DNA of 64,000 nt from Mesobacillus jeotgali (GTDB taxonomy: Bacteria; Bacillota; Bacilli; Bacillales; Cytobacillaceae), in assembly GCF_900166585.1 (NCBI RefSeq), contig NZ_FVZC01000009.1:1499444-1563443 (forward strand). Direction: 5' to 3'. Under the pieces are notes generated by a model. The model was not told where the DNA came from. It did not search any database and saw only the letters and a list, made by a program, of their open reading frames with translations. Positions 1 to 64,000 of this stretch are shown here, piece after piece; position 1 is the stretch's first letter, and the number at the start of each line of letters is the position of its first letter. A program made the translations under genes and the position numbers.

Positions 1-162
1 GATAAACTAGAAGAAGAATTAAAAACCCGTGCTGGCCAGGTTGAAGAAAAATTAAAAGAGGAAGCACCGAAGTGGAAAAAGGTTTTTGAACAAATGCAGG
101 ACGACGCCGGAAAAGTCGGCGATAAAGTCAGAGATAAATTTCGCGAATGGCAAGGACAATAA
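1..162 (+). CDS. C-terminal part of a charged, helical small protein (YtxH-like)
   Basis: The window opens inside this gene; 53 codons remain before TAA. The visible part is very rich in Lys and Glu with regularly spaced hydrophobics, predicting a long amphipathic or coiled helix, and ends in a Trp-Gln-Gly-Gln tail. This composition resembles the C-terminal part of YtxH-type general stress proteins of Bacillus, but the N-terminal membrane segment that would confirm that is outside the window. The reading frame is certain because it is open from base 1 and ends just before a strong terminator. Confidence 0.6.
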   Translation, partial: DKLEEELKTRAGQVEEKLKEEAPKWKKVFEQMQDDAGKVGDKVRDKFREWQGQ

Positions 163-170
163 AGATAAAA

Positions 171-203
171 AGAGAGCAGCTTAAGTAGTTGCTCTCTTTT
201 TGT
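171..203 (+). terminator. Rho-independent terminator of the first gene
   Basis: An AGAGAGCA arm and its TTGCTCTCT complement are separated by a short loop and followed by a T run. It lies nine bases after the stop codon. Confidence 0.8.
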
Positions 204-252
204 CCATGCACTTCAATTATGGTTATTACTTACCCCGTTTAATAATAAGGCT

Positions 253-810
253 TCAAAACGTCTTGGAATAAATGCAGGTATCCGGAATTTCACCACTAAC
301 TGAAACGGAATCATTTTTTAATATGGCATCTAGAGAAAATCCGAGCTTTTGGGGAATTGCCCTGCTCTTAATGTTTAAGGAATCACATCTAATTTCGATT
401 CTGCGGGCCTTAAGCTCCCTTACTGCAAATTCTGTGATGCCTTTCACTGCCTCTGTTATATAGCCTTGGCCACTATAACGCGAGTCAATCCAATAACCGA
501 TTTCGAATTTTGGGACATCCCAATTAATTCTGTGTAAACCTGATGACGCCACAAATTCCCCTGTATCTTTTTTGAATACAAGCAGCCTAAGATCAGAGCG
601 ATCCAAAAACTTCAAGTAGCCCTGCCGGATTACGACTTCTGTTTCTTCAACACTTTGTTCCTTTTGGGCGAATGGCATCCATGGTTGAAGTTCTTTTAAA
701 GAAGCATTAATGGACTCGCATGTAACAGCACCATCACCTGGCTTAGGCATCCTGATCAGCAATCTGTCTGTTTCAAATTCACTTGGGAACTCTAATAAAA
801 TAGGATTCAT
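253..810 (-). CDS. GNAT acetyltransferase, RimJ/RimL type
   Basis: 185 aa, the usual length for ribosomal-protein-type N-acetyltransferases. The start (ETDRLLIRMP, residues 13-22) is the typical beginning of this subfamily. An acetyl-CoA binding stretch is visible around residues 107-128 (YSGQGYITEAV), and a QKLGF motif around 155 matches the family's EKLGF. It probably acetylates a protein N-terminus or small molecule in the cytosol; the substrate cannot be read from sequence. A GAGGGGATAG ribosome-binding site precedes the ATG. It stands alone between terminators. Confidence 0.85.
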   Translation of the reverse strand: MNPILLEFPSEFETDRLLIRMPKPGDGAVTCESINASLKELQPWMPFAQKEQSVEETEVVIRQGYLKFLDRSDLRLLVFKKDTGEFVASSGLHRINWDVPKFEIGYWIDSRYSGQGYITEAVKGITEFAVRELKARRIEIRCDSLNIKSRAIPQKLGFSLDAILKNDSVSVSGEIPDTCIYSKTF

Positions 811-848
811 ATATTCATCTATCCCCTCACTTATTTTCTGATAATTAA

Positions 849-876
849 AAAGGAGCGGTCAGCTCCGCCCCTTAAA
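849..876 (-). terminator. Terminator of the ABC exporter operon
   Basis: Reading the reverse strand, a GGGGCGGAGC / GCTCC hairpin is followed by TTTTTAATT just after the permease stop codon. Confidence 0.7.
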
Positions 877-885
877 TATTTCTCC

Positions 886-1830
886 TTAAATACTGATATC
901 CCTTTTTTGGAAGAAGAAAAAGGTTAGAAACATGAATATTGCGTAATATACAGCAAGTATCGAAAGTGAAATAGGCAATGTTATATTATCAAGGATCCTG
1001 TCTTGAAGAGCATAGACTGTCAAATCCAAATGAGGGAAAATCAAAAATTTGGCCCAAGTATATTTGTCAGCAAGCATCAAGATAATGCCTCCGAGGGTAG
1101 AAGAAAAGAAAAGAACAAATATGCCGATGCCCACCGCAAGAGCTTGACTTTTAAACAGCGTGGAAAGCATGAATGCGATAGTCATGACGATGAGAAGACT
1201 AGGGATAAAATAAAGCATCTTCAGCAGAAATTGTTCTCCAACCATAGCTACTTTTCTTCCTTCAAGCGTGATTTCAAAAATCTTCGTATTGAAATCTCCG
1301 CTGCCGAATAGAACCAATCCGATTATATAACCTGAAACAATCAGCGTTACGATCATTAATAATGCATAGATGATGACGGCTATGTACTTTGACAGCAGGA
1401 TTTTCCATCTCTGATGAGGGCGGATTAATAACTGCTTAATCGTTCCATCAGAAAATTCAGCAGCAACATTCGCACTTCCTACAACAACCACAAATAAAGT
1501 GACAAGAGAGCTGACACCGACAACAACATCATTCATGAAGTGCCAGTTAGTTTTGGCATTTGGATTGATATTTTCGTCCAGCATTTCCTTTGTTTGATCA
1601 ATTTGATTTTGCATCAGTACTTTTTCATCTTCCGAAGCAGATGCCATTTGGTTTTCAAGCATCTTTATTTCTTCCTCTGTATCCTGTCGCCAATTTGGAT
1701 TAGGGTCAGCACTAAACTTACTATAGATAATTCCAGCAATCAAAACAGCCAGGATAATAATAACCATGTAAATCCAGCTTGCCATTTTCCCGAAAACCTT
1801 CATTAATTCATTTTGGATTAACGCAATCAT
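886..1830 (-). CDS. ABC-2 type exporter permease
   Basis: 314 aa with about six hydrophobic segments. One lies at the N-terminus (about residues 19-38), followed by a large extracytoplasmic loop (about 40-100, Lys/Glu/Gln rich), then a block of membrane spans to the C-terminus. This is the BcrB/NatB-type arrangement of ABC-2 permeases. The ATG overlaps the stop of the upstream ATPase gene by four bases, so the two are translationally coupled and form one exporter. Substrates of such two-gene exporters include peptide antibiotics and ions; none can be assigned here. Confidence 0.85.
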   Translation of the reverse strand: MIALIQNELMKVFGKMASWIYMVIIILAVLIAGIIYSKFSADPNPNWRQDTEEEIKMLENQMASASEDEKVLMQNQIDQTKEMLDENINPNAKTNWHFMNDVVVGVSSLVTLFVVVVGSANVAAEFSDGTIKQLLIRPHQRWKILLSKYIAVIIYALLMIVTLIVSGYIIGLVLFGSGDFNTKIFEITLEGRKVAMVGEQFLLKMLYFIPSLLIVMTIAFMLSTLFKSQALAVGIGIFVLFFSSTLGGIILMLADKYTWAKFLIFPHLDLTVYALQDRILDNITLPISLSILAVYYAIFMFLTFFFFQKRDISI

Positions 1831-2768
1831 ATCATTTGCTCCTTTTTATCTTTATTTGTGATCTCAAGGAAGCGATCTTCCAATGTGGCTTTCACATTTA
1901 ATATTTCGTAAACATCAACATTATTTTCAACAAAGAGCTTATTTATCAAAGGTATTTGCTCTCTCCTCAAGGAAATAGTCAGTCGTGCGTCCTTTTTTGA
2001 AGTCACTTGTATATCTGGCAATTTCTCTGCCAATAGTTTGGCCGCCATAATTGGGTCTGATATTTCCACTTCAACTGTCCTTGCCTTCTTTGTCTCCAAT
2101 ATTTCGGTTTCATGCATGGAGGAAATATGTATCAGCTTCCCATATTCGATGATGGCAAATCGGTCACACATTAGCTGCATCTCAGATAATAAATGAGAGG
2201 AGACTAATACGGAAGTTCCCTGGTTAGCAAGCAGGCGCAAATAATCGCGAAATTCCCTGATTCCTTGAGGATCTAATCCATTTGTCGGTTCATCTAATAT
2301 AAGGATGGAAGGCTTATGCAAAATCGCTTGAGCCACTCCAAGCCGCTGTCGCATACCCAAAGAATATGTACGAACTTTATCATGGATCGCCTTCTCTAAA
2401 CCTACTAGCTCTGTAACTTCATTTATTCGCTCTTTTGTTACCTCGCTTTGTGCCATGCGGGCATAATGTCTCAGGTTCTTATATCCACTCAGGTACTTGT
2501 AAAACTCTGGATTTTCTACGATAGCACCCAATTCATTCATCGCTTCCGTAAATGACTGATCCAGGTCGTTCCCGTTTACCATTACTGTACCTCCAGAACG
2601 GTTAATCAGACTGACAATCATTCGGATTATGGTTGTCTTCCCGGCTCCATTGGGACCTAGAAGTCCAAATATCTCTCCTTTTTCCACTTTAAAGCTTACA
2701 TCATCAACGATTGTTTTTTTTCCAATCGTTTTAGTCAGTGACTTTACCTCTAACGCAAAATGAGACAT
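1827..2768 (-). CDS. ABC transporter ATPase (BcrA/NatA-like)
   Basis: 313 aa. Walker A GPNGAGKTT is near residue 40, the signature YSLGMRQRLG near 140 and Walker B ILILDEPTNGLDP near 160, with an H-loop in LVSSHLLSEM. The last 90 residues form the extra C-terminal domain seen in BcrA-like drug-export ATPases. AGAGGAGATTTT precedes the ATG. It is the first gene of a two-gene operon with the permease and powers that exporter at the inner face of the membrane. Confidence 0.92.
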   Translation of the reverse strand: MSHFALEVKSLTKTIGKKTIVDDVSFKVEKGEIFGLLGPNGAGKTTIIRMIVSLINRSGGTVMVNGNDLDQSFTEAMNELGAIVENPEFYKYLSGYKNLRHYARMAQSEVTKERINEVTELVGLEKAIHDKVRTYSLGMRQRLGVAQAILHKPSILILDEPTNGLDPQGIREFRDYLRLLANQGTSVLVSSHLLSEMQLMCDRFAIIEYGKLIHISSMHETEILETKKARTVEVEISDPIMAAKLLAEKLPDIQVTSKKDARLTISLRREQIPLINKLFVENNVDVYEILNVKATLEDRFLEITNKDKKEQMI

Positions 2769-3042
2769 AAAATCTCCTCTTTCCCTTAAAAATATACTTT
2801 GTTAAAATTCAAAATTGATTATGAAATCAATAGTGTCTATATATCAAAGCGAGATATTAAAAAAATCACGTATGCGATTCTATAGATTAATACGATGAAA
2901 ATTGTAAAAAGTTCCAAAAAAGCAAGAAAAGATTTCTATACCCACCGATAGACCTGTATATTGCCAACGGTTAATACAAACGATATAAATGATATTCCGG
3001 TGAATATCCAGCGTTTCAAAAATCCAATCATGAGGTGATTGT

Positions 3043-3195
3043 ATGAGTTATAAAGATCATTTGGATCCACACTCACAACTATTCCACCACACTTGGACTA
3101 GGCGGAAGCATACCAATTCGCAAGTCAATGGTGAAACCCAGGTAACAAAAAACACTATACTTGCGAGAAGTAATGCGAAAGCGCACCGTTTTTGA
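3043..3195 (+). CDS. YpzG-like small protein
   Basis: 50 aa, starting at an ATG preceded by GAGGTGATTGT. The sequence begins MSYKDHLDPHSQLFHHTW and contains QVNGETQ, matching my recollection of the small YpzG-like family of Bacillus, which is found in spore-formers and has no assigned function. It is rich in His, Lys and Asn with no membrane segment. Its stop is shortly followed by a strong hairpin, so it is a complete transcription unit. Confidence 0.75.
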   Translation: MSYKDHLDPHSQLFHHTWTRRKHTNSQVNGETQVTKNTILARSNAKAHRF

Positions 3196-3213
3196 ATTTT
3201 TGAAACAAAAAAA

Positions 3214-3242
3214 GGAAAAGACGCTCTATGCGTCTTTTCCAG
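3214..3242 (+). terminator. Terminator after the YpzG-like gene
   Basis: GGAAAAGACGC and GCGTCTTTTCC form a perfect 11-bp stem with a 5-nt loop. There is no strong T run on the plus strand but an A-rich flank, so it may also serve the reverse strand. Confidence 0.65.
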
Positions 3243-3295
3243 CTATATTTTTCTTTTCTATAATAGAAAATCAAATTAGCAAAAGGCTTGAAAAT

Positions 3296-4123
3296 TTAGA
3301 GAAAGATAAAATATATAACTCCAGCTAGGATGATTCGATAAATCGCAAACGGCATTAACTTAATTTTGTCAATGAGTTTTAGGAAGAATCGAATGAACAA
3401 TAATGCAAATACAAATGCACTAATGAATCCCACCGCGAAAAAAGGCAAGGCATCCATGGTAAAATACTGCCAATTTTTCAATAAAGAAATCGCACTGGCA
3501 CCAAGCATGATTGGTACCGCCATAATGAAAGTGAAATCAGAAGCTGCACGGTGGCCTAAACCGAGCAGTACGCCACCAGCAATAGTCGATCCAGACCTCG
3601 AAAAGCCCGGCCATAAGCCCATACATTGGAATAATCCGACACCAAGAGCCTGCTTATAGCTAATCTGATCAACGTCTTCAGTCTTAAGGACTCTTGGATG
3701 CAAACGGTCAGCAATAATCATCAGGATAGCCCCTAATACAAGCCCGATCACGACGGTCTCCACAGAAAACAAATGCTCGTCAATATAGTCCTCGAATAAA
3801 ACGCCAATCACCCCTGCAGGAATCAAGCCTACAATTACTTTTGAAAGACTTAGCCTTCCGTTAGAGTCAGTGATTGAAACTCCTTTTTGTAAACCTAATA
3901 AGTTAAGAAATCTGTCTTTGAAAACTATGACCACTGCGAGTATAGAACCTAATTGAATGACAACTTTAAAGGTGTTCGCAACCGGTTCTGTAAATAATTC
4001 TTTCGAGTGCAGCAGCAAGTCATCAACAATAATCATATGCCCTGTAGACGAAACAGGCGCAAATTCAGTTAATCCTTCTACTAATCCCAGTATGAATGCT
4101 ACAAATAATTCCCAAATATTCAT
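3296..4123 (-). CDS. uppP: Undecaprenyl-diphosphatase UppP/BacA
   Basis: 275 aa, full length for the family, with about eight membrane spans. Both signature regions are present: EGLTEFAPVSSTGH near residues 17-30 and PGFSRSGSTI near 173. The enzyme dephosphorylates undecaprenyl diphosphate at the membrane, recycling the lipid carrier for wall polymers, and gives some bacitracin tolerance. AAAGGAGCAAGAC lies before the ATG. Its neighbour upstream is a lipid-linked glycosylation cluster that uses the same carrier, a plausible functional link. Confidence 0.95.
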   Translation of the reverse strand: MNIWELFVAFILGLVEGLTEFAPVSSTGHMIIVDDLLLHSKELFTEPVANTFKVVIQLGSILAVVIVFKDRFLNLLGLQKGVSITDSNGRLSLSKVIVGLIPAGVIGVLFEDYIDEHLFSVETVVIGLVLGAILMIIADRLHPRVLKTEDVDQISYKQALGVGLFQCMGLWPGFSRSGSTIAGGVLLGLGHRAASDFTFIMAVPIMLGASAISLLKNWQYFTMDALPFFAVGFISAFVFALLFIRFFLKLIDKIKLMPFAIYRIILAGVIYFIFL

Positions 4124-4246
4124 TTAATGTCTTGCTCCTTTAAAAATATATTTTCAGAAGCTATTGCCCAGAATCGATATTAATAGCGGCAAAAGCCGAA
4201 TGCACTCTTTCAGTTTTAACTTTTTTTATATATTTAGTCAAATAAA

Positions 4247-4272
4247 AAAAGCAGCCTCAAGAGCTGCAATTT
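4247..4272 (-). terminator. Terminator of the glycosylation operon
   Basis: On the reverse strand GCAGC-TCTTGAG-GCTGC is followed by TTTTTTTATTTG. It overlaps the last codons of the GtrA gene. Confidence 0.75.
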
Positions 4273-4751
4273 TTGTTTTCTTTGAATACAAATAATTTTT
4301 GTCCAAAAAAATTAGTAATAGTGTAGATGATAGACCCCAAAAAGATCGCAATATTGTCCAAGTCCATAAAGCGCAAATAAATATCGGCGCTATTTAGCAT
4401 TTTTGTTAAGCTGTGACTGAGCGAGAAAGAAACAAAGTAGCTGGCCAAAACAATAAAAATAAATTTAGATGCACCAACCATTATGGGGACTTGGCTTCGG
4501 AAGGTAAACCTTCTATTTAAAAGGAAACTGACAGAAGCACCTACTGTGTTACCTGTGAAGGTAGCCTGCCAATATGACCATTCAAGCCCGTTTTTTAACA
4601 GTAGCATCAAGCCCATCCCGATAAAAGTATTAAGTACGCCAACTAAAAGGAACCTTAAGAACGGAAGGCAGTTCGTAAAACGGATTCCAATCCACTTATT
4701 CAGCGGGTTAGTTGTTCTCAGATAGCTTCCGTGTTTCAACGATTGACTCAT
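4257..4751 (-). CDS. GtrA family membrane protein
   Basis: 164 aa with four predicted membrane spans; FLLVGVLNTFIGMG (about residues 35-48) and SFLLNRRFTF (about 94-103) are typical of GtrA proteins. GtrA-type proteins are thought to move undecaprenyl-linked sugars across the membrane. The gene begins inside the end of the upstream GT2 gene (44-nt overlap), so the two are coupled. It lacks an enzymatic domain. Confidence 0.9.
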   Translation of the reverse strand: MSQSLKHGSYLRTTNPLNKWIGIRFTNCLPFLRFLLVGVLNTFIGMGLMLLLKNGLEWSYWQATFTGNTVGASVSFLLNRRFTFRSQVPIMVGASKFIFIVLASYFVSFSLSHSLTKMLNSADIYLRFMDLDNIAIFLGSIIYTITNFFGQKLFVFKENKNCSS

Positions 4752-5742
4752 ACTCCGCCCCTTCCCTATTCACCAATCTTCTTGGTACCGGCAGGTTAAA
4801 CAAGTCAACATCTATAATAAATTTTGGCCTGCGCTTGGTTTCTTTATAAATTTTTCCAATATATTCACCAACCAGCCCAAGTGCTATCAGTTGCAGTCCG
4901 CCTATTAGCCAGATGGATGTAATCAAGGATGTCCACCCAAGTTCTGTATCTCCGAAATACTTTAAAGCTAAAAAATAAATTCCAAAAATCAGGCTTACAA
5001 TGAAAGAAAGGCATCCTACAAGCATAACAATCCTGATTGGGGTAACTGAAAATGATGTTATTCCATCAAAGGCGAATGCCAGCATTTTTTTCAAGGGATA
5101 TTTTGTTTCGCCCGCAAGCCTTTCCTTTCTTTCATAATATACATTTGCAGAATTGAACCCAATTAATGGTACAATCCCACGTAAAAACATATTGCTCTCA
5201 GCGAAATGCTCCAATTCTTCGACCGCACGCCTGCCCATCAGTCGGAAGTCGGCATGGTTAAAGACTAATTTGACTCCAAGCTTGTCCATTAACTTATAAA
5301 AACCTTCGGCGGTGAACCGCTTGAAGAATGTATCCGATTCTCTGCTGCTCCTTACTCCATAAACAACTTCGTAGCCTTCAATGTATTTTTTCACCATTTC
5401 ATTTATTGCATCGACATCATCCTGAAGGTCCGCATCGATGGTCACCATACAATCTGAAGACATTTTTGCAGAAAATAGACCCGCGAGCAAGGCATTTTGA
5501 TGTCCGACATTTCGTGATAGCTTTAACCCTTTTATCATCTCGTTTTTAAGGCTCGCTTTATAAATCATATGCCAGGTACTGTCTTTGCTCCCGTCATCAA
5601 CAAAGAGTATTTTACTTTTATCTGAAACCATTTTTCCTATTATCATCTGTTCAAGCTTTGCCTTCAGCTGTTCAATCGTTTCTCCCAAAACTTCTTGCTC
5701 GTTGTAGCAGGGAACAATAATCGTTAAAATTGGAATATTCAT
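4708..5742 (-). CDS. Family 2 glycosyltransferase, dolichyl-phosphate-sugar synthase type (YkoT/CsbB-like)
   Basis: 344 aa. The GT-A fold is marked by VPCYNEQ near residue 10, FVDDGSKDST near 49 and the metal-binding DADLQDD near 103; two C-terminal membrane spans lie around 235-255 and 270-290. Such enzymes transfer a sugar from a nucleotide donor to undecaprenyl phosphate. AAGGAGGCC lies nine bases before the ATG. With the GtrA protein and the large membrane protein upstream it forms a three-component glycosylation system: charger, flippase and periplasmic-side transferase. Confidence 0.93.
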   Translation of the reverse strand: MNIPILTIIVPCYNEQEVLGETIEQLKAKLEQMIIGKMVSDKSKILFVDDGSKDSTWHMIYKASLKNEMIKGLKLSRNVGHQNALLAGLFSAKMSSDCMVTIDADLQDDVDAINEMVKKYIEGYEVVYGVRSSRESDTFFKRFTAEGFYKLMDKLGVKLVFNHADFRLMGRRAVEELEHFAESNMFLRGIVPLIGFNSANVYYERKERLAGETKYPLKKMLAFAFDGITSFSVTPIRIVMLVGCLSFIVSLIFGIYFLALKYFGDTELGWTSLITSIWLIGGLQLIALGLVGEYIGKIYKETKRRPKFIIDVDLFNLPVPRRLVNREGAEYESIVETRKLSENN

Positions 5743-5760
5743 GAATTGGCCTCCTTGGTG

Positions 5761-7431
5761 TTATAAAACTTCATAGAGGTAAATTTTCCAGGCACTGGAC
5801 TCAGAGTTGAAAATCTTATCAAGTTTCAAATTATTTTCCATTGCATTATCGATCGGGACAGAAGAAAAGATATATTCTCCACCCAATTGTTTTAGTTGCG
5901 CAGTATTGATATCCAGATTCCTTATCCTTTTTTTAGAGTTTTTCTTGAACATATAATGCTTGCCCAATTCATCGGTAAAAAGGTAACAACGCCCTCCCCA
6001 TTGATCAAAATAAATTCGGATCTGTTTATTTTTATCTAGCTCGTTTTCAATTATTTTCCGGAACTGATATTTGTAACTTAAAGGATAAAAATTATTATAG
6101 GTATCCAAAGTGTAAAAACCATTATACTGGGCGATGGCGGGATGGAGCCCAATATGCGCAATCCGATAGCTGCTTTGAGGTTTACCGATATGGTCTCTTA
6201 TTTTTTCAAATTGTTCCCCTGCAAAAAATTCCCTTACACTCGGCTTTTTGCTATAGACTATTTCTTCATTGGTTAACAATAATAAGGTGATTTGTGCTGC
6301 AATTAACAAAGGAACAGCTCTTCTCATTCGCTTGTTTTCCCAGAGGATTCCCAGACCAGCGGCAAAGAGGATATAAAGGATCAACGGTCGCAAAAAATGA
6401 AATCTGGCAAAATTAAAGGTATCCATGAAATGGAACCTTTCGGTTAAAGGAAGCCACCCTTTATAAAACCAAAATGCGTACCATGCTGATAAGACAATAT
6501 TTAACAGGAATAAAACTGTAAAAACGCCCTCTTGTTTCCACTTCCTATGCTTCCATATTAAAATCATGGCTGTCATAATGACCGGCAGGATGATAAACGT
6601 ATGAACAGTCATGACATGGGTGTGACCATAGATAAAGTTTTTTAAGGTCAGCTTTACAGAATGAAGGAACGTCAAACGTGCGTGAAAATATTCATCCCTG
6701 CTATTAGGAACTCCATCAAACAGGAAAGAGTAGACAAGTCTATAATCTGTAATCAGGAAGACTGCTGTCATATAGACGATAGCGAGCAAAAAGCGCCAGT
6801 TGAAATCTTTGCATCGGATAACATCCCTTAGCCAAAGAATTCCCATTGCGCATAGAAAAAAGAAAAATCCTAAAACAATACTAGAGTAAAATGGCAAGAG
6901 CGTAAGAGTAAGATAGGAAGTCCACTTTCCTTTGCCCTGTCTGATATGCAGAAAAGCCCACAAAGCCAAAGGCATTCCCAAAGTACTCAGCATTCCTGAC
7001 GGCCAAAACGGGGTTAAGGCAAATGCCAATCCGGTTCCTATTCGAATCAGGTATTTATCTGGCGCGGTAATAAAATGGTCCTTTAATAGCAAATACATTC
7101 CCAGGAATGCAAAAAACCTGGTGATAGCCTGGCTTATTCCATAGGCTGTCATTACTGGGAACCAAACATAAAGCCAAACAATCAGGCTGAATTCCGTCCC
7201 AAGAGCATTTCTGGGAAGTCCGTTAATGACTTGAGGAATATCAGATTTTACTGATCCGGAAATTTGACCACTCTCAGCAAGAATCTTATACCAAGCTAAA
7301 TTAGAATCCAGATTGTCATGGACCCGGATATGGGCTTCTTCTCCCAATATAAAGTACGGCGATACAAAGAGTGAAATCACGATTAGCGATAGTATGATGA
7401 ATTTACTCTCTTTATCCTGCATATAAGACAA
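5761..7431 (-). CDS. Large polytopic membrane protein, YkoS/DUF6044-like
   Basis: 556 aa with roughly ten to twelve hydrophobic segments and a soluble C-terminal part of about 170 residues. I recall B. subtilis YkoS (DUF6044) as similar in size and as a neighbour of the GT2 gene ykoT. The architecture, many spans plus an outer-face domain, resembles membrane glycosyltransferases that use lipid-linked sugars, so it may be the transferase of the cluster; this is inference. The start is a TTG behind GAGGTG; an ATG three codons later is the alternative. It is the first gene of the operon. Confidence 0.75.
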   Translation of the reverse strand: MSYMQDKESKFIILSLIVISLFVSPYFILGEEAHIRVHDNLDSNLAWYKILAESGQISGSVKSDIPQVINGLPRNALGTEFSLIVWLYVWFPVMTAYGISQAITRFFAFLGMYLLLKDHFITAPDKYLIRIGTGLAFALTPFWPSGMLSTLGMPLALWAFLHIRQGKGKWTSYLTLTLLPFYSSIVLGFFFFLCAMGILWLRDVIRCKDFNWRFLLAIVYMTAVFLITDYRLVYSFLFDGVPNSRDEYFHARLTFLHSVKLTLKNFIYGHTHVMTVHTFIILPVIMTAMILIWKHRKWKQEGVFTVLFLLNIVLSAWYAFWFYKGWLPLTERFHFMDTFNFARFHFLRPLILYILFAAGLGILWENKRMRRAVPLLIAAQITLLLLTNEEIVYSKKPSVREFFAGEQFEKIRDHIGKPQSSYRIAHIGLHPAIAQYNGFYTLDTYNNFYPLSYKYQFRKIIENELDKNKQIRIYFDQWGGRCYLFTDELGKHYMFKKNSKKRIRNLDINTAQLKQLGGEYIFSSVPIDNAMENNLKLDKIFNSESSAWKIYLYEVL

Positions 7432-7671
7432 ATCACATTACACCTCAAATTTTATATTCGCTTTAATAAGATTTGCACAACCAAAGAAAATATTCCCTTA
7501 ATTGTTAAAGTGCATATAATATGCTTTATTCAACTCTTTTCGAAGGTGACTTACAATTTTATTCAGGAGAAAATTTGATAGAGCGACAACTTATACGGAA
7601 AGAACTTTTTTCACAGGTATTTTCAACTAATCTTCAATTTTTATGTAATAAAGAGTTATCTCAGAAATGAA

Positions 7672-7707
7672 AAAAGCTGTACCAGTGGTGAACACCAGTA
7701 CAGCTTC
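7672..7707 (-). terminator. Terminator of the MFS gene
   Basis: On the reverse strand a long GCTGTAC / GTACAGC stem with internal CTGGTG/CACCAG pairing is followed by TTTTTTC. Confidence 0.8.
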
Positions 7708-7708
7708 T

Positions 7709-8953
7709 TTAACCCTCTTTTGTTAATTTCCCCTCTGCTTCCAATATAAAAAGATTTTTCTTGGATTGCAGGAAAACGATTGATGTCAAGACTACTGCCA
7801 GTAATAGACCGATAGCTGAGAATGCAATGGCTACTGTTTGCAGTTTTATTATTTCAGCCAAATACCCCAGAAGTAATGTTAACAAGATTTGAAGCATTGC
7901 CTGAAAAAATGCAAAAGCACTGCTGAATCTGCCCATCAAGTCTAACGGTACATTGTTTTGGAAAAAAGTTGTGTAGCCGGTAAACGAAAAGGGCGAGAAA
8001 AAACCGATGATAATGAAGCCAACAACAGCGACAGGAATACTCTCCGATGTAGCCAAATAAAACATTAAGTATCCGCCTACAGATAAAAAAGAGCCTAGTC
8101 CAAGCAGTGTTCTGGTTGATAGCCGATTTGCCAGTGCTGATACCGCAAAGGAACCGGCCACGTATCCAGCACCCGTAAGGCTCACCAGTAAGCCGTAATT
8201 TTTTTCTGATAAGCCGATGACCTGCTGTATAAAGGTTACTTCCTGTGAATCAAGTGTAAAGGATATCAGGGTAATGAATTGAAAAATTAAGAATACCACC
8301 ATAAATCCTGCAGCAGTTTTCCCAAAATCGATCACTGCCTTCCAATCCTCAGTTATCATTTTCAAAGTAATCGGGGCTCTATAGGATTCGTTCTTAAGTT
8401 CACCATCAACGTCTGGCAGAAAGTAGATAGCAACTGCACAGAAAAAGAAGGTTACAGAGTTAATATAAATGCTGGTATTAATACTTCCGTACATGATAAG
8501 CAAACCTGATACGCTTGGTCCGACAAGCATTGCTCCTGATGCTGCGAATGAAAAGATGGAATTGAACTTTTTTCTCTTTTCGGGTGGTACAAGCTTCGCT
8601 ATGTAAGTTTCAGATGTGGGGCCAAAAAAGGCTCCAGCTATATTTGTCAATAACATGATGAGGTAAATTGGAACAAGTGATGTGAAAAAAGGAATGATTG
8701 CAATTAATATACCACGAAGAATATCAATCAAAATCATCAATCTTCTTTTATTTACGCGATCGATGACGCTCCCGGCCCAGGTATTGGTCAACAAGATTGC
8801 CAGCGGCCTGATGATGAACAATCCGGCAATGGCTGCTGCAGAGCCAGTGATCTTTAATACCAATATGTTTATTGCCACAAAATAAATCCAGTTGCCAATG
8901 TTGGAAATCCCTATTCCCAGAATCAATAAGATGGGATTTTTCCATCCCTTCAA
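7709..8953 (-). CDS. MFS exporter (MFS_3, macrolide/siderophore-efflux type)
   Basis: About 414 aa with twelve predicted spans. WAGSVIDRVNKRRLM (near residues 50-65) is the loop 2-3 signature of the MFS_3 subgroup, which contains macrolide-efflux and enterobactin-export proteins. I place the start at the TTG at 8953 because AGGAGGGG lies seven bases before it; an ATG eight codons earlier is in frame but sits before that site. It probably extrudes a small molecule by proton antiport; the substrate is unknown. It is monocistronic. Confidence 0.85.
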   Translation of the reverse strand: MKGWKNPILLILGIGISNIGNWIYFVAINILVLKITGSAAAIAGLFIIRPLAILLTNTWAGSVIDRVNKRRLMILIDILRGILIAIIPFFTSLVPIYLIMLLTNIAGAFFGPTSETYIAKLVPPEKRKKFNSIFSFAASGAMLVGPSVSGLLIMYGSINTSIYINSVTFFFCAVAIYFLPDVDGELKNESYRAPITLKMITEDWKAVIDFGKTAAGFMVVFLIFQFITLISFTLDSQEVTFIQQVIGLSEKNYGLLVSLTGAGYVAGSFAVSALANRLSTRTLLGLGSFLSVGGYLMFYLATSESIPVAVVGFIIIGFFSPFSFTGYTTFFQNNVPLDLMGRFSSAFAFFQAMLQILLTLLLGYLAEIIKLQTVAIAFSAIGLLLAVVLTSIVFLQSKKNLFILEAEGKLTKEG

Positions 8954-9278
8954 GCAAACCCCTCCTGATATAGACAAAAGTTGTCGGAATATACCTAACT
9001 AATTCTCTTTCATCCTATCGGGAACTTCCAAAAGTTTCAAGTACCTATCTAAATTTAATTACAAAAAATACCAAATTAATTCAAGAGTCACAATTTGTTC
9101 ATAAAAAATTTCCCAATAAAAAATCAATGGAATATGCTCTATACCCGCATTTTAAGCTCTCTTAAACTAAGGATTTGGTAGTTACATATATTTACCACCT
9201 TCTCCACGACAATTTACCCATTTATAACATTGGTATATTACTTATAATGGTATATAGATTCGATAAGGAGCTGAAAGC
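8954..9278. other. Intergenic region between divergent genes
   Basis: This AT-rich 325-bp stretch holds the MFS ribosome-binding site at one end and, at the other, a TATAAT-like -10 (9243-9248) and the GGAG site of the FtsH-like gene. I see no ORF, hairpin or repeat otherwise. Confidence 0.5.
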
Positions 9279-11021
9279 ATGAATTCAAATCCGAAATTTG
9301 TTTCTAAAGTCCTTCCGCTTTTTGCGGCGTTTATGGTTATTGTTACAATTGCAGCGACTTTTGTCGTGCAAAATAAAGAGGAACAAGTATCCGTACCATT
9401 TACTTCCCTTGTCAATTCAGTTGAAAGCCTTAACGGGGATAAAGCTACACTAGTAGAACAAATGGATGGAACCCTCATACTTAAAACCGAAGATACAACA
9501 TTTGTTTCCCAAGTTCCCCCCGGCAGTGATATGGTAGATAAATTAGTAGAAAAACATAATATTAGTTATGAATATATGAATAATAGTAAATATGGTGCCT
9601 GGATTCTTGGCGGGATCCTGCTGCTTTTGATGGGGGCTGCATTTGTAGTTCAAAAGAAAACCGGTGGAATAGGTGCCGGTAATCGCATGAAAAATAGCCT
9701 TTCAAAGCCTAATCCTTTGCCATCTATTACTCTGGAGGACGTTGGCGGTTTACAGGAAGAAATGAAAGAGGAAATCAGCCAAACACTATCCATTTTAAAA
9801 AATCCAGAAAAATCAGCCAAGATGGGGATTAAGCCTCCTAATGGTATTCTTTTATACGGCCCTCCAGGTACAGGCAAAACCTTGCTTGCTCAAGCGATTG
9901 CCCGTGAACTGAATGCAAACTTTTTCTCTGCCAGCGGATCGGCGTTCAATGAAATGTTCATCGGAGTAGGTGCTTCTCGAGTGCGAGGCTTGTTCCAAAG
10001 TGCACGAAAGCAGGGTCCTGCGGTCATTTTCATCGATGAAGTCGATGCGTTGGCAGGTAAGCGGAAGCCTCATGGCGGTGAAGAAGGGGAAAAAACACTC
10101 ACTGAGCTTCTTGTCCAGCTTGACGGCGGACATTCAAACGATGGCATCCTATTCATTGCTGCAACAAACAGGAAAGATATGCTTGATGATGCATTCCTTC
10201 GACCTGGTCGGATTGATTTCTCATTCAACGTGCCTCTTCCGGATACTAAAGGCAGAAGAGAAATCATTGATATCCATATTAAAGGAAAGAACCTTGCCGA
10301 TGATGTGATCTCATCAATTGATGACCTGGCAGAAAGTACTTCAGGTTTCTCTGGAGCTGAGCTGCAATCATTGTTTGAAACGGCCAGCAGACGTGCATTA
10401 AGGAATGACCAGGATTTCATATCAAAAAACGACATTGATTACGCTTTGGACCGCACGATCCTGGGCAGCACCTCCAGGGCACTGCAGGATGCCGACACAA
10501 AGCGAAGGGTCGCCATCCATGAAGCTGGCCACGCGCTAGTTTCTGCAGTCACTAAGCCTGGATCTGTCAGGAAAGCAACAATTATCCCGCGCGGTCAGGC
10601 ACTTGGTTACGTAGCTCCCATTCCAAAAGAGCTTCAATTATCGACACATAGTGATTTGATTGACCGTATTGCCATGATTCTGGCTGGTGGAGTAGCAGAA
10701 AGAATGTTCCTCGGCGAGCATAGTATCGGGGTAAGCGGGGATGTCCAGCAGGCTAAACAAATCATTGAACAAATGGTTGATACTGGTCTGTTGCAGGAAG
10801 GCTTTACACTAACCTTCAGCAAAGGACTAAGAGAAACGAAAATGCAGGAACTCTTTGATGATGCTCTTGAAAAATCCGAAATGATTATCAGGGCACATCA
10901 AAACCAGTTTGGACATCTAGTAGATGCATTATTAAAGAAAGAAACACTAGAAGGTTCCGAAGTAGATGAAATCGTCCAGGATAAAACCCGTTTCCGTGAA
11001 GATCAATATGCAATGATTTAA
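9279..11021 (+). CDS. Second FtsH-like membrane AAA+ zinc protease
   Basis: 580 aa, shorter than a typical FtsH (about 610-650). Two membrane spans at about residues 10-30 and 107-124 flank a small outer domain. The AAA module has GPPGTGKT near 195, VIFIDEVDAL near 250 and an SRH with the arginines of LRPGRIDF; the zinc site HEAGH is at 414-418. All catalytic elements are present. FtsH proteins form membrane hexamers that degrade membrane and regulatory proteins. Sequence outside the core is divergent and the usual acidic C-terminal tail is missing, so this is probably a paralog rather than the housekeeping ftsH, which normally sits by hprT/tilS. It is monocistronic. Confidence 0.88.
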   Translation: MNSNPKFVSKVLPLFAAFMVIVTIAATFVVQNKEEQVSVPFTSLVNSVESLNGDKATLVEQMDGTLILKTEDTTFVSQVPPGSDMVDKLVEKHNISYEYMNNSKYGAWILGGILLLLMGAAFVVQKKTGGIGAGNRMKNSLSKPNPLPSITLEDVGGLQEEMKEEISQTLSILKNPEKSAKMGIKPPNGILLYGPPGTGKTLLAQAIARELNANFFSASGSAFNEMFIGVGASRVRGLFQSARKQGPAVIFIDEVDALAGKRKPHGGEEGEKTLTELLVQLDGGHSNDGILFIAATNRKDMLDDAFLRPGRIDFSFNVPLPDTKGRREIIDIHIKGKNLADDVISSIDDLAESTSGFSGAELQSLFETASRRALRNDQDFISKNDIDYALDRTILGSTSRALQDADTKRRVAIHEAGHALVSAVTKPGSVRKATIIPRGQALGYVAPIPKELQLSTHSDLIDRIAMILAGGVAERMFLGEHSIGVSGDVQQAKQIIEQMVDTGLLQEGFTLTFSKGLRETKMQELFDDALEKSEMIIRAHQNQFGHLVDALLKKETLEGSEVDEIVQDKTRFREDQYAMI

Positions 11022-11024
11022 CCC

Positions 11025-11058
11025 AAAAAGGATTTCCGAGAGTCGGAAATCCTTTTTT
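11025..11058 (+). terminator. Terminator after the FtsH-like gene
   Basis: An AAGGATTTCCGA / TCGGAAATCCTT stem with a GAG loop is followed by TTTTTT. Confidence 0.88.
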
Positions 11059-11109
11059 TCTGGACAATTGTTAGCGCAAGGTTGTTCTGTTTACAAAAGC
11101 GGACTTTTT

Positions 11110-11385
11110 TTATTTTAATTTATGTTTCTCCCTTAACTCAGCAGGTGCCATTTTAATAATCTGCTGGAATATAATTAATAGTACTCCAACATCATCCACA
11201 ATCCCAATAAGTGTCAGGAAGTCCGGAATAATGTCAAAAGGAAGCAAAAAATAACCTATAATCAAGCCAGCCGAGATGATCTTTTGCTTCAGCGGAACTA
11301 AACCTGTTGTAAAAAATTCTATTAGAAATGGAACAAATCTCTTCACTTTAAAAATCAACCTGATTCTCTTAAAAAATTTCTTCAT
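11110..11385 (-). CDS. DUF1232 (YkvA-like) small membrane protein
   Basis: About 91 aa. IIGYFLLPFDIIPDFLTLIG is the hallmark of the DUF1232/YkvA family, two hydrophobic segments joined by a Pro-rich Asp turn. I place the start at the internal ATG (MKKFFKR) because GGAAGGTGTGG lies just before it; a longer in-frame version adds seven residues. Function unknown; the family is membrane-associated. Confidence 0.8.
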   Translation of the reverse strand: MKKFFKRIRLIFKVKRFVPFLIEFFTTGLVPLKQKIISAGLIIGYFLLPFDIIPDFLTLIGIVDDVGVLLIIFQQIIKMAPAELREKHKLK

Positions 11386-11511
11386 TTTTACCACACCTTC
11401 CTGCAAGAAACTCTTATATTCTTTCTTTCACTATTTAAGAGATATGAAACACTATTCCTGCATAACTATATACGATTAACCCTTAAATTGGTTTCATTTT
11501 CATAAAAAAGA

Positions 11512-11540
11512 GGCAGCCATGAATAATTTGGCTGCCAAAT
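11512..11540 (-). terminator. Terminator of the MerR gene
   Basis: A GGCAGCC / GGCTGCC hairpin is followed on the reverse strand by TCTTTTTTAT. It begins immediately after the MerR gene. Confidence 0.78.
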
Positions 11541-11545
11541 ATGGT

Positions 11546-12307
11546 TTACTTATTTTGCTGATCACAATAATGGTGAATCGCTTTCTTAAAGAAAGCTGCC
11601 AGTCCTTGCTGATATTTATCGATATTCTTTGTGAAACGTGGGTCTTCCACGTAAAGATTCCCCAGCCCTCTAAAGACTTCAATGGTACAGTCATAATAAT
11701 GATCTGTGATTAATTGCCGCCAATCCGCTACTGCTTGCTGTACGGCCTGATCTCCTGGACCATCCTGCATACCGTTGATTAATCTTTGGTAAATCTCTTC
11801 TGTTTTACCCTGAATATTTCCCCAGTCTTCTGATGTATAGTCAGCAATCTTTTTTTCTGTCTTTTCTACTGCTTCTTTTCCGTACCTTGCCTTTGCTTCC
11901 TCACTGTATCTCTTCTGATGTTCCAGTATTTCCTTCATATCGAAACCCTTGAACATATCCTTCTCCTCCATTTGATATCCTCCTTCAATCGATTTAATCG
12001 TCTTTTCCACTGTCCTGATGATTTCATCTAAACGCTTCTTTTTCTTAAGTAGCAATTCCTTATGTTTCTTTAACGATTCCTTCCTATTAAAATCTGGTCG
12101 GTCCAAAATATCCTTTATCTCTTGCAGTGAAAAATCCATTTCTCTAAAAAACAATATTTGCTGCATGCGCTCCAGGTCTCTGTCCGAATATAACCGATAC
12201 CCAGCATTTGTCACATCTTCTGGCTTAAGCAAACCGATCTTGTCATAATGATGCATGGTTTTTACACTCACTCCGGTGAGATTTGCTACTTCCTTTACTC
12301 TGAACAT
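11546..12307 (-). CDS. MerR-family regulator with TipAS effector domain
   Basis: 253 aa. An N-terminal MerR winged helix (MFRVKEVANLTGVSVKTMHHYDKIGLLKP, residues 1-29 in two parts) is followed by a coiled dimerization helix (about 75-110) and a C-terminal TipAS-like domain (about 130-253, with YSEEAKARYG). Members such as TipAL and B. subtilis Mta bind hydrophobic drugs or peptides and switch on multidrug exporters by remodelling a long -10/-35 spacer. No exporter is adjacent in its operon, so the target is unknown. A possible MerR operator would be its own upstream region. Confidence 0.9.
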   Translation of the reverse strand: MFRVKEVANLTGVSVKTMHHYDKIGLLKPEDVTNAGYRLYSDRDLERMQQILFFREMDFSLQEIKDILDRPDFNRKESLKKHKELLLKKKKRLDEIIRTVEKTIKSIEGGYQMEEKDMFKGFDMKEILEHQKRYSEEAKARYGKEAVEKTEKKIADYTSEDWGNIQGKTEEIYQRLINGMQDGPGDQAVQQAVADWRQLITDHYYDCTIEVFRGLGNLYVEDPRFTKNIDKYQQGLAAFFKKAIHHYCDQQNK

Positions 12308-12693
12308 GGCCTTATCACCTCCGCATTTAAATTTAAACTATTACCTAAGGTAAGGGTCAAGAGTGTTTTCAATATTACTAAAGTTTACATAACAATTTTA
12401 TAATTAACATTATTTTCTGGAGTCTTTTGATTCCTAAGAAAATCATCCCTTGGACAGACTTATTGCTCTGCTCTGATTCTACTAATAGTATCTTTATTAA
12501 AACAGTTTCTGCCATTCCTATTGATATGTCTATTAAAATCAGTTTCTTGTAACCGTTTTGAAATGTCTATGAATGTTAATGAGAGCTTGGATTTTGAATT
12601 GGGACAAGTAAAAATATTTATGGACGGCTATTAAAATACATCCATAAATTTGGTTTTCAAGTATAATATAGAAAAAATCAAGGAGGTTTTTTA
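12308..12693. other. Intergenic region between MerR and hydrolase genes
   Basis: This AT-rich stretch contains a TATAAT box at about 12663-12668, a plausible -10 for the plus-strand hydrolase, and an imperfect direct repeat of a GTCTAT-TAAAATCAGTTTCT-like segment around 12480-12560. No ORF is supported. Confidence 0.45.
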
Positions 12694-13338
12694 ATGGTTC
12701 ATATCTTTAAGGAATCTGTCGCAGGCTATAGAGGTCAGCCAATTCAGTTTCAACTTTTGAGTCATGGTGAGCAAGGATCGTCTATTGCCGTGATGCTGCC
12801 GGGGAAAGGATATACAGTACAAGGCCCGCTATTTCACTATTCTACAGGGATCTTTTTGAATAAAGGGTTTGACGTACTTCACGTTAACTATAATTACACT
12901 GTCCCTCAGGCAGGTTCAAATAGTATAGAGGAAGAAATAATGCAGATATCTTCTGATGTCAATTCAGTCTTTGATTACTTGGCCAACAATCATTCTTACG
13001 ATAATTTTACATTAATCGGCAAATCTCTGGGTACCATAGCCTTGTCAGCTATTGCTGATCGACTTGAGCTTTCGAAGGCTAAAATTGTTTGGTTAACACC
13101 ATTATTACAATTGGATGCTGTTTATGAAAAGATGCTGACCGCCAGCCAAAGAGGATTATGCATCATTGGAGACAGAGATCCATATTTTATTTCTGAAAGA
13201 TTTGATAGAGTGGCAATTAGTGAAAATATGCAAACTCTGCTCATTCCGAATTCAAATCATAGTCTTGATAATCCAGATCACCCAATAGAATCAATTGATA
13301 TTCTTAAAAAGATTATAAATGAGATATCTAACCTTTAA
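12694..13338 (+). CDS. Alpha/beta hydrolase
   Basis: 214 aa. The nucleophile elbow GKSLG lies near residues 110-114, an Asp in GDRDPYF near 160 and a His in NSNHSLD near 190, giving a complete Ser-Asp-His triad in the usual order. The short length suggests a lid-less fold like dienelactone-hydrolase or KANL3/Tex30-like proteins. AAGGAGGTTTTTTA precedes the ATG. The next gene starts 17 bases after the stop with its own site, so the two form an operon. The substrate is unknown. Confidence 0.82.
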   Translation: MVHIFKESVAGYRGQPIQFQLLSHGEQGSSIAVMLPGKGYTVQGPLFHYSTGIFLNKGFDVLHVNYNYTVPQAGSNSIEEEIMQISSDVNSVFDYLANNHSYDNFTLIGKSLGTIALSAIADRLELSKAKIVWLTPLLQLDAVYEKMLTASQRGLCIIGDRDPYFISERFDRVAISENMQTLLIPNSNHSLDNPDHPIESIDILKKIINEISNL

Positions 13339-13355
13339 GAGAAAGGGGTGTATGC

Positions 13356-14099
13356 ATGGCAAAACTTAATGACTACATAGAAAAAATTGCAAAGCTCCCT
13401 TTAAAAGAAAGGTATTCACGAGAGGATCTTTTAACCAAAGATTTCTTATTGGCTAATTCAGGTTCCCTGGATGTCTATTATTGCACACATAACGAATACA
13501 TAAATCCGAATGCTAAAATTTTTATCGTAGGAATTACCCCTGGTTTTCAACAAATGAGCAAATCTATCACTGTCGCCCGTCACTTGATTGAAGAACATCA
13601 TCCTGTTTCTGAAATTCTTTATCAATGCAAGCGAGAAGCAAGATTTTCAGGGATCCTCCGAAAGAATATCATTGAAATGCTTGATGAACTCGATTTGCAT
13701 AAATATCTTTCGTTGAATTCTAGTTCAGAACTATTTGCTGAGAAAGATTATTTGCTCCATACTACTTCATTAATTTCATTTGCGGTATTTGTGAATGGGA
13801 GGAATTATACTGGACACAGTCCGAAGATCTTAAAAAGCAAACTCCTTTTGAGTTTTTTAAAAGAGTACTTTGATCCTCAGGCTGCCATGCTTCAGGATGC
13901 ACTCGTAATCCCGCTGGGAAAGAGTGTCGAGGAAATCATGCGAGCATATATAAATGAAGGGCTCCTGGACGAGAATAACATTCTCTTCGGTTTTCCGCAT
14001 CCTTCTGGTGCAAATGGACACCGCAAGCAGCAATTTATCACAAACAAAGAGAAGATGAGAGATACCATGATCAGATTCTTTAAAATCGTTCAGGGATGA
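13356..14099 (+). CDS. Uracil-DNA-glycosylase-superfamily-like protein
   Basis: 247 aa. IFIVGITPGFQQMSKS near residue 56 resembles UDG motif 1 (GxxPG), and FGFPHPSGANGHR near 215 resembles motif 2 (HPSP). These are the two conserved loops of the UDG fold, so the protein probably binds DNA bases or a nucleotide-like ligand. The catalytic Asp of classical UDGs is not obvious after the first motif, so glycosylase activity is uncertain. It is the second gene of an operon with the alpha/beta hydrolase. Confidence 0.55.
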   Translation: MAKLNDYIEKIAKLPLKERYSREDLLTKDFLLANSGSLDVYYCTHNEYINPNAKIFIVGITPGFQQMSKSITVARHLIEEHHPVSEILYQCKREARFSGILRKNIIEMLDELDLHKYLSLNSSSELFAEKDYLLHTTSLISFAVFVNGRNYTGHSPKILKSKLLLSFLKEYFDPQAAMLQDALVIPLGKSVEEIMRAYINEGLLDENNILFGFPHPSGANGHRKQQFITNKEKMRDTMIRFFKIVQG

Positions 14100-14112
14100 G
14101 AAAAGTGCTAAA

Positions 14113-14133
14113 AAGGCCATGAAACATGGCCTA
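14113..14133. terminator. Probable bidirectional terminator
   Basis: An AGGCCATG / CATGGCCT hairpin lies between convergent genes; the flanking A and T tracts are short. Confidence 0.5.
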
Positions 14134-14152
14134 AAATTGTTATCTGCACTCC

Positions 14153-14794
14153 TTACCTTCCTTCATAAGGAATTTCATTCTCATAAGCCGATTTGAAGGT
14201 GATGATCAATTCGTCTCTATGTGATTCATTGTTAATTAGAATATCTCCATAAACAGGAACAATTGAATGCCACTTTCGCTGATTGTTATGTCGTGATATG
14301 AATAGATAGCTCTCACCTTCCTTCAGTAGCTGATCATTTTCAACTAATAACAGCTTATTTCCTTCATATCCTCCCTGTTGGTTCACAATTATCATGCCTT
14401 CCAAGTGGCCTTTGATATTTTCTGCGACCTCGACCCGGAATTGGGTTTCAAGCATGCCATCTTCATTACTAGTTCCTTCCGCTTCTATTACCTTTCCTAC
14501 AAAAACATTATCTGCCCAGCCAACTAGTTGATTATGATCCGAAATATCAAATGCATAACTGGCCTGTAAATTTTGTATTTCTGGATTTTTAGGAGGTTGT
14601 TGTAAAACCAGATCAGAACCTGCCGCCGAAAATGCAATGATTGCAGCGATAGCCGGCGCTGCGATTAGCATCCATCTTTTGTTTGATTTGCTGCCCATTT
14701 CGTTTTTTGCCATTCGAACACCCAGTTCACTTCTTGCGCTAAGTTCATCAGGTATCTCTATCTTGCTTACTTCTGAAAATATTTTATTGTTCAT
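14153..14794 (-). CDS. Membrane-anchored putative anti-sigma regulator
   Basis: 213 aa. A cytoplasmic N-terminus of about 35 residues is followed by one membrane span (about 40-60, WMLIAAPAIAAIIAFSA) and an outer domain of about 150 residues. The domain contains a VFVGKVIEAEG-type beta-rich segment seen in uncharacterised Bacillus proteins. It starts inside the sigma-factor gene (11-nt overlap). That coupling plus one-span topology suggests an anti-sigma factor, but no zinc-finger anti-sigma motif is present, so this is inference from position. Confidence 0.6.
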   Translation of the reverse strand: MNNKIFSEVSKIEIPDELSARSELGVRMAKNEMGSKSNKRWMLIAAPAIAAIIAFSAAGSDLVLQQPPKNPEIQNLQASYAFDISDHNQLVGWADNVFVGKVIEAEGTSNEDGMLETQFRVEVAENIKGHLEGMIIVNQQGGYEGNKLLLVENDQLLKEGESYLFISRHNNQRKWHSIVPVYGDILINNESHRDELIITFKSAYENEIPYEGR

Positions 14795-15308
14795 TTGCCT
14801 CTTCCTCCCTAATATTCTGTCTTAGTTTTCCAAGGCCTCGATATAGAATGGTCTTTGCTGTGCCAAGGGGGATGTGAAGCGTGTCTGCTATTTCCTTAAG
14901 AGTTAACCCTTGGAAGAACCTTAAAAGAATGACACTCTTTTCTTCCTCCTGCAGTTTTCCTATCAAATCTTTCAATGTAACTTCAGAAAGTAGGTCCGCT
15001 TGTGAATCTTCTGTTGAATAAATCTCAAACTCCGGCTTTAAAGGTACTATGTTTTTTCTTTTTCTCAATATATCAAGTGAACAGCTGATTGCTATTCTGA
15101 TCAGCCAGGTTTTAAAATATTTAGGTTCTTTGAGCTCCTTGATGGACTTAAACGATTTGTAGGCAGTTTCCTGGACAACATCCATAGCGTCATTCTGATT
15201 TTTCACATAGATGTAGGCCATCCGGTAAATATCCTGCTCATATTGCTTGAAAAGCTCCAAAAATGCTTTATCATTACCCCTCTGAGCATTCTTTATTAAA
15301 TTCAGCAA
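14784..15308 (-). CDS. ECF RNA polymerase sigma factor (SigV/SigW-like)
   Basis: About 174 aa. Region 2 (YRMAYIYVKNQNDAMDVVQE) and region 4 (LTLKEIADTLHIPLGTAKT) are both clear. ECF sigma factors direct polymerase to envelope or stress regulons when released from an anti-sigma partner, probably the overlapping downstream gene. I place the start at the TTG at 15308, eight bases after AAGGAGGTG; an ATG eleven codons upstream is in frame but lies before this site. Confidence 0.92.
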   Translation of the reverse strand: MLNLIKNAQRGNDKAFLELFKQYEQDIYRMAYIYVKNQNDAMDVVQETAYKSFKSIKELKEPKYFKTWLIRIAISCSLDILRKRKNIVPLKPEFEIYSTEDSQADLLSEVTLKDLIGKLQEEEKSVILLRFFQGLTLKEIADTLHIPLGTAKTILYRGLGKLRQNIREEEANEQ

Positions 15309-15420
15309 TAGATGCACCTCCTTGTATACTTTGTTATCCATTAGACGGTAGATTCGCCATTTTGGCTTTAATTTCCTGTAAAAAAATCATTTGCCGGCAT
15401 ATCTGCAGAAAGTCAGTAAA

Positions 15421-15445
15421 AAACACCCTTCTAAAGAAGGGTGTC
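15421..15445 (-). terminator. Terminator of the helicase gene
   Basis: ACACCCTTCTTTAGAAGGGTGT is a nearly perfect hairpin followed by TTTTTTAC on the reverse strand. Confidence 0.85.
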
Positions 15446-15446
15446 C

Positions 15447-17735
15447 TCAAGTTAATATCGTGAATTTTTTCCATGTATCAGGCAGAAGAGCTTGATATTT
15501 AGACTGTAAGTAACGGTCATCGATCAAAAGAATCCGGCCTGTATCATATTCAGACCTGATCAGTCTTCCGCCCGCCTGGAGTACCTTGTTCATTCCGGGA
15601 AAGACATACGCATAATCATAGCCATTCTTACCCAACGAAGCAAAATGCTTTTTAATTAAATCTCTTTCAAAACCAAGCTGAGGCAGTCCAACGCCAATAA
15701 CCGCAACCCCATTAAGCCTGTCCCCTTTCAAATCGACACCTTCGGAAAATACACCGCCAAGCACAGCAAAACCAACAAGAGATTCATTATTGTCTACGGT
15801 AAAAGATTCAAGAAATGCTGCTCGTTCGGCCTCGTCCATCACAGTTCCCTGCACAATGGTGGGTATATCCTCATTTAAAAAACTCCATTCCTCAAGTACC
15901 ATATTTAGATATTGATAAGATGGAAAGAAAAAGAGGTAATTTCCCGGAAATTCCAGAACAAGATCAGTCAGGGTTTTGACAATTGGTTGAATCGAATCAA
16001 ACCTTTCCCTGTACCTTGTTGATAGAGGTTGGATTCTCACATCAATCTGTTCACTAGAAAAAGGAGAAGGGATCACAGCAGTATAATCGCCAATGCCCCC
16101 ACCAAGCATATCTCTGTAATAACCCATTGGACTAAGAGTAGCCGAAAAAAGGATTCTTGCTTTGAAACCTTTCCCTGCCTGTTGAATTAAATAAGAAGGG
16201 TTCATGCAAAACTGTTTTAGTTTAACCTGGCTCTTTTCGATTTCTGCATATAAAATGAACCGTTCATCATATAATTTGCTGATCCTTAGCCAATTTTGTG
16301 CGATAAAATAAGTTTCAAGCAAGAGGTCCGGGTCGGTTGAATTTACTTTAAGCAGTTCTTTTTCTGCATGTTCAATAAATTCTGCTGCCAACTGATTCAA
16401 TTCCTCGAAAGGTTCACTGTACTTCATTGTCTTATTGGGTTCAGCCTGTTTTCTAATACGGATAAAATAATCATTCAAATGCTTGGATACCTCATGCAGA
16501 TGAACGTTTTTTCCTTTATATTCCCTCTTCAGCTGGAGAAAGGCTGATTTCTCAATGGTCGCAGAAAACATATCCCTGCCTCTGTCAACAAGATTATGGG
16601 CTTCATCTATAAGCAGTACTGTTTTCTTTTTTTGTTCATCGAAAAGCCTTTTCAGAGAGATTTTTGGATCATATATATAATTATAATCACAAATAACAGC
16701 ATCTGCCGCATATGCAAGATCCAATGAAAATTCAAATGGACAAACTTTATGCATTCTTGCGTACTGTTCTATACAGTTTCTATCGAGGGAAAGTTCATTC
16801 CCAAGCATATCAAGTACTGCATCGTTGATTCGATCGTAATATCCCTCTGCAAATTCACACTGATCCTTACTGCATATTCCCTCCCCTGTAAAGCAAACCT
16901 TATCCTTTGCAGTAATGGTCACAACTTTCATACGCAATCCATTTTCAGTCATAAGTCTGAAGGCTTCCTCTGCAGTCTGTCTAGTCGTTGTTTTCGCAGT
17001 CAAATAAAAAAGCTTTTGAATCTGTTCCTCCCCGATTGCTTTTATGGCTGGAAATAGGGTCGATATAGTCTTACCTATTCCAGTGGGCGCACTGGCAAAT
17101 AATGTTCTGCCGTCCTCGATAGTCTTATAGACAGATCCGGCTAGCTGCCGCTGACCCTGACGATATTCTGGAAAAGGAAAGTCCAGTTCTTTAATGCTCA
17201 GATCCCTTTTCAAGGCATGTTCCACTCGCACAAGAGCATAAGGAGCAAAAGCAGAAACCATCGCCATGATAGATTTCTCCAGCTGTATCCTGCTTAATGA
17301 CCTCTTGAAGACTTTCTTATCACCAGAATTTTTATGGACATAAGTCAGCTGTATATCAATCTCTTCAAGATCATGTTCCTGTACGTACATATAGCCATAG
17401 CACTCAGCTTGTGCCCAGTGAACAGGATTAGTGGTTTCCTCAATCCTATCCAGTGGTAAAGAAGTGGATTTTATTTCATCAATGATGATACTCTCCCCTG
17501 ACAATAACAAGCCGTCACAGCGGCCCTCTATGATAAATAAGAGGTCATCATAATAAATTTCTGTTTTTAAAAAGACTTCGCTCTGATCCATTTCCTGATA
17601 TGACTTTTGGACTTCACGATGAATCCTGGAGCCTTCGGCGAATGAAGAGGACGTCCTAAATCCTGATTCAATGCTGCCACTTTTATATACATACTCAGCA
17701 AGCGATCTGACCGGAATTTTTATCACATGCTTCAT
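15447..17735 (-). CDS. PD-(D/E)XK nuclease fused to XPD/DinG-type Fe-S helicase
   Basis: 762 aa. The N-terminal 170 residues look like a Cas4/RecB-type nuclease: HREVQ near 38, EGRCDG near 70 and IIDEIKST (E-x-K) near 86. A superfamily 2 helicase follows with SAPTGIGKT near 213, DEAHN near 375 and late motifs including QAGGRLIRS near 725. Four Cys between about 285 and 340 (CFTGEGIC, CEF, CPFEF) match the Fe-S domain of XPD/DinG helicases. It probably unwinds and processes damaged or branched DNA. It is monocistronic with its own terminator. Confidence 0.88.
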   Translation of the reverse strand: MKHVIKIPVRSLAEYVYKSGSIESGFRTSSSFAEGSRIHREVQKSYQEMDQSEVFLKTEIYYDDLLFIIEGRCDGLLLSGESIIIDEIKSTSLPLDRIEETTNPVHWAQAECYGYMYVQEHDLEEIDIQLTYVHKNSGDKKVFKRSLSRIQLEKSIMAMVSAFAPYALVRVEHALKRDLSIKELDFPFPEYRQGQRQLAGSVYKTIEDGRTLFASAPTGIGKTISTLFPAIKAIGEEQIQKLFYLTAKTTTRQTAEEAFRLMTENGLRMKVVTITAKDKVCFTGEGICSKDQCEFAEGYYDRINDAVLDMLGNELSLDRNCIEQYARMHKVCPFEFSLDLAYAADAVICDYNYIYDPKISLKRLFDEQKKKTVLLIDEAHNLVDRGRDMFSATIEKSAFLQLKREYKGKNVHLHEVSKHLNDYFIRIRKQAEPNKTMKYSEPFEELNQLAAEFIEHAEKELLKVNSTDPDLLLETYFIAQNWLRISKLYDERFILYAEIEKSQVKLKQFCMNPSYLIQQAGKGFKARILFSATLSPMGYYRDMLGGGIGDYTAVIPSPFSSEQIDVRIQPLSTRYRERFDSIQPIVKTLTDLVLEFPGNYLFFFPSYQYLNMVLEEWSFLNEDIPTIVQGTVMDEAERAAFLESFTVDNNESLVGFAVLGGVFSEGVDLKGDRLNGVAVIGVGLPQLGFERDLIKKHFASLGKNGYDYAYVFPGMNKVLQAGGRLIRSEYDTGRILLIDDRYLQSKYQALLPDTWKKFTILT

Positions 17736-17805
17736 GATCCGCCCTCCTCCACTAGCTCTTAATAATATTATAGTACATATGTTCCTATATATTCAATGAC
17801 ATAAA

Positions 17806-17838
17806 AAATCCGTCCCAGAAAAGACTGGAACGGATACA
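17806..17838 (-). terminator. Terminator of the 42-aa gene
   Basis: An ATCCGT..CCAG / CTGG..ACGGAT hairpin is followed by TTTTTTATG on the reverse strand. Confidence 0.75.
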
Positions 17839-17845
17839 TATCTTA

Positions 17846-17974
17846 TTACCAATGGCGTGTATTTTCAAGTAAATTGTCGATCTCAATCGGGTTCAGTGTA
17901 AAGCTCAAATCTTCTTCAGCGATTTCCATTGTATCTTCCAACAGCTCGTCAATATCCATGCTAATTCTTCCCAT
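17846..17974 (-). CDS. 42-aa acidic small protein
   Basis: An ATG behind GAGGAGGTTCGGT opens a 42-codon frame of strongly acidic, amphipathic sequence (MDIDELLEDTMEIAEEDLS) with a His-Trp C-terminus. It ends just before a clear terminator. The strong ribosome-binding site and terminator argue that it is expressed. I recognise no family; it could be a small regulatory or adaptor protein. Confidence 0.6.
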   Translation of the reverse strand: MGRISMDIDELLEDTMEIAEEDLSFTLNPIEIDNLLENTRHW

Positions 17975-18165
17975 ACCGAACCTCCTCAGTAAGTTTCCGC
18001 CGAATATTGTCTAATTCGGCCTCGTGAAAATAGTTCGTATATTATATGAGGGTTCTGGGGGTCATTTAACGGTCTTAAAATTTTCCCAAGTTGTTGTAAT
18101 ATAGCTGGCCAATTCATTCTGATGTCATCTAAGTGAGAGTTTAATGATTTAAAGTTTTGGAAAAA

Positions 18166-18196
18166 ACAAAAAGGCCCTGATAAATGGCCTTTTTAA
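18166..18196 (-). terminator. Terminator of the receptor-peptide operon
   Basis: AAAAAGGCC and GGCCTTTTT flank a 9-nt loop, giving a U-tract on either strand. Confidence 0.82.
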
Positions 18197-18201
18197 GATT
18201 C

Positions 18202-18291
18202 TTATACTGGAGGGAGAATTGGTGGCATGCCTGCTACTAACACACCTAGTGCCATTGCACTTGTCATTAATGCAGTTAACATTTTTTTCAT
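18202..18291 (-). CDS. 29-aa pre-peptide, candidate NprX-like quorum-sensing signal
   Basis: The ATG lies nine bases after AAGGAGG, 13 nt downstream of the receptor gene's stop. The peptide has a MKK start, a hydrophobic secretion segment (LTALMTSAMALGVLVAG) and a short tail MPPILPPV. This is the design of RNPP signal precursors such as NprX, PapR and Phr: Sec export, trimming, and re-import of a 5-8 residue C-terminal peptide. The Pro-rich tail differs from the NprX signal I remember (SKPDIVG), so the specificity would be new. The exact mature form is unknown. Confidence 0.8.
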   Translation of the reverse strand: MKKMLTALMTSAMALGVLVAGMPPILPPV

Positions 18292-18304
18292 ACAAAGTTC
18301 CTCC

Positions 18305-19525
18305 TTAATTGATTTTTTCTATATATTTTACTGCTTGATCAAACCTTCCCAACTGCCGATAGTGGTTTGACAGCATTTTGTAAAACCAAATTAATTCTTC
18401 ACTTTTACCATCACTTTCTTCAAGAAATGGTATTACTTTTGTTTCTGAGTAGTCTAAAGATTTTTCTGGAGAGTCCAAAGTCATCAAATAGTAATTTGCT
18501 AACATTCTATATTTGCGGTTTTCTGTGTGCTTAGACAATTGGTATACTTCCTCAAAGGATTCCCTTGCTTTTTCTTCATTTTGCAGCTCATAATGGATTT
18601 CCCCAATTGAATAAAGAGTAATCAAATAGTGTTGTGTTCCTTTTGTTTGTATAGATAAGCTTTTCTCAAAAAAGAAAATTGCCTCTCGATAGTTCTTAAG
18701 CTTTTTTTGAAGATAACCCATATTGTGATAGATTTCAGGTAATAATTTTTTTTCCTGTAAAATCTCTGCATTTCTGATGAGATTTTTATAGCAATCCTGA
18801 GCTTCTTCATAAATCTTAGAGTTGGTATAGTTAATACCAAGCAACATCAACACATGAAGAATTCTTTTAAAATTGTGTTCTTCCATAAATTCTTGCAGAG
18901 CCATCTTTCCATAATAAATAGCATATCCTAAATCATCAAGAGAAGTTTTAGCCAAAGCACGATGATATAATAATTCTCCATCAGGTATGTCGAACTTAGA
19001 TCCCCTGCCTATGGTATCTAAGATCTCATCTGCTTTCTTATATATTCTCTTCTTTAATAACATTACAGCATGCAAATAGGAAAATAAAGCCATTTGAGGT
19101 TGGGAAAATATTTTCTTTTGTTTCTTTAATAATTCGTATTGTTCTTTGGCTGCTGTTAACTTTCCTTTAAAAATTAAATACCTGAATTTTGCAAGCTCAT
19201 ATGTATGTAGATATGTAGTAAATGGAATAATCCCTTCTAATTCCTTTAGCATTTCCATTGCTGTATCTGCTTCTTCATCCTGAATAAAATCGATTTTTTC
19301 ATTAAGTTCTTTAATGAGATGTTTAATCTGTTCCTCATTCTTTGATATGGATGCAAGGTTGACTCCCAGCCTTTCGAGCAGAAGACCGATTGTTTCTCCA
19401 TTTGCTTCTTTTGAATTGCTTTCAATTTTGCTCAAGTGTGGAACTGAACATATGCCATTAGCCAGTTCCTTTTGTGTTAAACCTTGCTGGATCCTGTAAA
19501 ATTTAATTAGTGGTCCGAACTGCAT
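18305..19525 (-). CDS. RNPP-family peptide receptor/regulator (NprR-like)
   Basis: 406 aa. An N-terminal Xre-type helix-turn-helix (residues 5-58: GLTQKELANGICSVPHLSKIE) is followed by a long array of TPR-like helical repeats to the C-terminus (for example YHNMGYLQKKLKNYREAI). This is the architecture of NprR and PlcR, which bind imported signal peptides in the TPR groove. Length is close to NprR. The tightly linked downstream gene encodes a suitable pre-peptide. The neighbouring secreted protease gene is the type of target NprR controls. PlcR is shorter (about 285 aa), so NprR-like is the better label. Confidence 0.85.
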   Translation of the reverse strand: MQFGPLIKFYRIQQGLTQKELANGICSVPHLSKIESNSKEANGETIGLLLERLGVNLASISKNEEQIKHLIKELNEKIDFIQDEEADTAMEMLKELEGIIPFTTYLHTYELAKFRYLIFKGKLTAAKEQYELLKKQKKIFSQPQMALFSYLHAVMLLKKRIYKKADEILDTIGRGSKFDIPDGELLYHRALAKTSLDDLGYAIYYGKMALQEFMEEHNFKRILHVLMLLGINYTNSKIYEEAQDCYKNLIRNAEILQEKKLLPEIYHNMGYLQKKLKNYREAIFFFEKSLSIQTKGTQHYLITLYSIGEIHYELQNEEKARESFEEVYQLSKHTENRKYRMLANYYLMTLDSPEKSLDYSETKVIPFLEESDGKSEELIWFYKMLSNHYRQLGRFDQAVKYIEKIN

Positions 19526-19654
19526 ACGTTCACCTACCGTTTTCTTATTAATCTACCATCTTTTACAATAATTTAAACAGTACAAAAGTACTATTTTTCA
19601 AAAATTCTATATATTATAAATTGTTTCTTCATATATTACCTCAATTAAGTAAAT

Positions 19655-19685
19655 AAAGCCACCCGGATTAATCAACCCGGATGGC
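19655..19685 (-). terminator. Terminator of the protease gene
   Basis: An AGCCATCCGGGTT / AATCCGGGTGGCT stem is followed by TTATT on the reverse strand. Confidence 0.78.
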
Positions 19686-19706
19686 TAGCCAATGTGTGAA
19701 TTGAAT

Positions 19707-20981
19707 TTACTTTACACGCGGGAAGCCGAAACCTGATGCGTAATCATCACCAGTCGCAGCGCCCGTTCCACCTTTGATGTCATAAAGTTTAGCACGTCTT
19801 TGGATTTCACTGCGAAGCTGTGCGTTAGTCCATGATTTATTTGCTGACCATAGTTTAGCTGCTAATCCGGAAATATGCGGTGTTGCCATAGAAGTACCGC
19901 TCATTGTCGTATAGTTCCCATCTACTGCTGTAGAGTAGATTCCGCCGCCTGGTGCGGAAACTTCAATATCTCTTTCCTGGATGTAATAATCACCGTCAGT
20001 ATTTGGGTTGCCACGTGAAGAGAAGTCAGAAACTTTATGGGTACCATTTACAAATGAATTATCCAGTGAAGCTACTGCAACTGCATTTGTTAATGCACCA
20101 GGGTAACCAATTGTGTTGGCGCTTGGACCGCTGTTTCCTGCAGCAGCAACGACTAGAGCACCTTTGCTGTATGCATAATCAACTGCACTGGCAATCATTG
20201 AATCCTTACCGCTTGATCCCAGGGACATTGAGATTACTACACGGGTCCCTGTACGAACACCTTCATCTGCAGCATGTCTGATAGCACCTGCAATATCATC
20301 AGAGTATCCAGATCCATTGTCACCCAAGACTTTATAGCCCCAAAGTTCTGCCTGAGGTGCAACTCCATAAATACCAGCTCCATCATACCCGCCATTTGCT
20401 ACAGCAGTACCTGCAACATGGGTTCCATGTCCCTGTCGGTCAGTACAAGATCCATTGACCAGTGATGATGTTGTTTGGGTGAAATCCTTACATTGTTCCA
20501 CATTGTCTGTCAAATCAATATGGTTTCGGTTGATGCCAGTATCAAGAACAGCTACCTTGATTCCATCCCCGCCACTAGTAGCCTGAATATAGTTATCGTT
20601 ATAAATTGCTTGAATGCCCCATGGTGTCTGATCAGACGGATATGCGGCCTGAGCAGTGTAGTCACCTTTGCCTTTACCGTTCCCTTCTACCCTGGCATCG
20701 ACAGAATGCGTTCCAACCTGAGATACTTCAATATTTTTATTTTTTAATAATGCCTGATATTGCTTGCCGTTCACTTCCGTCGTAAAGCCTTGATTCCCGA
20801 AATCCCAACGCTTACCGTATTGTTCTTTTACTTTTGCTTTTTCTGCACTCGGACCCTGGATTAACACTCGATAAGTATCCTGGCTTTCCTGTGGACCTGC
20901 ACCGAAAGCCCCTGTAGCAAACATTGAAACACCCATTGCCAAACTAAGTACTGCGGATCCGATCATTCTTTTCTTCTTCAT
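19707..20981 (-). CDS. Secreted subtilisin-family serine protease (S8)
   Basis: 424 aa pre-pro-enzyme. The signal peptide spans residues 1-28 (MKKKRMIG..GAFGAG), a propeptide about 35-110, then the mature domain. The triad is Asp147 (VAVLDTGI), His185 (GHGTHVAGT) and Ser364 (GTSMATPH), with oxyanion Asn283 in AAAGNSG. Cys164 and Cys179 are the only mature Cys pair nearby and may form a disulfide. It hydrolyses extracellular protein. It lies directly upstream of the NprR-like receptor, and its 340-bp leader may carry the regulator's binding site. Confidence 0.95.
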   Translation of the reverse strand: MKKKRMIGSAVLSLAMGVSMFATGAFGAGPQESQDTYRVLIQGPSAEKAKVKEQYGKRWDFGNQGFTTEVNGKQYQALLKNKNIEVSQVGTHSVDARVEGNGKGKGDYTAQAAYPSDQTPWGIQAIYNDNYIQATSGGDGIKVAVLDTGINRNHIDLTDNVEQCKDFTQTTSSLVNGSCTDRQGHGTHVAGTAVANGGYDGAGIYGVAPQAELWGYKVLGDNGSGYSDDIAGAIRHAADEGVRTGTRVVISMSLGSSGKDSMIASAVDYAYSKGALVVAAAGNSGPSANTIGYPGALTNAVAVASLDNSFVNGTHKVSDFSSRGNPNTDGDYYIQERDIEVSAPGGGIYSTAVDGNYTTMSGTSMATPHISGLAAKLWSANKSWTNAQLRSEIQRRAKLYDIKGGTGAATGDDYASGFGFPRVK

Positions 20982-21325
20982 TCTTTTGCTCCTCTCACCC
21001 TTGAAAAATTTACAGCTTGCGGCTGCAGAATTAAGTATATTGTAAATTTTCTGTATTTATCAACAACTAACCATGCATTCATGTTTGGGAAAAATGGCAG
21101 CTTAAAACCTAAATAGCATCACTAATTACCAATTTTTCCCTAATTAAATTACCAATCAAATTCCGTACAAAACAGACATATCCAATTCGACTGCTTCTAT
21201 ATGTTTCTATGAAAAATTATGTATTTTGGATTACTTCCTATCACTGTAAAAATGGTAAAAAGGAAATGTACCTTATTGGGAAAACGCTTGCTTTAAACAT
21301 TAAAAATTTACTTTTCGGCATAAAA
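20982..21325. other. Promoter-bearing intergenic region of the protease gene
   Basis: AT-rich and without ORFs. The protease ribosome-binding site (AGAGGAGC) is at its left end. It is the place to expect an operator for the adjacent RNPP regulator; I could not identify one by eye. Confidence 0.4.
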
Positions 21326-21353
21326 AAACACCTCGATTTTCACCGAAGTGTTC
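21326..21353 (-). terminator. Terminator of the B12/STAS operon
   Basis: An AACACTTCGGTG / TCGAGGTGTT hairpin is followed by TTTTTTATG on the reverse strand. Confidence 0.78.
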
Positions 21354-21357
21354 TACT

Positions 21358-22104
21358 CTAATTTGATATTTTAAAGGCTTTGCTTAAACTATTCAGAAAC
21401 GGAACATCAGGAACTGTTCTAGAATGATTAAGGAAAAAAGCATGATTTGGTTTTACTCCAATAATAGACGGCTGGAGCCCCATCAATTGGAGTTCGGTAA
21501 CCAATGCAACAAATGCCTCCACTCCCTCAATGGTTAGCTCTCCAACACCATTTAGATCAAACAGGATATCCTCATATCCTCCATCTTGCGATTTATTCAG
21601 TACCCTGCTGCTATTTTGTCTGATCAATTCTTCATCCAAGTCTCCAAAAAGCGGTACCAAAGCTGCTTTCTTGGTCAATTTTATAAATGGACAAGATAGG
21701 CTTTTGATTTCCATTAAGGATTTTTCAACCTGCTCTTTCTTTTTAAGCAGTTCTAAATCCGTTTCTGCGAGCCTGGCCCTGTGTTTATGGACTATACTTT
21801 CCAATTCTGATAATCGATGGTCTTTTTCAATGCAAATAACATGGCCACTCTGTTCATGCCAATTAATACAAATATCAAACAAGGCATATGGAGAGTCTTT
21901 TGTTTTCATAATTAATTCGCCTTCTGTCCTGCCATCTTTGTTATTTAAAAGGCTATTAATTTTGTTATGGCTTTCCCAATCGACTAGATCGAGAAATTTT
22001 TTCCCAACAGTAAAAACCTCTTCACTTGCTGCCGAACAGGCAAGAATATTATATTCTGCATCTATCAAAAAATATGGTAATGGTAAATATTTAAGATCCG
22101 ACAT
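21358..22104 (-). CDS. PAS-STAS protein (RsbR-like signalling protein)
   Basis: 248 aa. A PAS-like sensor occupies about residues 6-100 (PYFLIDAEYNILACS), a coiled linker about 105-140, and a STAS domain about 145-245 (DILFDLNGVGELTIEGVEAFVAL). RsbR-type proteins with a sensor, linker and STAS domain build stressosomes or act in partner switching. The gene overlaps the end of the B12-domain gene by 14 nt, so both are made together, which suggests that the B12 protein feeds its signal into this STAS protein. The output is unknown. Confidence 0.78.
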   Translation of the reverse strand: MSDLKYLPLPYFLIDAEYNILACSAASEEVFTVGKKFLDLVDWESHNKINSLLNNKDGRTEGELIMKTKDSPYALFDICINWHEQSGHVICIEKDHRLSELESIVHKHRARLAETDLELLKKKEQVEKSLMEIKSLSCPFIKLTKKAALVPLFGDLDEELIRQNSSRVLNKSQDGGYEDILFDLNGVGELTIEGVEAFVALVTELQLMGLQPSIIGVKPNHAFFLNHSRTVPDVPFLNSLSKAFKISN

Positions 22105-22753
22105 TAAATTTCACTCCATGCTGGTGGCGGTCAAGCCACTTTTTCACGTCTTCCAGGTTTTTATGGAAAACTGTACGTTCTGATCCGTAGCGATGAAACT
22201 CATATTTCTCCAGCAGTCTGCCTCCAACTATCACGATTGGCTGATTTGGGAGCTTTTCCAGCGCTTTAATATATGGGCTCAGATGTTCAGCATGATAAAG
22301 GATTGAAAAAGAGAGACAAACCACGTCTGGTTTCAACTCTTTTGCAGCTTTCACGACATACTCAAGCGGCAGATTCGGTCCATGGTATTTTGTTTCCCAA
22401 CCATATTCATTGAACAGCTGGCTGGCCATTTTGAGGCCAAGGTAGTGCTGCTCACTTTCAACACAAAGAAACATCGCTTTTTTCCCATTCAGGGAAGTTT
22501 GCTGTTTTCTTCTTTTTTCCCAATTATATCGAGCAAGCAGATAATCACATGTAGCTGTTGCCAAATGTTCTTCAGCTACTGTAATTTTGTTGGTCTCCCA
22601 CAGATAGCCGATATGCCTCATTGCCGGTGTGATGATTTTTTCGTAGATATATAAACTTTCTTTTGAAAGGTTTAACTCTTCTTCAATTAGTACCCACGCA
22701 TCATCCTGATTCCCTTTGAGCAAAAGATGTGCTAGTTCTATGGCTTTTTCCAT
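22091..22753 (-). CDS. Stand-alone B12-binding protein with photoreceptor motifs
   Basis: 220 aa. A four-helix cap (about 5-80) carries W52 followed by nine residues and E62-H63, the W-x9-EH motif of CarH/LitR-type adenosylcobalamin photoreceptors. The Rossmann-type B12 domain has E101-x-H103-x-x-G106, whose His is the expected lower axial cobalt ligand. There is no HTH domain, unlike CarH, so it cannot act alone as a repressor. It is third in a four-gene operon and overlaps the PAS-STAS gene. Inference: it is a light or B12 sensor for a STAS pathway. Confidence 0.8.
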   Translation of the reverse strand: MEKAIELAHLLLKGNQDDAWVLIEEELNLSKESLYIYEKIITPAMRHIGYLWETNKITVAEEHLATATCDYLLARYNWEKRRKQQTSLNGKKAMFLCVESEQHYLGLKMASQLFNEYGWETKYHGPNLPLEYVVKAAKELKPDVVCLSFSILYHAEHLSPYIKALEKLPNQPIVIVGGRLLEKYEFHRYGSERTVFHKNLEDVKKWLDRHQHGVKFNVGS

Positions 22754-22778
22754 CGGGATTCACCTCATTCTGGTGTTA

Positions 22779-23132
22779 TTATTCACTTTTTAAAGAATTA
22801 ATCGCAGTTTCAAGCATTTTAACATATATCACTGAATGTTCGTCTTCATTCATTTTTTGAAAAGCGGTCTTCAGTCTTGCAAAATTATCAACCAGATGTT
22901 CGGTTTTCATTCCTCTGGAAGTTAATATCCCGTCTAGCCAATGTGCATAATCAACAAAATATTTTTCTTCATCCATCTCTGCAGCTGCCTGCAGATACTT
23001 AATATGGTGTTCGTTGTCCTCCCTGCATTTTTGCCGTCCACGCTCCCCATATTTCTCCAGCAGGTCGGGGTAATCCTTATATATTCCCTCTGTTACGTCC
23101 TCTATAACCGCCAATAGGTTTGACTTGTTCAT
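22779..23132 (-). CDS. Helical protein of unknown function in the B12/STAS operon
   Basis: 117 aa, almost all predicted helix, rich in Glu, Lys, His and Asp, with HWLDGILTSRGM near residue 65 and several conserved-looking aromatic and His residues (HHIKYLQAAAEMDEEKYFVDY). It starts with an ATGA overlap of the upstream monooxygenase-like gene. I recognise no named family. The fold could resemble a helical cap or a globin-like sensor, as in RsbR N-termini, but that is a guess from helix content and operon position. Confidence 0.6.
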   Translation of the reverse strand: MNKSNLLAVIEDVTEGIYKDYPDLLEKYGERGRQKCREDNEHHIKYLQAAAEMDEEKYFVDYAHWLDGILTSRGMKTEHLVDNFARLKTAFQKMNEDEHSVIYVKMLETAINSLKSE

Positions 23133-23434
23133 TTTGCCACCACCTGGTACCGCCCAACAGTGGGACGAATTGCCGCAAGTTCCTGGTCCGGGTAATTTTT
23201 TTCAAGTTCATGGACTTTCTTATATGCATCACTTGTAATATAATTTATGTAATTTTCCTTGGAATCCCATGATATTTGAACAGTCAATTCTGTTGGTTTG
23301 TTTTCATTCTGTAGCAATTGGAAGGAAATGAACCCTTCATATTCATCTACCAATCTTGATCTTTTTTGATAGATGCCAATCACTTCATCCACTTTCCCCT
23401 CAGGGATAATTACTGTTGAATGAACGATATACAT
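23129..23434 (-). CDS. Antibiotic-biosynthesis-monooxygenase (ABM) fold protein
   Basis: 101 aa with the length and pattern of ABM dimeric ferredoxin-like proteins: an initial strand IVHSTVIIPEG, a helix, then SFQLLQNENKPTELTVQISW and a helix with YKKVHELEK. Bacillus members include HmoA/HmoB-like heme-degrading enzymes and unknown oxidoreductases. It leads the operon that contains the B12 and PAS-STAS genes, behind AGGAGGAGATAGAAC. Its chemical role here is unknown; a heme or tetrapyrrole link would fit the neighbour. Confidence 0.72.
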   Translation of the reverse strand: MYIVHSTVIIPEGKVDEVIGIYQKRSRLVDEYEGFISFQLLQNENKPTELTVQISWDSKENYINYITSDAYKKVHELEKNYPDQELAAIRPTVGRYQVVAK

Positions 23435-23599
23435 GTTCTATCTCCTCCTGTCCTTTTCTGCAAACATAATACAATTATACATTTCCTTATACACCCTATC
23501 AAATTAAGCTATTTCAAAAAAATCATGTTAAAAAAACCCTTGTTATTTTTCGTTACTTAGAATATCATACTTAAAAGTTATTAAAAGGGAGATTTTGGT

Positions 23600-24382
23600 A
23601 TGATTCGAAAACTTAGAGACACAGATAACCAAGAAGTAATGCGTTTTTTAAAGGAGGAAGCTGCATTAAACCTCTTTATCATTGGAGATATTGAGGCGTT
23701 TGGGTATGATTCTGATTTCCAGGAATTATGGGGTTACTTCGAAAATGAGCAACTATCCGCGGTATTGCTTCGATTCCATAACTCTTTCATTCCTTATGCA
23801 AAAAATGACAAGCTTCCAGTAAATGAATTTACCGAGATAATCAAGGCATACCCAGAAAAGGTCTTTTTATCAGGGAAAAGTGAACTTGTTGAAAAATTCG
23901 AGAACATAGCGGGGCTGGAACTTGGTAAAAAGCAAGTGACATATTTTGCGGAATGCTCAACTGATTCAGGCTTAGAAGAAACTGATTTAGACATTTTAAC
24001 TGCTAGTCCCGAGGACGCGGATCGAATCATTGAGCTAAGAACACAAATTGAAGAATTCTATCCAAATCCAAATGCTCGAGAAATTTTTTTACAATCTCTA
24101 AAATCCGGCACTGGCAGAACCTACTTCATTGAAAGGGACGGAATAGTGGCAGCATCTGCGTCAACTGCGGCAGAAAATTCAATGTCTGCAATGATTGTAG
24201 GCGTTTGTACACATAAGGAATACCGGAGAAAAGGGCTGGCAACTGCCGTAATGCAAAAGCTGTTCAAGGATGTTATGGCTGAAGGAAAGCTACTTTGCCT
24301 ATTCTATGACAATCCTGAAGCTGGAAGGATATACAAGCGTCTGGGATTTACTGATATCGGCCAGTGGACAATGTATAGATAA
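23600..24382 (+). CDS. Two-part GNAT acetyltransferase
   Basis: 260 aa. The C-terminal half carries the acetyl-CoA motif EYRRKGLATAVMQKLF and the closing YDNPEAGRIYKRLGF; the N-terminal half is a degenerate acetyltransferase-like domain. This is a known layout in Bacillus GNAT proteins. AAAGGGAGATTTTGGT precedes the ATG and a strong terminator follows. The substrate is unknown. Confidence 0.85.
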   Translation: MIRKLRDTDNQEVMRFLKEEAALNLFIIGDIEAFGYDSDFQELWGYFENEQLSAVLLRFHNSFIPYAKNDKLPVNEFTEIIKAYPEKVFLSGKSELVEKFENIAGLELGKKQVTYFAECSTDSGLEETDLDILTASPEDADRIIELRTQIEEFYPNPNAREIFLQSLKSGTGRTYFIERDGIVAASASTAAENSMSAMIVGVCTHKEYRRKGLATAVMQKLFKDVMAEGKLLCLFYDNPEAGRIYKRLGFTDIGQWTMYR

Positions 24383-24388
24383 ATTTCA

Positions 24389-24418
24389 GGGCTGGATGTC
24401 GTCATCCAGCCCTTTTTT
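24389..24418 (+). terminator. Terminator between convergent genes
   Basis: A GGGCTGGATG / CATCCAGCCC perfect stem with a TCGT loop is followed by TTTTTTT. Confidence 0.9.
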
Positions 24419-25443
24419 TAGTTTCTGGCAACCTTGGCAATTGCTTCAATAGCTTTCTGGATATCATCTTCATTTACATCATAATGCGTTACAAAGCGTA
24501 CAAAGGTTGGACCAAAGGTTCCTGATATCACTCCTTCAGATCGCAGTTTGTCCACGAATAAATCTGAGGTGATATTTAAATCAGCGACATCTGCCACAAC
24601 AATATTTGTGTCTGGCTGCCGAGCAAGCTTCATTCCGGGTATAGATTCGATAGCTTCAGCAAGGACTCTCGCATTCCATTGATCTTCACCAAGACGGTCT
24701 TTCATTTTTGTCAATGCGATCAATCCTGGTGCAGCAATAACACCTGCCTGCCTGAGCCCCCCGCCTAATCGCTTTCTCCATTTACGGGCAGTTTTAATAA
24801 AATCGAAACTGCCGGCTATGATCGAGCCAACTGGAGCCCCCAATCCCTTGGACAAACATATTTGGACAGTATCAGTGTATTTAGCGAACTCCTTAACGTC
24901 CACTCCCGCTGCTGCGGCAGCATTGAATAATCTAGCACCATCAAGATGTACAGGTACTTTTTGCGCAGATGCTATATTGTATATAGCTTCCATATTTTCA
25001 ACCGGAACGACTGCTCCTCCAGCACGATTGTGGGTATTTTCAAGGCAAATTAAGCCGGTTTCAGGAAAATGGATATCTGCAGTGCGAATTGCATTTATAA
25101 CGTCCTTTGGATCCATTGCCCCTCTCTGCCCTGGAATAGTCCTTGTCTGGACTCCTGCGAGTGCAGCTACTGCTCCTGATTCATAGTAGAATATATGCGA
25201 TTCTTCTTCTAGCAGCAGTTCCTGCCCTGGTCGGCAATGCGTCAGCACAGCTATTTGGTTTCCCTGTGTCCCGCTAGTAACAAATAAAGCCGCTTCCTTT
25301 CCAAGCAGCTCAGCCGCAGTTTCTTCTAATTCCCTTACAGTAGGATCCTCTTGGTAGACATCGTCCCCTACCTCTGCAGTATACATAGCTCTGCGCATTT
25401 CCTCAGTTGGTTTTGTAACCGTGTCACTTCTTAAATCAATCAC
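24418..25443 (-). CDS. ltaE: Low-specificity L-threonine aldolase
   Basis: 341 aa, full length. Family features are the start DLRSDTVTKPT, GDDVYQEDPTV near 28, and the PLP lysine in SKGLGAPVGS near 200. The enzyme cleaves L-threonine or allo-threonine to glycine and acetaldehyde in the cytosol. The start is a GTG behind GAGGGGTAAGAA. It is monocistronic and convergent with the GNAT gene. Confidence 0.93.
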   Translation of the reverse strand: MIDLRSDTVTKPTEEMRRAMYTAEVGDDVYQEDPTVRELEETAAELLGKEAALFVTSGTQGNQIAVLTHCRPGQELLLEEESHIFYYESGAVAALAGVQTRTIPGQRGAMDPKDVINAIRTADIHFPETGLICLENTHNRAGGAVVPVENMEAIYNIASAQKVPVHLDGARLFNAAAAAGVDVKEFAKYTDTVQICLSKGLGAPVGSIIAGSFDFIKTARKWRKRLGGGLRQAGVIAAPGLIALTKMKDRLGEDQWNARVLAEAIESIPGMKLARQPDTNIVVADVADLNITSDLFVDKLRSEGVISGTFGPTFVRFVTHYDVNEDDIQKAIEAIAKVARN

Positions 25444-25641
25444 TTCTTACCCCTCTTTTCTATGTTAAATGATATTACTTTTATTCTAACAACACATTCT
25501 GCAAAAAACTAACAGTTTCTTTTCCCATTCGGTCGGGTAATTCTTTTACAAAGGCTGATGATTCAATTCCAAATGATTGAATCTGGAAACAGCAATTTTT
25601 AATAGAGCCTTTATAAACTATTCAAATCGGAGGTTATAAAT

Positions 25642-26067
25642 ATGAATATAGAAAAAGTAATGACTAGAGACGTTGAATATTGCACGCCTGATACACCAAT
25701 TCATGAGGTAGCCGCAAAGATGAAGGAGCTTGACGTAGGTGTAATGCCTATTTGTGAGGGCGACAAATTAGCAGGCCTTGCTACTGACAGGGATATTGTC
25801 ATAAAAGCGGTGGCTGAAAATGCTTCAATGGATTCACCTATATCAGAGGTTATGACAACCGATCCTGTCCGAGGCACTATTCATATGTCTGCAGAGGAAG
25901 CAGCCGACCTGATGGCGGATGTGCAAATACGCAGACTGCCTATAGTAGAAGATGGCAAAATGATCGGGATTGTTTCATTAGGGGATCTTGCAGTAACAAA
26001 CCAGCTGGATGATGAGGCAGGAAATGCTCTAGAAGAAATATCCACTCCATCCGCTCCTGAAAAGTAA
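25642..26067 (+). CDS. Tandem CBS-domain protein (YhcV-like)
   Basis: 141 aa made of two CBS motifs (about residues 7-60, VMTRDVEYCTPDTPIHEVA, and 72-125, VMTTDPVRGTIHMSAEEAA), forming one Bateman module, with a short acidic tail. Stand-alone CBS pairs bind adenine nucleotides and regulate partners; B. subtilis YhcV is of this type. CGGAGGTTATAAAT precedes the ATG and a strong terminator follows. Confidence 0.88.
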   Translation: MNIEKVMTRDVEYCTPDTPIHEVAAKMKELDVGVMPICEGDKLAGLATDRDIVIKAVAENASMDSPISEVMTTDPVRGTIHMSAEEAADLMADVQIRRLPIVEDGKMIGIVSLGDLAVTNQLDDEAGNALEEISTPSAPEK

Positions 26068-26075
26068 AACAATAA

Positions 26076-26102
26076 AAAACCCCGTCGCCAACGGGGTTTT
26101 TT
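26076..26102 (+). terminator. Bidirectional terminator
   Basis: An AAACCCCGT / ACGGGGTTT stem is followed by a T run on plus and an A-derived T run on minus. Confidence 0.9.
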
Positions 26103-26565
26103 AATTTGTTATTTTTCTGAATTCCAGTCCTTTTTCTTTCATCAAATGTTTCAGTGCAGATTGGAAAGTTGAAAAAGTTTGTGCTTCCAACTTAATTCCA
26201 TCCAGTACCATTCTTTTCACCAATTCAGGATTAAGGCCCACAAACAGAGTCCTTACTCCCATTAGAGATAAAGATGAACACAACTCCTGCAACTCTCTTC
26301 CAATCTCTACAAGACATAAGTCTTCTACTCTTTCTCCACTAATATCCGTCATATCTATAATTGCTGTTTCAATGTCTTTATTATGGATAAAGTTCAGAAG
26401 CTTGACACGTATTTTATCAAACCTCTCAGCACGAATTAAACCTGTAATTGGCACCAGAATGGTTTGTGGTACGATAGAAGGTATGATTGGAGCAGACATT
26501 TCAGAAATGACCGTTTCATATTCACGAATTTTTTCCTCAAGCTCTTTTAGCCTATTCGTTTCCAA
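26101..26565 (-). CDS. RsbR-type STAS protein with short coiled N-terminus
   Basis: 154 aa. A charged coiled segment (residues 5-25) leads into SAPIIPSIVPQTILVPITGLI, the usual entry to RsbR STAS domains, which continues to the end (TAIIDMTDISGERVEDLCLVE; GVRTLFVGLNPELVKRMVLDG). It lacks the N-terminal sensor domain of true RsbR proteins. The start is a TTG; AGGTTATG is some distance upstream, so a slightly different start is possible. It probably takes part in stressosome-like complexes or antagonises a kinase. It is monocistronic. Confidence 0.82.
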   Translation of the reverse strand: METNRLKELEEKIREYETVISEMSAPIIPSIVPQTILVPITGLIRAERFDKIRVKLLNFIHNKDIETAIIDMTDISGERVEDLCLVEIGRELQELCSSLSLMGVRTLFVGLNPELVKRMVLDGIKLEAQTFSTFQSALKHLMKEKGLEFRKITN

Positions 26566-26648
26566 AATTGGACATAACCTCCCAATGATGCAATGTTATC
26601 TCTGCTTTACTATCATACCTTTCCACCTTTATTTTGTATAGCCAAAAT

Positions 26649-26674
26649 AACTGCTTCCTTCAAAGAAGCAGTCC
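26649..26674 (-). terminator. Terminator of the 45-aa gene
   Basis: An ACTGCTTCTTTGAAGGAAGCAGT hairpin is followed by TATTTT on the reverse strand. Confidence 0.7.
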
Positions 26675-26687
26675 AGGTCAACATTGT

Positions 26688-26825
26688 TTAATTAATTACA
26701 TTTATTAATTCCATGATGTCTTCATAAATCTGTTCCTGAAATTCGTCATCACAGCATCTTTTATAATCGTCAATCAAACGGCCAAGTTCTTTTAAGAATA
26801 TTAATTTCTCTTCTTCGTTTATCAT
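26688..26825 (-). CDS. 45-aa acidic helical protein
   Basis: The start is fixed at the ATG at 26825 by AAGGAG nine bases upstream; a longer frame upstream has no such site. The product (INEEEKLIFLKELGRLIDDY ... CCDDEFQEQIYEDIMELI) is a two-helix, acidic protein with a Cys-Cys pair. I recognise no characterised family; similar short proteins are common in Bacillus. It has its own terminator. Confidence 0.62.
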   Translation of the reverse strand: MINEEEKLIFLKELGRLIDDYKRCCDDEFQEQIYEDIMELINVIN

Positions 26826-26983
26826 GGCAAAATTCTCCTTAATAGGACAAAAGTCATGTTTGTGGATTAACTTAACATAAATATTTCCCACTGGCAACGG
26901 AAACTTCTTTAATTACGTTATTATATTTTGTAAAACTGGAGAAACTATACCTAATAACGAATTAGAAATTCTAAGGAGAAGAA

Positions 26984-27436
26984 ATGATACATAATATTTT
27001 CAGGCTGATGATGGTACTGATTTCCTGGGCTACCTTGCTGCTTTATCCTAAAAAAGCATTTAAACATTTTTTGCCTGTTTCATTATTTGTTACAGGCTTG
27101 GTATTCATTCTTTTAATTTTATCGAAACCTTATAAACTATGGAGGGTTTCAGGAGGATTGGGTTCCAAAATCATAAATGACCTGAGTTTCACACTCGGCC
27201 CATTCCTCACGGCAAATCTATGGGTTTTCCGGCTGGCCTACGGCAGCATCTGGCAGTACTTAGGAATCAATCTCGTGATTGATTACCTTTTAGCGTTCCC
27301 ACTAAGTCATCTTTTTAAGAAAATGAACATATACCAATTAGACAGATTGAAACCTGTTTATTTTTTCAGTGTGATTTATTCCTTTTCTATACTTGCATAT
27401 GGATTTCAATACTTTATTAAAGGAGAAAGACGTTAA
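26984..27436 (+). CDS. CBO0543-type membrane protein
   Basis: 150 aa with four to five hydrophobic segments. LRLMMVLISWATLL-like N-terminal, LSFTLGPFLTANLWVFRLAYG and INLVIDYLLAFPLSHLFKK stretches fit the small CBO0543 family of polytopic proteins in Bacilli, whose function is unknown. AAGGAGAAGAA lies before the ATG, and a long hairpin follows. Confidence 0.7.
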   Translation: MIHNIFRLMMVLISWATLLLYPKKAFKHFLPVSLFVTGLVFILLILSKPYKLWRVSGGLGSKIINDLSFTLGPFLTANLWVFRLAYGSIWQYLGINLVIDYLLAFPLSHLFKKMNIYQLDRLKPVYFFSVIYSFSILAYGFQYFIKGERR

Positions 27437-27442
27437 GAAAAT

Positions 27443-27480
27443 AAGAACCTTCCATCAAAATGACTGGAAGGTTCTTTTTA
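27443..27480 (+). terminator. Bidirectional terminator
   Basis: An AAGAACCTTCCA / TGGAAGGTTCTT stem is followed by TTTTA; it lies between convergent genes. Confidence 0.88.
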
Positions 27481-28083
27481 GTCCTCTGCTGTCACATTTT
27501 CCATTACCAGCTTGACCCCCTTAGCATTTTCGACATAAGCAATTACAGGTTCGATCTCATTCCTGAGTTTCGGACTCAAAGGTAACTCAATCTCTTCTTT
27601 ACCATATGTGAAAATCACTTTCTCCGGTGTTAATGTTCCGCCATCGTTTTTATTGATTTGTTTCATGGCCGTAATGTCATTCCATGAATACACACTTTTG
27701 TCCAGCTTCCAAAGCTCGTCATAATGCAGTCCACTTTCATCCATATAATAATAATTATCAAGACTCAACCAGCTCCCAGAAATCATGAGAACCAATGTAA
27801 TCAAGGAAGCAATTGAGACATTGGCATTTCTTTTCCTCGATTCATTTGTCTTAAACAGATAGGTCGCAATTATAATGAGAAATACAGGAATGATCAGAAA
27901 CATAGCAACCATTGTGATATAGGATGACATTGGGCTGTCGAAAAACCAATGCGTCTTATTCAGATAAAAGGATTGGTGTACGAATGAGACGATGAATATC
28001 CCCATTGGTACGGCAGCAAAGAATAAAATAACAGCAGCAGTAATCAATAGACTCCCTGCACGATCGGCATTATGTGCGCTCAA
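27478..28083 (-). CDS. Three-span membrane protein with PH-like outer domain
   Basis: 201 aa. Three hydrophobic segments (about 12-35, 52-73, 85-105) are followed by a soluble C-terminal domain (about 110-200) containing YMDESGLHYDELWKLDKSVYSWNDITAM. That domain looks like the bacterial PH-type (DUF304-like) folds that sense or bind at the membrane face. The start is TTG behind AAAGGGG. Function unknown; not in an operon. Confidence 0.68.
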   Translation of the reverse strand: MSAHNADRAGSLLITAAVILFFAAVPMGIFIVSFVHQSFYLNKTHWFFDSPMSSYITMVAMFLIIPVFLIIIATYLFKTNESRKRNANVSIASLITLVLMISGSWLSLDNYYYMDESGLHYDELWKLDKSVYSWNDITAMKQINKNDGGTLTPEKVIFTYGKEEIELPLSPKLRNEIEPVIAYVENAKGVKLVMENVTAED

Positions 28084-28275
28084 TTTGATTTACCCCTTTT
28101 TCAATTTCTATATTTCTATAATATAGATTCCACATTAGTAAAAATTTTCCTTACATGAATGCAAATTTTTTCTCTTTTTCGACCAAAAAAAATAAACTTC
28201 GGCAAAAAAACGAAAAATAAAACATAAATAAATGCGAAAGAAGGAATCGTAAATAGAAAAGTGGAGGGAAAGAAT

Positions 28276-28466
28276 ATGCCAGATCAGAAAAAAAATTCTT
28301 GACAAGCCCATTCTTTGTTGATGAACCGGGAAATTGGCACATGAAGGAAGGCGCGCCCAAAGAACTGAAAGAAGAATTTGAAGCATACATGAAAATGGTT
28401 GAAAATGATGATACCCTTCCAGGGTCGATTGTAGGGGTGAGAATTTCCTATCCTTTCGATTCTTAA
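28276..28466 (+). pseudogene. Small gene broken by a frameshift at an A8 run
   Basis: ATG behind GGAGGG opens a frame that reads eight codons (MPDQKKNS) and meets TGA. One base over, an open frame continues through FFVDEPGNWHMKEGAPKELK and EEFEAYMKMVENDDTLPGSI to a TAA at 28466. Adding one A to the run of eight As (about 28288-28295) would join them into a 63-aa protein. Causes could be a real deletion, transcription slippage on the A run that restores the frame, or a base-calling error. The product is acidic and soluble with no family I recognise. Confidence 0.65.
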
Positions 28467-28473
28467 AAAAACA

Positions 28474-28499
28474 AGCCGGGTTCTCTTCCGGCTCGTTTC
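28474..28499 (+). terminator. Terminator after the frameshifted small gene
   Basis: An AGCCGG / CCGGCT stem with GTTCTCTT loop is followed by CGTTTCGTTTT. It also faces the convergent 49-aa gene. Confidence 0.6.
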
Positions 28500-28502
28500 G
28501 TT

Positions 28503-28652
28503 TTATTTCCTTAAATTTTCCTGGTCCTTTAACCTTTGTTGCTGGTCGGGAACCCTTCCCTGGTCCTTGAATTCATCAATCTTTTTGTCTTCTCCTAGTT
28601 TTTCACGTTCATATTCAACCAGGCTTTGCTGATTTTTTTTTGAATTCTCCAT
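28503..28652 (-). CDS. 49-aa Gln/Lys/Asp-rich small protein
   Basis: ATG with GGAGGGAAAGCTACC upstream on the reverse strand opens 49 codons. The sequence (MENSKKNQQSLVEYEREKLG ... KIDEFKDQGRVPDQQQRLKD) is highly hydrophilic, predicted disordered or helical, with no Cys and no membrane segment. This composition is typical of small spore or stress proteins of Bacillus, but I cannot name a family. The T8 tract near its start codon is a second slippage-prone site. Confidence 0.6.
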   Translation of the reverse strand: MENSKKNQQSLVEYEREKLGEDKKIDEFKDQGRVPDQQQRLKDQENLRK

Positions 28653-28919
28653 GGTAGCTTTCCCTCCTTGCATTAGTATTTAGGCTATTCCCTTTTAAAA
28701 TCAGCGGCAAACCCAGGCTGAATCAAGGCATATAATGGTCAATATTATTTTTCCTTAAACTTATAATGACTTTTAGTCCTTGCTTCCTTTAGCCTATCAA
28801 AGAATTTTATTTGCACGTCAGGCAGTCCAACATGTTTACATAAACCATTATGATGGTAATAACAATAGCACGGAAGTATTGCAGCAATATGCAAAACAAT
28901 TAGGAAAGGAAAATATTAT

Positions 28920-29054
28920 ATGAGAGAAATTACAGTAACTGTAGATTTAAAAGGAAAGAATTATTTAACGAATGTCATTGCGGATCGCGAAACCACTGAA
29001 GAAGAAATCTTGGAGATGGCAAGAAAGCAAGTTCAAGAACAGTGGCTATATTAA
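28920..29054 (+). CDS. BA3454-family small stress protein
   Basis: 44 aa beginning MREITVTVDLKGKNYLTNVI with a C-terminal EEILEMARKQVQEQW helix. I recognise this as the small BA3454 family described as stress-response proteins in the B. cereus group. GGAAAGGAAAAT lies before the ATG. It has the beta-beta-alpha look of a tiny single domain. A long hairpin follows. Confidence 0.75.
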   Translation: MREITVTVDLKGKNYLTNVIADRETTEEEILEMARKQVQEQWLY

Positions 29055-29110
29055 TATAAAAAAATATTTTTAAAAATAGTGTTAGTTTAGATAAGCAGCA
29101 TTAATTATAC

Positions 29111-29159
29111 ACAAGTAAAAAGGATGTTCAGTATACTGACTGAACATCCTTTTTACTTG
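29111..29159 (+). terminator. Long perfect inverted repeat, terminator
   Basis: CAAGTAAAAAGGATGTTCAGT and its exact complement form a stem of about 21 bp with a short loop. The arm's T run makes it a strong bidirectional terminator. Confidence 0.85.
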
Positions 29160-29276
29160 TGGTTATTTCCCATATATGATAATAAAAATGACATTACAAT
29201 GGATATGTACAAAGAAGAATACAGTTATGAAAAAATACACATAAATTAACGTGGATGAAAAGCAAAGATTGGAAAG

Positions 29277-29663
29277 TTACTCTTCATACAGTTCGATGGG
29301 CAATCCATCAGGATCAGCAAAGAATGTAAATTGTTTATTGGTCAAAGGGTCGAGCCTGACTTTCTCCACATCCACTCCCTGAGTTTCCAGATAGTTCATA
29401 AATGCAGAAAGGTCCTGCACTGTAAAAGCCAGATGCCTAAGGCCTGCTGCTTCTGGATAACTTGGCCGTTCGGGAACATGTGGAAAGGAGAATAATTCAA
29501 TCTGGCAATGGGAGCCGACTCTTAAATCCAATTTATATGACTGACGTTCTTCTCGATATACTTCAGACATAACTTGAAAAACAAGAATTTTCGTATAGAA
29601 CTCTTTAGACTTTTCGAAGTTAGTACAGATTATGGCGACATGATGTATTTTCTCTAGCTTCAT
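29277..29663 (-). CDS. VOC-superfamily protein (glyoxalase-like, YaeR/YwkD type)
   Basis: 128 aa, one VOC domain built of two beta-alpha-beta3 halves: KIHHVAIICTNFEKSKEFYT at the start and LRHLAFTVQDLSAFMNYLE in the middle. Metal-ligand candidates are His in HHVAI, Glu in QIELFSF, His in LRHLAF and Glu in PIELYE, so a metal site is intact. This matches the YaeR/YwkD group, annotated as glyoxalase-like; the substrate is unproven. It is downstream of the RsbS/RsbT-like pair, 12 bp away, and probably in the same transcript. Confidence 0.85.
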   Translation of the reverse strand: MKLEKIHHVAIICTNFEKSKEFYTKILVFQVMSEVYREERQSYKLDLRVGSHCQIELFSFPHVPERPSYPEAAGLRHLAFTVQDLSAFMNYLETQGVDVEKVRLDPLTNKQFTFFADPDGLPIELYEE

Positions 29664-29675
29664 GAAAAAAACCTT

Positions 29676-30077
29676 CTATCTGGCCCATTTGGTGATAGTA
29701 ATTTTAGTGCCGGTTCCGGGCATTGAATCAATATCAAAACTGTCCATTAACCTTTTAACTCCCGGAAGGCCTGCTCCCAGCCCACCTGAAGTCGAAAAGC
29801 CATCCTGCAAAACCATCCTTATATCGTTTATACCAGGTCCTTCATCTGTAGCAGAGATTTGGATTCCTTTTCTTCCATTATCATGTATGACCTGTATCGT
29901 TATTTGGCCGCTGCCGGCATAAAGATAAATATTTCTGGCAAGCTCAGAAATCGCAGTCGTTATTCTTGCCTGATCAACACCGCCAAATTGAAGTTCTTTC
30001 GATACTTCTCTCCCCTTTTGCCGTGCAAGCACTATATCAAATTCATTATTTATATTTATTACAAACGATTCTGTCAT
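29676..30077 (-). CDS. RsbT-like serine kinase
   Basis: 133 aa GHKL-type ATPase domain: N box ELARNIYLYAG near residue 45, G1 DEGPGI near 79 and G2 GLGAGLPGVKRLMD near 97. This fits RsbT, the switch kinase that phosphorylates RsbS and RsbR in the stressosome and then activates a phosphatase. It follows the RsbS-like gene by four bases. No RsbU, RsbV, RsbW or sigB gene is next to it, so its output partner is elsewhere or different. Confidence 0.88.
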   Translation of the reverse strand: MTESFVININNEFDIVLARQKGREVSKELQFGGVDQARITTAISELARNIYLYAGSGQITIQVIHDNGRKGIQISATDEGPGINDIRMVLQDGFSTSGGLGAGLPGVKRLMDSFDIDSMPGTGTKITITKWAR

Positions 30078-30081
30078 ATGG

Positions 30082-30438
30082 CTAAACCTCTAACAATTGG
30101 CTTAATATCGAAATTCCTTGTTCAAGATCCAGAGCAGTATGGACATTTTCCAGGGTGATCCCTAATTCAATCAGCGTAATAGCGACTGCTGGCTGTATTC
30201 CTGTAAGGACGGATTTAGTACCCATCAAGCTTGTCATAACGATAACATCGCCCAATACCTTTGCAATGAAAGAATCAATCATATCAACAGAAGTAAGATC
30301 GATTACAACACCTTTTGCTCCTGTATCTTTAATTTTATTCAGCAAGTCTTCTTGAAATGTCAAAACTGTTTGGTCATCTAGCTCTACTTGTATTGATACC
30401 AACAGATAGTCTTTTAATTTTAATATCGGAATCCTCAC
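30082..30438 (-). CDS. RsbS-like STAS protein
   Basis: 118 aa, a single STAS domain, the usual size of RsbS. The start [21 protein letters not shown] and the phosphorylation segment [13 protein letters not shown] are as in RsbS; Ser in DSF is the residue phosphorylated by RsbT. It starts at a GTG behind GGAGGCATAATTAAA. It pairs with the adjacent RsbT-like kinase. The sensor RsbR partner is not adjacent; two candidates lie 4-9 kb away (STAS genes at 26.1-26.6 and 21.4-22.1 kb). Confidence 0.9.
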
Positions 30439-30597
30439 TTTAATTATGCCTCCAAATCATTTAACTCTCCAGATTTCATTTACACCATTTAAAATAAGAT
30501 TTTAATTGGATTATACGCTATATAAGAAGTGCTTTACAAATCAAAAGCTGTCTTTGGCTTTTAATTGTCCTTAAACTACTTTTAAGAAAAAAAATTA

Positions 30598-30623
30598 AAA
30601 AAACCTCCAATAAGGAGGTTTCA
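30598..30623 (-). terminator. Terminator of the wall hydrolase gene
   Basis: An AAACCTCC / GGAGGTTT hairpin is followed by TTTTTTAA on the reverse strand. Confidence 0.82.
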
Positions 30624-30646
30624 TTGTTTAAGGACTTGGGTATTGA

Positions 30647-31657
30647 TTAAAAAGTTGTTTTTGCACCAAGATAACGCGGTTTCCAGTAGGAGTTATTCAT
30701 ATCGCTGACCTCTACTCCTCTGGATGATCCTGCATGGATGAACTTACCATCACCAAGATAAATACCAGCATGAGAAGGACCAGGTTTATATGTTTCAAAA
30801 AATACAAGGTCTCCGGCGCGTGGTGATGAAACAGGTTTTGTGGCATCCCATATTGATACTACTGTCCTAGGTATGGATATACCTACCTTCTTATAGACGT
30901 AGTTCAAAAAGCCAGAACAGTCAAAACCAGATGGTGTGCTTCCTGCCCAAACATATGGAACTCCAATGTATTTTTTAGCTTCGGCAATCAGTGAATTAAC
31001 TTGTGAAGCAGAACTATATGTTGCGACTGCTTGCGTCGTTACTGTTGAAACATTAGTTGCTATAGGAGTTGTAACCGACCCAGATAGCTTTAATACCTGT
31101 CCAGGAAATATAAGATCCGATTTAAGATTATTAATGGACATCAATTGTGATAGCGATAAATTATGGCGAGCAGCAATCGTTGATAAATTGTCACCGCTAC
31201 GGACTGTGTACGTGTTGGATGTACTTACAGGAGCAGCTGATACTCCAGATTGAGCAGATCCAGAAACCTTCAATTTCTGACCTGGATAAATCAAATCGGA
31301 TGTCAGCCCGTTCAGAGATTTTAGTCCACTAATAGAAATTCCGTATGATTTTGATATTCCCCATAGAGTATCGCCTGATTTAACAATATAGCTAGCGTCT
31401 GCAGTGCTGTCAGCAGCAGTATTTGAATGACTATGAGGAGCCAATACTGATAGTTTTTGATTTACATATATAGTAGTCCCAGAAAGGCTATTCCATTTTT
31501 GAATATCATTTATCGCAACATTATATGTGTTAGAAAGCTTCCATAAAGAATCACCAGATTGAACTGTGTGTAATTTTTCATGCGCACTTGCAGATCCATT
31601 GAACGATGTAAGTAAAAATCCGGCTGTTGCAGCCACCGTCAAAATTTGTTTTTTCAT
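30647..31657 (-). CDS. Secreted LysM x3 - NlpC/P60 peptidoglycan endopeptidase
   Basis: About 336 aa. Signal peptide (residues 1-25), three LysM repeats (about 28-72, 88-132, 148-192, each with SGDSLW/SGDTLW/SGDNLS), a Thr-rich linker and an NlpC/P60 domain (about 220-336). Catalytic Cys is in FDCSGFL and His in PSHAGIYLGDG. This is the LytE/LytF/CwlS arrangement: D,L-endopeptidases that cut the peptide stems during elongation or cell separation. I start at the ATG at 31657, since AAAGGGAG is nine bases upstream; three extra codons with a TTG start are possible. Confidence 0.93.
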   Translation of the reverse strand: MKKQILTVAATAGFLLTSFNGSASAHEKLHTVQSGDSLWKLSNTYNVAINDIQKWNSLSGTTIYVNQKLSVLAPHSHSNTAADSTADASYIVKSGDTLWGISKSYGISISGLKSLNGLTSDLIYPGQKLKVSGSAQSGVSAAPVSTSNTYTVRSGDNLSTIAARHNLSLSQLMSINNLKSDLIFPGQVLKLSGSVTTPIATNVSTVTTQAVATYSSASQVNSLIAEAKKYIGVPYVWAGSTPSGFDCSGFLNYVYKKVGISIPRTVVSIWDATKPVSSPRAGDLVFFETYKPGPSHAGIYLGDGKFIHAGSSRGVEVSDMNNSYWKPRYLGAKTTF

Positions 31658-32059
31658 GTTGAGCAACTCCCTTTGATTTCGATTACAAATTAATAGTAGA
31701 GTTTCCCAAACAAGTTTTGAATCTATAAATTTTGGTTCACAAGGAATTGTTTTCCTTTGGAAAATTTCCTATTAAATTTCCATTAAGTCTACTAAACCTT
31801 TTATTTACAGGGTTAGCAACCTGTATTTTCCTATAATAACATTACCTTGTAATATTATTGAAATATAAGCTTAATCTCGCTGTAATTTTATGTTATATGA
31901 AATGGTTCCTATTTAAGTATTTGCACAAGGGAACAAAGAACTACTGTGATGACAATTCGATGAATCTTTAAGAATTCAAAATCACTGCTTCGAGTAAAAA
32001 TATTTGCATTGTCGTGTATATTACTGACGTTTATTACTCTTACGCAAACCATACACACA
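31658..32059. other. Leader and intergenic region of the wall hydrolase gene
   Basis: AT-rich, no ORF. It contains several short A/T-rich inverted segments but no riboswitch core I recognise; in particular I did not find c-di-AMP (ydaO) riboswitch landmarks. The promoter of the wall hydrolase must be here. Confidence 0.4.
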
Positions 32060-32061
32060 AA

Positions 32062-32096
32062 GAAACCCACTGTTGCTCACAGTGGGTTTCTATTTT
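32062..32096 (-). terminator. Terminator of the 144-aa gene
   Basis: An AGAAACCCACTGT / ACAGTGGGTTTCT stem with a 5-nt loop, with T-rich flanks on both strands. Confidence 0.88.
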
Positions 32097-32098
32097 TT

Positions 32099-32533
32099 CT
32101 AGAGATTTTGCTTAATTAACCGATCTGTCATTTGATTAACCTGCTGGCTATCTCCTTCTTGCTTAACAGCGGAAGCAATCTGATTAATTATCTGGCTGCT
32201 TTCCGGGCTCGTAGAGCTTGTCGAATGATATCCAGTGGAATGGTTTGCTGTTTTCCCCTCCATCATGCCCGAAGTGACTTCTTCCGCAAATTCAGTTAAC
32301 CCCGAAGATATTGGTCGATTTAGCATATTTCCAGAATTGGAATTTTGGAAAAGCTGCCTCATTCCATCTCCCATTCGATTCCGAAATGCAAATGCAGCAG
32401 CGGCACTTGCTACCATACCCAATATCGAATAAGTCATGGAGCGAGATTTTTTGCGTTTGTATCCGAACATATTCATTAAATTTTGAGGTATATTCGACTT
32501 CATTAACGCAGACATCCACGCAGATCTATTCAT
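32099..32533 (-). CDS. Hypothetical protein with one membrane segment
   Basis: About 144 aa. Basic N-terminus, a hydrophobic segment at about 36-52 (YSILGMVASAAAAFAF), then a Ser/Asn/Gly-rich tail (about 60-120) and a short helical end. I start at the ATG at 32533 because AAAAGGGG is at normal distance. The layout resembles spore-associated or cell-surface small proteins of Bacillus, but I recognise no family. It is monocistronic. Confidence 0.55.
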   Translation of the reverse strand: MNRSAWMSALMKSNIPQNLMNMFGYKRKKSRSMTYSILGMVASAAAAFAFRNRMGDGMRQLFQNSNSGNMLNRPISSGLTEFAEEVTSGMMEGKTANHSTGYHSTSSTSPESSQIINQIASAVKQEGDSQQVNQMTDRLIKQNL

Positions 32534-32634
32534 CGGCAGCACCCCTTTTTAAATTAGAGAAGATTAACTCCTCCACCCTTTAGTATTCGGTTGCAGACAT
32601 GAAATATACCGGTAAAAGATAACTGTGACATCTG

Positions 32635-33495
32635 CTATTCGTTCAGGAAAGGCTTAATTTTATCGATTGCCTGCTGTAATTTTTTTGCATTTTTCTTATA
32701 CATTTGTTTTACTTGGATTGAGTCTGTTCCATAAGCAAATAATTCTAAATCAGCCTGGCATTTGTTCATTAATGCCAGCAATAACTTCCTGGGCTGCGGA
32801 GAGGGAAGCTTAAACTGGTCATCATAAGTATCAATCGTAAGTTTCCCATAGGAATCCACCTGTCCCAAAAATACATTATCTAAGGTAACACCTAAGTTTT
32901 CTAATTCGATATCAAGCCAGCCTTTATTCTTCCCTGCAGAAGTTAAAGAGTCGGCAAGAACATGCCCATCCATAATTATAGTATATGGTTCTTTTTCTGG
33001 AGCCACTGGCAAATTTAAATCCTTTGCAGTTAAAGGCTGTAATTCTTTTTTTAGCAACACACTTAAGTCGCCTTTAGGTTCGAGGACGGCGAATTCAACG
33101 TCAGCTGTCTTAAAAACATTTTTCTGACGTAATAAAGAGTTCAATTCATCAATGGTATATTTTTCTTTCTTTAGATTCTCTTCAAGTATTTTTCCGTCTT
33201 TAATTAAAACTGTGGACTTTCCTTCAAATAAATCCCGGAAGGTTTTGCTTTTGATACCAAGCAAATCATGCAAATATGTAAACCCCCCGAATACCATAAT
33301 AGCCAAAACACCATGAAACATATTGCCCTCCAGCCCCATGATGACTTCCCCGGCAATACTGCCAATCGTTATGCCTGATACATATTCAAAAAAGGACAAT
33401 TCAGAGAGCTGTTTTTTTCCTCCTATCTTGGTGATCGTGTATAAAGTAATTGCAAATAAAATAGATGAGATAATAATATGCATATAATCATTCAT
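32635..33495 (-). CDS. DUF421 (YetF-like) membrane protein with C-terminal DUF1657-like extension
   Basis: 286 aa. Three N-terminal membrane spans (about 5-75) lead to the DUF421 domain (about 80-225), with SELSFFEYVSGITIGSIAGE and RDLFEGKSTVLIKDGKILE. The last 55 residues (KLLLALMNKCQADLELFAYG ... QVKQMYKKNAKKLQQAIDK) match the pattern of the DUF1657 proteins encoded by the two upstream genes, so the gene looks like a fusion. In Bacilli this pair occurs with spoVA2mob-type spore heat-resistance operons; here no spoVA genes are adjacent. Confidence 0.85.
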   Translation of the reverse strand: MNDYMHIIISSILFAITLYTITKIGGKKQLSELSFFEYVSGITIGSIAGEVIMGLEGNMFHGVLAIMVFGGFTYLHDLLGIKSKTFRDLFEGKSTVLIKDGKILEENLKKEKYTIDELNSLLRQKNVFKTADVEFAVLEPKGDLSVLLKKELQPLTAKDLNLPVAPEKEPYTIIMDGHVLADSLTSAGKNKGWLDIELENLGVTLDNVFLGQVDSYGKLTIDTYDDQFKLPSPQPRKLLLALMNKCQADLELFAYGTDSIQVKQMYKKNAKKLQQAIDKIKPFLNE

Positions 33496-33506
33496 TGCTT
33501 CACCCT

Positions 33507-33710
33507 CTAGTTTTTATATTGAGGTTCTTCTATTTCCAACTGGATTTTTCTTTTTTCTAAATCTGTTTTGATTTCTGAAATAACAAGCATAGTTTCATGG
33601 AACGATTTACTTGCTTCAGGAACATTTGAATTTAATGCCAATGCTGACAATTGGGCTTCAATTCCTTTTATGGTTGATAATACTTGATTTACATCGGCTC
33701 CTACTGTCAT
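33507..33710 (-). CDS. DUF1657 protein
   Basis: 67 aa: MTVGADVNQVLSTIKGIEAQ followed by LSALALNSNVPEASKSF and a helix ending EEPQYKN. This is the DUF1657 pattern, a helical hairpin of unknown function encoded in spore-formers with DUF421 proteins. GGGGGAGAATC precedes the ATG. It lies 11 bp upstream of the DUF421 gene and downstream of a paralog, forming a three-gene operon. Confidence 0.85.
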   Translation of the reverse strand: MTVGADVNQVLSTIKGIEAQLSALALNSNVPEASKSFHETMLVISEIKTDLEKRKIQLEIEEPQYKN

Positions 33711-33763
33711 GATTCTCCCCCTCTCAATATAGAAGAGGGCGGGTTCCCCCTGCCCTCCCTGAT

Positions 33764-33967
33764 TTACTGCTTATACTGTGGTTCTTCTTGCTCTATTTCC
33801 TGCAGGCGAGGCTGCAGACTATCAATTATAGCTTGTGTCTGCTGGGCTGCAGTCTGGTATATCTGTTTTGCTTGCTGATTTTCAGTACCGAGTGCAAAGG
33901 TCTCCAGGCTAGCCTGGGCGCTTTTCAAACCTGCCAGTGTTTGTTTTACTTGTGCTCCGACAGTCAT
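33764..33967 (-). CDS. DUF1657 protein, paralog
   Basis: 67 aa: MTVGAQVKQTLAGLKSAQAS, LETFALGTENQQAKQIYQ, ending EEPQYKQ. It aligns end to end with the next gene and with the C-terminal part of the DUF421 protein, so this operon carries three copies of the same module, two free and one fused. First gene of the operon; AGCAGGGGATTAG precedes the ATG. Confidence 0.87.
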   Translation of the reverse strand: MTVGAQVKQTLAGLKSAQASLETFALGTENQQAKQIYQTAAQQTQAIIDSLQPRLQEIEQEEPQYKQ

Positions 33968-34063
33968 CTAATCCCCTGCTTTCTGAAATAAATAGGTACT
34001 GCTTTAGTATTGCTTTCTTAAGATGAAATATTCTTTAATTGATTCTGGAAGCCTTATCTGAAC

Positions 34064-34105
34064 AAAAAAGCCTCGAGGCCATAGGTTTATGGCGCTCAAG
34101 GCTTA
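34064..34105 (-). terminator. Terminator, probably bidirectional
   Basis: A long imperfect hairpin (AAGCCT..GCCATAGG / TTATGGC..AAGGCTT) with A/T-rich flanks. Confidence 0.72.
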
Positions 34106-34111
34106 TTTATT

Positions 34112-34612
34112 TTAATCTTCATTCACATAGATTCTTGCATAATACAGTACATATCCATCTTCCCACTTGGCCCTTATTTCCATGGCATAATCCCCTGAAG
34201 AAACATTGGATTGTTCAATGTCCAAAGGCAGACCTTCCAAACCTGGATATGCAAGACTTCCCGTTTCCATATCCCATAAATAACATGTAACAGAATCAGG
34301 GGATTTCTCAAACAGAAGTTCAATGCGGCCACTTGTATTGACCTCCATGGGAGAATCTTCTCTCACCAATAAAGCTGGTTCGGTATTTGCATCTGCCACT
34401 GCAGTCCTTCCCCATTTTCGGAAGGAATAGGTTACTGCTTTTATTTTCACAGCATGTTTGTCTACGATTACTTCCAAATCTGGAGGTGCTGGCTTATAGC
34501 TTTTATATGTACTCCATCCCATGAATATAGCCAATAAAATTAAAGCTGAAATTCCCCAAAGAAATGTTTTCAACCATATCCCCCATTTCAAGAACCACCT
34601 GTTCCTTCCCAT
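34112..34612 (-). CDS. Single-span membrane protein with outer beta-rich domain
   Basis: 166 aa. An N-terminal hydrophobic segment (about 14-33, WLKTFLWGISALILLAIFMG) follows a basic start, so it is anchored with the C-terminus outside. The remainder (ADANTEPALLVREDSPMEVN, VTCYLWDMETGSLAYPGLEG) is predicted beta-rich. I recognise no family. It stands alone between two terminators and a divergent radical SAM gene. Confidence 0.62.
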   Translation of the reverse strand: MGRNRWFLKWGIWLKTFLWGISALILLAIFMGWSTYKSYKPAPPDLEVIVDKHAVKIKAVTYSFRKWGRTAVADANTEPALLVREDSPMEVNTSGRIELLFEKSPDSVTCYLWDMETGSLAYPGLEGLPLDIEQSNVSSGDYAMEIRAKWEDGYVLYYARIYVNED

Positions 34613-34821
34613 CCATTAGACGGTGCTATAGAGAAAGAGGTTTCAAATTTTCAATTTTTTCAACTAAACAAGGGGTCTTTTAAATCTCCATTGGAATTTT
34701 ACCGTCTTTGATTATTTTTTAGCTGTAACACCCTGGACATAAGGTGTAACATTCATTACATTCAACCTTTTCAGCCTAATTTATAATAAATCAATAAATG
34801 ATGAAAGGTTGGTGATGAAAA

Positions 34822-36006
34822 GTGCATGGATATGAACGTCCTCATCCCAATGGCAGCCATCCTGGTATAATTGATTTTAATGAAAATCCCTATATAGTAA
34901 TTTGGGAAGTGACTAGGGCTTGTCAGTTAAAATGTGTGCACTGCAGGGCTGATGCTCAAAATAACCCTGACCCTATGGAGTTGACCACGGAAGAAGGATA
35001 CAACCTAATAGACCAAATTTACGATATGGGGAACCCTATGCTTGTTTTTACCGGGGGAGACTGCATGATGAGGGATGATCTTTTCGAACTTGCTGAATAT
35101 GCGACAAATAAGGGGTTGAGAGTTTCAATAACACCTAGCGCTACAGATAATGTCACAAAAGCAAAGATGAGAAGAGCCAAGGATGTTGGACTTTCAAGAT
35201 GGGCTTTTAGCCTGGATGGTCCCACTCCTGAAGTACATGATCATTTTCGCGGTACACCTGGTTCATTCAATCTTACTATTGAAAAAGTCAGATACCTTAA
35301 TCAACTAAAGATGCCATTACAGCTTAATACTGTAATATCACGATATAATTATGACTATCTTGAACAAATGGCCGAATTGATGAAAGAATTGAAGGTAGTT
35401 ATGTGGTACATCTTCCTTTTGGTACCAACAGGTCGAGGCCAGCTTGATGCCTGTTTGTCTCCAGCAGAACACGAAAAAGTGTTTCGCTGGCTATATGAAT
35501 TAAGCAAGTCTGCTCCATATGATATTAAAACAACAGCAGCACAGCATTACCGGCGAGTCGTTTATCAACAAAAGGCCCGGGATAATGCCGTTTCAAATGA
35601 TGTTATCCGATATGAGGATACCTTAACAAAAGATATGGCGTCTGTAATCGATGGCCTGAAGCGCGCACCAAAAGGAGTGAATGATGGCAACGGATTCGTT
35701 TTTATTTCCCACACAGGAGATGTGATGCCTTCTGGATTACTGCCCCTAATTGGAGGGAATGTGCGTGACAGGCCATTGGCAGAAATTTACCGCAACTCTC
35801 CAATTTTTAAAGATTTGCGTAATCCCGACCAATACAAGGGTAAATGCGGAGTTTGTGAGTTCCGGTATGTTTGTGGAGGTTCCCGTTCAAGAACCTATGC
35901 TGTCACAGGAGACTATATGAGCAGTGAGCCATTCTGTGTCTATGTTCCTGAAGCAATGCGACGGAAAGAAAGCTTAATTCTTAGAACTTGGGCCAGTGAT
36001 TATTAA
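34822..36006 (+). CDS. Radical SAM/SPASM protein, TIGR04053-like
   Basis: 394 aa. The radical SAM cluster is Cys34-x3-Cys38-x2-Cys41 (TRACQLKCVHC), followed by FTGGDCMMRDDLF with the GGE-like motif replaced by GGD. The C-terminal SPASM-type Cys set is CGVCEFRYVCGG plus a later PFC. This matches the TIGR04053 group, related to heme-d1/AhbD and peptide-modifying enzymes; no substrate peptide is evident next to it. The start is a GTG behind GGTGATG. A HesB-like gene follows in the same direction after 109 bp. Confidence 0.85.
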   Translation: MHGYERPHPNGSHPGIIDFNENPYIVIWEVTRACQLKCVHCRADAQNNPDPMELTTEEGYNLIDQIYDMGNPMLVFTGGDCMMRDDLFELAEYATNKGLRVSITPSATDNVTKAKMRRAKDVGLSRWAFSLDGPTPEVHDHFRGTPGSFNLTIEKVRYLNQLKMPLQLNTVISRYNYDYLEQMAELMKELKVVMWYIFLLVPTGRGQLDACLSPAEHEKVFRWLYELSKSAPYDIKTTAAQHYRRVVYQQKARDNAVSNDVIRYEDTLTKDMASVIDGLKRAPKGVNDGNGFVFISHTGDVMPSGLLPLIGGNVRDRPLAEIYRNSPIFKDLRNPDQYKGKCGVCEFRYVCGGSRSRTYAVTGDYMSSEPFCVYVPEAMRRKESLILRTWASDY

Positions 36007-36115
36007 AACCGACCAATTTTGACACTTTTATGACTTCATTTATTCTGTGACATAAAGCACGGAAAAAAACACCATCCACGTTTTACAATAAAACTAACGA
36101 AAGGATGGTGCAAAA

Positions 36116-36412
36116 ATGACAATCAAAATTGATCAAGACGCATACAAATGGTTTGAAAAAGAATTCGATACACCAAAACCGTTTCACATCCGACTTTATC
36201 CTCAATATGCCGGGTTTGGCGACAAGAATAAGGGCTACAGCCTTGCGTTCTCGCTGGAAGTACCAGCACTTGCAGCCCAACAGCAGGAAATTGATGGAAT
36301 CACTTTTTATGTAGAATCAAATGACACCTGGTTCTTTAATCAAACAGATGTAGAAATCAAGTATAGTAATTCTGCAGGTGAAATCTTCACAAGTTATAAA
36401 GAACATCATTAA
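36116..36412 (+). CDS. HesB/IscA-fold protein without cysteines (YneR-like)
   Basis: 98 aa with the Fe-S biogenesis fold pattern: FHIRLYPQYAGFGDKNKGYS and LEVPALAAQQQEIDGITFYV. The three Cys of true A-type Fe-S carriers are absent. B. subtilis YneR belongs to this Cys-less HesB-like group, function unknown. CGAAAGGATGGTGCAAAA precedes the ATG. Confidence 0.82.
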   Translation: MTIKIDQDAYKWFEKEFDTPKPFHIRLYPQYAGFGDKNKGYSLAFSLEVPALAAQQQEIDGITFYVESNDTWFFNQTDVEIKYSNSAGEIFTSYKEHH

Positions 36413-36454
36413 ATTGCTCTCTTTTTTAAATGATGCAATACCAAGTTCTATTAG

Positions 36455-36486
36455 GGAGCTCCTGGAAATCACCAGGAGCTCTTTTT
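36455..36486. terminator. Bidirectional terminator
   Basis: A GAGCTCCTGG / CCAGGAGCTC 10-bp stem followed by TTTTT; it ends at the argS stop codon. Confidence 0.9.
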
Positions 36487-38182
36487 ACATCTCTTTTGGA
36501 GCTTTGATCCCTAACAGTCTAAGTCCCTCTTCAAGAACTATGGAAACTGCATGCACCATTGCCAAGCGTGCATTTTTTTCTTCGTTCTCCTCAAGAATTC
36601 GTACCTCTCCGTAGTATTTATTAAACGCCTGGGCAAGGTCGAGTACATATTTTGCAATCTGGGACGGGTCATTTTTATCTAACGCCTTCTGTACGATATC
36701 AGGGAAGGTTATGAGTTCTGATATTACGGGCCATTCTGCAGAACCTTTCATTGTAATTTTCAAATCCTGTACTGGACTTGCCGACTTCCTTAAAATCGCA
36801 TGTGCCCGGGCATTGGTATATTGAACATATGGCCCTGTTTCCCCTTCAACTTTTAACATCTCCTCCAGGGAAAATTCAATATCATTCATTCTGAAATTCT
36901 TTAGATCGTGGAATATGATAGCGCCAGTCCCCACCACTTTCGCTGCTTCTTTTTTCCGCATCAAAAGTGGATTTTTCTCTTCGATATTCTTCTGTGCCAG
37001 ATCAATTGAATCCTTGAGAACGTGTTCTAGTAAAACAACTTTTCCTTTACGTGTGGACATTTTCTTCCCTTCCTTTAACATCATGCCAAAAGGAATATGA
37101 ACAATACCAGCAGCCCATTCAAAATCCATCTTTGCAAGGACTGCTTTTAGCTGTTTAAAATGAAGGCTTTGTTCATTGCCAACCACATAAATGGACTTCG
37201 AAAAAGCATACTGATCATATCGATACTTTGCAGCTGCTAAGTCACGTGTTGCATACAAAGTGGCTCCATCTGATTTTTTGATCAGACATGGAGGCAGAGC
37301 CACATCGTCCAAATTGACAACCATCGCACCATCAGATTCTTCTAGCAGTCTTTTGTCCGTAAGCAATTCAATCATGGGTTCCATTTTATCGTTGTAAAAT
37401 GCTTCTCCTGCATACGAATCAAACTCACTTCCAAGCAGATCATAGACCTTTTTAAATTCCTTCAAAGATTCCTCTTTGAACCATTTCCACAATTTAAGTG
37501 CCTCAGCATCCCCATTTTCCAGACGTCTGAACCAATCCCGCCCTACTTGTTCAAGCTGCGGATTACTTTCAGCAGCTTCATGAAACTTTACATATAAAGC
37601 TAGCAGCTCTTTTATCGGGTCTTCTTTCACGCTATCCTCTTCGCCCCATAATTTATAAGCCGTGATCAATTTGCCAAATTGAGTCCCCCAGTCTCCCAGA
37701 TGGTTAATTTTCACCGTTTTGAACCCACACTTTTCATAAATTAGTGAAAGGGAGTTACCAATAACAGTCGAACGTAAATGTCCCATAGAAAAAGGCTTGG
37801 CAATATTGGGAGACGACAAATCGATTGTGACAATCTGTCCAGTGCCTTTATCAAGGTCTCCGAATCGATTTTTCTTTTCCCGAATTTCACGAAGGGTTTC
37901 CACAGCGACTATGGATTTATTTAAAAATGCATTCACATACCCGCCGACTGCTTCGAATCCCTCGAAGGTAAAGTTGTTTTTGGCTTGTAAATGTTGACTT
38001 ATGCCTGTTGCAATCTCTGATGGTGATTTCCTCATTATTTTTGCAAGCTGAAAACAAGGAAAGGCAAAATCTCCTTGATTCAAAAATTTTGGTTTTTCGA
38101 TCAAACGATCGATATCTTCCACCGTAATGACTCCATTAAGTTCTGCCGCCAATAATTCACAAAACAATTCAGCATAATTCAT
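36485..38182 (-). CDS. argS: Arginyl-tRNA synthetase
   Basis: 565 aa, full length. The N-terminal Add-1 domain (1-110) is followed by the catalytic core with SPNIAKPFSMGHLRST (HIGH-type motif near residues 124-139) and KKMSTRKGK (KMSKS-like near 365), and the C-terminal anticodon-binding helices. It charges tRNA-Arg in the cytosol. AGGAGGGTTTATA precedes the ATG. A T-box leader lies immediately upstream, so expression responds to uncharged tRNA-Arg. Bacillaceae often carry two argS genes; this one may be the T-box-controlled second copy, which cannot be decided here. Confidence 0.95.
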   Translation of the reverse strand: MNYAELFCELLAAELNGVITVEDIDRLIEKPKFLNQGDFAFPCFQLAKIMRKSPSEIATGISQHLQAKNNFTFEGFEAVGGYVNAFLNKSIVAVETLREIREKKNRFGDLDKGTGQIVTIDLSSPNIAKPFSMGHLRSTVIGNSLSLIYEKCGFKTVKINHLGDWGTQFGKLITAYKLWGEEDSVKEDPIKELLALYVKFHEAAESNPQLEQVGRDWFRRLENGDAEALKLWKWFKEESLKEFKKVYDLLGSEFDSYAGEAFYNDKMEPMIELLTDKRLLEESDGAMVVNLDDVALPPCLIKKSDGATLYATRDLAAAKYRYDQYAFSKSIYVVGNEQSLHFKQLKAVLAKMDFEWAAGIVHIPFGMMLKEGKKMSTRKGKVVLLEHVLKDSIDLAQKNIEEKNPLLMRKKEAAKVVGTGAIIFHDLKNFRMNDIEFSLEEMLKVEGETGPYVQYTNARAHAILRKSASPVQDLKITMKGSAEWPVISELITFPDIVQKALDKNDPSQIAKYVLDLAQAFNKYYGEVRILEENEEKNARLAMVHAVSIVLEEGLRLLGIKAPKEM

Positions 38183-38197
38183 TATAAACCCTCCTAA

Positions 38198-38440
38198 AAA
38201 AATAAAAAAACCCTCGCCTCTGAAAAGAGACGAGAGTTCATTCCCGCGGTACCACTCTAATTGTTCCTAAAAAAGAACCTGCTTACATTGATAACGGAAT
38301 CCATCCGGCCAAAACCCTACTTCTCTTTCAGGAAGGCATCTCAAAAGTGCGCTTCATTATCCACGTTGCACCAGGCTTCCACCGTCCCTGGCTCGCTTAT
38401 GCAAAAATTGAATAACTACTCTCTTTATCATCGATTAGAT
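38198..38440 (-). promoter_or_regulatory. T-box riboswitch of argS
   Basis: The reverse strand contains the canonical T-box sequence AGAGTGGTACCGCGG (38244-38258), followed by a terminator stem CTCTCGTCTC / GAGGCGAGGG (38211-38236) and seven Ts, then the argS ribosome-binding site. The upstream 180 nt hold the stem I region. A CGC arginine codon around 38350 is a candidate specifier, which I cannot confirm without folding. Uncharged tRNA should stabilise the antiterminator and allow argS transcription. Confidence 0.93.
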
Positions 38441-38479
38441 ATTTTTACCATTATAAACATCCACCATGGCTTTTGGCAA

Positions 38480-38956
38480 TCAGTTTTTTGTTATTAATGC
38501 CGTATCGAATTCCTGGATTGAACGATTAAAATCATCAACGGTTTCTATATAGCTTCCACCGGTATAATCGCCAATTACCATCCTCCAAAAGCTCCTTGCT
38601 GGTTCGTTTTTCGCTACCTGTGTAATACTCCATTTTCCCGGGAACTTATTAAATAGTTCACATGCCGCAATTTTCCCAAACCCTCTTCTATAAAATTTCC
38701 TCATGATAAAGAACTCTAGGATTACGTTTGGATCTCCGGTTTCAACCATTGCGAAACCAGCGTATTCACCATTATACATGATAAAGAAAGCGTGCATATC
38801 GCTTTCAGTCCAGTATGGTTTTAAATCAAACGGTGCATAACTACCGTTCTCTTCAAGCTTTATTTCCTGAAACACCGTGAATTCATAAATATAAAATTGA
38901 AGCAAATTATGGAGGATGTTTTCATCCTCCTGCTTCACACGTACTAAATCAATCAC
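38480..38956 (-). CDS. GNAT acetyltransferase
   Basis: 158 aa. The acetyl-CoA segment FIMRKFYRRGFGKIAACELF (about 85-105) and the closing NEPARSFWRMVIGDY (about 123-137) are typical. The start is GTG behind AAAGGGGAATCC. The gene lies upstream of the argS T-box and is read in the same direction; no terminator is visible between them. The substrate is unknown. Confidence 0.85.
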   Translation of the reverse strand: MIDLVRVKQEDENILHNLLQFYIYEFTVFQEIKLEENGSYAPFDLKPYWTESDMHAFFIMYNGEYAGFAMVETGDPNVILEFFIMRKFYRRGFGKIAACELFNKFPGKWSITQVAKNEPARSFWRMVIGDYTGGSYIETVDDFNRSIQEFDTALITKN

Positions 38957-39048
38957 ATGGATTCCCCTTTGTAAAACAAGAATGTTCCATGAATGAATTC
39001 GTTTTAGTAAGCGAAAAACCCTTCTTAATCGATAATCTTTTAAAAACT

Positions 39049-39951
39049 TTATTGCTCTCTGTTGGGATATGAAAATTCATAGGTAAGTTCATTTCCATCT
39101 ACAGTAAGCTCAACAATCTCCAATCCATCAACTGACTCAAATTTGTAAAAGGACTTGCCATTCTTGATTTCCTTCCAACCGCCTTTTGATAGGATCTGCT
39201 TTAGATAATCGTTCATATCAATACCTGATTCCCAGTTGTATATTTCTTTATTCCCTGCAATTTTCACCGGCCGTAACCCTACTGGATATGGAAGGCTCCC
39301 GTATCCATGCATCACATACAATGGTTTTTCATGACGGTATGGAACAGGGTTGTTAAAGTTCAGTGACCCGATAATCTGGAAAATCTCAGCATATTCAAGT
39401 TTTGGGTAATCGAAACTGAAGTGAAATGTTTTTTTGCCCGCTTCAACAAAGAAATGATAACGGAGGCTTGTTTCCATCATTTTTACATGTTCGATATATA
39501 ATGATGTGGAATACGGAAAATTCTCCAGTTCCTTTTCAACATTCATCGCTCTTGTATTAATGATTTCTTGCTTTTTGCGATCGCTCACATACTGTGCAAA
39601 ACCGACCTTTTCAATTTGTCCTTTCTTGTAAAACTCATATATATTCTGTTTTTTTTCACTATATACACTATCTAAATCCCAACTCAGACTGAACTCCTCA
39701 GCAGCCTGTAAATGACCGGGTCTTTCATCACTTCGGTCATACTTTTGCACCTGAAACAATAAGCCGGCAGACAGAAGCAGAAAAAGTGAGGTTAATACTA
39801 AATTTTTCAATTCGAATATCAAATGCCTTTTTTTTTGCACTGGCAGATTACGAATGGAATACCTCAAATTCTTCCTTATCCTATCCCTGGCTCCTTCACT
39901 TGGAGTCATCTTTTTTAGCAAATCCCATTGCTCATCAGAAAGTTTGCTCAT
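39049..39951 (-). CDS. Putative membrane-bound anti-sigma factor (RsiX-like)
   Basis: 300 aa. A cytoplasmic N-terminus (1-48, DLLKKMTPSEGARDRIRKNL), a single membrane span (about 49-68) and a large outer domain of 230 residues. It begins inside the sigma-factor gene (17-nt overlap). This topology and coupling are as in RsiX/RsiW-type anti-sigma factors. The outer domain shows no family I recognise. Confidence 0.75.
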   Translation of the reverse strand: MSKLSDEQWDLLKKMTPSEGARDRIRKNLRYSIRNLPVQKKRHLIFELKNLVLTSLFLLLSAGLLFQVQKYDRSDERPGHLQAAEEFSLSWDLDSVYSEKKQNIYEFYKKGQIEKVGFAQYVSDRKKQEIINTRAMNVEKELENFPYSTSLYIEHVKMMETSLRYHFFVEAGKKTFHFSFDYPKLEYAEIFQIIGSLNFNNPVPYRHEKPLYVMHGYGSLPYPVGLRPVKIAGNKEIYNWESGIDMNDYLKQILSKGGWKEIKNGKSFYKFESVDGLEIVELTVDGNELTYEFSYPNREQ

Positions 39952-40480
39952 AATGTCCCCCTCCTTCTGCTATATCCTTTCTCCTTAGTGCTGCCAATCC
40001 CCTGGATAGTGTTTTCCTTATTTTCGATTCGGACCACCCAAGGATTTCGGCAATTTCTTTAGTGGAACATCCTTCGATTTTTTTCAGTGTAATCACCAGT
40101 CGGTAGTCAGGTTTAAGCTGCTGGATTGCTTTCAGGCTTCTTTCCACCGTATCCCGGTGTTCAATATATTGTTCGATGTTTATCGATGAGGCGATGTCAT
40201 GTCCTTCCGAAAAGAGAGAGAATATTCTCCTTCTTTTTCTCCTGCGGATTTCATCCACAACCAGATGCTTAGCGATGCTGAAAAGCCAGGTTTTAATGTT
40301 CGCTCTTTCTTCAAAATTCACAAAGGATGTATAGGCTCTAAGGAACGTATCATGAACCAAATCTTCACAGTATTGCCGGTCACCCAGCATAAAAAAGATA
40401 AAACGATAAATATCTTTATAGTACAATTCATACCATTCCATCACCTGTTGTTCTTTTAGGTTATCGTTTATTTTACACAC
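39935..40480 (-). CDS. ECF RNA polymerase sigma factor (SigX-like)
   Basis: 181 aa. Region 2 is YKDIYRFIFFMLGDRQYCED and the -10 recognition helix ANIKTWLFSIAKHLVVDEIRR; region 4 is CSTKEIAEILGWSESKIRKT. This resembles the SigX/SigM branch controlling envelope functions. The annotated start is a GTG (MCKINDN); an internal ATG at MEWYELYYKD fits the usual family N-terminus better but has a poorly spaced ribosome-binding site, so the start is unsettled. Co-transcribed with the putative anti-sigma gene. Confidence 0.92.
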   Translation of the reverse strand: MCKINDNLKEQQVMEWYELYYKDIYRFIFFMLGDRQYCEDLVHDTFLRAYTSFVNFEERANIKTWLFSIAKHLVVDEIRRRKRRRIFSLFSEGHDIASSINIEQYIEHRDTVERSLKAIQQLKPDYRLVITLKKIEGCSTKEIAEILGWSESKIRKTLSRGLAALRRKDIAEGGGHYEQTF

Positions 40481-40559
40481 CTCATTTCCCTAATCTATAA
40501 CAATAGGTCGAATCAGAAGGAAAAATGTGACACTTTTTTATTCTTTTTCATTATAAAAT

Positions 40560-40601
40560 AAAATTGACCCTTATCATTTAAGATAAGGGTCAATTTTTTA
40601 G
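40560..40601 (-). terminator. Terminator of the OsmC-like selenoprotein gene
   Basis: A long AAATTGACCCTTATC / GATAAGGGTCAATTT stem followed by T-rich sequence on both strands. Confidence 0.9.
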
Positions 40602-41068
40602 TACTCTTCAATTTCCCATGTATGTGTGAAATGAATGCAATCTTTTAGTGTTTGTGCAACCGGACATCCTCTCTCAAAAACATTCAATGCCCTTTCTGCA
40701 GCATCCTTTTTCCCGGCTGGTATCTTTAGCTCATAATGACAGCTGATTTTCGTTATTTTTAATACTCCTTCAGGTGCTTCAATTGTGCCCTGCACCTGTG
40801 CCTGTACTTTATCGGGAGAAGTCGGTATTTTACGCGCCTCCAGCGCGCCAGATAGGGTACCGACCAGTCAGCCTCCTGCAGCTGCAACGATATGGTCCAG
40901 TGTAGAGGGGTATTCTACTGTGGGATTGACGCCATAGAATTGTTTTACTCCGCCATGGACACCAAATAAAAGGGGCTCATTAAATCCATCAATGTATGCT
41001 TCCCTGATTTTGTTGGGAGTATCTTTTTGAATAACCGTTATTTTGGTTAAGGCTATTGGTTCTGACAA
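40598..41068 (-). CDS. OsmC-like peroxiredoxin with in-frame UGA (probable selenocysteine)
   Basis: 156 aa when the TGA at 40870-40868 (codon 67) is read as Sec. The frame is open before and after the TGA with no shift. Sequence before it (STLDHIVAAAGG) and after it (LVGTLSGALEARK) matches OsmC-family proteins, whose residue at this exact place is the peroxidatic Cys. The resolving Cys is Cys135 in ERGCPVAQ. OsmC/Ohr proteins reduce organic or fatty-acid hydroperoxides with thiols. A GC hairpin follows the UGA, and selB lies 7 kb away. The start is a TTG behind AAAGGAGG. A nonsense mutation is the alternative but fits poorly. Confidence 0.88.
40833..40847 (-). promoter_or_regulatory. Candidate SECIS hairpin of the OsmC-like gene
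   Basis: On the coding strand a CGCGC stem, TGGAG loop and GCGCG arm begin 20 nt after the UGA; the loop begins 25 nt after it. The second loop base is G. This meets the commonly used bacterial SECIS rules (distance, short stem, G in the first two loop bases), but the stem is only five perfect pairs. Confidence 0.65.
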
Positions 41069-41273
41069 TTAAACGATACCTCCTTTGATTTCTAATACAA
41101 ACATAATAGAAATCCTTTCATTTTTCAAATAAAGCCTATCAATCAAAGAAAAAATAGGCTGCCTGGATTTTCCTTTCTATGATACAAGCTGATGCTTGTC
41201 TGATATTTTTACATATGATGTTCTTGTAAGGTTCGGATCTTACCTATCTTCTTGAAAGGAAGGGGGTGGGAAA

Positions 41274-41411
41274 ATGTTAATCACTGCGATTGTTGTTCTA
41301 TTGTTGGCACTCGCTTTGGTCGTTGCGATTTTATTGGGCCAGGATGATTTAGCAGATGTCCTTTATAATTGCATCGGCGAAGTAATTGCTGTCGACAACG
41401 GTGCTGCTTAA
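41274..41411 (+). CDS. 45-aa membrane peptide
   Basis: ATG behind AAGGGGGTGGG opens a 45-codon frame with a long hydrophobic segment (TAIVVLLLALALVVAILLG, residues 4-22) and an acidic/mixed tail containing one Cys (DVLYNCIGEVIAVDNG). It is the first of two genes; a 9-bp GC hairpin and a second ribosome-binding site separate it from the coiled-coil gene. I recognise no family. Single-span peptides of this kind occur in spore membranes and toxin-type systems; neither is shown. Confidence 0.65.
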   Translation: MLITAIVVLLLALALVVAILLGQDDLADVLYNCIGEVIAVDNGAA

Positions 41412-41448
41412 TCTCACCTTTAGAAATAACCCCTGAACCTTCTCTCAG

Positions 41449-41478
41449 CCCCCTGGCTTTACCGGTATCGCCAGGGGG
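41449..41478 (+). terminator. GC hairpin between two co-directional genes
   Basis: CCCCCTGGC and GCCAGGGGG pair perfectly around a 12-nt loop. No T run follows, so it may limit read-through or set mRNA stability rather than terminate fully. Confidence 0.55.
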
Positions 41479-41506
41479 ACATAATAAAGTAGAAAGGATT
41501 GATATA

Positions 41507-41941
41507 ATGGAGGAATATGATATCAAACCGTATTTAGAGCGTTTGAAAAGAGATCCCACATTGACCGATGTACTTAATATTACCCAGGCCATTCTTAAGA
41601 AATTCCCTGAAGAAACAACCGAAGATGAAACAGGCACTGCTAAAACAGCGGAAAATCCTCAAATGAATCAGGATGCCATTAATTCCTTGCTAACAACAGC
41701 AAAGAGTATAGTTAATCCCACTACCTTATCCATTCTCTCCAAATCAATGAATCAGCCAAAAAAGAACATTGACAATTCAGAGGTTACAAATCTCAAGGTT
41801 ACAGTTGAAAAACTAACCTCAAGTATGGATGAACTAAAAGAAACATTGAAGTCGATCCAATCCCAGTTGGAAGAAAAAAACAATCGATTGTCTGCTCTTG
41901 AAACTGAAGTAAACTCCCTTAAACGCCGCCGAAGACGGTAA
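41507..41941 (+). CDS. Hypothetical coiled-coil protein with basic tail
   Basis: 144 aa from the ATG at 41507 behind GAAAGGATTGAT. N-terminal DIKPYLERLKRDPTLTDVLN, an acidic middle (EETTEDETGTAKTAE), then a long heptad-patterned coil (about 95-138, LKVTVEKLTSSMDELKETLK) ending in a run of arginines (LKRRRRR). The coil predicts oligomerisation and the tail may bind nucleic acid or an acidic surface. I recognise no named family; possibly a spore-coat-associated protein. It follows the 45-aa membrane peptide. Confidence 0.62.
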   Translation: MEEYDIKPYLERLKRDPTLTDVLNITQAILKKFPEETTEDETGTAKTAENPQMNQDAINSLLTTAKSIVNPTTLSILSKSMNQPKKNIDNSEVTNLKVTVEKLTSSMDELKETLKSIQSQLEEKNNRLSALETEVNSLKRRRRR

Positions 41942-41948
41942 AGATAAC

Positions 41949-41987
41949 AGAGTTCTTCACTCCATTCTTATATGAAGAACTCTATTT
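41949..41987 (+). terminator. Terminator after the coiled-coil gene
   Basis: An AGAGTTCTTCA / TGAAGAACTCT stem followed by ATTTTCTTTG. Confidence 0.82.
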
Positions 41988-42082
41988 TCTTTGTTAGCAT
42001 TTAGGGTTCTTCAAACTATTTCCTCAAGAGGATTTGCTCGGTTTATAGAAAATTTTAATTTATAAGAATGGGTGGTTTCGAT

Positions 42083-42821
42083 TTGGATACTAACACATTG
42101 ACAATCAATAAAAAAAGCTGGGACCAAGTGGCTCAGAACTTCTTCGGAAGAACTGCTTTGCCTGAGTATGGGCCTTTTGCTCCTAAAGAAGATGAGATGA
42201 ATTTATTAGTAATGTAAGCCAAAAGAATGTACTGGATATCGGTTGCTGCAGTGGACATTCACTTAAATACATGCATGGAAGAAATGCCGCAGAGCTATGG
42301 GGCCTTGATCTTTCCAGCTCACAGATTGAGTCAGCGAAGCAATTACTGCGAGATACAAAGGTTAAATTGTTTCAATCCCCAATGGAGTCTAACCCAGGAA
42401 TTCCACCATCCTATTTTGATATTATCTATTCTATTTTTGCTCTTGGATGGACAACCAATCTAGAAAAGACACATACGAACATTCATTATTATTGAAGCCA
42501 GGCGGCATTTTCATTTTCAGCTGGGAGCATCCTCTGTTTAGCCGAGTACATATTTCAGAGAATGGACTATTATTCAATAAACCTTATCATGAAGAAGGAG
42601 CCTATGACCATGAGGCTTGGAAACTTCCAGTAATCATGCAGCAGCTTAAAATTAGCACCTATGTAAATACACTTGTTGAAACTGGTTTTAAAATCGAAAG
42701 AATAATAGAGGAAATCAGAGTTTCTGAAGATTTATTGATAAGAGATGCGAACAGGTGGTATAACTGGGACAAAGTCAAGGCAGTTCCTACGACTATCATT
42801 TTTAAATGTGAGAAACGATAG
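42083..42821 (+). pseudogene. SAM-dependent methyltransferase broken by two frameshifts
   Basis: Three consecutive pieces in different frames make up one class I methyltransferase. Piece 1 (TTG at 42083) runs WDQVAQNFFGRTALPEYGPF and stops at 42216. Piece 2 holds motif I, VLDIGCCSGHSLKYM, and continues to ALGWTTNLEK, stopping near 42495. Piece 3 (from about 42450) holds LLLKPGGIFIFSWEHPLF to the natural stop. Motif I has Cys where the family has Gly (GCGSG). Two single-base changes would restore it. Real decay or sequence error; neither break is at a UGA replacing a Cys. Confidence 0.8.
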
Positions 42822-42904
42822 AATACAGGCCAATAAGAAAAGGACTTAATTACAAGCCCTTTTCAAGTCGATCTTTAATAAGTTTCTTTCATATAAAAAA
42901 TACA

Positions 42905-43387
42905 TTATATTTTGTCCTTGGCTTTATGCTCCCGCCTAATCTTGACAATAAATTGCAAAATCGCCAGATCCACCTGGTCGATGGTTATGTTGCCACTAAA
43001 ATTCCATAACATTATTTTAGTCGTTTCCTCATTTCGTTTAAAAGGCATTAGAGAATGTATCGTGGCAAAATACAAGGGATTGAACTTTTCATACTGAGAC
43101 CTAAGATTTTTAACCCTGGCTAACCCGATTAGCTGAAGATCTTCAACAATCTGACCTGTTTCTTCGGATAGCTCTCTTTTTGCACACTCCAATGGTGTTT
43201 CATCTTCTTCCCTTTTTCCTGCCGGCAGTTCCCATTGATTCCTTAAACTATTGTACCCCAGAAGATAACTTCCTTCTATTTCAATGATCGCAAAAGAGCC
43301 GGCAAGCGGGTGAATGTCTTCCAATTCCGGTTCGCTAACGTTATTGATTCCAATCAATTCAAAACCATTATTTTTGCCTCTTACCAT
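42905..43387 (-). CDS. Nudix hydrolase
   Basis: About 160 aa. The Nudix box GKREEDETPLECAKRELSEE plus TG follows (about residues 60-82) with all catalytic Glu present. The N-terminal strand LAGSFAIIEIEGSYLLGYN and NQWELPAGK are typical. It hydrolyses a nucleoside-diphosphate-X compound. I prefer the ATG at 43387 (AAAGGGCGG upstream); it overlaps the end of the HIT gene by 20 nt, so the two are coupled. A start 16 codons earlier is possible. Confidence 0.85.
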   Translation of the reverse strand: MVRGKNNGFELIGINNVSEPELEDIHPLAGSFAIIEIEGSYLLGYNSLRNQWELPAGKREEDETPLECAKRELSEETGQIVEDLQLIGLARVKNLRSQYEKFNPLYFATIHSLMPFKRNEETTKIMLWNFSGNITIDQVDLAILQFIVKIRREHKAKDKI

Positions 43388-43754
43388 TAAACAGCCGCCC
43401 TTTTTCGTCACGAATTCTCGCTCCATAGTGAACATGCCAATGCATATGTTTATTGCTTTGGTAGTTTCCTATATTAGTAGAAATAGTACAGGCACCATGT
43501 TCTTTTTCTAGTCTGCCAGCCACATCCCTTAAAATCTGAAGTACATCATCCATAATTTCCTTTTCATCATCAGTTAAAGTCAAGAAAGAATGTATATGTT
43601 TTTTCGGAATGACAATTATATGTATTTCATAATATGGACGGGTATGGTAAAAAGCCAGACTATGTTCTGATTCCTGAACAGTATTAACGGGGGTTTTACC
43701 AGAAAGAACTTCATCACAATAAAAATCTTCCCATGTATCAATAACCATCTCCAA
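43368..43754 (-). CDS. HIT-family nucleotide hydrolase/transferase
   Basis: 128 aa. The histidine triad is in HMHWHVHYG near residue 108, and YEIHIIVIPKKHIHSFLTL (about 42-60) is the usual preceding element. HIT proteins act on nucleoside phosphoramidates or dinucleoside polyphosphates. It lies between two Nudix genes in one run, which suggests a nucleotide clean-up cluster. Confidence 0.85.
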   Translation of the reverse strand: MEMVIDTWEDFYCDEVLSGKTPVNTVQESEHSLAFYHTRPYYEIHIIVIPKKHIHSFLTLTDDEKEIMDDVLQILRDVAGRLEKEHGACTISTNIGNYQSNKHMHWHVHYGARIRDEKGRLFNGKRQK

Positions 43755-43790
43755 ATACTCCTAACAAAATCCACTGACACAACAATCCTC

Positions 43791-44255
43791 TTAGTATTGG
43801 ACTAAGTGTTTTTTTTGATTTATATAAGCCTGGATATACTTTAAATAACCCAGCTGCAACTCTTTCGGCAAATTGTCCAACCTGAAAAATTTCAGATCAA
43901 TAGATTCACAGTCATCAATTTTCAGTATTCCTTCATACTCTCTTGTTGAATAAACAGTTGTAACGGAGTAAAGTTCATCCCCGTTCGCCACTTTTAAATA
44001 GTATTCACTACCAGAGAATACCCCTTCAAGCTGGAGAGAGCCTACAATGAGCCCCGTTTCTTCTTGAACTTCTCTCCTAGCTGTTTCCTCAAGGCTTTCT
44101 CCCAATTCCATCAAACCTCCCGGGAGGCCCCAGCCTCCATCACTCCTAAGCTGAAGCAGCAATTCATCTTTTTCGTTGAAAACCATCACTACTGCCCCGG
44201 GTAATATTAGGGGCCGATGACCAACCAATTTTCTTAGTTCTGCGATATATCCCAA
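43791..44255 (-). CDS. Nudix hydrolase
   Basis: About 154 aa. The Nudix box GGLMELGESLEETARREVQE followed by ETG (about 48-72) is complete, preceded by LLQLRSDGGWGLPGG. The start is set at the TTG at 44255 eight bases after GGAG; a GTG three codons earlier is the alternative. It resembles the ADP-ribose/NTP pyrophosphatase branch common in Bacillus; the substrate is unassigned. It follows the methyltransferase gene closely. Confidence 0.85.
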   Translation of the reverse strand: MGYIAELRKLVGHRPLILPGAVVMVFNEKDELLLQLRSDGGWGLPGGLMELGESLEETARREVQEETGLIVGSLQLEGVFSGSEYYLKVANGDELYSVTTVYSTREYEGILKIDDCESIDLKFFRLDNLPKELQLGYLKYIQAYINQKKHLVQY

Positions 44256-44272
44256 TAATTTCACTCCATTGC

Positions 44273-44977
44273 TTATTTTTTAAATAATCCTGCCAATAAT
44301 TCACTGGTTCCAAATAATCGCTGGTCAGAAGTCTTGTCTCTCATTTTCCTGATTTCCACAGATTCAAAGTCACGAAAGATTTCACGCAGTTTTTCTTGCG
44401 TGAAACCCAATCCTCCCCTCATGCTCCTGCCTCTGTAGACTTCCCAATCAGATATGCCGGCCCCGCCAAGTTTACCTCCCACAACAAAGCAAGTAAGGGC
44501 AAAATGGCCTCCCGGCTTTAAAGCACGCTTTACTAGTTCAATATAATCCATTCTCCTGTGCGGAGGAATATGATGAAAGCATCCCGAATCGTAGACAAGG
44601 TCGTATGAACCCTCCTCTATATGCAAATCAAAGATATTTTGCCGTATAAAGTTCACACTCACTTTCTGTTCAAATGCTCTTTCCTTTCCCCAGCTTAAAC
44701 CAACTTCAGATTGATCCACAGCATCCACTAAAAAACCATTCTCTGCTAAGTAGATAGCATTTCTCCCTGGACCGCAGCCCAATTCTAATACTTTGCCTGC
44801 CTTAATAATCTTTGTCTTCAAATATTCTGCTAAGTTCTCGTCAGGATAATTTTCAAAAAAAGGAATCCCTCTCTCCCTGTCAGAATAAAAAACGTCCCAA
44901 TTGAACTTACTTTCATCACTTAAAAAATGGTCAAGCATCACCAATAGATCATCATAGCTATAAATGGTTTCTTTCAT
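44273..44977 (-). CDS. Class I SAM-dependent methyltransferase
   Basis: About 234 aa. Motif I is KVLELGCGPGRNAIYLAENG (about 60-80), then VDAVDQSE and YDLVYDSGCFHHIPPH; motif LKPGGHFALTCF near 155. This is the TehB/thiopurine-like small-molecule subgroup. AAGGAGGAGA precedes two ATGs; I take the second for spacing. It heads a run with Nudix, HIT and Nudix genes. Confidence 0.87.
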   Translation of the reverse strand: MKETIYSYDDLLVMLDHFLSDESKFNWDVFYSDRERGIPFFENYPDENLAEYLKTKIIKAGKVLELGCGPGRNAIYLAENGFLVDAVDQSEVGLSWGKERAFEQKVSVNFIRQNIFDLHIEEGSYDLVYDSGCFHHIPPHRRMDYIELVKRALKPGGHFALTCFVVGGKLGGAGISDWEVYRGRSMRGGLGFTQEKLREIFRDFESVEIRKMRDKTSDQRLFGTSELLAGLFKK

Positions 44978-44999
44978 CATTCTCCTCCTTAATCCTTGG

Positions 45000-46121
45000 C
45001 TATCCCCTGACAGGCGATATCAGATGGAAGTGTCGTTCATTGCTGTTCGGCTTTATTATGACCGGTTTCATAGAACCTGAGAAACTCATGGTAATTTCTT
45101 CTCCCGAAATCGATTTAAGAGCCTCAATCAGAAAATTACTATTTAAGGTAACCAATACCTCAGGACACCCTGTCAGATTGATGATTTTAAGGGTTTCCTC
45201 TGTGTTTCCTAAATTAGAAGAATAGGAAGCAACCCTAAGTTCCCCCCTTATTGTCAATTCGAGTTTTACATTGCTATGTCTTTCTTCACGAGTAAATAAG
45301 CTGGCACGGTCAATTGCTTCCAGTAACTGTCTGGTAAAGACGGTGATGGTTGTTTTCGATTCAGATGGAATGATATTGGAGAGATTAGGATAATTTCCTT
45401 CAATCAATCTTGTGTACAAGGATACATATTCTGATTCAAAAACTAGATAATTATCAGACACATGGATGGAGACAGTTTCCGATTCCTTGAATAATCTTAC
45501 AATTTCTCTTATCGAGAAAAGAGGAATGATGAAGGAACCAGAAATAGAAGTCTCCATTTTAATTTCGCTCATAGCCAATCTGTGAGAATTTGTTGCTGTG
45601 CACTGGATTTTGTTATCCAGGAACGATATCAAAACCCCATTTAGAACCTGGCGAGTATCTTTTATAGAAGCCGCAAATGCGGTCTTTCTGACAATCTCCC
45701 GCAAGTGGATAGCCGGAATCTGTAGACTATTACTATTTTTCATTTCGGGCAATTGAGGAAATTGCTCATTATTGAAGCCACTCAGTTGAATCCTGAGTTC
45801 TTCAGTCATTAAAACAAGTTGTTTATTATTTGAGCTCGTTTGAACGGTAATTTCCCCTGGTATTTTTTTTATCATTTCCGCCAGATATCTTGCAGGTGCT
45901 ACAAAACTGCCGTGTTCAATCATGATAAGGTTTCCGGCAGGACCAATTTTTAACTCCTCTTTGAGAAACAGGTCATGATTGCAGACAATCAGCGTTAATC
46001 CTTCAGAATGGGCTAAAATTTTTATACTGCTCAAAATTTGCTGAACAGGCTTAGTCAAAACAACCCTTGATAAATTAGATAGCGCCTCATAAAAATAAGT
46101 ACTATTTATAATGAATTTCAT
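45000..46121 (-). CDS. DNA polymerase III beta-clamp paralog (DnaN-like)
   Basis: 373 aa, the full three-domain clamp length. It begins MKFIINSTYFYEALSNLSRV and ends HFHLISPVRG, like DnaN's start and its LxLxPVR-type end, and VLNGVLISFLDNKIQCTATN with HRLAMSE matches the second domain. It is clearly divergent, and housekeeping dnaN sits between dnaA and recF at the origin, which is not here, so this is a second clamp. It could serve a repair polymerase or a special replication situation. GAAAGGAAGGATTC precedes the ATG. Monocistronic. Confidence 0.88.
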   Translation of the reverse strand: MKFIINSTYFYEALSNLSRVVLTKPVQQILSSIKILAHSEGLTLIVCNHDLFLKEELKIGPAGNLIMIEHGSFVAPARYLAEMIKKIPGEITVQTSSNNKQLVLMTEELRIQLSGFNNEQFPQLPEMKNSNSLQIPAIHLREIVRKTAFAASIKDTRQVLNGVLISFLDNKIQCTATNSHRLAMSEIKMETSISGSFIIPLFSIREIVRLFKESETVSIHVSDNYLVFESEYVSLYTRLIEGNYPNLSNIIPSESKTTITVFTRQLLEAIDRASLFTREERHSNVKLELTIRGELRVASYSSNLGNTEETLKIINLTGCPEVLVTLNSNFLIEALKSISGEEITMSFSGSMKPVIIKPNSNERHFHLISPVRG

Positions 46122-46193
46122 GAATCCTTCCTTTCCAGGTTTTTCATATATATTAATTCGACATTTTATTGGAAAATCCTTGTAAAAACCAAA

Positions 46194-46219
46194 AAAGTGA
46201 CCCTATAAAGAAGAGTCAC
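46194..46219 (-). terminator. Terminator of the methyltransferase gene
   Basis: An AGTGAC / GTCACT hairpin followed on the reverse strand by TTTTTGG; it abuts the stop codon. Confidence 0.68.
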
Positions 46220-46834
46220 TCATTGTTCATTTTGTTTCATATTTTTAATTATTACCTGAATAACATGGCCTGTACCCGTGTGCAATTCCCCTTCAACTCT
46301 TTCCTGTTCTCCATAAAAGAAATGCAAATTCTTGTGGCCTTTAATCCACTCAAGAACATCAGATGGGTCGTAAAGCATTTCTACCGTTTTGGGTCCTCCT
46401 GTGCCATAATGAACCTGGTCTTCTGAATATACTTCGAGTAAAATGATGCCTCCTGGCTTCACAGTAGAAACGAGTTTTCCAAAGATATTCTTCTGATCAT
46501 TTTTACGAAAATGACCGAAAACCATAATCGCTGCATCGAATTCCTCAACCGGTACCGAGTCATGTATTAAATCTTTAAGTACTGTGCTGACTTTTACATC
46601 ATAACGCTCAGCCAGGGCCTCCGTTTTGTTCAGGCCATTTTCTGCATAGTCATAAGCCGTCACTTCATGCCCCTGCCTTGCAAGGTAAACTGCATTCCGT
46701 CCTTCTCCTTCAGCAAAGGCTGCGATTTTACTTCCCTTTTCCAATCTGTATGACTGTTCTTTTACAAACTGATTTGGCTCTTCACCATACACATAATGTT
46801 CCGAGCCAAAACGGGCATGCCATGAATTATCCAT
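46220..46834 (-). CDS. SAM-dependent methyltransferase (TehB-like)
   Basis: 204 aa: start WHARFGSEHYVYGEEPNQFV, motif I KIAAFAEGEGRNAVYLARQG (about 34-54), FDAAIMVFGHF and TVKPGGIILLEVYSED. This short-chain-detoxification-like group is common in Bacilli. It reads divergently from the thioredoxin-like selenoprotein gene, 112 bp away; TehB-type enzymes methylate tellurite or selenite in some bacteria, so a selenium link is conceivable but unproven. GGAAGGAGTGGTTCG precedes the ATG. Confidence 0.85.
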   Translation of the reverse strand: MDNSWHARFGSEHYVYGEEPNQFVKEQSYRLEKGSKIAAFAEGEGRNAVYLARQGHEVTAYDYAENGLNKTEALAERYDVKVSTVLKDLIHDSVPVEEFDAAIMVFGHFRKNDQKNIFGKLVSTVKPGGIILLEVYSEDQVHYGTGGPKTVEMLYDPSDVLEWIKGHKNLHFFYGEQERVEGELHTGTGHVIQVIIKNMKQNEQ

Positions 46835-46946
46835 CGAACCACTCCTTCCTAATCATTATACCCATTACCCTTTTTTTAGTATGATTAAAGAACATCAGGC
46901 TATTCTATTTTTAAATGGAGACCAAGAAAAAGGAGTGGATTTTTTA

Positions 46947-47276
46947 ATGAGAGAATTAACATCAATGGAAGAAGTAAAGAGTTTAATCAGTGATAAAGAA
47001 TTAAGCTTTATTTATGTTTTGACTGACAATTGAAGCGTATGCCATGGACTGCTTCCTCAGGTTGAGGAAGTCATGAAGGATTTCCCAAAAATCGCGACAG
47101 GCCTGGTCAATGCCGGCAAGATCGAAGAAATAGCAGGATTCCTTATGGCCTTTACTGTACCCGTTCTTGTCTTGTATGCAGATGGCCGGGAATATTTAAG
47201 AGAGGCAAGAATCGTACAGGTTGAAAAACTCAGGGACGATCTCTCCAGAATATATGAAGGTTTCTTTGGCGAATAA
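46947..47276 (+). CDS. Thioredoxin-like protein with in-frame UGA (probable selenocysteine, UxxC)
   Basis: 109 aa when the TGA at 47031-47033 (codon 29) is read as Sec. AAAGGAG lies upstream of the ATG, the frame is open before and after the TGA, and the site reads D-N-U-S-V-C-H-G: a CxxC redox motif with Sec at the first, nucleophilic position and Cys32 second. The rest is thioredoxin-like: strand LSFIYVLTD, helix LLPQVEEVMKDFP, FTVPVLVLYADGREYLREAR with the cis-Pro. Bacillus homologs I recall have CSVCH here. A perfect 8-bp hairpin follows the UGA, and selB is 1 kb downstream. Probably a reductase or peroxide-handling protein in the cytosol. Confidence 0.93.
47052..47070 (+). promoter_or_regulatory. 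Candidate SECIS hairpin of the thioredoxin-like gene
   Basis: CTTCCTCA and TGAGGAAG form a perfect 8-bp stem with a GGT loop. The stem begins 18 nt and the loop 26 nt after the UGA. G-G-U in the apical loop and this distance agree with the element SelB binds in bacterial selenoprotein mRNAs. Confidence 0.85.
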
Positions 47277-47632
47277 ATAAGGTGCTAGGGGTTATCAGGT
47301 ACAATATGCTGTTGTATTTCTTTGACCTATTCTCCCTTAAATAAACATTGCGGCCTATATTTAGACTTCGGACAAAATTTTATTTGGCTCCATGCTTTTG
47401 TTGGTGGAACAATGCTTTCACTTCAGACAAAACCTTGGCTTGGCTCTGGTATTTTGTCCGAACCTGACTTAACTTCGTTTAAAGTCCGTTTTTGGACTGT
47501 TATCTCGTCCGAATCCGAGTGCTGAATGGTCCTTTCCTCTCCTGTCCAATCATTCACAAAAATATATGTATCATTTTTCTCATTTAAGCAAAAATAACTG
47601 TGTTGACTATTTCCTTTTCCAAGGAGAAAAAT
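47277..47632. other. Intergenic region with TTCGGACAAAA inverted repeats
   Basis: TTCGGACAAAAT (47367-47378) and its complement ATTTTGTCCGAA (47451-47462) bracket 72 bases. Further GTCCG and CGTCCGAA copies occur at about 47475-47520. I recall this TTTTGTCCGAA word as a dispersed intergenic repeat in Bacillus-type genomes. No ORF is supported. The promoter and ribosome-binding site of the DUF3231 gene lie at the right end. Confidence 0.6.
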
Positions 47633-48169
47633 ATGAATATGAACACAATAAGGAGTGCGATTATGGGAATTTTAAGCGGAAATCCTAAAGATGAGCCTAT
47701 GCATTATGGTGAGGTATTTGGGGCGTGGACTCATTTATCTGTGAATCATGGCCTAATTGCAGGATACCAGACATTTATCAATCATATTGGTGATGAGGAT
47801 CTTAAAAAGCTGGTTCAAGAAGCGATTGACACGATGCAGGAGGAAAATAAGCAGGTTGAGGAATTGCTTAAAACAAATGGTATCGGGCTTCCTCCATCAC
47901 CACCTGAACGTCCAGTTGCCCATCTTGAAGATATTCCTCCAGGAGCAAGGTTCAGTGACCCTGAAATTTCGGCAGCAGTTTCAAAGGATGTTGCAGAAGG
48001 TCTAGTAGCAGCAAGCACTATGATTGGACAGTCAATCAGGGAGGATATCGCATTGATGTATGGCCAGTTCCATATGGCAAAAGCTCAATTTGGAGCAAAA
48101 ATGCTGAAGTTAAATAAAACAAAAGGCTGGCTTATCCCTCCTCCACTGCAGGTAAAATCTACAGAGTAA
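47633..48169 (+). CDS. DUF3231 protein (CotF-like helical protein)
   Basis: 178 aa from the ATG at 47633, fixed by AAGGAGAAAAAT. All-helical ferritin-like pattern: YGEVFGAWTHLSVNHGLIAG, LVQEAIDTMQEENKQVEELL and DVAEGLVAASTMIGQSIRED. The family is common in spore-formers and related to CotF-type coat proteins; function unknown. It lies between the thioredoxin-like selenoprotein and selB genes but has no UGA and no visible link to selenium. Confidence 0.82.
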   Translation: MNMNTIRSAIMGILSGNPKDEPMHYGEVFGAWTHLSVNHGLIAGYQTFINHIGDEDLKKLVQEAIDTMQEENKQVEELLKTNGIGLPPSPPERPVAHLEDIPPGARFSDPEISAAVSKDVAEGLVAASTMIGQSIREDIALMYGQFHMAKAQFGAKMLKLNKTKGWLIPPPLQVKSTE

Positions 48170-48202
48170 AAAATAATAATATTATGTAAACAATAACTAT
48201 AA

Positions 48203-48241
48203 CAAAAAACAGCAGATCAATCGATCTGCTGTTTTTTGTTT
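48203..48241. terminator. Bidirectional terminator
   Basis: An AAAAAACAGCAGATC / GATCTGCTGTTTTTT stem between convergent genes. Confidence 0.92.
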
Positions 48242-48261
48242 GATTGTAACACCCACGATCA

Positions 48262-50145
48262 TTACTTTCTCCATACCCTCTTGTTTTCGATTCTCCTCGT
48301 ATATCCAAGTGCATCAAGACGCTCGAGAAAAGGAATCATGTATTTTCGGGATAACTCGACTGTTTCCTTTGCCTGAGCCACCTCAAATTCATCTCCTGTA
48401 TGTTCTCTCAGCTTGTTGACTGCTTCAGTAAAATGGGTGCCATGCCATGCATACTGATCATCAAGCATCACTATTTCACCCTGTTCCTCAAGGAAACGTT
48501 TCAATTCAAAGGCAATGGAGTCAGGTATTCCTGCATGAGTAATATATTCGTTTAAATAAGCAACCTTCAAGCCATCTTTCTTTAACTCGCTTAGCATACC
48601 CTCTGTACGTTTTTCCCAGTTCTTTGGAACATGTGGAGCAAAGCTTGCCAGTGATATAAATTGATCTTTTCTAGCATATAATCCCTTGATAACTCCATTT
48701 TCAGTTATGAAATCTAACAGGGTCTTAGAAAAAGATTTTTGCAAGGTTTGGTATAGTTCGGCCTTATTCATGCCAGGACGCATCGGATTATCCTGGTGAA
48801 AATCATTTAATCGATCCATGATATCTTCTTCAATTATCTCAATATCCGCTTTAAGGGCATATTCCTTATTTGATATTTTGACAAATTGGTCGTCTTTCAG
48901 GTTGGACAAAATCGAAGCTTCATCAAGAGCGGTCCGCTTTATGAGTTCCTCAATCGTCAGGCTTTTTGCTTCGTATAATGCAGCATTAATCCTATCAATT
49001 GGTGTGCCTGCCTTCTTCTTTTCCAGTTCTTCGATTGTCTGCTGCCCAAATCGATACTTGTTTCCTCGAGGGTCAATTACCCAACCGCCACCTATTGTCT
49101 CTTGCGGACTTGGCCTCCGGATGATGAAGCGGTCTCCTCGCTTGGTGACGATTTTTTCTTCCAGCCGGAGCTGGCATAGGATTTCTCCGTTTTCTTCCTT
49201 AAGTTCATTCCGGTCGAAAAAGACTATCCTTCCCATTACTTCAGCAGTGCCAATATGGCACTTAATTGGGGTCCTTTGTTTTACCAGATGTTCAAGGTCC
49301 TCTACTACTCTGATTGCAACATCAATTGTACTGGTGACGATAAAATGCTCAGAAGAAACCAAAACTTCGCCGCGCTCTAAATCGTCTTTTGAAACACCCG
49401 AAAGATTAAGCGCAGCTCTCTGTCCAGCGAATGCTTTTTTTGCCGGCTGATGATGGACCTGCAGCTGTCTGGCACGTACTTCCAGACCTGAAGGCAGGAC
49501 TATCAATTGTTGTCCCTCTTCAACCGTCCCTTCGTAAACAGTACCCCTGACAACGGTCCCTTGTCCTTTAACCGTGAAGACCTGGTCGATGGGCAGACGG
49601 AAGGCACCTTTTACATCCCGCATTTCCTGATCCTTAAGCGTTCCGATGATCAGTTCCTTCAGTTCAGGAATTCCTTTTTTAGACAGGCTATCGACCATCA
49701 TAAAAGGAGCGTTTTCAAAGACTGTACCTTCAAGCTCGCCTAAGATGTCGTCTTTCACCAGCTCAATAAATTCTTCTTCCACTCTATCTACCTTGGTAAT
49801 CGCGATAATGCCAGAACGTATCCCTAGGAATCCAAGAATGTCCAGATGCTCCCGGGTTTGCGGCATGACACCTTCATCTGCTGCCACAACAAGAACGACG
49901 AGATCAATACCAGCAACACCCGCAATCATTTGGCGAATGAAGCGTTCATGTCCTGGGACATCCACAACCGAAATTTGTAATTCTTCATCTTCATAAAGTG
50001 GGGCAAAGCCAAGTTCTATGGAAATTTGCCGTTCTTTCTCTTCTTTGAGGCGGTCAGTATCCACATTCGTCAACGCCTTAGTCAACGACGTTTTACCGTG
50101 GTCTATATGACCTGCCATGCCAATGGTAAAATACCTCTTGCTCAA
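48262..50145 (-). CDS. selB: Selenocysteine-specific elongation factor SelB
   Basis: 627 aa, full length. An EF-Tu-like GTPase part has [14 protein letters not shown] near residues 12-25, [12 protein letters not shown] near 61 and [10 protein letters not shown] near 116; domains II and III follow, then four winged-helix modules in the C-terminal half that bind SECIS RNA. The stretch [19 protein letters not shown] is diagnostic for SelB rather than EF-Tu or IF2. SelB brings Sec-tRNA to UGA codons marked by a SECIS. Two UGA-containing genes in this window are its likely clients. selA, selD and the Sec tRNA are not here. Confidence 0.96.
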
Positions 50146-50476
50146 TTGCCGACACCTTCTTTTGTTATATATAAAATAACTCTAACTTTAAAAGCAAAAT
50201 AGTTCAAGCAACGAAAATTAGACAATTATAATGCACATGAGAGTAATCTTTAACATCCATTGCCAATCCCTAAAGCTTCTCTTGCGGAAATTTTTTTCTG
50301 TTTTACGGCAATTCCGCCGATTTCCATAAGTAACAATCCAGCAAATCACTCTGTATTTTCCCTTCGTCTTATTTAAAGGCTTTCTGAAAAATACAGCCAG
50401 TCACTTCTGAAAAGAAATCATCTCAGCAACCTGGCTTAAGATTCTGTCTGCCAGCCTAATTCTCACTATTATAATA
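50146..50476. other. Intergenic region upstream of selB
   Basis: 330 bp without an ORF. I searched for a selenocysteine tRNA (long acceptor arm, UCA anticodon, CCA end) on both strands and found none. Nothing else stands out. Confidence 0.5.
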
Positions 50477-50516
50477 AAAACAGCCTGCAGACGTTTTTGG
50501 TCAGCAGGCTGTTTTA
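50477..50516 (-). terminator. Terminator of the hut operon
   Basis: An AAAACAGCCTGC / GCAGGCTGTTTT stem with A- and T-rich flanks, just after hutG. Confidence 0.88.
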
Positions 50517-50527
50517 GTTCAGCATCA

Positions 50528-52751
<2,224 letters not shown>

Positions 52752-52818
52752 TCAGTATCACGTTCATTAAGATTGCTGCTTTAAGGAGAATCGGCATTCC
52801 CCTTGCCGGCAGTCTTTT

Positions 52819-54489
52819 TTATGGAAGCATTGGGATATCTACGCCCTTTTCTTTTGCTGTTTCAATCGCTTTTTCATAACCTGCATCGGCGTGGCGTGCT
52901 ACCCCCATCCCTGGGTCAGTGGTCAGTACTCTTCTGAGTCTTTCTTCAGCAAGCTCAGTCCCATCTGCCACTACGACCATACCTGCATGAAGAGAATAGC
53001 CCATACCTACTCCGCCACCATGGTGCACAGAAATCCACGAGCCGCCCGCAGCGACATTTACAAGTGCATTCAGTATTGCCCAGTCACCAACCGCGTCACT
53101 GCCATCCTTCATGGCTTCAGTTTCTCGATTTGGAGAGGCAACAGATCCGCTGTCTAAATGGTCGCGTCCAATTACAATCGGAGCTTTCAATTCACCAGTA
53201 CGCACCAATTCATTGATTGCCAAACCCATCTTCACTCGCTCACCATATCCCAGCCAGCAAATTCTCGAGGGCAGACCCTGGAATTCAACTTTTTCCTGAG
53301 CCATGTCAATCCAGCGCTGAAGGGCTTTGTTTTCAGGAAAAAGTTCTTTAATGAGTTCATCTGTCCGGTGGATATCAGCAGGATCTCCTGATAAAGCTGC
53401 CCAGCGGAAAGGCCCTTTTCCTTCACAGAAAAGCGGACGGATATATGCTGGAACAAATCCCGGGAAATCAAAAGCATGCTCTTCACCATGATCCTTGGCC
53501 ACCTGGCGAATATTATTTCCATAATCGAAAGTTATTGAACCTCTGCGCTGGAATTCAAGCATGGAGGCTACATGCTTAGCCATTGACAGGGAAGATTGCT
53601 TCACATATTCATGCGGGTTTTCTTCCCGGAATTTTGCTGCCTCCTCTAAAGTTAGCCCGACAGGAATATAGCCATTCAATGGATCATGGGCTGAAGTCTG
53701 GTCGGTTACAATATCTACCATGAAGTTTCTTTTCAAAAGATCAAGGTGGATTTCTGCCGCATTGCCGACCAGGCCAATAGAAAGCGCTTCACCTTTGAGC
53801 TTTGCTTCTTTTGCCCACTGAATTGCCTCATCGATAGAATGGGTCATTCTATCACAATAACGGGTATCAATGCGTTTCTGGATACGCTCAGGGTCAATTT
53901 CGACGGCAATACATACCCCTCCGTTCATCGTTACGGCCAAAGGCTGCGCTCCGCCCATTCCTCCTAGACCCGCAGTCAATGTAATTGTGCTTTTCAGCGT
54001 ACCGCCAAAATGCTGTCTCGCAACTTCAGCGAATGTTTCATATGTTCCCTGCAGGATGCCCTGTGATCCGATATAAATCCAGCTTCCAGCTGTCATCTGG
54101 CCATACATCATTAAGCCTTTTTTATCAAGTTCATGAAAGTGGTCCCAATTTGCCCATTTAGGGACTAATACCGAATTCGAAATCAATACTCTTGGTGCAG
54201 CCGCATGGGTTTTGAAAACAGCGACCGGTTTACCAGATTGGACGAGCATCGTTTCATCATTTTCAAGCCTTCTTAAGGTTTCAACAATTGCATCAAACGC
54301 CTCCCAGTTTCTTGCAGCTTTTCCTATCCCGCCATAAACTACCAGGTCTTGTGGCTTTTCTGCGACCTCAGGATCCAGATTGTTATAAAGCATTCTTAAA
54401 GCCGCTTCCTGCTCCCAGCCTCTACATTCCAGTTCCAGACCCTTTTTTGCTTTAATATTATGTTTCGCTTCGATTGCCATATTTTCCAC
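52819..54489 (-). CDS. hutU: Urocanate hydratase
   Basis: 556 aa, full length. [20 protein letters not shown] at the start and [10 protein letters not shown] are typical. [14 protein letters not shown] is the NAD-binding loop and [12 protein letters not shown] lies in the C-terminal third. Using tightly bound NAD it hydrates urocanate to imidazolonepropionate. Ribosome-binding site AGGAGTGGAAAAT. Third gene of the operon, 21 bp after hutH. Confidence 0.97.
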
Positions 54490-54510
54490 TCCTCTTAATA
54501 GATTAAATAA

Positions 54511-56031
54511 TCAAACCAGGGTTTTATGCTTTTTTATAGCTGTCCACTGCCTGTTATTTTTTTTTAGCCACTCTGTAAGTCTTTCAATATCTTCAGAAAA
54601 GACACGATCCTCTGTTATAGAAGGAATAAGCTTTCTGGCGTCCTCATAAAACTCCTTTGTTTTTGGCGCCATTTTTTCAATCCCCCGATATTGAACCGCC
54701 TGCAATGCGCAAATACATTCTATGGCGAGTACACGCCTTACATTCTGGATTATGCTGTATGCATGGCGAGCTGCAATGGTTCCCATGCTTACGTGGTCCT
54801 CCTGATTTGCTGAAGACGGAATGGAATCCACACTTGCGGGATGAGCGAGCGTCTTGTTTTCAGAAACAAGTGATGCTGCGCTGTATTGCATAATCATCGC
54901 ACCTGACTGAAGTCCAGGCTGGGGACTTAAGAAAGGCGGAAGGTCATTCAATTGTGGATTAACCAGCCGTTCGATCCTTCTTTCAGAAATACTTGCAAAT
55001 TCCGCCACGGCAATTTTCATGAAATCCATAGCAATGGCAATCGGCTGACCATGGAAGTTACCTCCGGAAATAACTGTTTCGCCACCATCAAAGATAAGCG
55101 GATTATCGGTTGCGGCATTCATTTCGATTTCAAGTTTTTCTTTTACATAATCAAGCGCCTGCCAGGAAGCTCCATGTACTTGAGGAATGCATCTTAGCGA
55201 ATAAGCATCCTGCACTCTTTTTTCACCCTGGCGTGTCGTCAGCTTGCTTCCTGCCAGCAAATCCCTCATGCGTTCTGCTACGTCCATTTGCTGCTTGTAG
55301 CCTCGGGCTTCATGGACTGCAGGGTGGAACGCATCAATGACCCCCTCTAGACCTTCCATGGTCAGAGAAGCAATCCATTCTGCCTGATACGCCAAATCTT
55401 TTGCTTCAAGCCAGTTTATAACACCCATTGCTGTCATAGCCTGAGTGCCATTGATCAAAGCAAGACCTTCTTTGGCCTGCAGTTCAATTGGCTGCAGCCC
55501 TTCTTTTTCAAAAGCTTCTGTAGTTGCACAAACCCTTCCCTGATAAAAGACTTTTCCTTCACCGAGAAGGACTAGTGCCAAATGGGATAGTGGGGCTAAA
55601 TCTCCAGAAGCACCAAGTGAGCCTTGCTGTGGTACAACTGGATGTATGTGCAGGTTGATCAATTCCTTTAAACGCTCAACAATCACCGGCCTGATTCCAG
55701 AGAATCCTTTAATTAATGCATTAAGCCGGAGCAAAATCATCGCCCGTGAAACTACTTCAGGAAAAGGATCTCCTACACCGCAGGCATGTGAACGAATCAA
55801 ATTCAATTGCAGTGAATTGACATCCTGTTCATCTATAACAACATCGCTGAACTTCCCAAACCCTGTGTTGATTCCATAAATTGTGCGCTTCTCTGCAACA
55901 ATCTTTTCTACCGCTTCCCTGCTTTTCTCAACTTTTTTCATACTATCCGGACTTATCGCAACGATTTCATCTTCATAACAAACCGTCCTGATTTGTTCCA
56001 AAGTTAACGTTTCACCAGTTAATACAACCAT
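54511..56031 (-). CDS. hutH: Histidine ammonia-lyase
   Basis: 506 aa. [14 protein letters not shown] (near 141-154) contains the Ala-Ser-Gly that forms the MIO prosthetic group; [11 protein letters not shown] (near 53) and the C-terminal QEDHVSMG are also present. It removes ammonia from L-histidine, giving urocanate. Expression is controlled by the HutP-type terminator between hutP and this gene. GGGGGTTGCGAGA precedes the ATG. Confidence 0.97.
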
Positions 56032-56049
56032 TCTCGCAACCCCCTGATT

Positions 56050-56125
56050 GAATAAAATAAAAAAGGAGACGATAATGGCATACTTAAACCATCATCGCCT
56101 CCTTCTGACTAGTGGACTATAGGCA
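56050..56125 (-). promoter_or_regulatory. HutP-responsive attenuator between hutP and hutH
   Basis: On the reverse strand a 14-bp imperfect stem (GGAGGCGATGATGG / CCATTATCGTCTCC) is followed by TTTTTTATTTTATT, a strong terminator inside the operon. Just upstream is a cluster of NAG triplets (TAG, TAG, CAG, AAG within 56100-56122). In B. subtilis HutP hexamers bind spaced NAG triplets here with histidine and Mg to block termination. The match in position and elements is close. Confidence 0.88.
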
Positions 56126-56132
56126 ATGCACT

Positions 56133-56570
56133 TTATATATGATTGATTCCTAAACCGACTGTCTCATGTTCAGAACCTTTTACTGGAGCACCAATCGTTC
56201 CATAGAACGCAACCGCGATCCATTCACCTTCAGCCTGATCACTGAAAGGTTTTCCCCTAACGACTGCGAATCGCAGGCCGACAGTGCGGCTCATTTCACC
56301 AATGGCCAGATGGCCGCGCGTTACCCCTTCCATACCTTCCATTATTGCATGATATAGTGCATGTGTTTCACGATATAAATGAGGATCTATGAGTACATGG
56401 CGTTTGGCTGCTGTTTCCACTGCGGAAATCACTTTTTGCATATTCATTGATCCTACCTTGCCAAGGCAATATCTTACGTTCTTCAATTTATCCTGAAAAA
56501 AATCCATTTCTTCTTCTTCTGTGAAAGATGCCAGCAGGACCGCTGTTTTTCCAATCGCAATTTTACTCAT
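56133..56570 (-). CDS. hutP: Hut operon antiterminator HutP
   Basis: 145 aa, as in B. subtilis. IGKTAVLLASFTEEEEMDFF at the start; HLAIGEMSRTVGLRFAVVRG and GTIGAPVKGSEHETVGLGIN carry the L-histidine and Mg site. It binds the nascent hut mRNA when histidine is present and prevents termination. The start ATG at 56570 is chosen for the ACGGAG spacing; a GTG one codon earlier is possible. First gene of the hut operon. Confidence 0.96.
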   Translation of the reverse strand: MSKIAIGKTAVLLASFTEEEEMDFFQDKLKNVRYCLGKVGSMNMQKVISAVETAAKRHVLIDPHLYRETHALYHAIMEGMEGVTRGHLAIGEMSRTVGLRFAVVRGKPFSDQAEGEWIAVAFYGTIGAPVKGSEHETVGLGINHI

Positions 56571-56653
56571 CACTGACTCCGTTTTCTGAATTTTAACTAT
56601 TGGCTAATAACTTATATTAAGTTTATGGTTCATACTGGCTGGTGTCAACCTTT

Positions 56654-56689
56654 TTGGGAAATTTTAGTATATTACTATAGTAGTATGAT
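56654..56689 (+). promoter_or_regulatory. Candidate promoter for the structured RNA
   Basis: TTGGGA (56654-56659), 16 bp, then TATAGT (56676-56681); an overlapping TATGAT lies at 56684-56689. It points away from hutP toward the structured RNA. Confidence 0.5.
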
Positions 56690-56699
56690 ACTCAATTAA

Positions 56700-57035
56700 A
56701 GGGAGAAAAGCGCATGCGTCCTGGTCAACCTGACAAGCGATGCCTGCCTAAATGGTGCCATTTCATATGGCGGGCTGGTCTACCACCTCAAGTGCACGGT
56801 ATCCAGACTAGTAAGTCGTACTTTGACTTCATAAGACGGACCGATAGGAAAAGCCGAGCAGCCACTCAAGGAGTTAATAGCTGCAGTCAGACAATGGTTG
56901 CGAGCTGCTTAACGTTCATGTTACTCGCAATATATTCGAGTAGCACGGAGGATGAAAACTAGCCAGGGCCTTAGGCCAGGCCAGTCTCGAAATGAAAATT
57001 CATACAAAAAAAACGCCCCGGAAGGCGCTTTTTAT
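56700..57035 (+). ncRNA. Structured RNA of unknown class, divergent from hutP
   Basis: About 330 nt, less AT-rich than its flanks and with no convincing ORF. Pairings visible by eye: closing pair CCTGGTC (56720-56726) with GGCCAGG (56974-56980); GCCTGCC (56742-56748) with GGCGGGC (56769-56775), enclosing AAATGG/CCATTT; TACTCG (56922-56927) with CGAGTA (56937-56942). It has a promoter-like sequence upstream and a terminator downstream. It does not match my memory of tmRNA, RNase P RNA, SRP RNA, 6S RNA, T-box or cobalamin riboswitch landmarks. A short ORF at 56714-56962 looks incidental. Confidence 0.6.
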
Positions 57036-57036
57036 T
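57009..57036. terminator. Bidirectional terminator
   Basis: CGCC / GGCG with loop CCGGAA, an eight-A tract on one side and CTTTTTATTATT on the other. It serves the structured RNA and the convergent gene. Confidence 0.8.
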
Positions 57037-57037
57037 A

Positions 57038-57613
57038 TTATTTGATTTCTATCGATTCAGCCATTCCGAATAGAAAACCATAGATTAAGGAGTAGGCTTC
57101 CCTTATCGATAAATCCTCTCTATAGCCGCTAAGCCCATTTAGTGCGAAATTCAGGCTCCACAGTCCCTCGTTTCCATCAAACATTAAGTCGTATCCAGTC
57201 TCAGGAAGCATTTCCTCAAGATATTTGGTAATGGCTGGTCCATGTTTCTTCTGGAGTTTAAGGCCTAGCATAACATCAAAGGTTCCGAAAACATCATCAT
57301 TTTCAAAACTTACTGCATCTACACCGATCAATTCAAACCAATTGGATTCCATATACATAAATTCATTTTTGTTGTCTTTAAAATAGGAGATGGACTGCTC
57401 AAGAAAAGCGGATGATTCCTCGCCAAGGAATTCCTCCGTTTCTTTGTCGCCCCTTTCAATATAGGCATTATCGAACAGTGAGCCTGAATCCATAACTTTT
57501 GCCTCTTTTCCTTGAAGCAGCCCATTTCGCTCGGCATATTCTTTTATATCAATATGTAATTCTACAAGCCCGTTCTGTGATGCGATAAACTTTTCCACCT
57601 GGTTTTTCAGCAT
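57038..57613 (-). CDS. Hypothetical acidic protein
   Basis: About 191 aa from the ATG at 57613, placed seven bases after GGAGGG; a longer frame adds five residues. Acidic alpha/beta sequence with WFELIGVDAVSFENDDVFGT in the middle and SLNFALNGLSGYREDLSIRE near the end; no membrane segment and no catalytic motif I recognise. It resembles uncharacterised soluble proteins encoded next to toxin-immunity loci in Bacillus only in general composition. Monocistronic. Confidence 0.55.
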   Translation of the reverse strand: MLKNQVEKFIASQNGLVELHIDIKEYAERNGLLQGKEAKVMDSGSLFDNAYIERGDKETEEFLGEESSAFLEQSISYFKDNKNEFMYMESNWFELIGVDAVSFENDDVFGTFDVMLGLKLQKKHGPAITKYLEEMLPETGYDLMFDGNEGLWSLNFALNGLSGYREDLSIREAYSLIYGFLFGMAESIEIK

Positions 57614-57806
57614 ATTAATACCCTCCATATTTATTTAACTGTTATTTATATTGAATGGTTAAGTTACAAATAGCAAATTTTCTTTATTAGTTTTCCAGGA
57701 ATTCAATAAAGTTTTTGTGCAGTCTAGTCACCTCCCCATACAATACACTGCTTTTCCCCATATCCTGTTATTACACCACCATTCGAATGAAAGGAGAGGC
57801 GAATTT

Positions 57807-58664
57807 ATGAATTATTATTACAAGGATAACAAACGGCCAGACAAAGATGAACACTGGCATGCCAAAGGTAAAATTAAACACCGGGATCACGATCAGCATA
57901 AAGATTGGTATGACTGGGATGACCACAAGGACCGAAAAAAGTGCAGAGAAAAAGATAAACACAAGGACTGGGACCATAACCACCGTAACGAATCAGACGA
58001 TTGGGATGACCACAAGGATCATAAAAAATGCAGGGAAAAGGATAAACACAAGGACTGGGACCATAACCACCATAACGAATCGGACGACTGGCATGATCAT
58101 AAGGACCATAAAAAATCCAGGGAAAAAGATAAACACAAGGACTGGGACCATGATTTCCATGATTGCGGCTGTAGAAAAGACCATTCCCATGAAAAGCATT
58201 CCCATAATTGCGTTTGCAAAAAGGTAAGAGATATTAACGAAGCTCAGCATAAGGTAAAACAAAGGAAGGATGGTTGTGATGTCAGCTGTGAACGGTCAAT
58301 AAAGGAGCTGCTTGAACAATGCAAGCATCCAAATCAAGATACCATTCCCTTCAAACTATTATGCGGTTGCAGCAAAGGCGACTGCGAGACATTTATTGGT
58401 ACTGGGGTAGTGAAAATCGATAGCTGTTTTTATGATATTAAATCTGCCTTTTTCCGCGTTGTTGATTTTGTAAAAGGATCCAGTTGCTGTGCAATTCTCG
58501 AACTGCTTTGTCCAGAAAGATGTGATGGTAAGCATCATGGCATTGAAGGCTTTATCAGGACTGGAGCTTGCTTTGAGGTCGATTTAAAAGATTTCGTAGG
58601 CATTACATGCTTTCCTCCAGTTAAAGCAAAGAAAATGGACCCTCAGAAGTTCTTATGTTCCTGA
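57807..58664 (+). CDS. CotY/CotZ-like spore coat protein with Lys/His/Asp repeats
   Basis: 285 aa from the ATG at 57807 behind AAAGGAGAGG. Residues 1-121 are extremely hydrophilic and hold three 29-residue repeats (DWDDHKDHKKCREKDKHKDW and similar). Residues 135-285 are Cys-rich: CDVSCERSIKELLEQC, KLLCGCSKGDCETFIGTG, SCCAILELLCPERCDG, matching CotY/CotZ coat proteins that self-assemble into the outer layer by disulfides. Native CotZ is about 150 aa, so the N-terminal repeat block is an addition. His and Asp density suggests metal binding. Confidence 0.88.
   Translation: MNYYYKDNKRPDKDEHWHAKGKIKHRDHDQHKDWYDWDDHKDRKKCREKDKHKDWDHNHRNESDDWDDHKDHKKCREKDKHKDWDHNHHNESDDWHDHKDHKKSREKDKHKDWDHDFHDCGCRKDHSHEKHSHNCVCKKVRDINEAQHKVKQRKDGCDVSCERSIKELLEQCKHPNQDTIPFKLLCGCSKGDCETFIGTGVVKIDSCFYDIKSAFFRVVDFVKGSSCCAILELLCPERCDGKHHGIEGFIRTGACFEVDLKDFVGITCFPPVKAKKMDPQKFLCS
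57909..58169 (+). repeat. Three 87-bp tandem repeats in the coat gene
   Basis: Three in-frame copies of 29 codons, starting at about 57909, 57996 and 58083. Copies 1 and 2 are nearly identical; copy 3 diverges at its end and has Ser for Cys. Such repeats expand and contract by recombination. Confidence 0.85.
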
Positions 58665-58684
58665 CCTTGAAATTAATAGACTGA

Positions 58685-58704
58685 ATGCCCCACTTTGTGT
58701 GGGG
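58685..58704 (+). terminator. Terminator after the coat gene
   Basis: A CCCCAC / GTGGGG stem with a TTTGT loop followed by TTTATT. Confidence 0.72.
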
Positions 58705-58888
58705 TTTATTTGCGTCCTTTTTTACGTTTGCCTTTTATAATAGCCTGTCAGTAAAAATATGTTATTGCCCTCTATCATCAGTCTATTCATTGCTAGTTGT
58801 ACTGGCATATACAATAGTAAGTCAAAAGAAAGGAACAGAGTCATTCTGTTCTGTGAAGCTTTTGATATAAAAAAAAGGAGTGAAAGAA

Positions 58889-59602
58889 ATGAAAAGAAAT
58901 ACAGGTTGCAACTCTTACCATGGCTGCCCGCCACAGTCTTCATGTGATGAAGCTAAAACACTTCGGGTTGATTGCGATAGTGTATCTTCTCGACCTTATG
59001 GGAAGAACCTCAATTACCGAGTTGCAGATATTGATGTTCCGCTTGCAGTAGTAGATTTGCAAGTAGATGTGGAAAGTGATATTTATCTTCCAACCCCTGC
59101 ACGCGAAATCAAGCAAATGAGAAGGAATGTATCCCTTACGCAGTGTAAGGCAATCATTTCATCAATGAATAATGGAGTGGTGAAACTCTATGTATCAGGT
59201 ACCGTCCACAAAAATATCCAGTATGTAGAGCAATGCAGCGGTTATGTACGGGACTATAGTGTAGATGTACCATTTACATGTATTGAGGCTGTTAACGTTT
59301 ACAATGAGCCGGCTGAAGAAATGTTCAGCAAAAAGACTACTGTAAAAGAAAGAAGGTTCATTGACAAAAAAGGCCACGGTGCGGATAACTGCATTTCTGG
59401 AGCATTTACGTATGAATATTACAATGAGCCTATTGAGTGCAAACTGCTTTCATCCTCTGTCAATGACTTTGACCTGTACAAAGATTTTGACGCTTGGGGC
59501 AGATTCAGCCGCATTACTGAAAAGATGGAAGTTGGTTTATGTATCAAATTGCTGCAAAAGCAGCAGGTTAACTTGGATAACGATGGCCCAGCATGTGAAT
59601 AA
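58889..59602 (+). CDS. Spore-surface-type protein related to the three genes downstream
   Basis: 237 aa from the ATG behind AAAAGGAG. A Cys-rich start (NTGCNSYHGCPPQSSCDEA) is followed by a beta-rich domain: VADIDVPLAVVDLQVDVESD, VSLTQCKAI, VKLYVSGTVHKNIQY, DYSVDVPFTCIEA. The VxLTQCK and KNIQY elements recur in the genes at 61.6-62.4 and 62.7-63.5 kb, so they are one family. The beta arrangement and KNIQY-type step resemble SPOCS/DUF3794 spore proteins, an inference. Probably a coat or exosporium component. Confidence 0.72.
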   Translation: MKRNTGCNSYHGCPPQSSCDEAKTLRVDCDSVSSRPYGKNLNYRVADIDVPLAVVDLQVDVESDIYLPTPAREIKQMRRNVSLTQCKAIISSMNNGVVKLYVSGTVHKNIQYVEQCSGYVRDYSVDVPFTCIEAVNVYNEPAEEMFSKKTTVKERRFIDKKGHGADNCISGAFTYEYYNEPIECKLLSSSVNDFDLYKDFDAWGRFSRITEKMEVGLCIKLLQKQQVNLDNDGPACE

Positions 59603-59717
59603 TCTACTTCTTAATCTTTATCTACTTCCTGAGAAAAAAGCTGCCAATTGAATCAACACCCGAAAAGCAGAAGGACAGGATGTTAGATTTAATGTGAGGC
59701 ATTAGGATAGTAGACAG

Positions 59718-59746
59718 GAAGGGTGTCTCGGCTGAGACACCCTTTC
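59718..59746. terminator. Bidirectional terminator
   Basis: A GGGTGTCTC / GAGACACCC stem with GGCT loop between convergent genes; T run on plus, shorter on minus. Confidence 0.85.
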
Positions 59747-59751
59747 TCAAT

Positions 59752-61506
59752 TTATTGTAAAAGCAGTTTTTGCAAGTCCACGCATTGTTTCTGAAAGAGA
59801 TCCATCTTCATCCTGGCGGTACCTTGAAACAAGATTTTGTCTGGATCAATGAATTGTTCATTCCATACACAATGCAGATTCGTAAGACTAAAGTCAACTT
59901 TTTCCACTAAATTTTCTTTATACTCACGTGTAAACCCAGCTTCCATACCAGATAGGGAAGCAAACATATATTCTTTACTGTTTTTGGAGGAAAGTTCTGG
60001 TTTATGAAGCCATTTAACATGAATGATTTTTTTCCATGGGATATTGATCTTGAGTGAATGCATTGTTCCTGATTCGTCAGGATTTGCATAATCCATAGTC
60101 AAAAGAAGAATTCCTTTCGTAAATAAGTTTGCAGATGGCAGCAATACTTCTGCATCAATTGAATGCAGAGAGCACTCAATATTCGAAACATTCGATATTG
60201 GCCTTGAGAGGCTGATTGTATTGAAGATGTCAATCTCAAGCTCTACATCCGCCAGATGTAAAGGAAGCCTCACCTTTGTCCTTTCATACGGTTTATTCAT
60301 GCCTCTGTAAGCAGCCGTTGCTAATTTTATAGGCTCTGAGGATGACTCGTAATCGAATTCCTCTGGTTCATGAAAGTCCTGGTCATAATAGACCTCTGGC
60401 AGATTAGAAGATTCCTCTTCATTTTGGAAACGGGGTGATTCCTCTTCATTTTCGATACCTGGGGATTCCTCTTCATTTTGGAAACCGGCGGATTCCTCTT
60501 CATTTTCGAAACCAGTGGATTCCTCCCCTTTTTCGAAACCGGCGGATTCCTTTTCAATTTCCAAACCAGGGAATTCCTCTTCATTTTCGAAACCAGTGGA
60601 TTCCTCCCCTTTTTCGAAACCGGCGGATTCCTCTTCAATTTCAAAACCAGTGGATTCCTCTTCATTTTCGAAACCAGGGGATTCCTCTTCATGTTCGAAA
60701 CCAGGGGATTCCTCTTCATTTTCGAAACCAGTGGATTCCTCCCCTTTTTCGAAACCGGCGGATTCCTCTTCATTTTGGAAACCGGCAGATTCCTCTTCAA
60801 TTTCCAAACCAGTGGATTCCTCCCCTTTTTCGAAACCGTGGGATTCCTCTTCGTTTTCGAAACCGGGGGATTCCTCTTCAATTTCCAAACCAGCGGATTC
60901 CTCTTCAATTTCCAAACCAGCGGATTCCTCTTCATTTTCGAAACCGGGGGATTCCTCTTCATGTTCGAAACCGGGGGATTCCTCTTCATGTTCGAAACCG
61001 GCGGATCCCTCTTCATTTTCGAAACCGGCGGATTCCTCTTCGTTTTCGAAACCGGGGGATTCCTCTTCGTTTTCGAAACCGGGGGATTCCTCTTCGTTTT
61101 GGAAAACTTCTGAATCATCTTCATTATGGAAAACGATTGGTTTCTCTTCGTTTTGGAAACCGATGGATTCCTCGTCATTGTGGTAAGTGATGGGTTCCTG
61201 TTTTCTTCCTTCATTGTTATCTGCAGCGGGACTTTCCTGGAAACCATCCTGATTTATATGATTCGCATCGGTACCACTTGAAATTGCCGTGTTATCTGTT
61301 GACTCTTCATCCATTTCAGCCATCTTAAGTCTTATTTTCTGGTAATTCTTTTCTTCTACACTTTTAATTGTCGGTGGAGCAATTATCAATGGTTGTACTG
61401 AACCCTTTGTTTTCCTGTTACTTCTGCTATTGTTTAAATTGCCGCGATTTCTAACATTTCCATTCAAAGGACTCCTATCTTGGAATAATCTATTTGTATT
61501 ATCCAT
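59752..61506 (-). CDS. Spore-surface-type protein with 29 acidic nonapeptide repeats
   Basis: 584 aa. A basic N-terminus (1-50), a short linker, then residues 110-370 composed of about 29 copies of a 9-residue unit of the form NEEESPGFE (variants HEEES, IEEES, KGEES; PGF, AGF, TGF). The C-terminal 200 residues form a folded domain (LPLHLADVELEIDIFNTISL; LFTKGILLLTMDY) related to its neighbours but more divergent. The net charge of the repeat block is about -3 per unit. It may be a surface spacer or calcium/mineral-binding layer. No clear ribosome-binding site precedes the ATG. Confidence 0.75.
   Translation of the reverse strand: MDNTNRLFQDRSPLNGNVRNRGNLNNSRSNRKTKGSVQPLIIAPPTIKSVEEKNYQKIRLKMAEMDEESTDNTAISSGTDANHINQDGFQESPAADNNEGRKQEPITYHNDEESIGFQNEEKPIVFHNEDDSEVFQNEEESPGFENEEESPGFENEEESAGFENEEGSAGFEHEEESPGFEHEEESPGFENEEESAGLEIEEESAGLEIEEESPGFENEEESHGFEKGEESTGLEIEEESAGFQNEEESAGFEKGEESTGFENEEESPGFEHEEESPGFENEEESTGFEIEEESAGFEKGEESTGFENEEEFPGLEIEKESAGFEKGEESTGFENEEESAGFQNEEESPGIENEEESPRFQNEEESSNLPEVYYDQDFHEPEEFDYESSSEPIKLATAAYRGMNKPYERTKVRLPLHLADVELEIDIFNTISLSRPISNVSNIECSLHSIDAEVLLPSANLFTKGILLLTMDYANPDESGTMHSLKINIPWKKIIHVKWLHKPELSSKNSKEYMFASLSGMEAGFTREYKENLVEKVDFSLTNLHCVWNEQFIDPDKILFQGTARMKMDLFQKQCVDLQKLLLQ
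60397..61179 (-). repeat. 27-bp tandem repeat array (about 29 units)
   Basis: In-frame 27-bp units with consensus GGGGATTCCTCTTCATTTTC plus GAAACC on the plus strand. Many units are near-identical, with higher-order groups (a KGEESTGFE unit recurs every three to four units), showing recent segmental duplication. Confidence 0.92.
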
Positions 61507-61621
61507 CTTAACTGGATGGTTCTGCTTCTATTGCAACCTATCCCTGCCCTCCTTCCTGAATACAGGTAAAGGGGCATATACTATTGAGTGCCTAGTATAA
61601 TACCCCGTCTCCTACTGCTAT

Positions 61622-62401
61622 TTATTCTGATTCGTCGTAGCAATCTGGATCATTAGTCGCTGAAGATACCCGGATTTGCTGATTTTGAAGAACGCGTACG
61701 GTAAAATCGATGACCATTTTTTCTTCAATAGTCTGGAAATAACCTTCGTCGATCGGTGAAGATGTTGGTAGCGGCTGACGATCAATTGCCTCATCCCATT
61801 CAATAATTTGGCTGGAAACTAATTCACAGAAAGGCAATTCATTATAATGCTGTGAACTTTCTTGGTGGAACTGGCTTAAGTCGCTAGTCAACAATTCATC
61901 TTTTTCCGGAAACCCTGTTGATAAAGGTTTTGATACGAAGAAATCAAACTCCTTTCGGTTATTCACCTGAGGCATTACCGGTCTTGATAGGAAGTTCTTT
62001 ACTTCTGTTACTACCTGGAACGGAATATCTACGGTATAGGAATGGAGATCTGAAGCTACTGATGATGATGATGAAGCTTCAATCTCCTGGCTAGGGCTGG
62101 CATATTGGATGTTCTTTCTTACAAACCCTTTAATAAAAAGCTTATTTGTCGGCAACAGCAATCGGCATTGGGTCAATTTTATCCTCTTTTTTATATCCTT
62201 AATCTCAAGTACTGGTTCTGGAAAATTGATGAATGTATCCAGATTCACGTGCAGGGTTAGCTCTGCAAGAACAACGGGAACTTTCGTAACGATCTTTCCA
62301 AGACTTACATGTGGATGATGATGCTTCGGTGTGCATTCAAAATGGTCTTTTGAAGGCTTGCACTCATAATCGGGCTTTTTATTTTTATCTAATTCAAACA
62401 T
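61622..62401 (-). CDS. Spore-surface-type protein, paralog
   Basis: 259 aa. A His/Lys-rich start (CKPSKDHFECTPKHHHPHVS) precedes VPVVLAELTLHVNLDTFINF, IKKRIKLTQCRLLLPTNKLF, IKGFVRKNIQYASPS, YTVDIPFQVVTEV and a C-terminal block FCELVSSQIIEWDEAIDRQP. It aligns through most of its length with the next gene. The family occurs in spore-formers of this group; function unknown, probably spore surface. AAGGAGGAGCCATGT precedes the ATG. Confidence 0.75.
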   Translation of the reverse strand: MFELDKNKKPDYECKPSKDHFECTPKHHHPHVSLGKIVTKVPVVLAELTLHVNLDTFINFPEPVLEIKDIKKRIKLTQCRLLLPTNKLFIKGFVRKNIQYASPSQEIEASSSSSVASDLHSYTVDIPFQVVTEVKNFLSRPVMPQVNNRKEFDFFVSKPLSTGFPEKDELLTSDLSQFHQESSQHYNELPFCELVSSQIIEWDEAIDRQPLPTSSPIDEGYFQTIEEKMVIDFTVRVLQNQQIRVSSATNDPDCYDESE

Positions 62402-62639
62402 ACATGGCTCCTCCTTAAAACTCCTTAGAGTGAAGATGTTCTATCCTATGCACCATGATTTTTTGGGTCTAGGCGTATGCCCTTACTTAATTATAGATAT
62501 CGAGGCAAGTACTCAATTAGAAACCTAGATTTTATATGTAATGTACTTGCAGACCGAATACATAAAAAAATTTTTTAGTCTTATTTTTTCTACTATTCTT
62601 ATAGAAATGACATTCCTGGTAATATGTAAAGAATAAAAA
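62402..62639. other. Intergenic region before the 61.6 kb paralog
   Basis: AT-rich, no ORF. Several CATATA/TATAAT-like words occur; a mother-cell (SigE/SigK) promoter would be expected but I could not choose one by eye. Confidence 0.4.
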
Positions 62640-62676
62640 AAACAAATAGCGATGCCTTAATCATCGCCATTTGTTA
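62640..62676 (-). terminator. Terminator of the 62.7 kb paralog
   Basis: An AACAAATGGCGATG / CATCGCTATTTGTT stem with T-rich sequence after it on the reverse strand. Confidence 0.8.
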
Positions 62677-62707
62677 TTCTGTATGATTCCTTTTTGTTTA
62701 GTTGAGA

Positions 62708-63469
62708 TTAGCGGACACCATTGTCGTCGCCGTTTAAGGCAACTTGTTGGTTCTGGAACACTCTTACACGGAATTGCAATAAAGTTTTTTCAACAATATT
62801 CTGGAAGGTTCCTTCCTCAAATGGTTTATTGTTAGGTAAAGGATAACGATCTGTTGCTTCATCCCATTGAACAATGCTGCTGGATACTAGTTCACAGAAC
62901 GGAATCTGGTTGTAGAACTGGGTACTTACCTGATGGAACTGTGAAAGGTCACTGGACAGCAGCTGATCCTTTTCCGGAAAGCCATGTCCAAGGCTTTGTG
63001 CCCTGAAGAAGTCAAATTCTTCACGAGTATTGGGAGCAGGCAGAACTGGGGGAGTCAGGAAATCAGTTATAATTGTTACACACTCAAACGGTACATCCAC
63101 AGTCAGCGAGCGCATTTCTGAAGATACACAATCACTTTTTGCATGCGGACACGGCGTAGCATATTGGATATTTTTGCGGATAAATCCTTTAATGAATAAC
63201 GGGATTCCTGTAGCTGCGTCAGAAGTAGGTCCTATGAGTAATCTGCACTGAACGATTTTCACCCTTTTTTTGATATCCTTGATTTCAAGAACTGGATCAG
63301 GAAAATGGATGTTGGCAACTAAATGGTCTGTTACTGTAATATCTGCTAGAGTAACAGGAACTTTTGCAGTTGGAACTAAACCAGGTGTCGGTACATTCGT
63401 ACATTCGCTCTTGGAAGCCGACTGATTTACATTCACGCATCCGTGTTTACCTTTATGGTCATTAGTCAT
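62708..63469 (-). CDS. Spore-surface-type protein, paralog
   Basis: 253 aa. Elements in order: KVPVTLADITVTDHLVANIH, IKKRVKIVQCRLLIGPTSDA, LFIKGFIRKNIQYATPC, LTVDVPFECVTIITDF, FPEKDQLLSSDLSQFHQ, FCELVSSSIVQWDEATDRYP and a C-terminal FRVRVFQNQQVALNG. About 60% of positions look shared with the 61.6 kb gene. Cys residues at the N-terminus (KHGCVN, SECTN) are conserved in position. AAGGAGGAACAAAA precedes the ATG. Own terminator, so expressed separately. Confidence 0.77.
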   Translation of the reverse strand: MTNDHKGKHGCVNVNQSASKSECTNVPTPGLVPTAKVPVTLADITVTDHLVANIHFPDPVLEIKDIKKRVKIVQCRLLIGPTSDAATGIPLFIKGFIRKNIQYATPCPHAKSDCVSSEMRSLTVDVPFECVTIITDFLTPPVLPAPNTREEFDFFRAQSLGHGFPEKDQLLSSDLSQFHQVSTQFYNQIPFCELVSSSIVQWDEATDRYPLPNNKPFEEGTFQNIVEKTLLQFRVRVFQNQQVALNGDDNGVR

Positions 63470-63671
63470 TTTTGTTCCTCCTTTTTAAATTTCTTGTACA
63501 ATTTATCCTATTCCTACTAGCTTTTTTGGACTAGATGAATCAATCAGAGCAAATGCGGATTTTTAAGATTTTATCATGTTCTCTTCTTTATTTTTTCATT
63601 TTTCTATTTTAATTGGGTACTTGCACAATGGGACATACATTTTGCATACGATTCAAAAGGAGGTAGTTGAA

Positions 63672-64000
63672 ATGAACAATTATAATTATCTGGCAGTCGA
63701 CATAGGCAACAGCTGGTATAAAGTTTTGGCCTCTGATCATGGGGAACTAAGCGAATATCAAATGCCAAACGCCATCGCACTCTATGATGATGAGTTTTAT
63801 GAAAAGCCATATGACGAGGAAGATATTGACCTCGAAGAAAATTTGATCGTAGAAATAAAAAGCCCATCGATCGCAAACAAGAGAGAAATCTTTTATGCAG
63901 GAAAGGCAGCAGCCCGGCAGAGGAACGTCAGCTTAACCTCAAGCAACAATCAAAAAGCAGATGAAGACCGGACCTATATCCTTCTGTTCGCTGCTGCAGC
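63672..64000 (+). CDS. ParM/StbA-like actin-family protein (N-terminal part)
   Basis: The window ends after 109 codons. AAGGAGGTAGTTGAA precedes the ATG. The start YLAVDIGNSWYKVLASDHG is the phosphate-1 loop of the actin/Hsp70 fold as in ParM/StbA proteins: Asp-x-Gly-x-x followed by Lys. EIFYAGKAAARQR and RTYILLFAAA fit the same family. Such proteins build filaments that segregate plasmids or serve other roles; chromosomal copies occur in Bacilli. No second partition gene is visible upstream. Confidence 0.8.
   Translation, partial: MNNYNYLAVDIGNSWYKVLASDHGELSEYQMPNAIALYDDEFYEKPYDEEDIDLEENLIVEIKSPSIANKREIFYAGKAAARQRNVSLTSSNNQKADEDRTYILLFAAA

Follow-up and report, generated by a model that had tools for sequence, protein, structure and literature searches.

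A predicted thioredoxin-fold selenoprotein with a USVC motif in Mesobacillus and related Bacillaceae

Introduction

Thioredoxin occurs in a selenocysteine (Sec)-containing form (Trx, PF00085, with the motif UxxC), which is tabled as experimentally verified (PMC13188914, PMC9312934), and PMC1794560 tables Sec thioredoxins for Geobacter, Treponema denticola and others. Two further thioredoxin-like selenoproteins with UxxC, SaoT (NF040730) and the HUIPC-motif protein (NF047660), are listed in Table 1 of PMC13188914. For the bacterial SECIS element (bSECIS), the legend to Fig. 2 of the same paper gives a loop of 3-9 nt with G in the first two positions, a stem of 4-16 bp, 16-37 nt from the UGA to the loop and an MFE of at most -7.5.

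Here, we describe a gene from Mesobacillus, a member of the Bacillaceae, that lies in a window of 64,000 nucleotides (the whole stretch of DNA that was analysed). A first-pass annotation had proposed that it encodes a thioredoxin-like selenoprotein with a UxxC active site, and this proposal is supported by the pattern of TGA and Cys codons in relatives, by a hairpin and by the Sec machinery of the genome. From sequence comparison, it is highly probable that UGA codon 29 is decoded as Sec under the direction of a conserved downstream hairpin, which gives a product of 109 residues, predicted to have a thioredoxin fold. The USVC gene is real, conserved and so far misread, and very likely encodes a selenoprotein.

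Results

A reading frame with a single internal TGA

The gene consists of 109 codons followed by TAA, and its frame is open on both sides of one TGA (Table 1). The uninterrupted frame, strong ribosome-binding site and single TGA at codon 29 of the first-pass annotation can all be read directly in the DNA. The encoded protein is predicted to adopt a thioredoxin fold (pLDDT 93) with the redox motif before helix 2, the UGA falls within conserved coding sequence, and PF00085 gives 21.0 bits, slightly below its cut-off of 23.5. A sigma-70 scan of 46700-47700 returned one promoter-like site, at 47603, and zero upstream of the gene, with 2.5 expected. Elsewhere in the same genome (C8:692586), a second, weak match is another thioredoxin-like frame, with CGTC.

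Table 1. Features of the locus and its surroundings (positions in the window)
Feature	Position	Strand	Basis
T-box leader	38223-38440	-	126.4 bits
DnaN-like sliding clamp	45000-46121	-	TIGR00663, 263 bits
Class I SAM-dependent methyltransferase, 204 aa, divergent neighbour	46220-46834	-	Pfam Methyltransf_25, TehB
Ribosome-binding site AAGGAG	46930-46935	+	11 nt 5' of ATG, read directly
Thioredoxin-like gene, 109 codons, one in-frame TGA	46947-47276	+	ATG 46947, TAA 47274-47276
TGA codon 29, predicted selenocysteine, first residue of U-S-V-C	47031-47033	+	Cys or TGA in relatives
TGC codon 32, Cys, predicted resolving residue of UxxC	47040-47042	+	Frame read
SECIS-like hairpin CTTCCTCA-GGT-TGAGGAAG	47052-47070	+	8 perfect pairs, ninth (G-U) possible; 5' arm 47052-47059, loop GGT 47060-47062, 3' arm 47063-47070; conservation in TGA genes
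selB, Sec-specific elongation factor	48262-50145	-	TIGR00475, 363.9 bits (cut-off 242.25); SelB winged-helix domains

As the annotation had stated, standard gene calling yields a 67-aa C-terminal piece: the database protein P0012 has this length, is 100% identical and spans 61% of the query. It is most likely an annotation artefact, a protein without the active site. Among the database relatives, P0002, P0003, P0005 and P0011 have Trp at the Sec place, and other entries are cut to 67-75 aa. The Trp entries agree with the result of reading TGA as Trp and would fit gene callers that apply another genetic code.

Could the TGA nevertheless be a real stop, such that the locus is a decaying thioredoxin-like pseudogene or has the 67-75 aa C-terminal piece as its product? 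Public gene callers do report such pieces (for instance P0012, P0016, P0023 and P0036), and TGA is a normal stop in the host organism. Against this, 50 family relatives retain the frame both before and after the TGA, and the 27 codons 5' of it have dN/dS values of 0.03-0.32 (8 of 19 pairs with computable dS). Furthermore, the codon is TGA in 54 of 54 genes, never TAA or TAG, and the C-terminal piece would be without the redox motif and begins with a Met that is Leu in many relatives. A real stop is hence very improbable.

Relatives carry TGA or Cys at codon 29

The family set comprised 193 genomes, with a match in 76 of them at an E-value cut-off of 0.001; relatives were taken as strong at E up to 1e-20, and weaker matches (E above 1e-7) were excluded from every count. 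At codon 29, the 57 strong family relatives divide into 50 with TGA and 7 with Cys. The annotation had placed the TGA at the first Cys of CSVC, and this agrees with the full-length database relatives, which have Cys there in 43 of 47 cases and Trp in the other four. In an order sample of 397 genomes (171 with a match at E up to 1e-10), at least four TGA forms outside the family were found among the matches listed, all at the same codon (G564 of family f2, G224 of f33, G540 and G501 of f36), and 17 Cys loci were read. A scan of named contigs added 16 loci, namely 14 with TGA (Mesobacillus, Bacillus, Cytobacillus and one Chryseobacterium record) and two with TGC (Pseudalkalibacillus and Exiguobacterium). 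The former (L014-L027) were left out of the counts because they are largely from the same species as the family and order genome set, and the latter (L028, L029) were counted as Cys.

Because of their relatedness, the TGA genes do not count as independent observations. In trees built with the Sec column masked, a single branch separates the TGA forms from the other rows (SH-aLRT 92; 50 vs 52 rows), and with other families added the clade has a support of 89/95 (27 vs 36 rows) and occurs in 90% of bootstrap trees; since the protein is short, this support is moderate.

Cys32 is present in every TGA relative that was read but one: L109:3977-4300, from G501, has the motif U-S-V-G, with the hairpin and the Sec codon retained and the second Cys replaced by Gly. 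Two other TGA genes, L048 (G070) and L054 (G096), have an early TAA near the C-terminus, which may be either a real truncation or an error of the draft sequence.

A SECIS-like hairpin accompanies the TGA codon

The 8-bp hairpin with a GGU loop that the annotation had described 18 nt past the TGA is present (Table 1); its loop begins 26 nt past the TGA, and the window gene lies within all published bSECIS limits. Within the window, hairpins of equal strength with G at loop positions 1 and 2 stand behind 5 of 2610 TGA triplets on both strands, and two of these five cases are the same 47052-47070 hairpin. When the gene's own codons were recoded synonymously, 113 of 5000 versions folded as well as the native hairpin. 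Compared to dinucleotide shuffles, the 60-nt stretch does not stand out in folding energy (z -0.91; 33 of 200 fold as well), and a search of the region with Rfam gave nothing at gathering score in the window save the T-box elsewhere, a loose search giving seven matches at chance level. The strong evidence for reading hairpin and TGA together is comparative.

Conservation of the hairpin in relatives, which we looked for as a check on the annotation, was found with TGA and not with Cys. All 50 family TGA genes have a GGT loop, and 47 of them keep at least 7 of the 8 pairs, compared to 0 to 5 pairs kept in nine Cys genes. With the four genes from outside the family, a GGT loop stands at the same distance in 54 of 54 TGA genes, and 458 of 486 pair cells are standard. 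Folded alone, the hairpin passes all published bSECIS limits in 43 of 54 TGA vs 0 of 26 Cys genes; when a 36-nt fragment is folded instead, 50 of 54 TGA and 2 of 26 Cys genes reach -7.5 kcal/mol. The energy limit is thus missed by 11 TGA genes in the first setting and by four in the second.

One of the two Cys genes that reach this energy is L060 (G006), in which a strong hairpin of different shape (-13.9 kcal/mol; matched by 1 of 400 recodings) stands behind the Cys codon. It may be a relic of a Sec form or may have arisen by chance.

The hairpin lies over the codons for the peptide LLPQVEE, and it might be a by-product of this peptide and not a SECIS element, in which case Sec insertion by an unusual signal would still be possible. 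The peptide is indeed common to the TGA genes and many Cys homologues. In addition, there were no compensatory (both-side) changes at the nine pairs across the 54 TGA genes, so that the stem structure rests on sequence conservation. A by-product of the peptide does not account for the codons themselves, which are frozen at synonymous positions in the TGA genes (CAG in 49 of 49, GAG in 49 of 49, CCT in 47 of 49 distinct genes); Cys homologues that share the peptide have different codons there and do not pass the SECIS model. In the 49 distinct TGA genes, codons +7 to +12 show 0.22 of the expected synonymous diversity. The value is 0.87 for 38 other codons whose residue is conserved, and none of the 97 six-codon runs lies below the hairpin codons. 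In 35 of the 49 genes, fewer than 5% of 400 recodings fold as well as the native sequence. The peptide explanation is, in our estimate, even less probable than a real stop, and a SECIS-like element remains the preferred reading. Where the residue 3' of the TGA is Ser, as in 48 family genes, its codon is always AGC or AGT.

The genome encodes a complete Sec machinery

The components selA, selD and tRNA-Sec, which bear directly on the annotation's proposal, were all found in the genome: selA scores 560.3 bits and selD 399.2 bits, each above its cut-off, and tRNA-Sec reaches 56.1 bits (gathering score 47) and is called by ARAGORN as tRNA-SeC with the anticodon tca. Together with selB (Table 1), the genome thus has selA, selB, selD and tRNA-Sec. 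The distance of about 1 kb to selB, given in the first-pass annotation, was confirmed, though its significance needs refinement, as the nearness is a feature of the genus in the loci compared. In 19 of 19 genus genomes with the place of selB listed, it lies at most 4.5 kb from the TGA gene, and it was found in none of the compared loci from other genera; we therefore dropped linkage to selB as a general sign.

Other UGA genes of the same genome were examined at loci L002, L123 and L128. The selD gene carries a UGA of its own (motif U-G-C-K), and two formate dehydrogenase-type frames have a UGA followed by His (U-H), one at C9:1601721 (781.2 bits, above cut-off) and one at C8:149452 (195.8 bits, a partial match below cut-off), both with GGTCT between complementary arms. 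At least three further clients of the Sec machinery are hence likely.

Within the family, selA is present in 50 of 50 TGA vs 4 of 7 Cys genomes (Fisher p 0.0012), and selB is above cut-off in 49 of 50 vs 3 of 7, the exception among the former being G078, a genome that is 66% complete. In the order sample, selA is above cut-off in 4 of 4 TGA vs 13 of 31 high-scoring Cys genomes, which combines to 54 of 54 vs 17 of 38 (p 1e-10, uncorrected for relatedness). Because selA is common in the family (above cut-off in 172 of 193 genomes), the informative part is that it is missing solely among the Cys genomes.

This distribution also bears on whether the TGA might instead be translated as Trp or Cys by some selenium-independent route, as the four database relatives with Trp could suggest. 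Such a route would not account for selA being present in every TGA genome and missing from 21 of 38 Cys genomes, nor for a SECIS-like hairpin that accompanies TGA only. Furthermore, Trp would destroy the conserved CxxC site, and the relatives read contain no TGG-encoded change from Cys to Trp. Read-through of this kind is thus as improbable as the peptide explanation of the hairpin, and decoding of the TGA as Sec is the reading we follow below.

A divergent methyltransferase gene in the family

The TGA gene has a methyltransferase gene as its divergent neighbour (Table 1), whose nearest solved structure is Slr1183 (2kw5; 114.8 bits). Absent from the first-pass annotation, it is shared more widely as a neighbour than selB. 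The two are arranged head to head in 40 of the 50 family TGA genomes. Of the 193 family genomes, 41 have a methyltransferase homologue with at least 60% identity, in every case together with the TGA gene, and in 40 of these it lies 96-183 bases from the match to the TGA protein (the exception is G099). The 112-base gap between the methyltransferase gene and position 46947 holds conserved blocks such as TATACCC, which could be shared promoter elements. Further along the same strand as the methyltransferase, the DnaN-like clamp gene keeps its place in many genus relatives (46-63% identity).

We considered the methyltransferase as a Sec-specific partner, but this idea was weakened by two observations. 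Methyltransferase-like proteins with 58-65% identity exist in the Bacillus cereus group, Paenibacillus and Brevibacillus, and the gene was found near 0 of 9 Cys loci and 0 of 4 out-of-family TGA loci, in a search that found its positive controls and in which several loci had little flank. With similar proteins in other Bacillales and this absence, the link is to be seen as lineage-bound and no more than suggestive.

It is conceivable, if doubtful, that the Sec thioredoxin and the SAM methyltransferase form a two-gene module in which a substrate reduced by the selenoenzyme is then methylated. Such a substrate might be an oxidised selenium, tellurium, arsenic or sulfur species, or a disulfide, and the methylation step would depend on the selenium supply. 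We lowered our estimate for the module slightly, since the controls bore out that the TGA genes from outside the family have no such methyltransferase nearby.

Discussion

Our analysis suggests how the gene may be expressed and what its product may do. SelB with Sec-tRNA(UCA) would bind the hairpin with the GGU loop and deliver Sec at codon 29, such that Sec29 and Cys32 would form the redox pair of the predicted reductase. Its selenolate may attack a disulfide or another oxidised substrate, with Cys32 as the resolving residue, and the enzyme could be recycled by a donor of the thioredoxin-reductase type. When selenium is scarce, translation would break off after codon 28 and yield no active enzyme.

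In all, the proposed selenoprotein subfamily was seen in 50 of 193 family genomes and in four others, from three further families; the database entries listed for it are cut short or have Trp. Its members would join SelD and formate dehydrogenase as users of the Sec machinery in Bacillaceae of the spore-forming, soil type. Furthermore, the TGA and Cys forms provide a natural set for comparing Sec with Cys, in which the presence of the hairpin follows that of the codon.

With respect to the literature, no title or abstract that names this protein or a Mesobacillus selenoprotein was among the matches listed in the open-licence literature. The USVC-type subfamily is absent by name from the 119-entry catalogue of 2026, and the word "Bacillus" has 0 occurrences in the main text of PMC13188914.

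Comparison with known systems

The neighbouring methyltransferase invites comparison with MduS, a methyltransferase-domain double selenoprotein (NF045649), whose methyltransferase domain it matches, though at 54.9 bits against an NCBIfam cut-off of 380. Unlike MduS, it has no internal TGA in its 204-codon frame.

SaoT and the HUIPC-motif protein share the thioredoxin-like UxxC character of the TGA-gene protein, yet neither NF040730 nor NF047660 was reported for it with an E threshold of 5 (the program filters out most hits beyond about 0.1), which places it outside both groups. The uncharacterised solved protein 4euy has Cys in place of Sec and is found by sequence search (53 bits), but is not among the best 50 matches listed in either structure search.

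The Cys-type thioredoxin family proteins of Bacillales, one of them YdfQ-like (P0089), belong to the same family and have CSVC for USVC. The full-length Cys relatives listed are 37-54% identical, and the Bacillales relatives differ in having Cys for Sec and in being without the SECIS-like hairpin.

The classical thioredoxin motif is WC-GPC. Unlike canonical thioredoxin, the TGA-gene protein reaches 21.7 bits to TIGR01068, where the cut-off is 96.8, and so falls outside TrxA; the same genome has a separate Cys thioredoxin (C9:2298572) with 133.4 bits to this model. Like Sec-containing thioredoxin, the TGA-gene protein has a small thioredoxin fold, a predicted Sec as the first residue of UxxC, Cys homologues and a putative bacterial SECIS element downstream, but its motif, USVC followed by His, and its model scores would set it apart from the Sec thioredoxins. 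The USVC-type subfamily appears to be new, with a mechanism that would be ordinary for bacteria.
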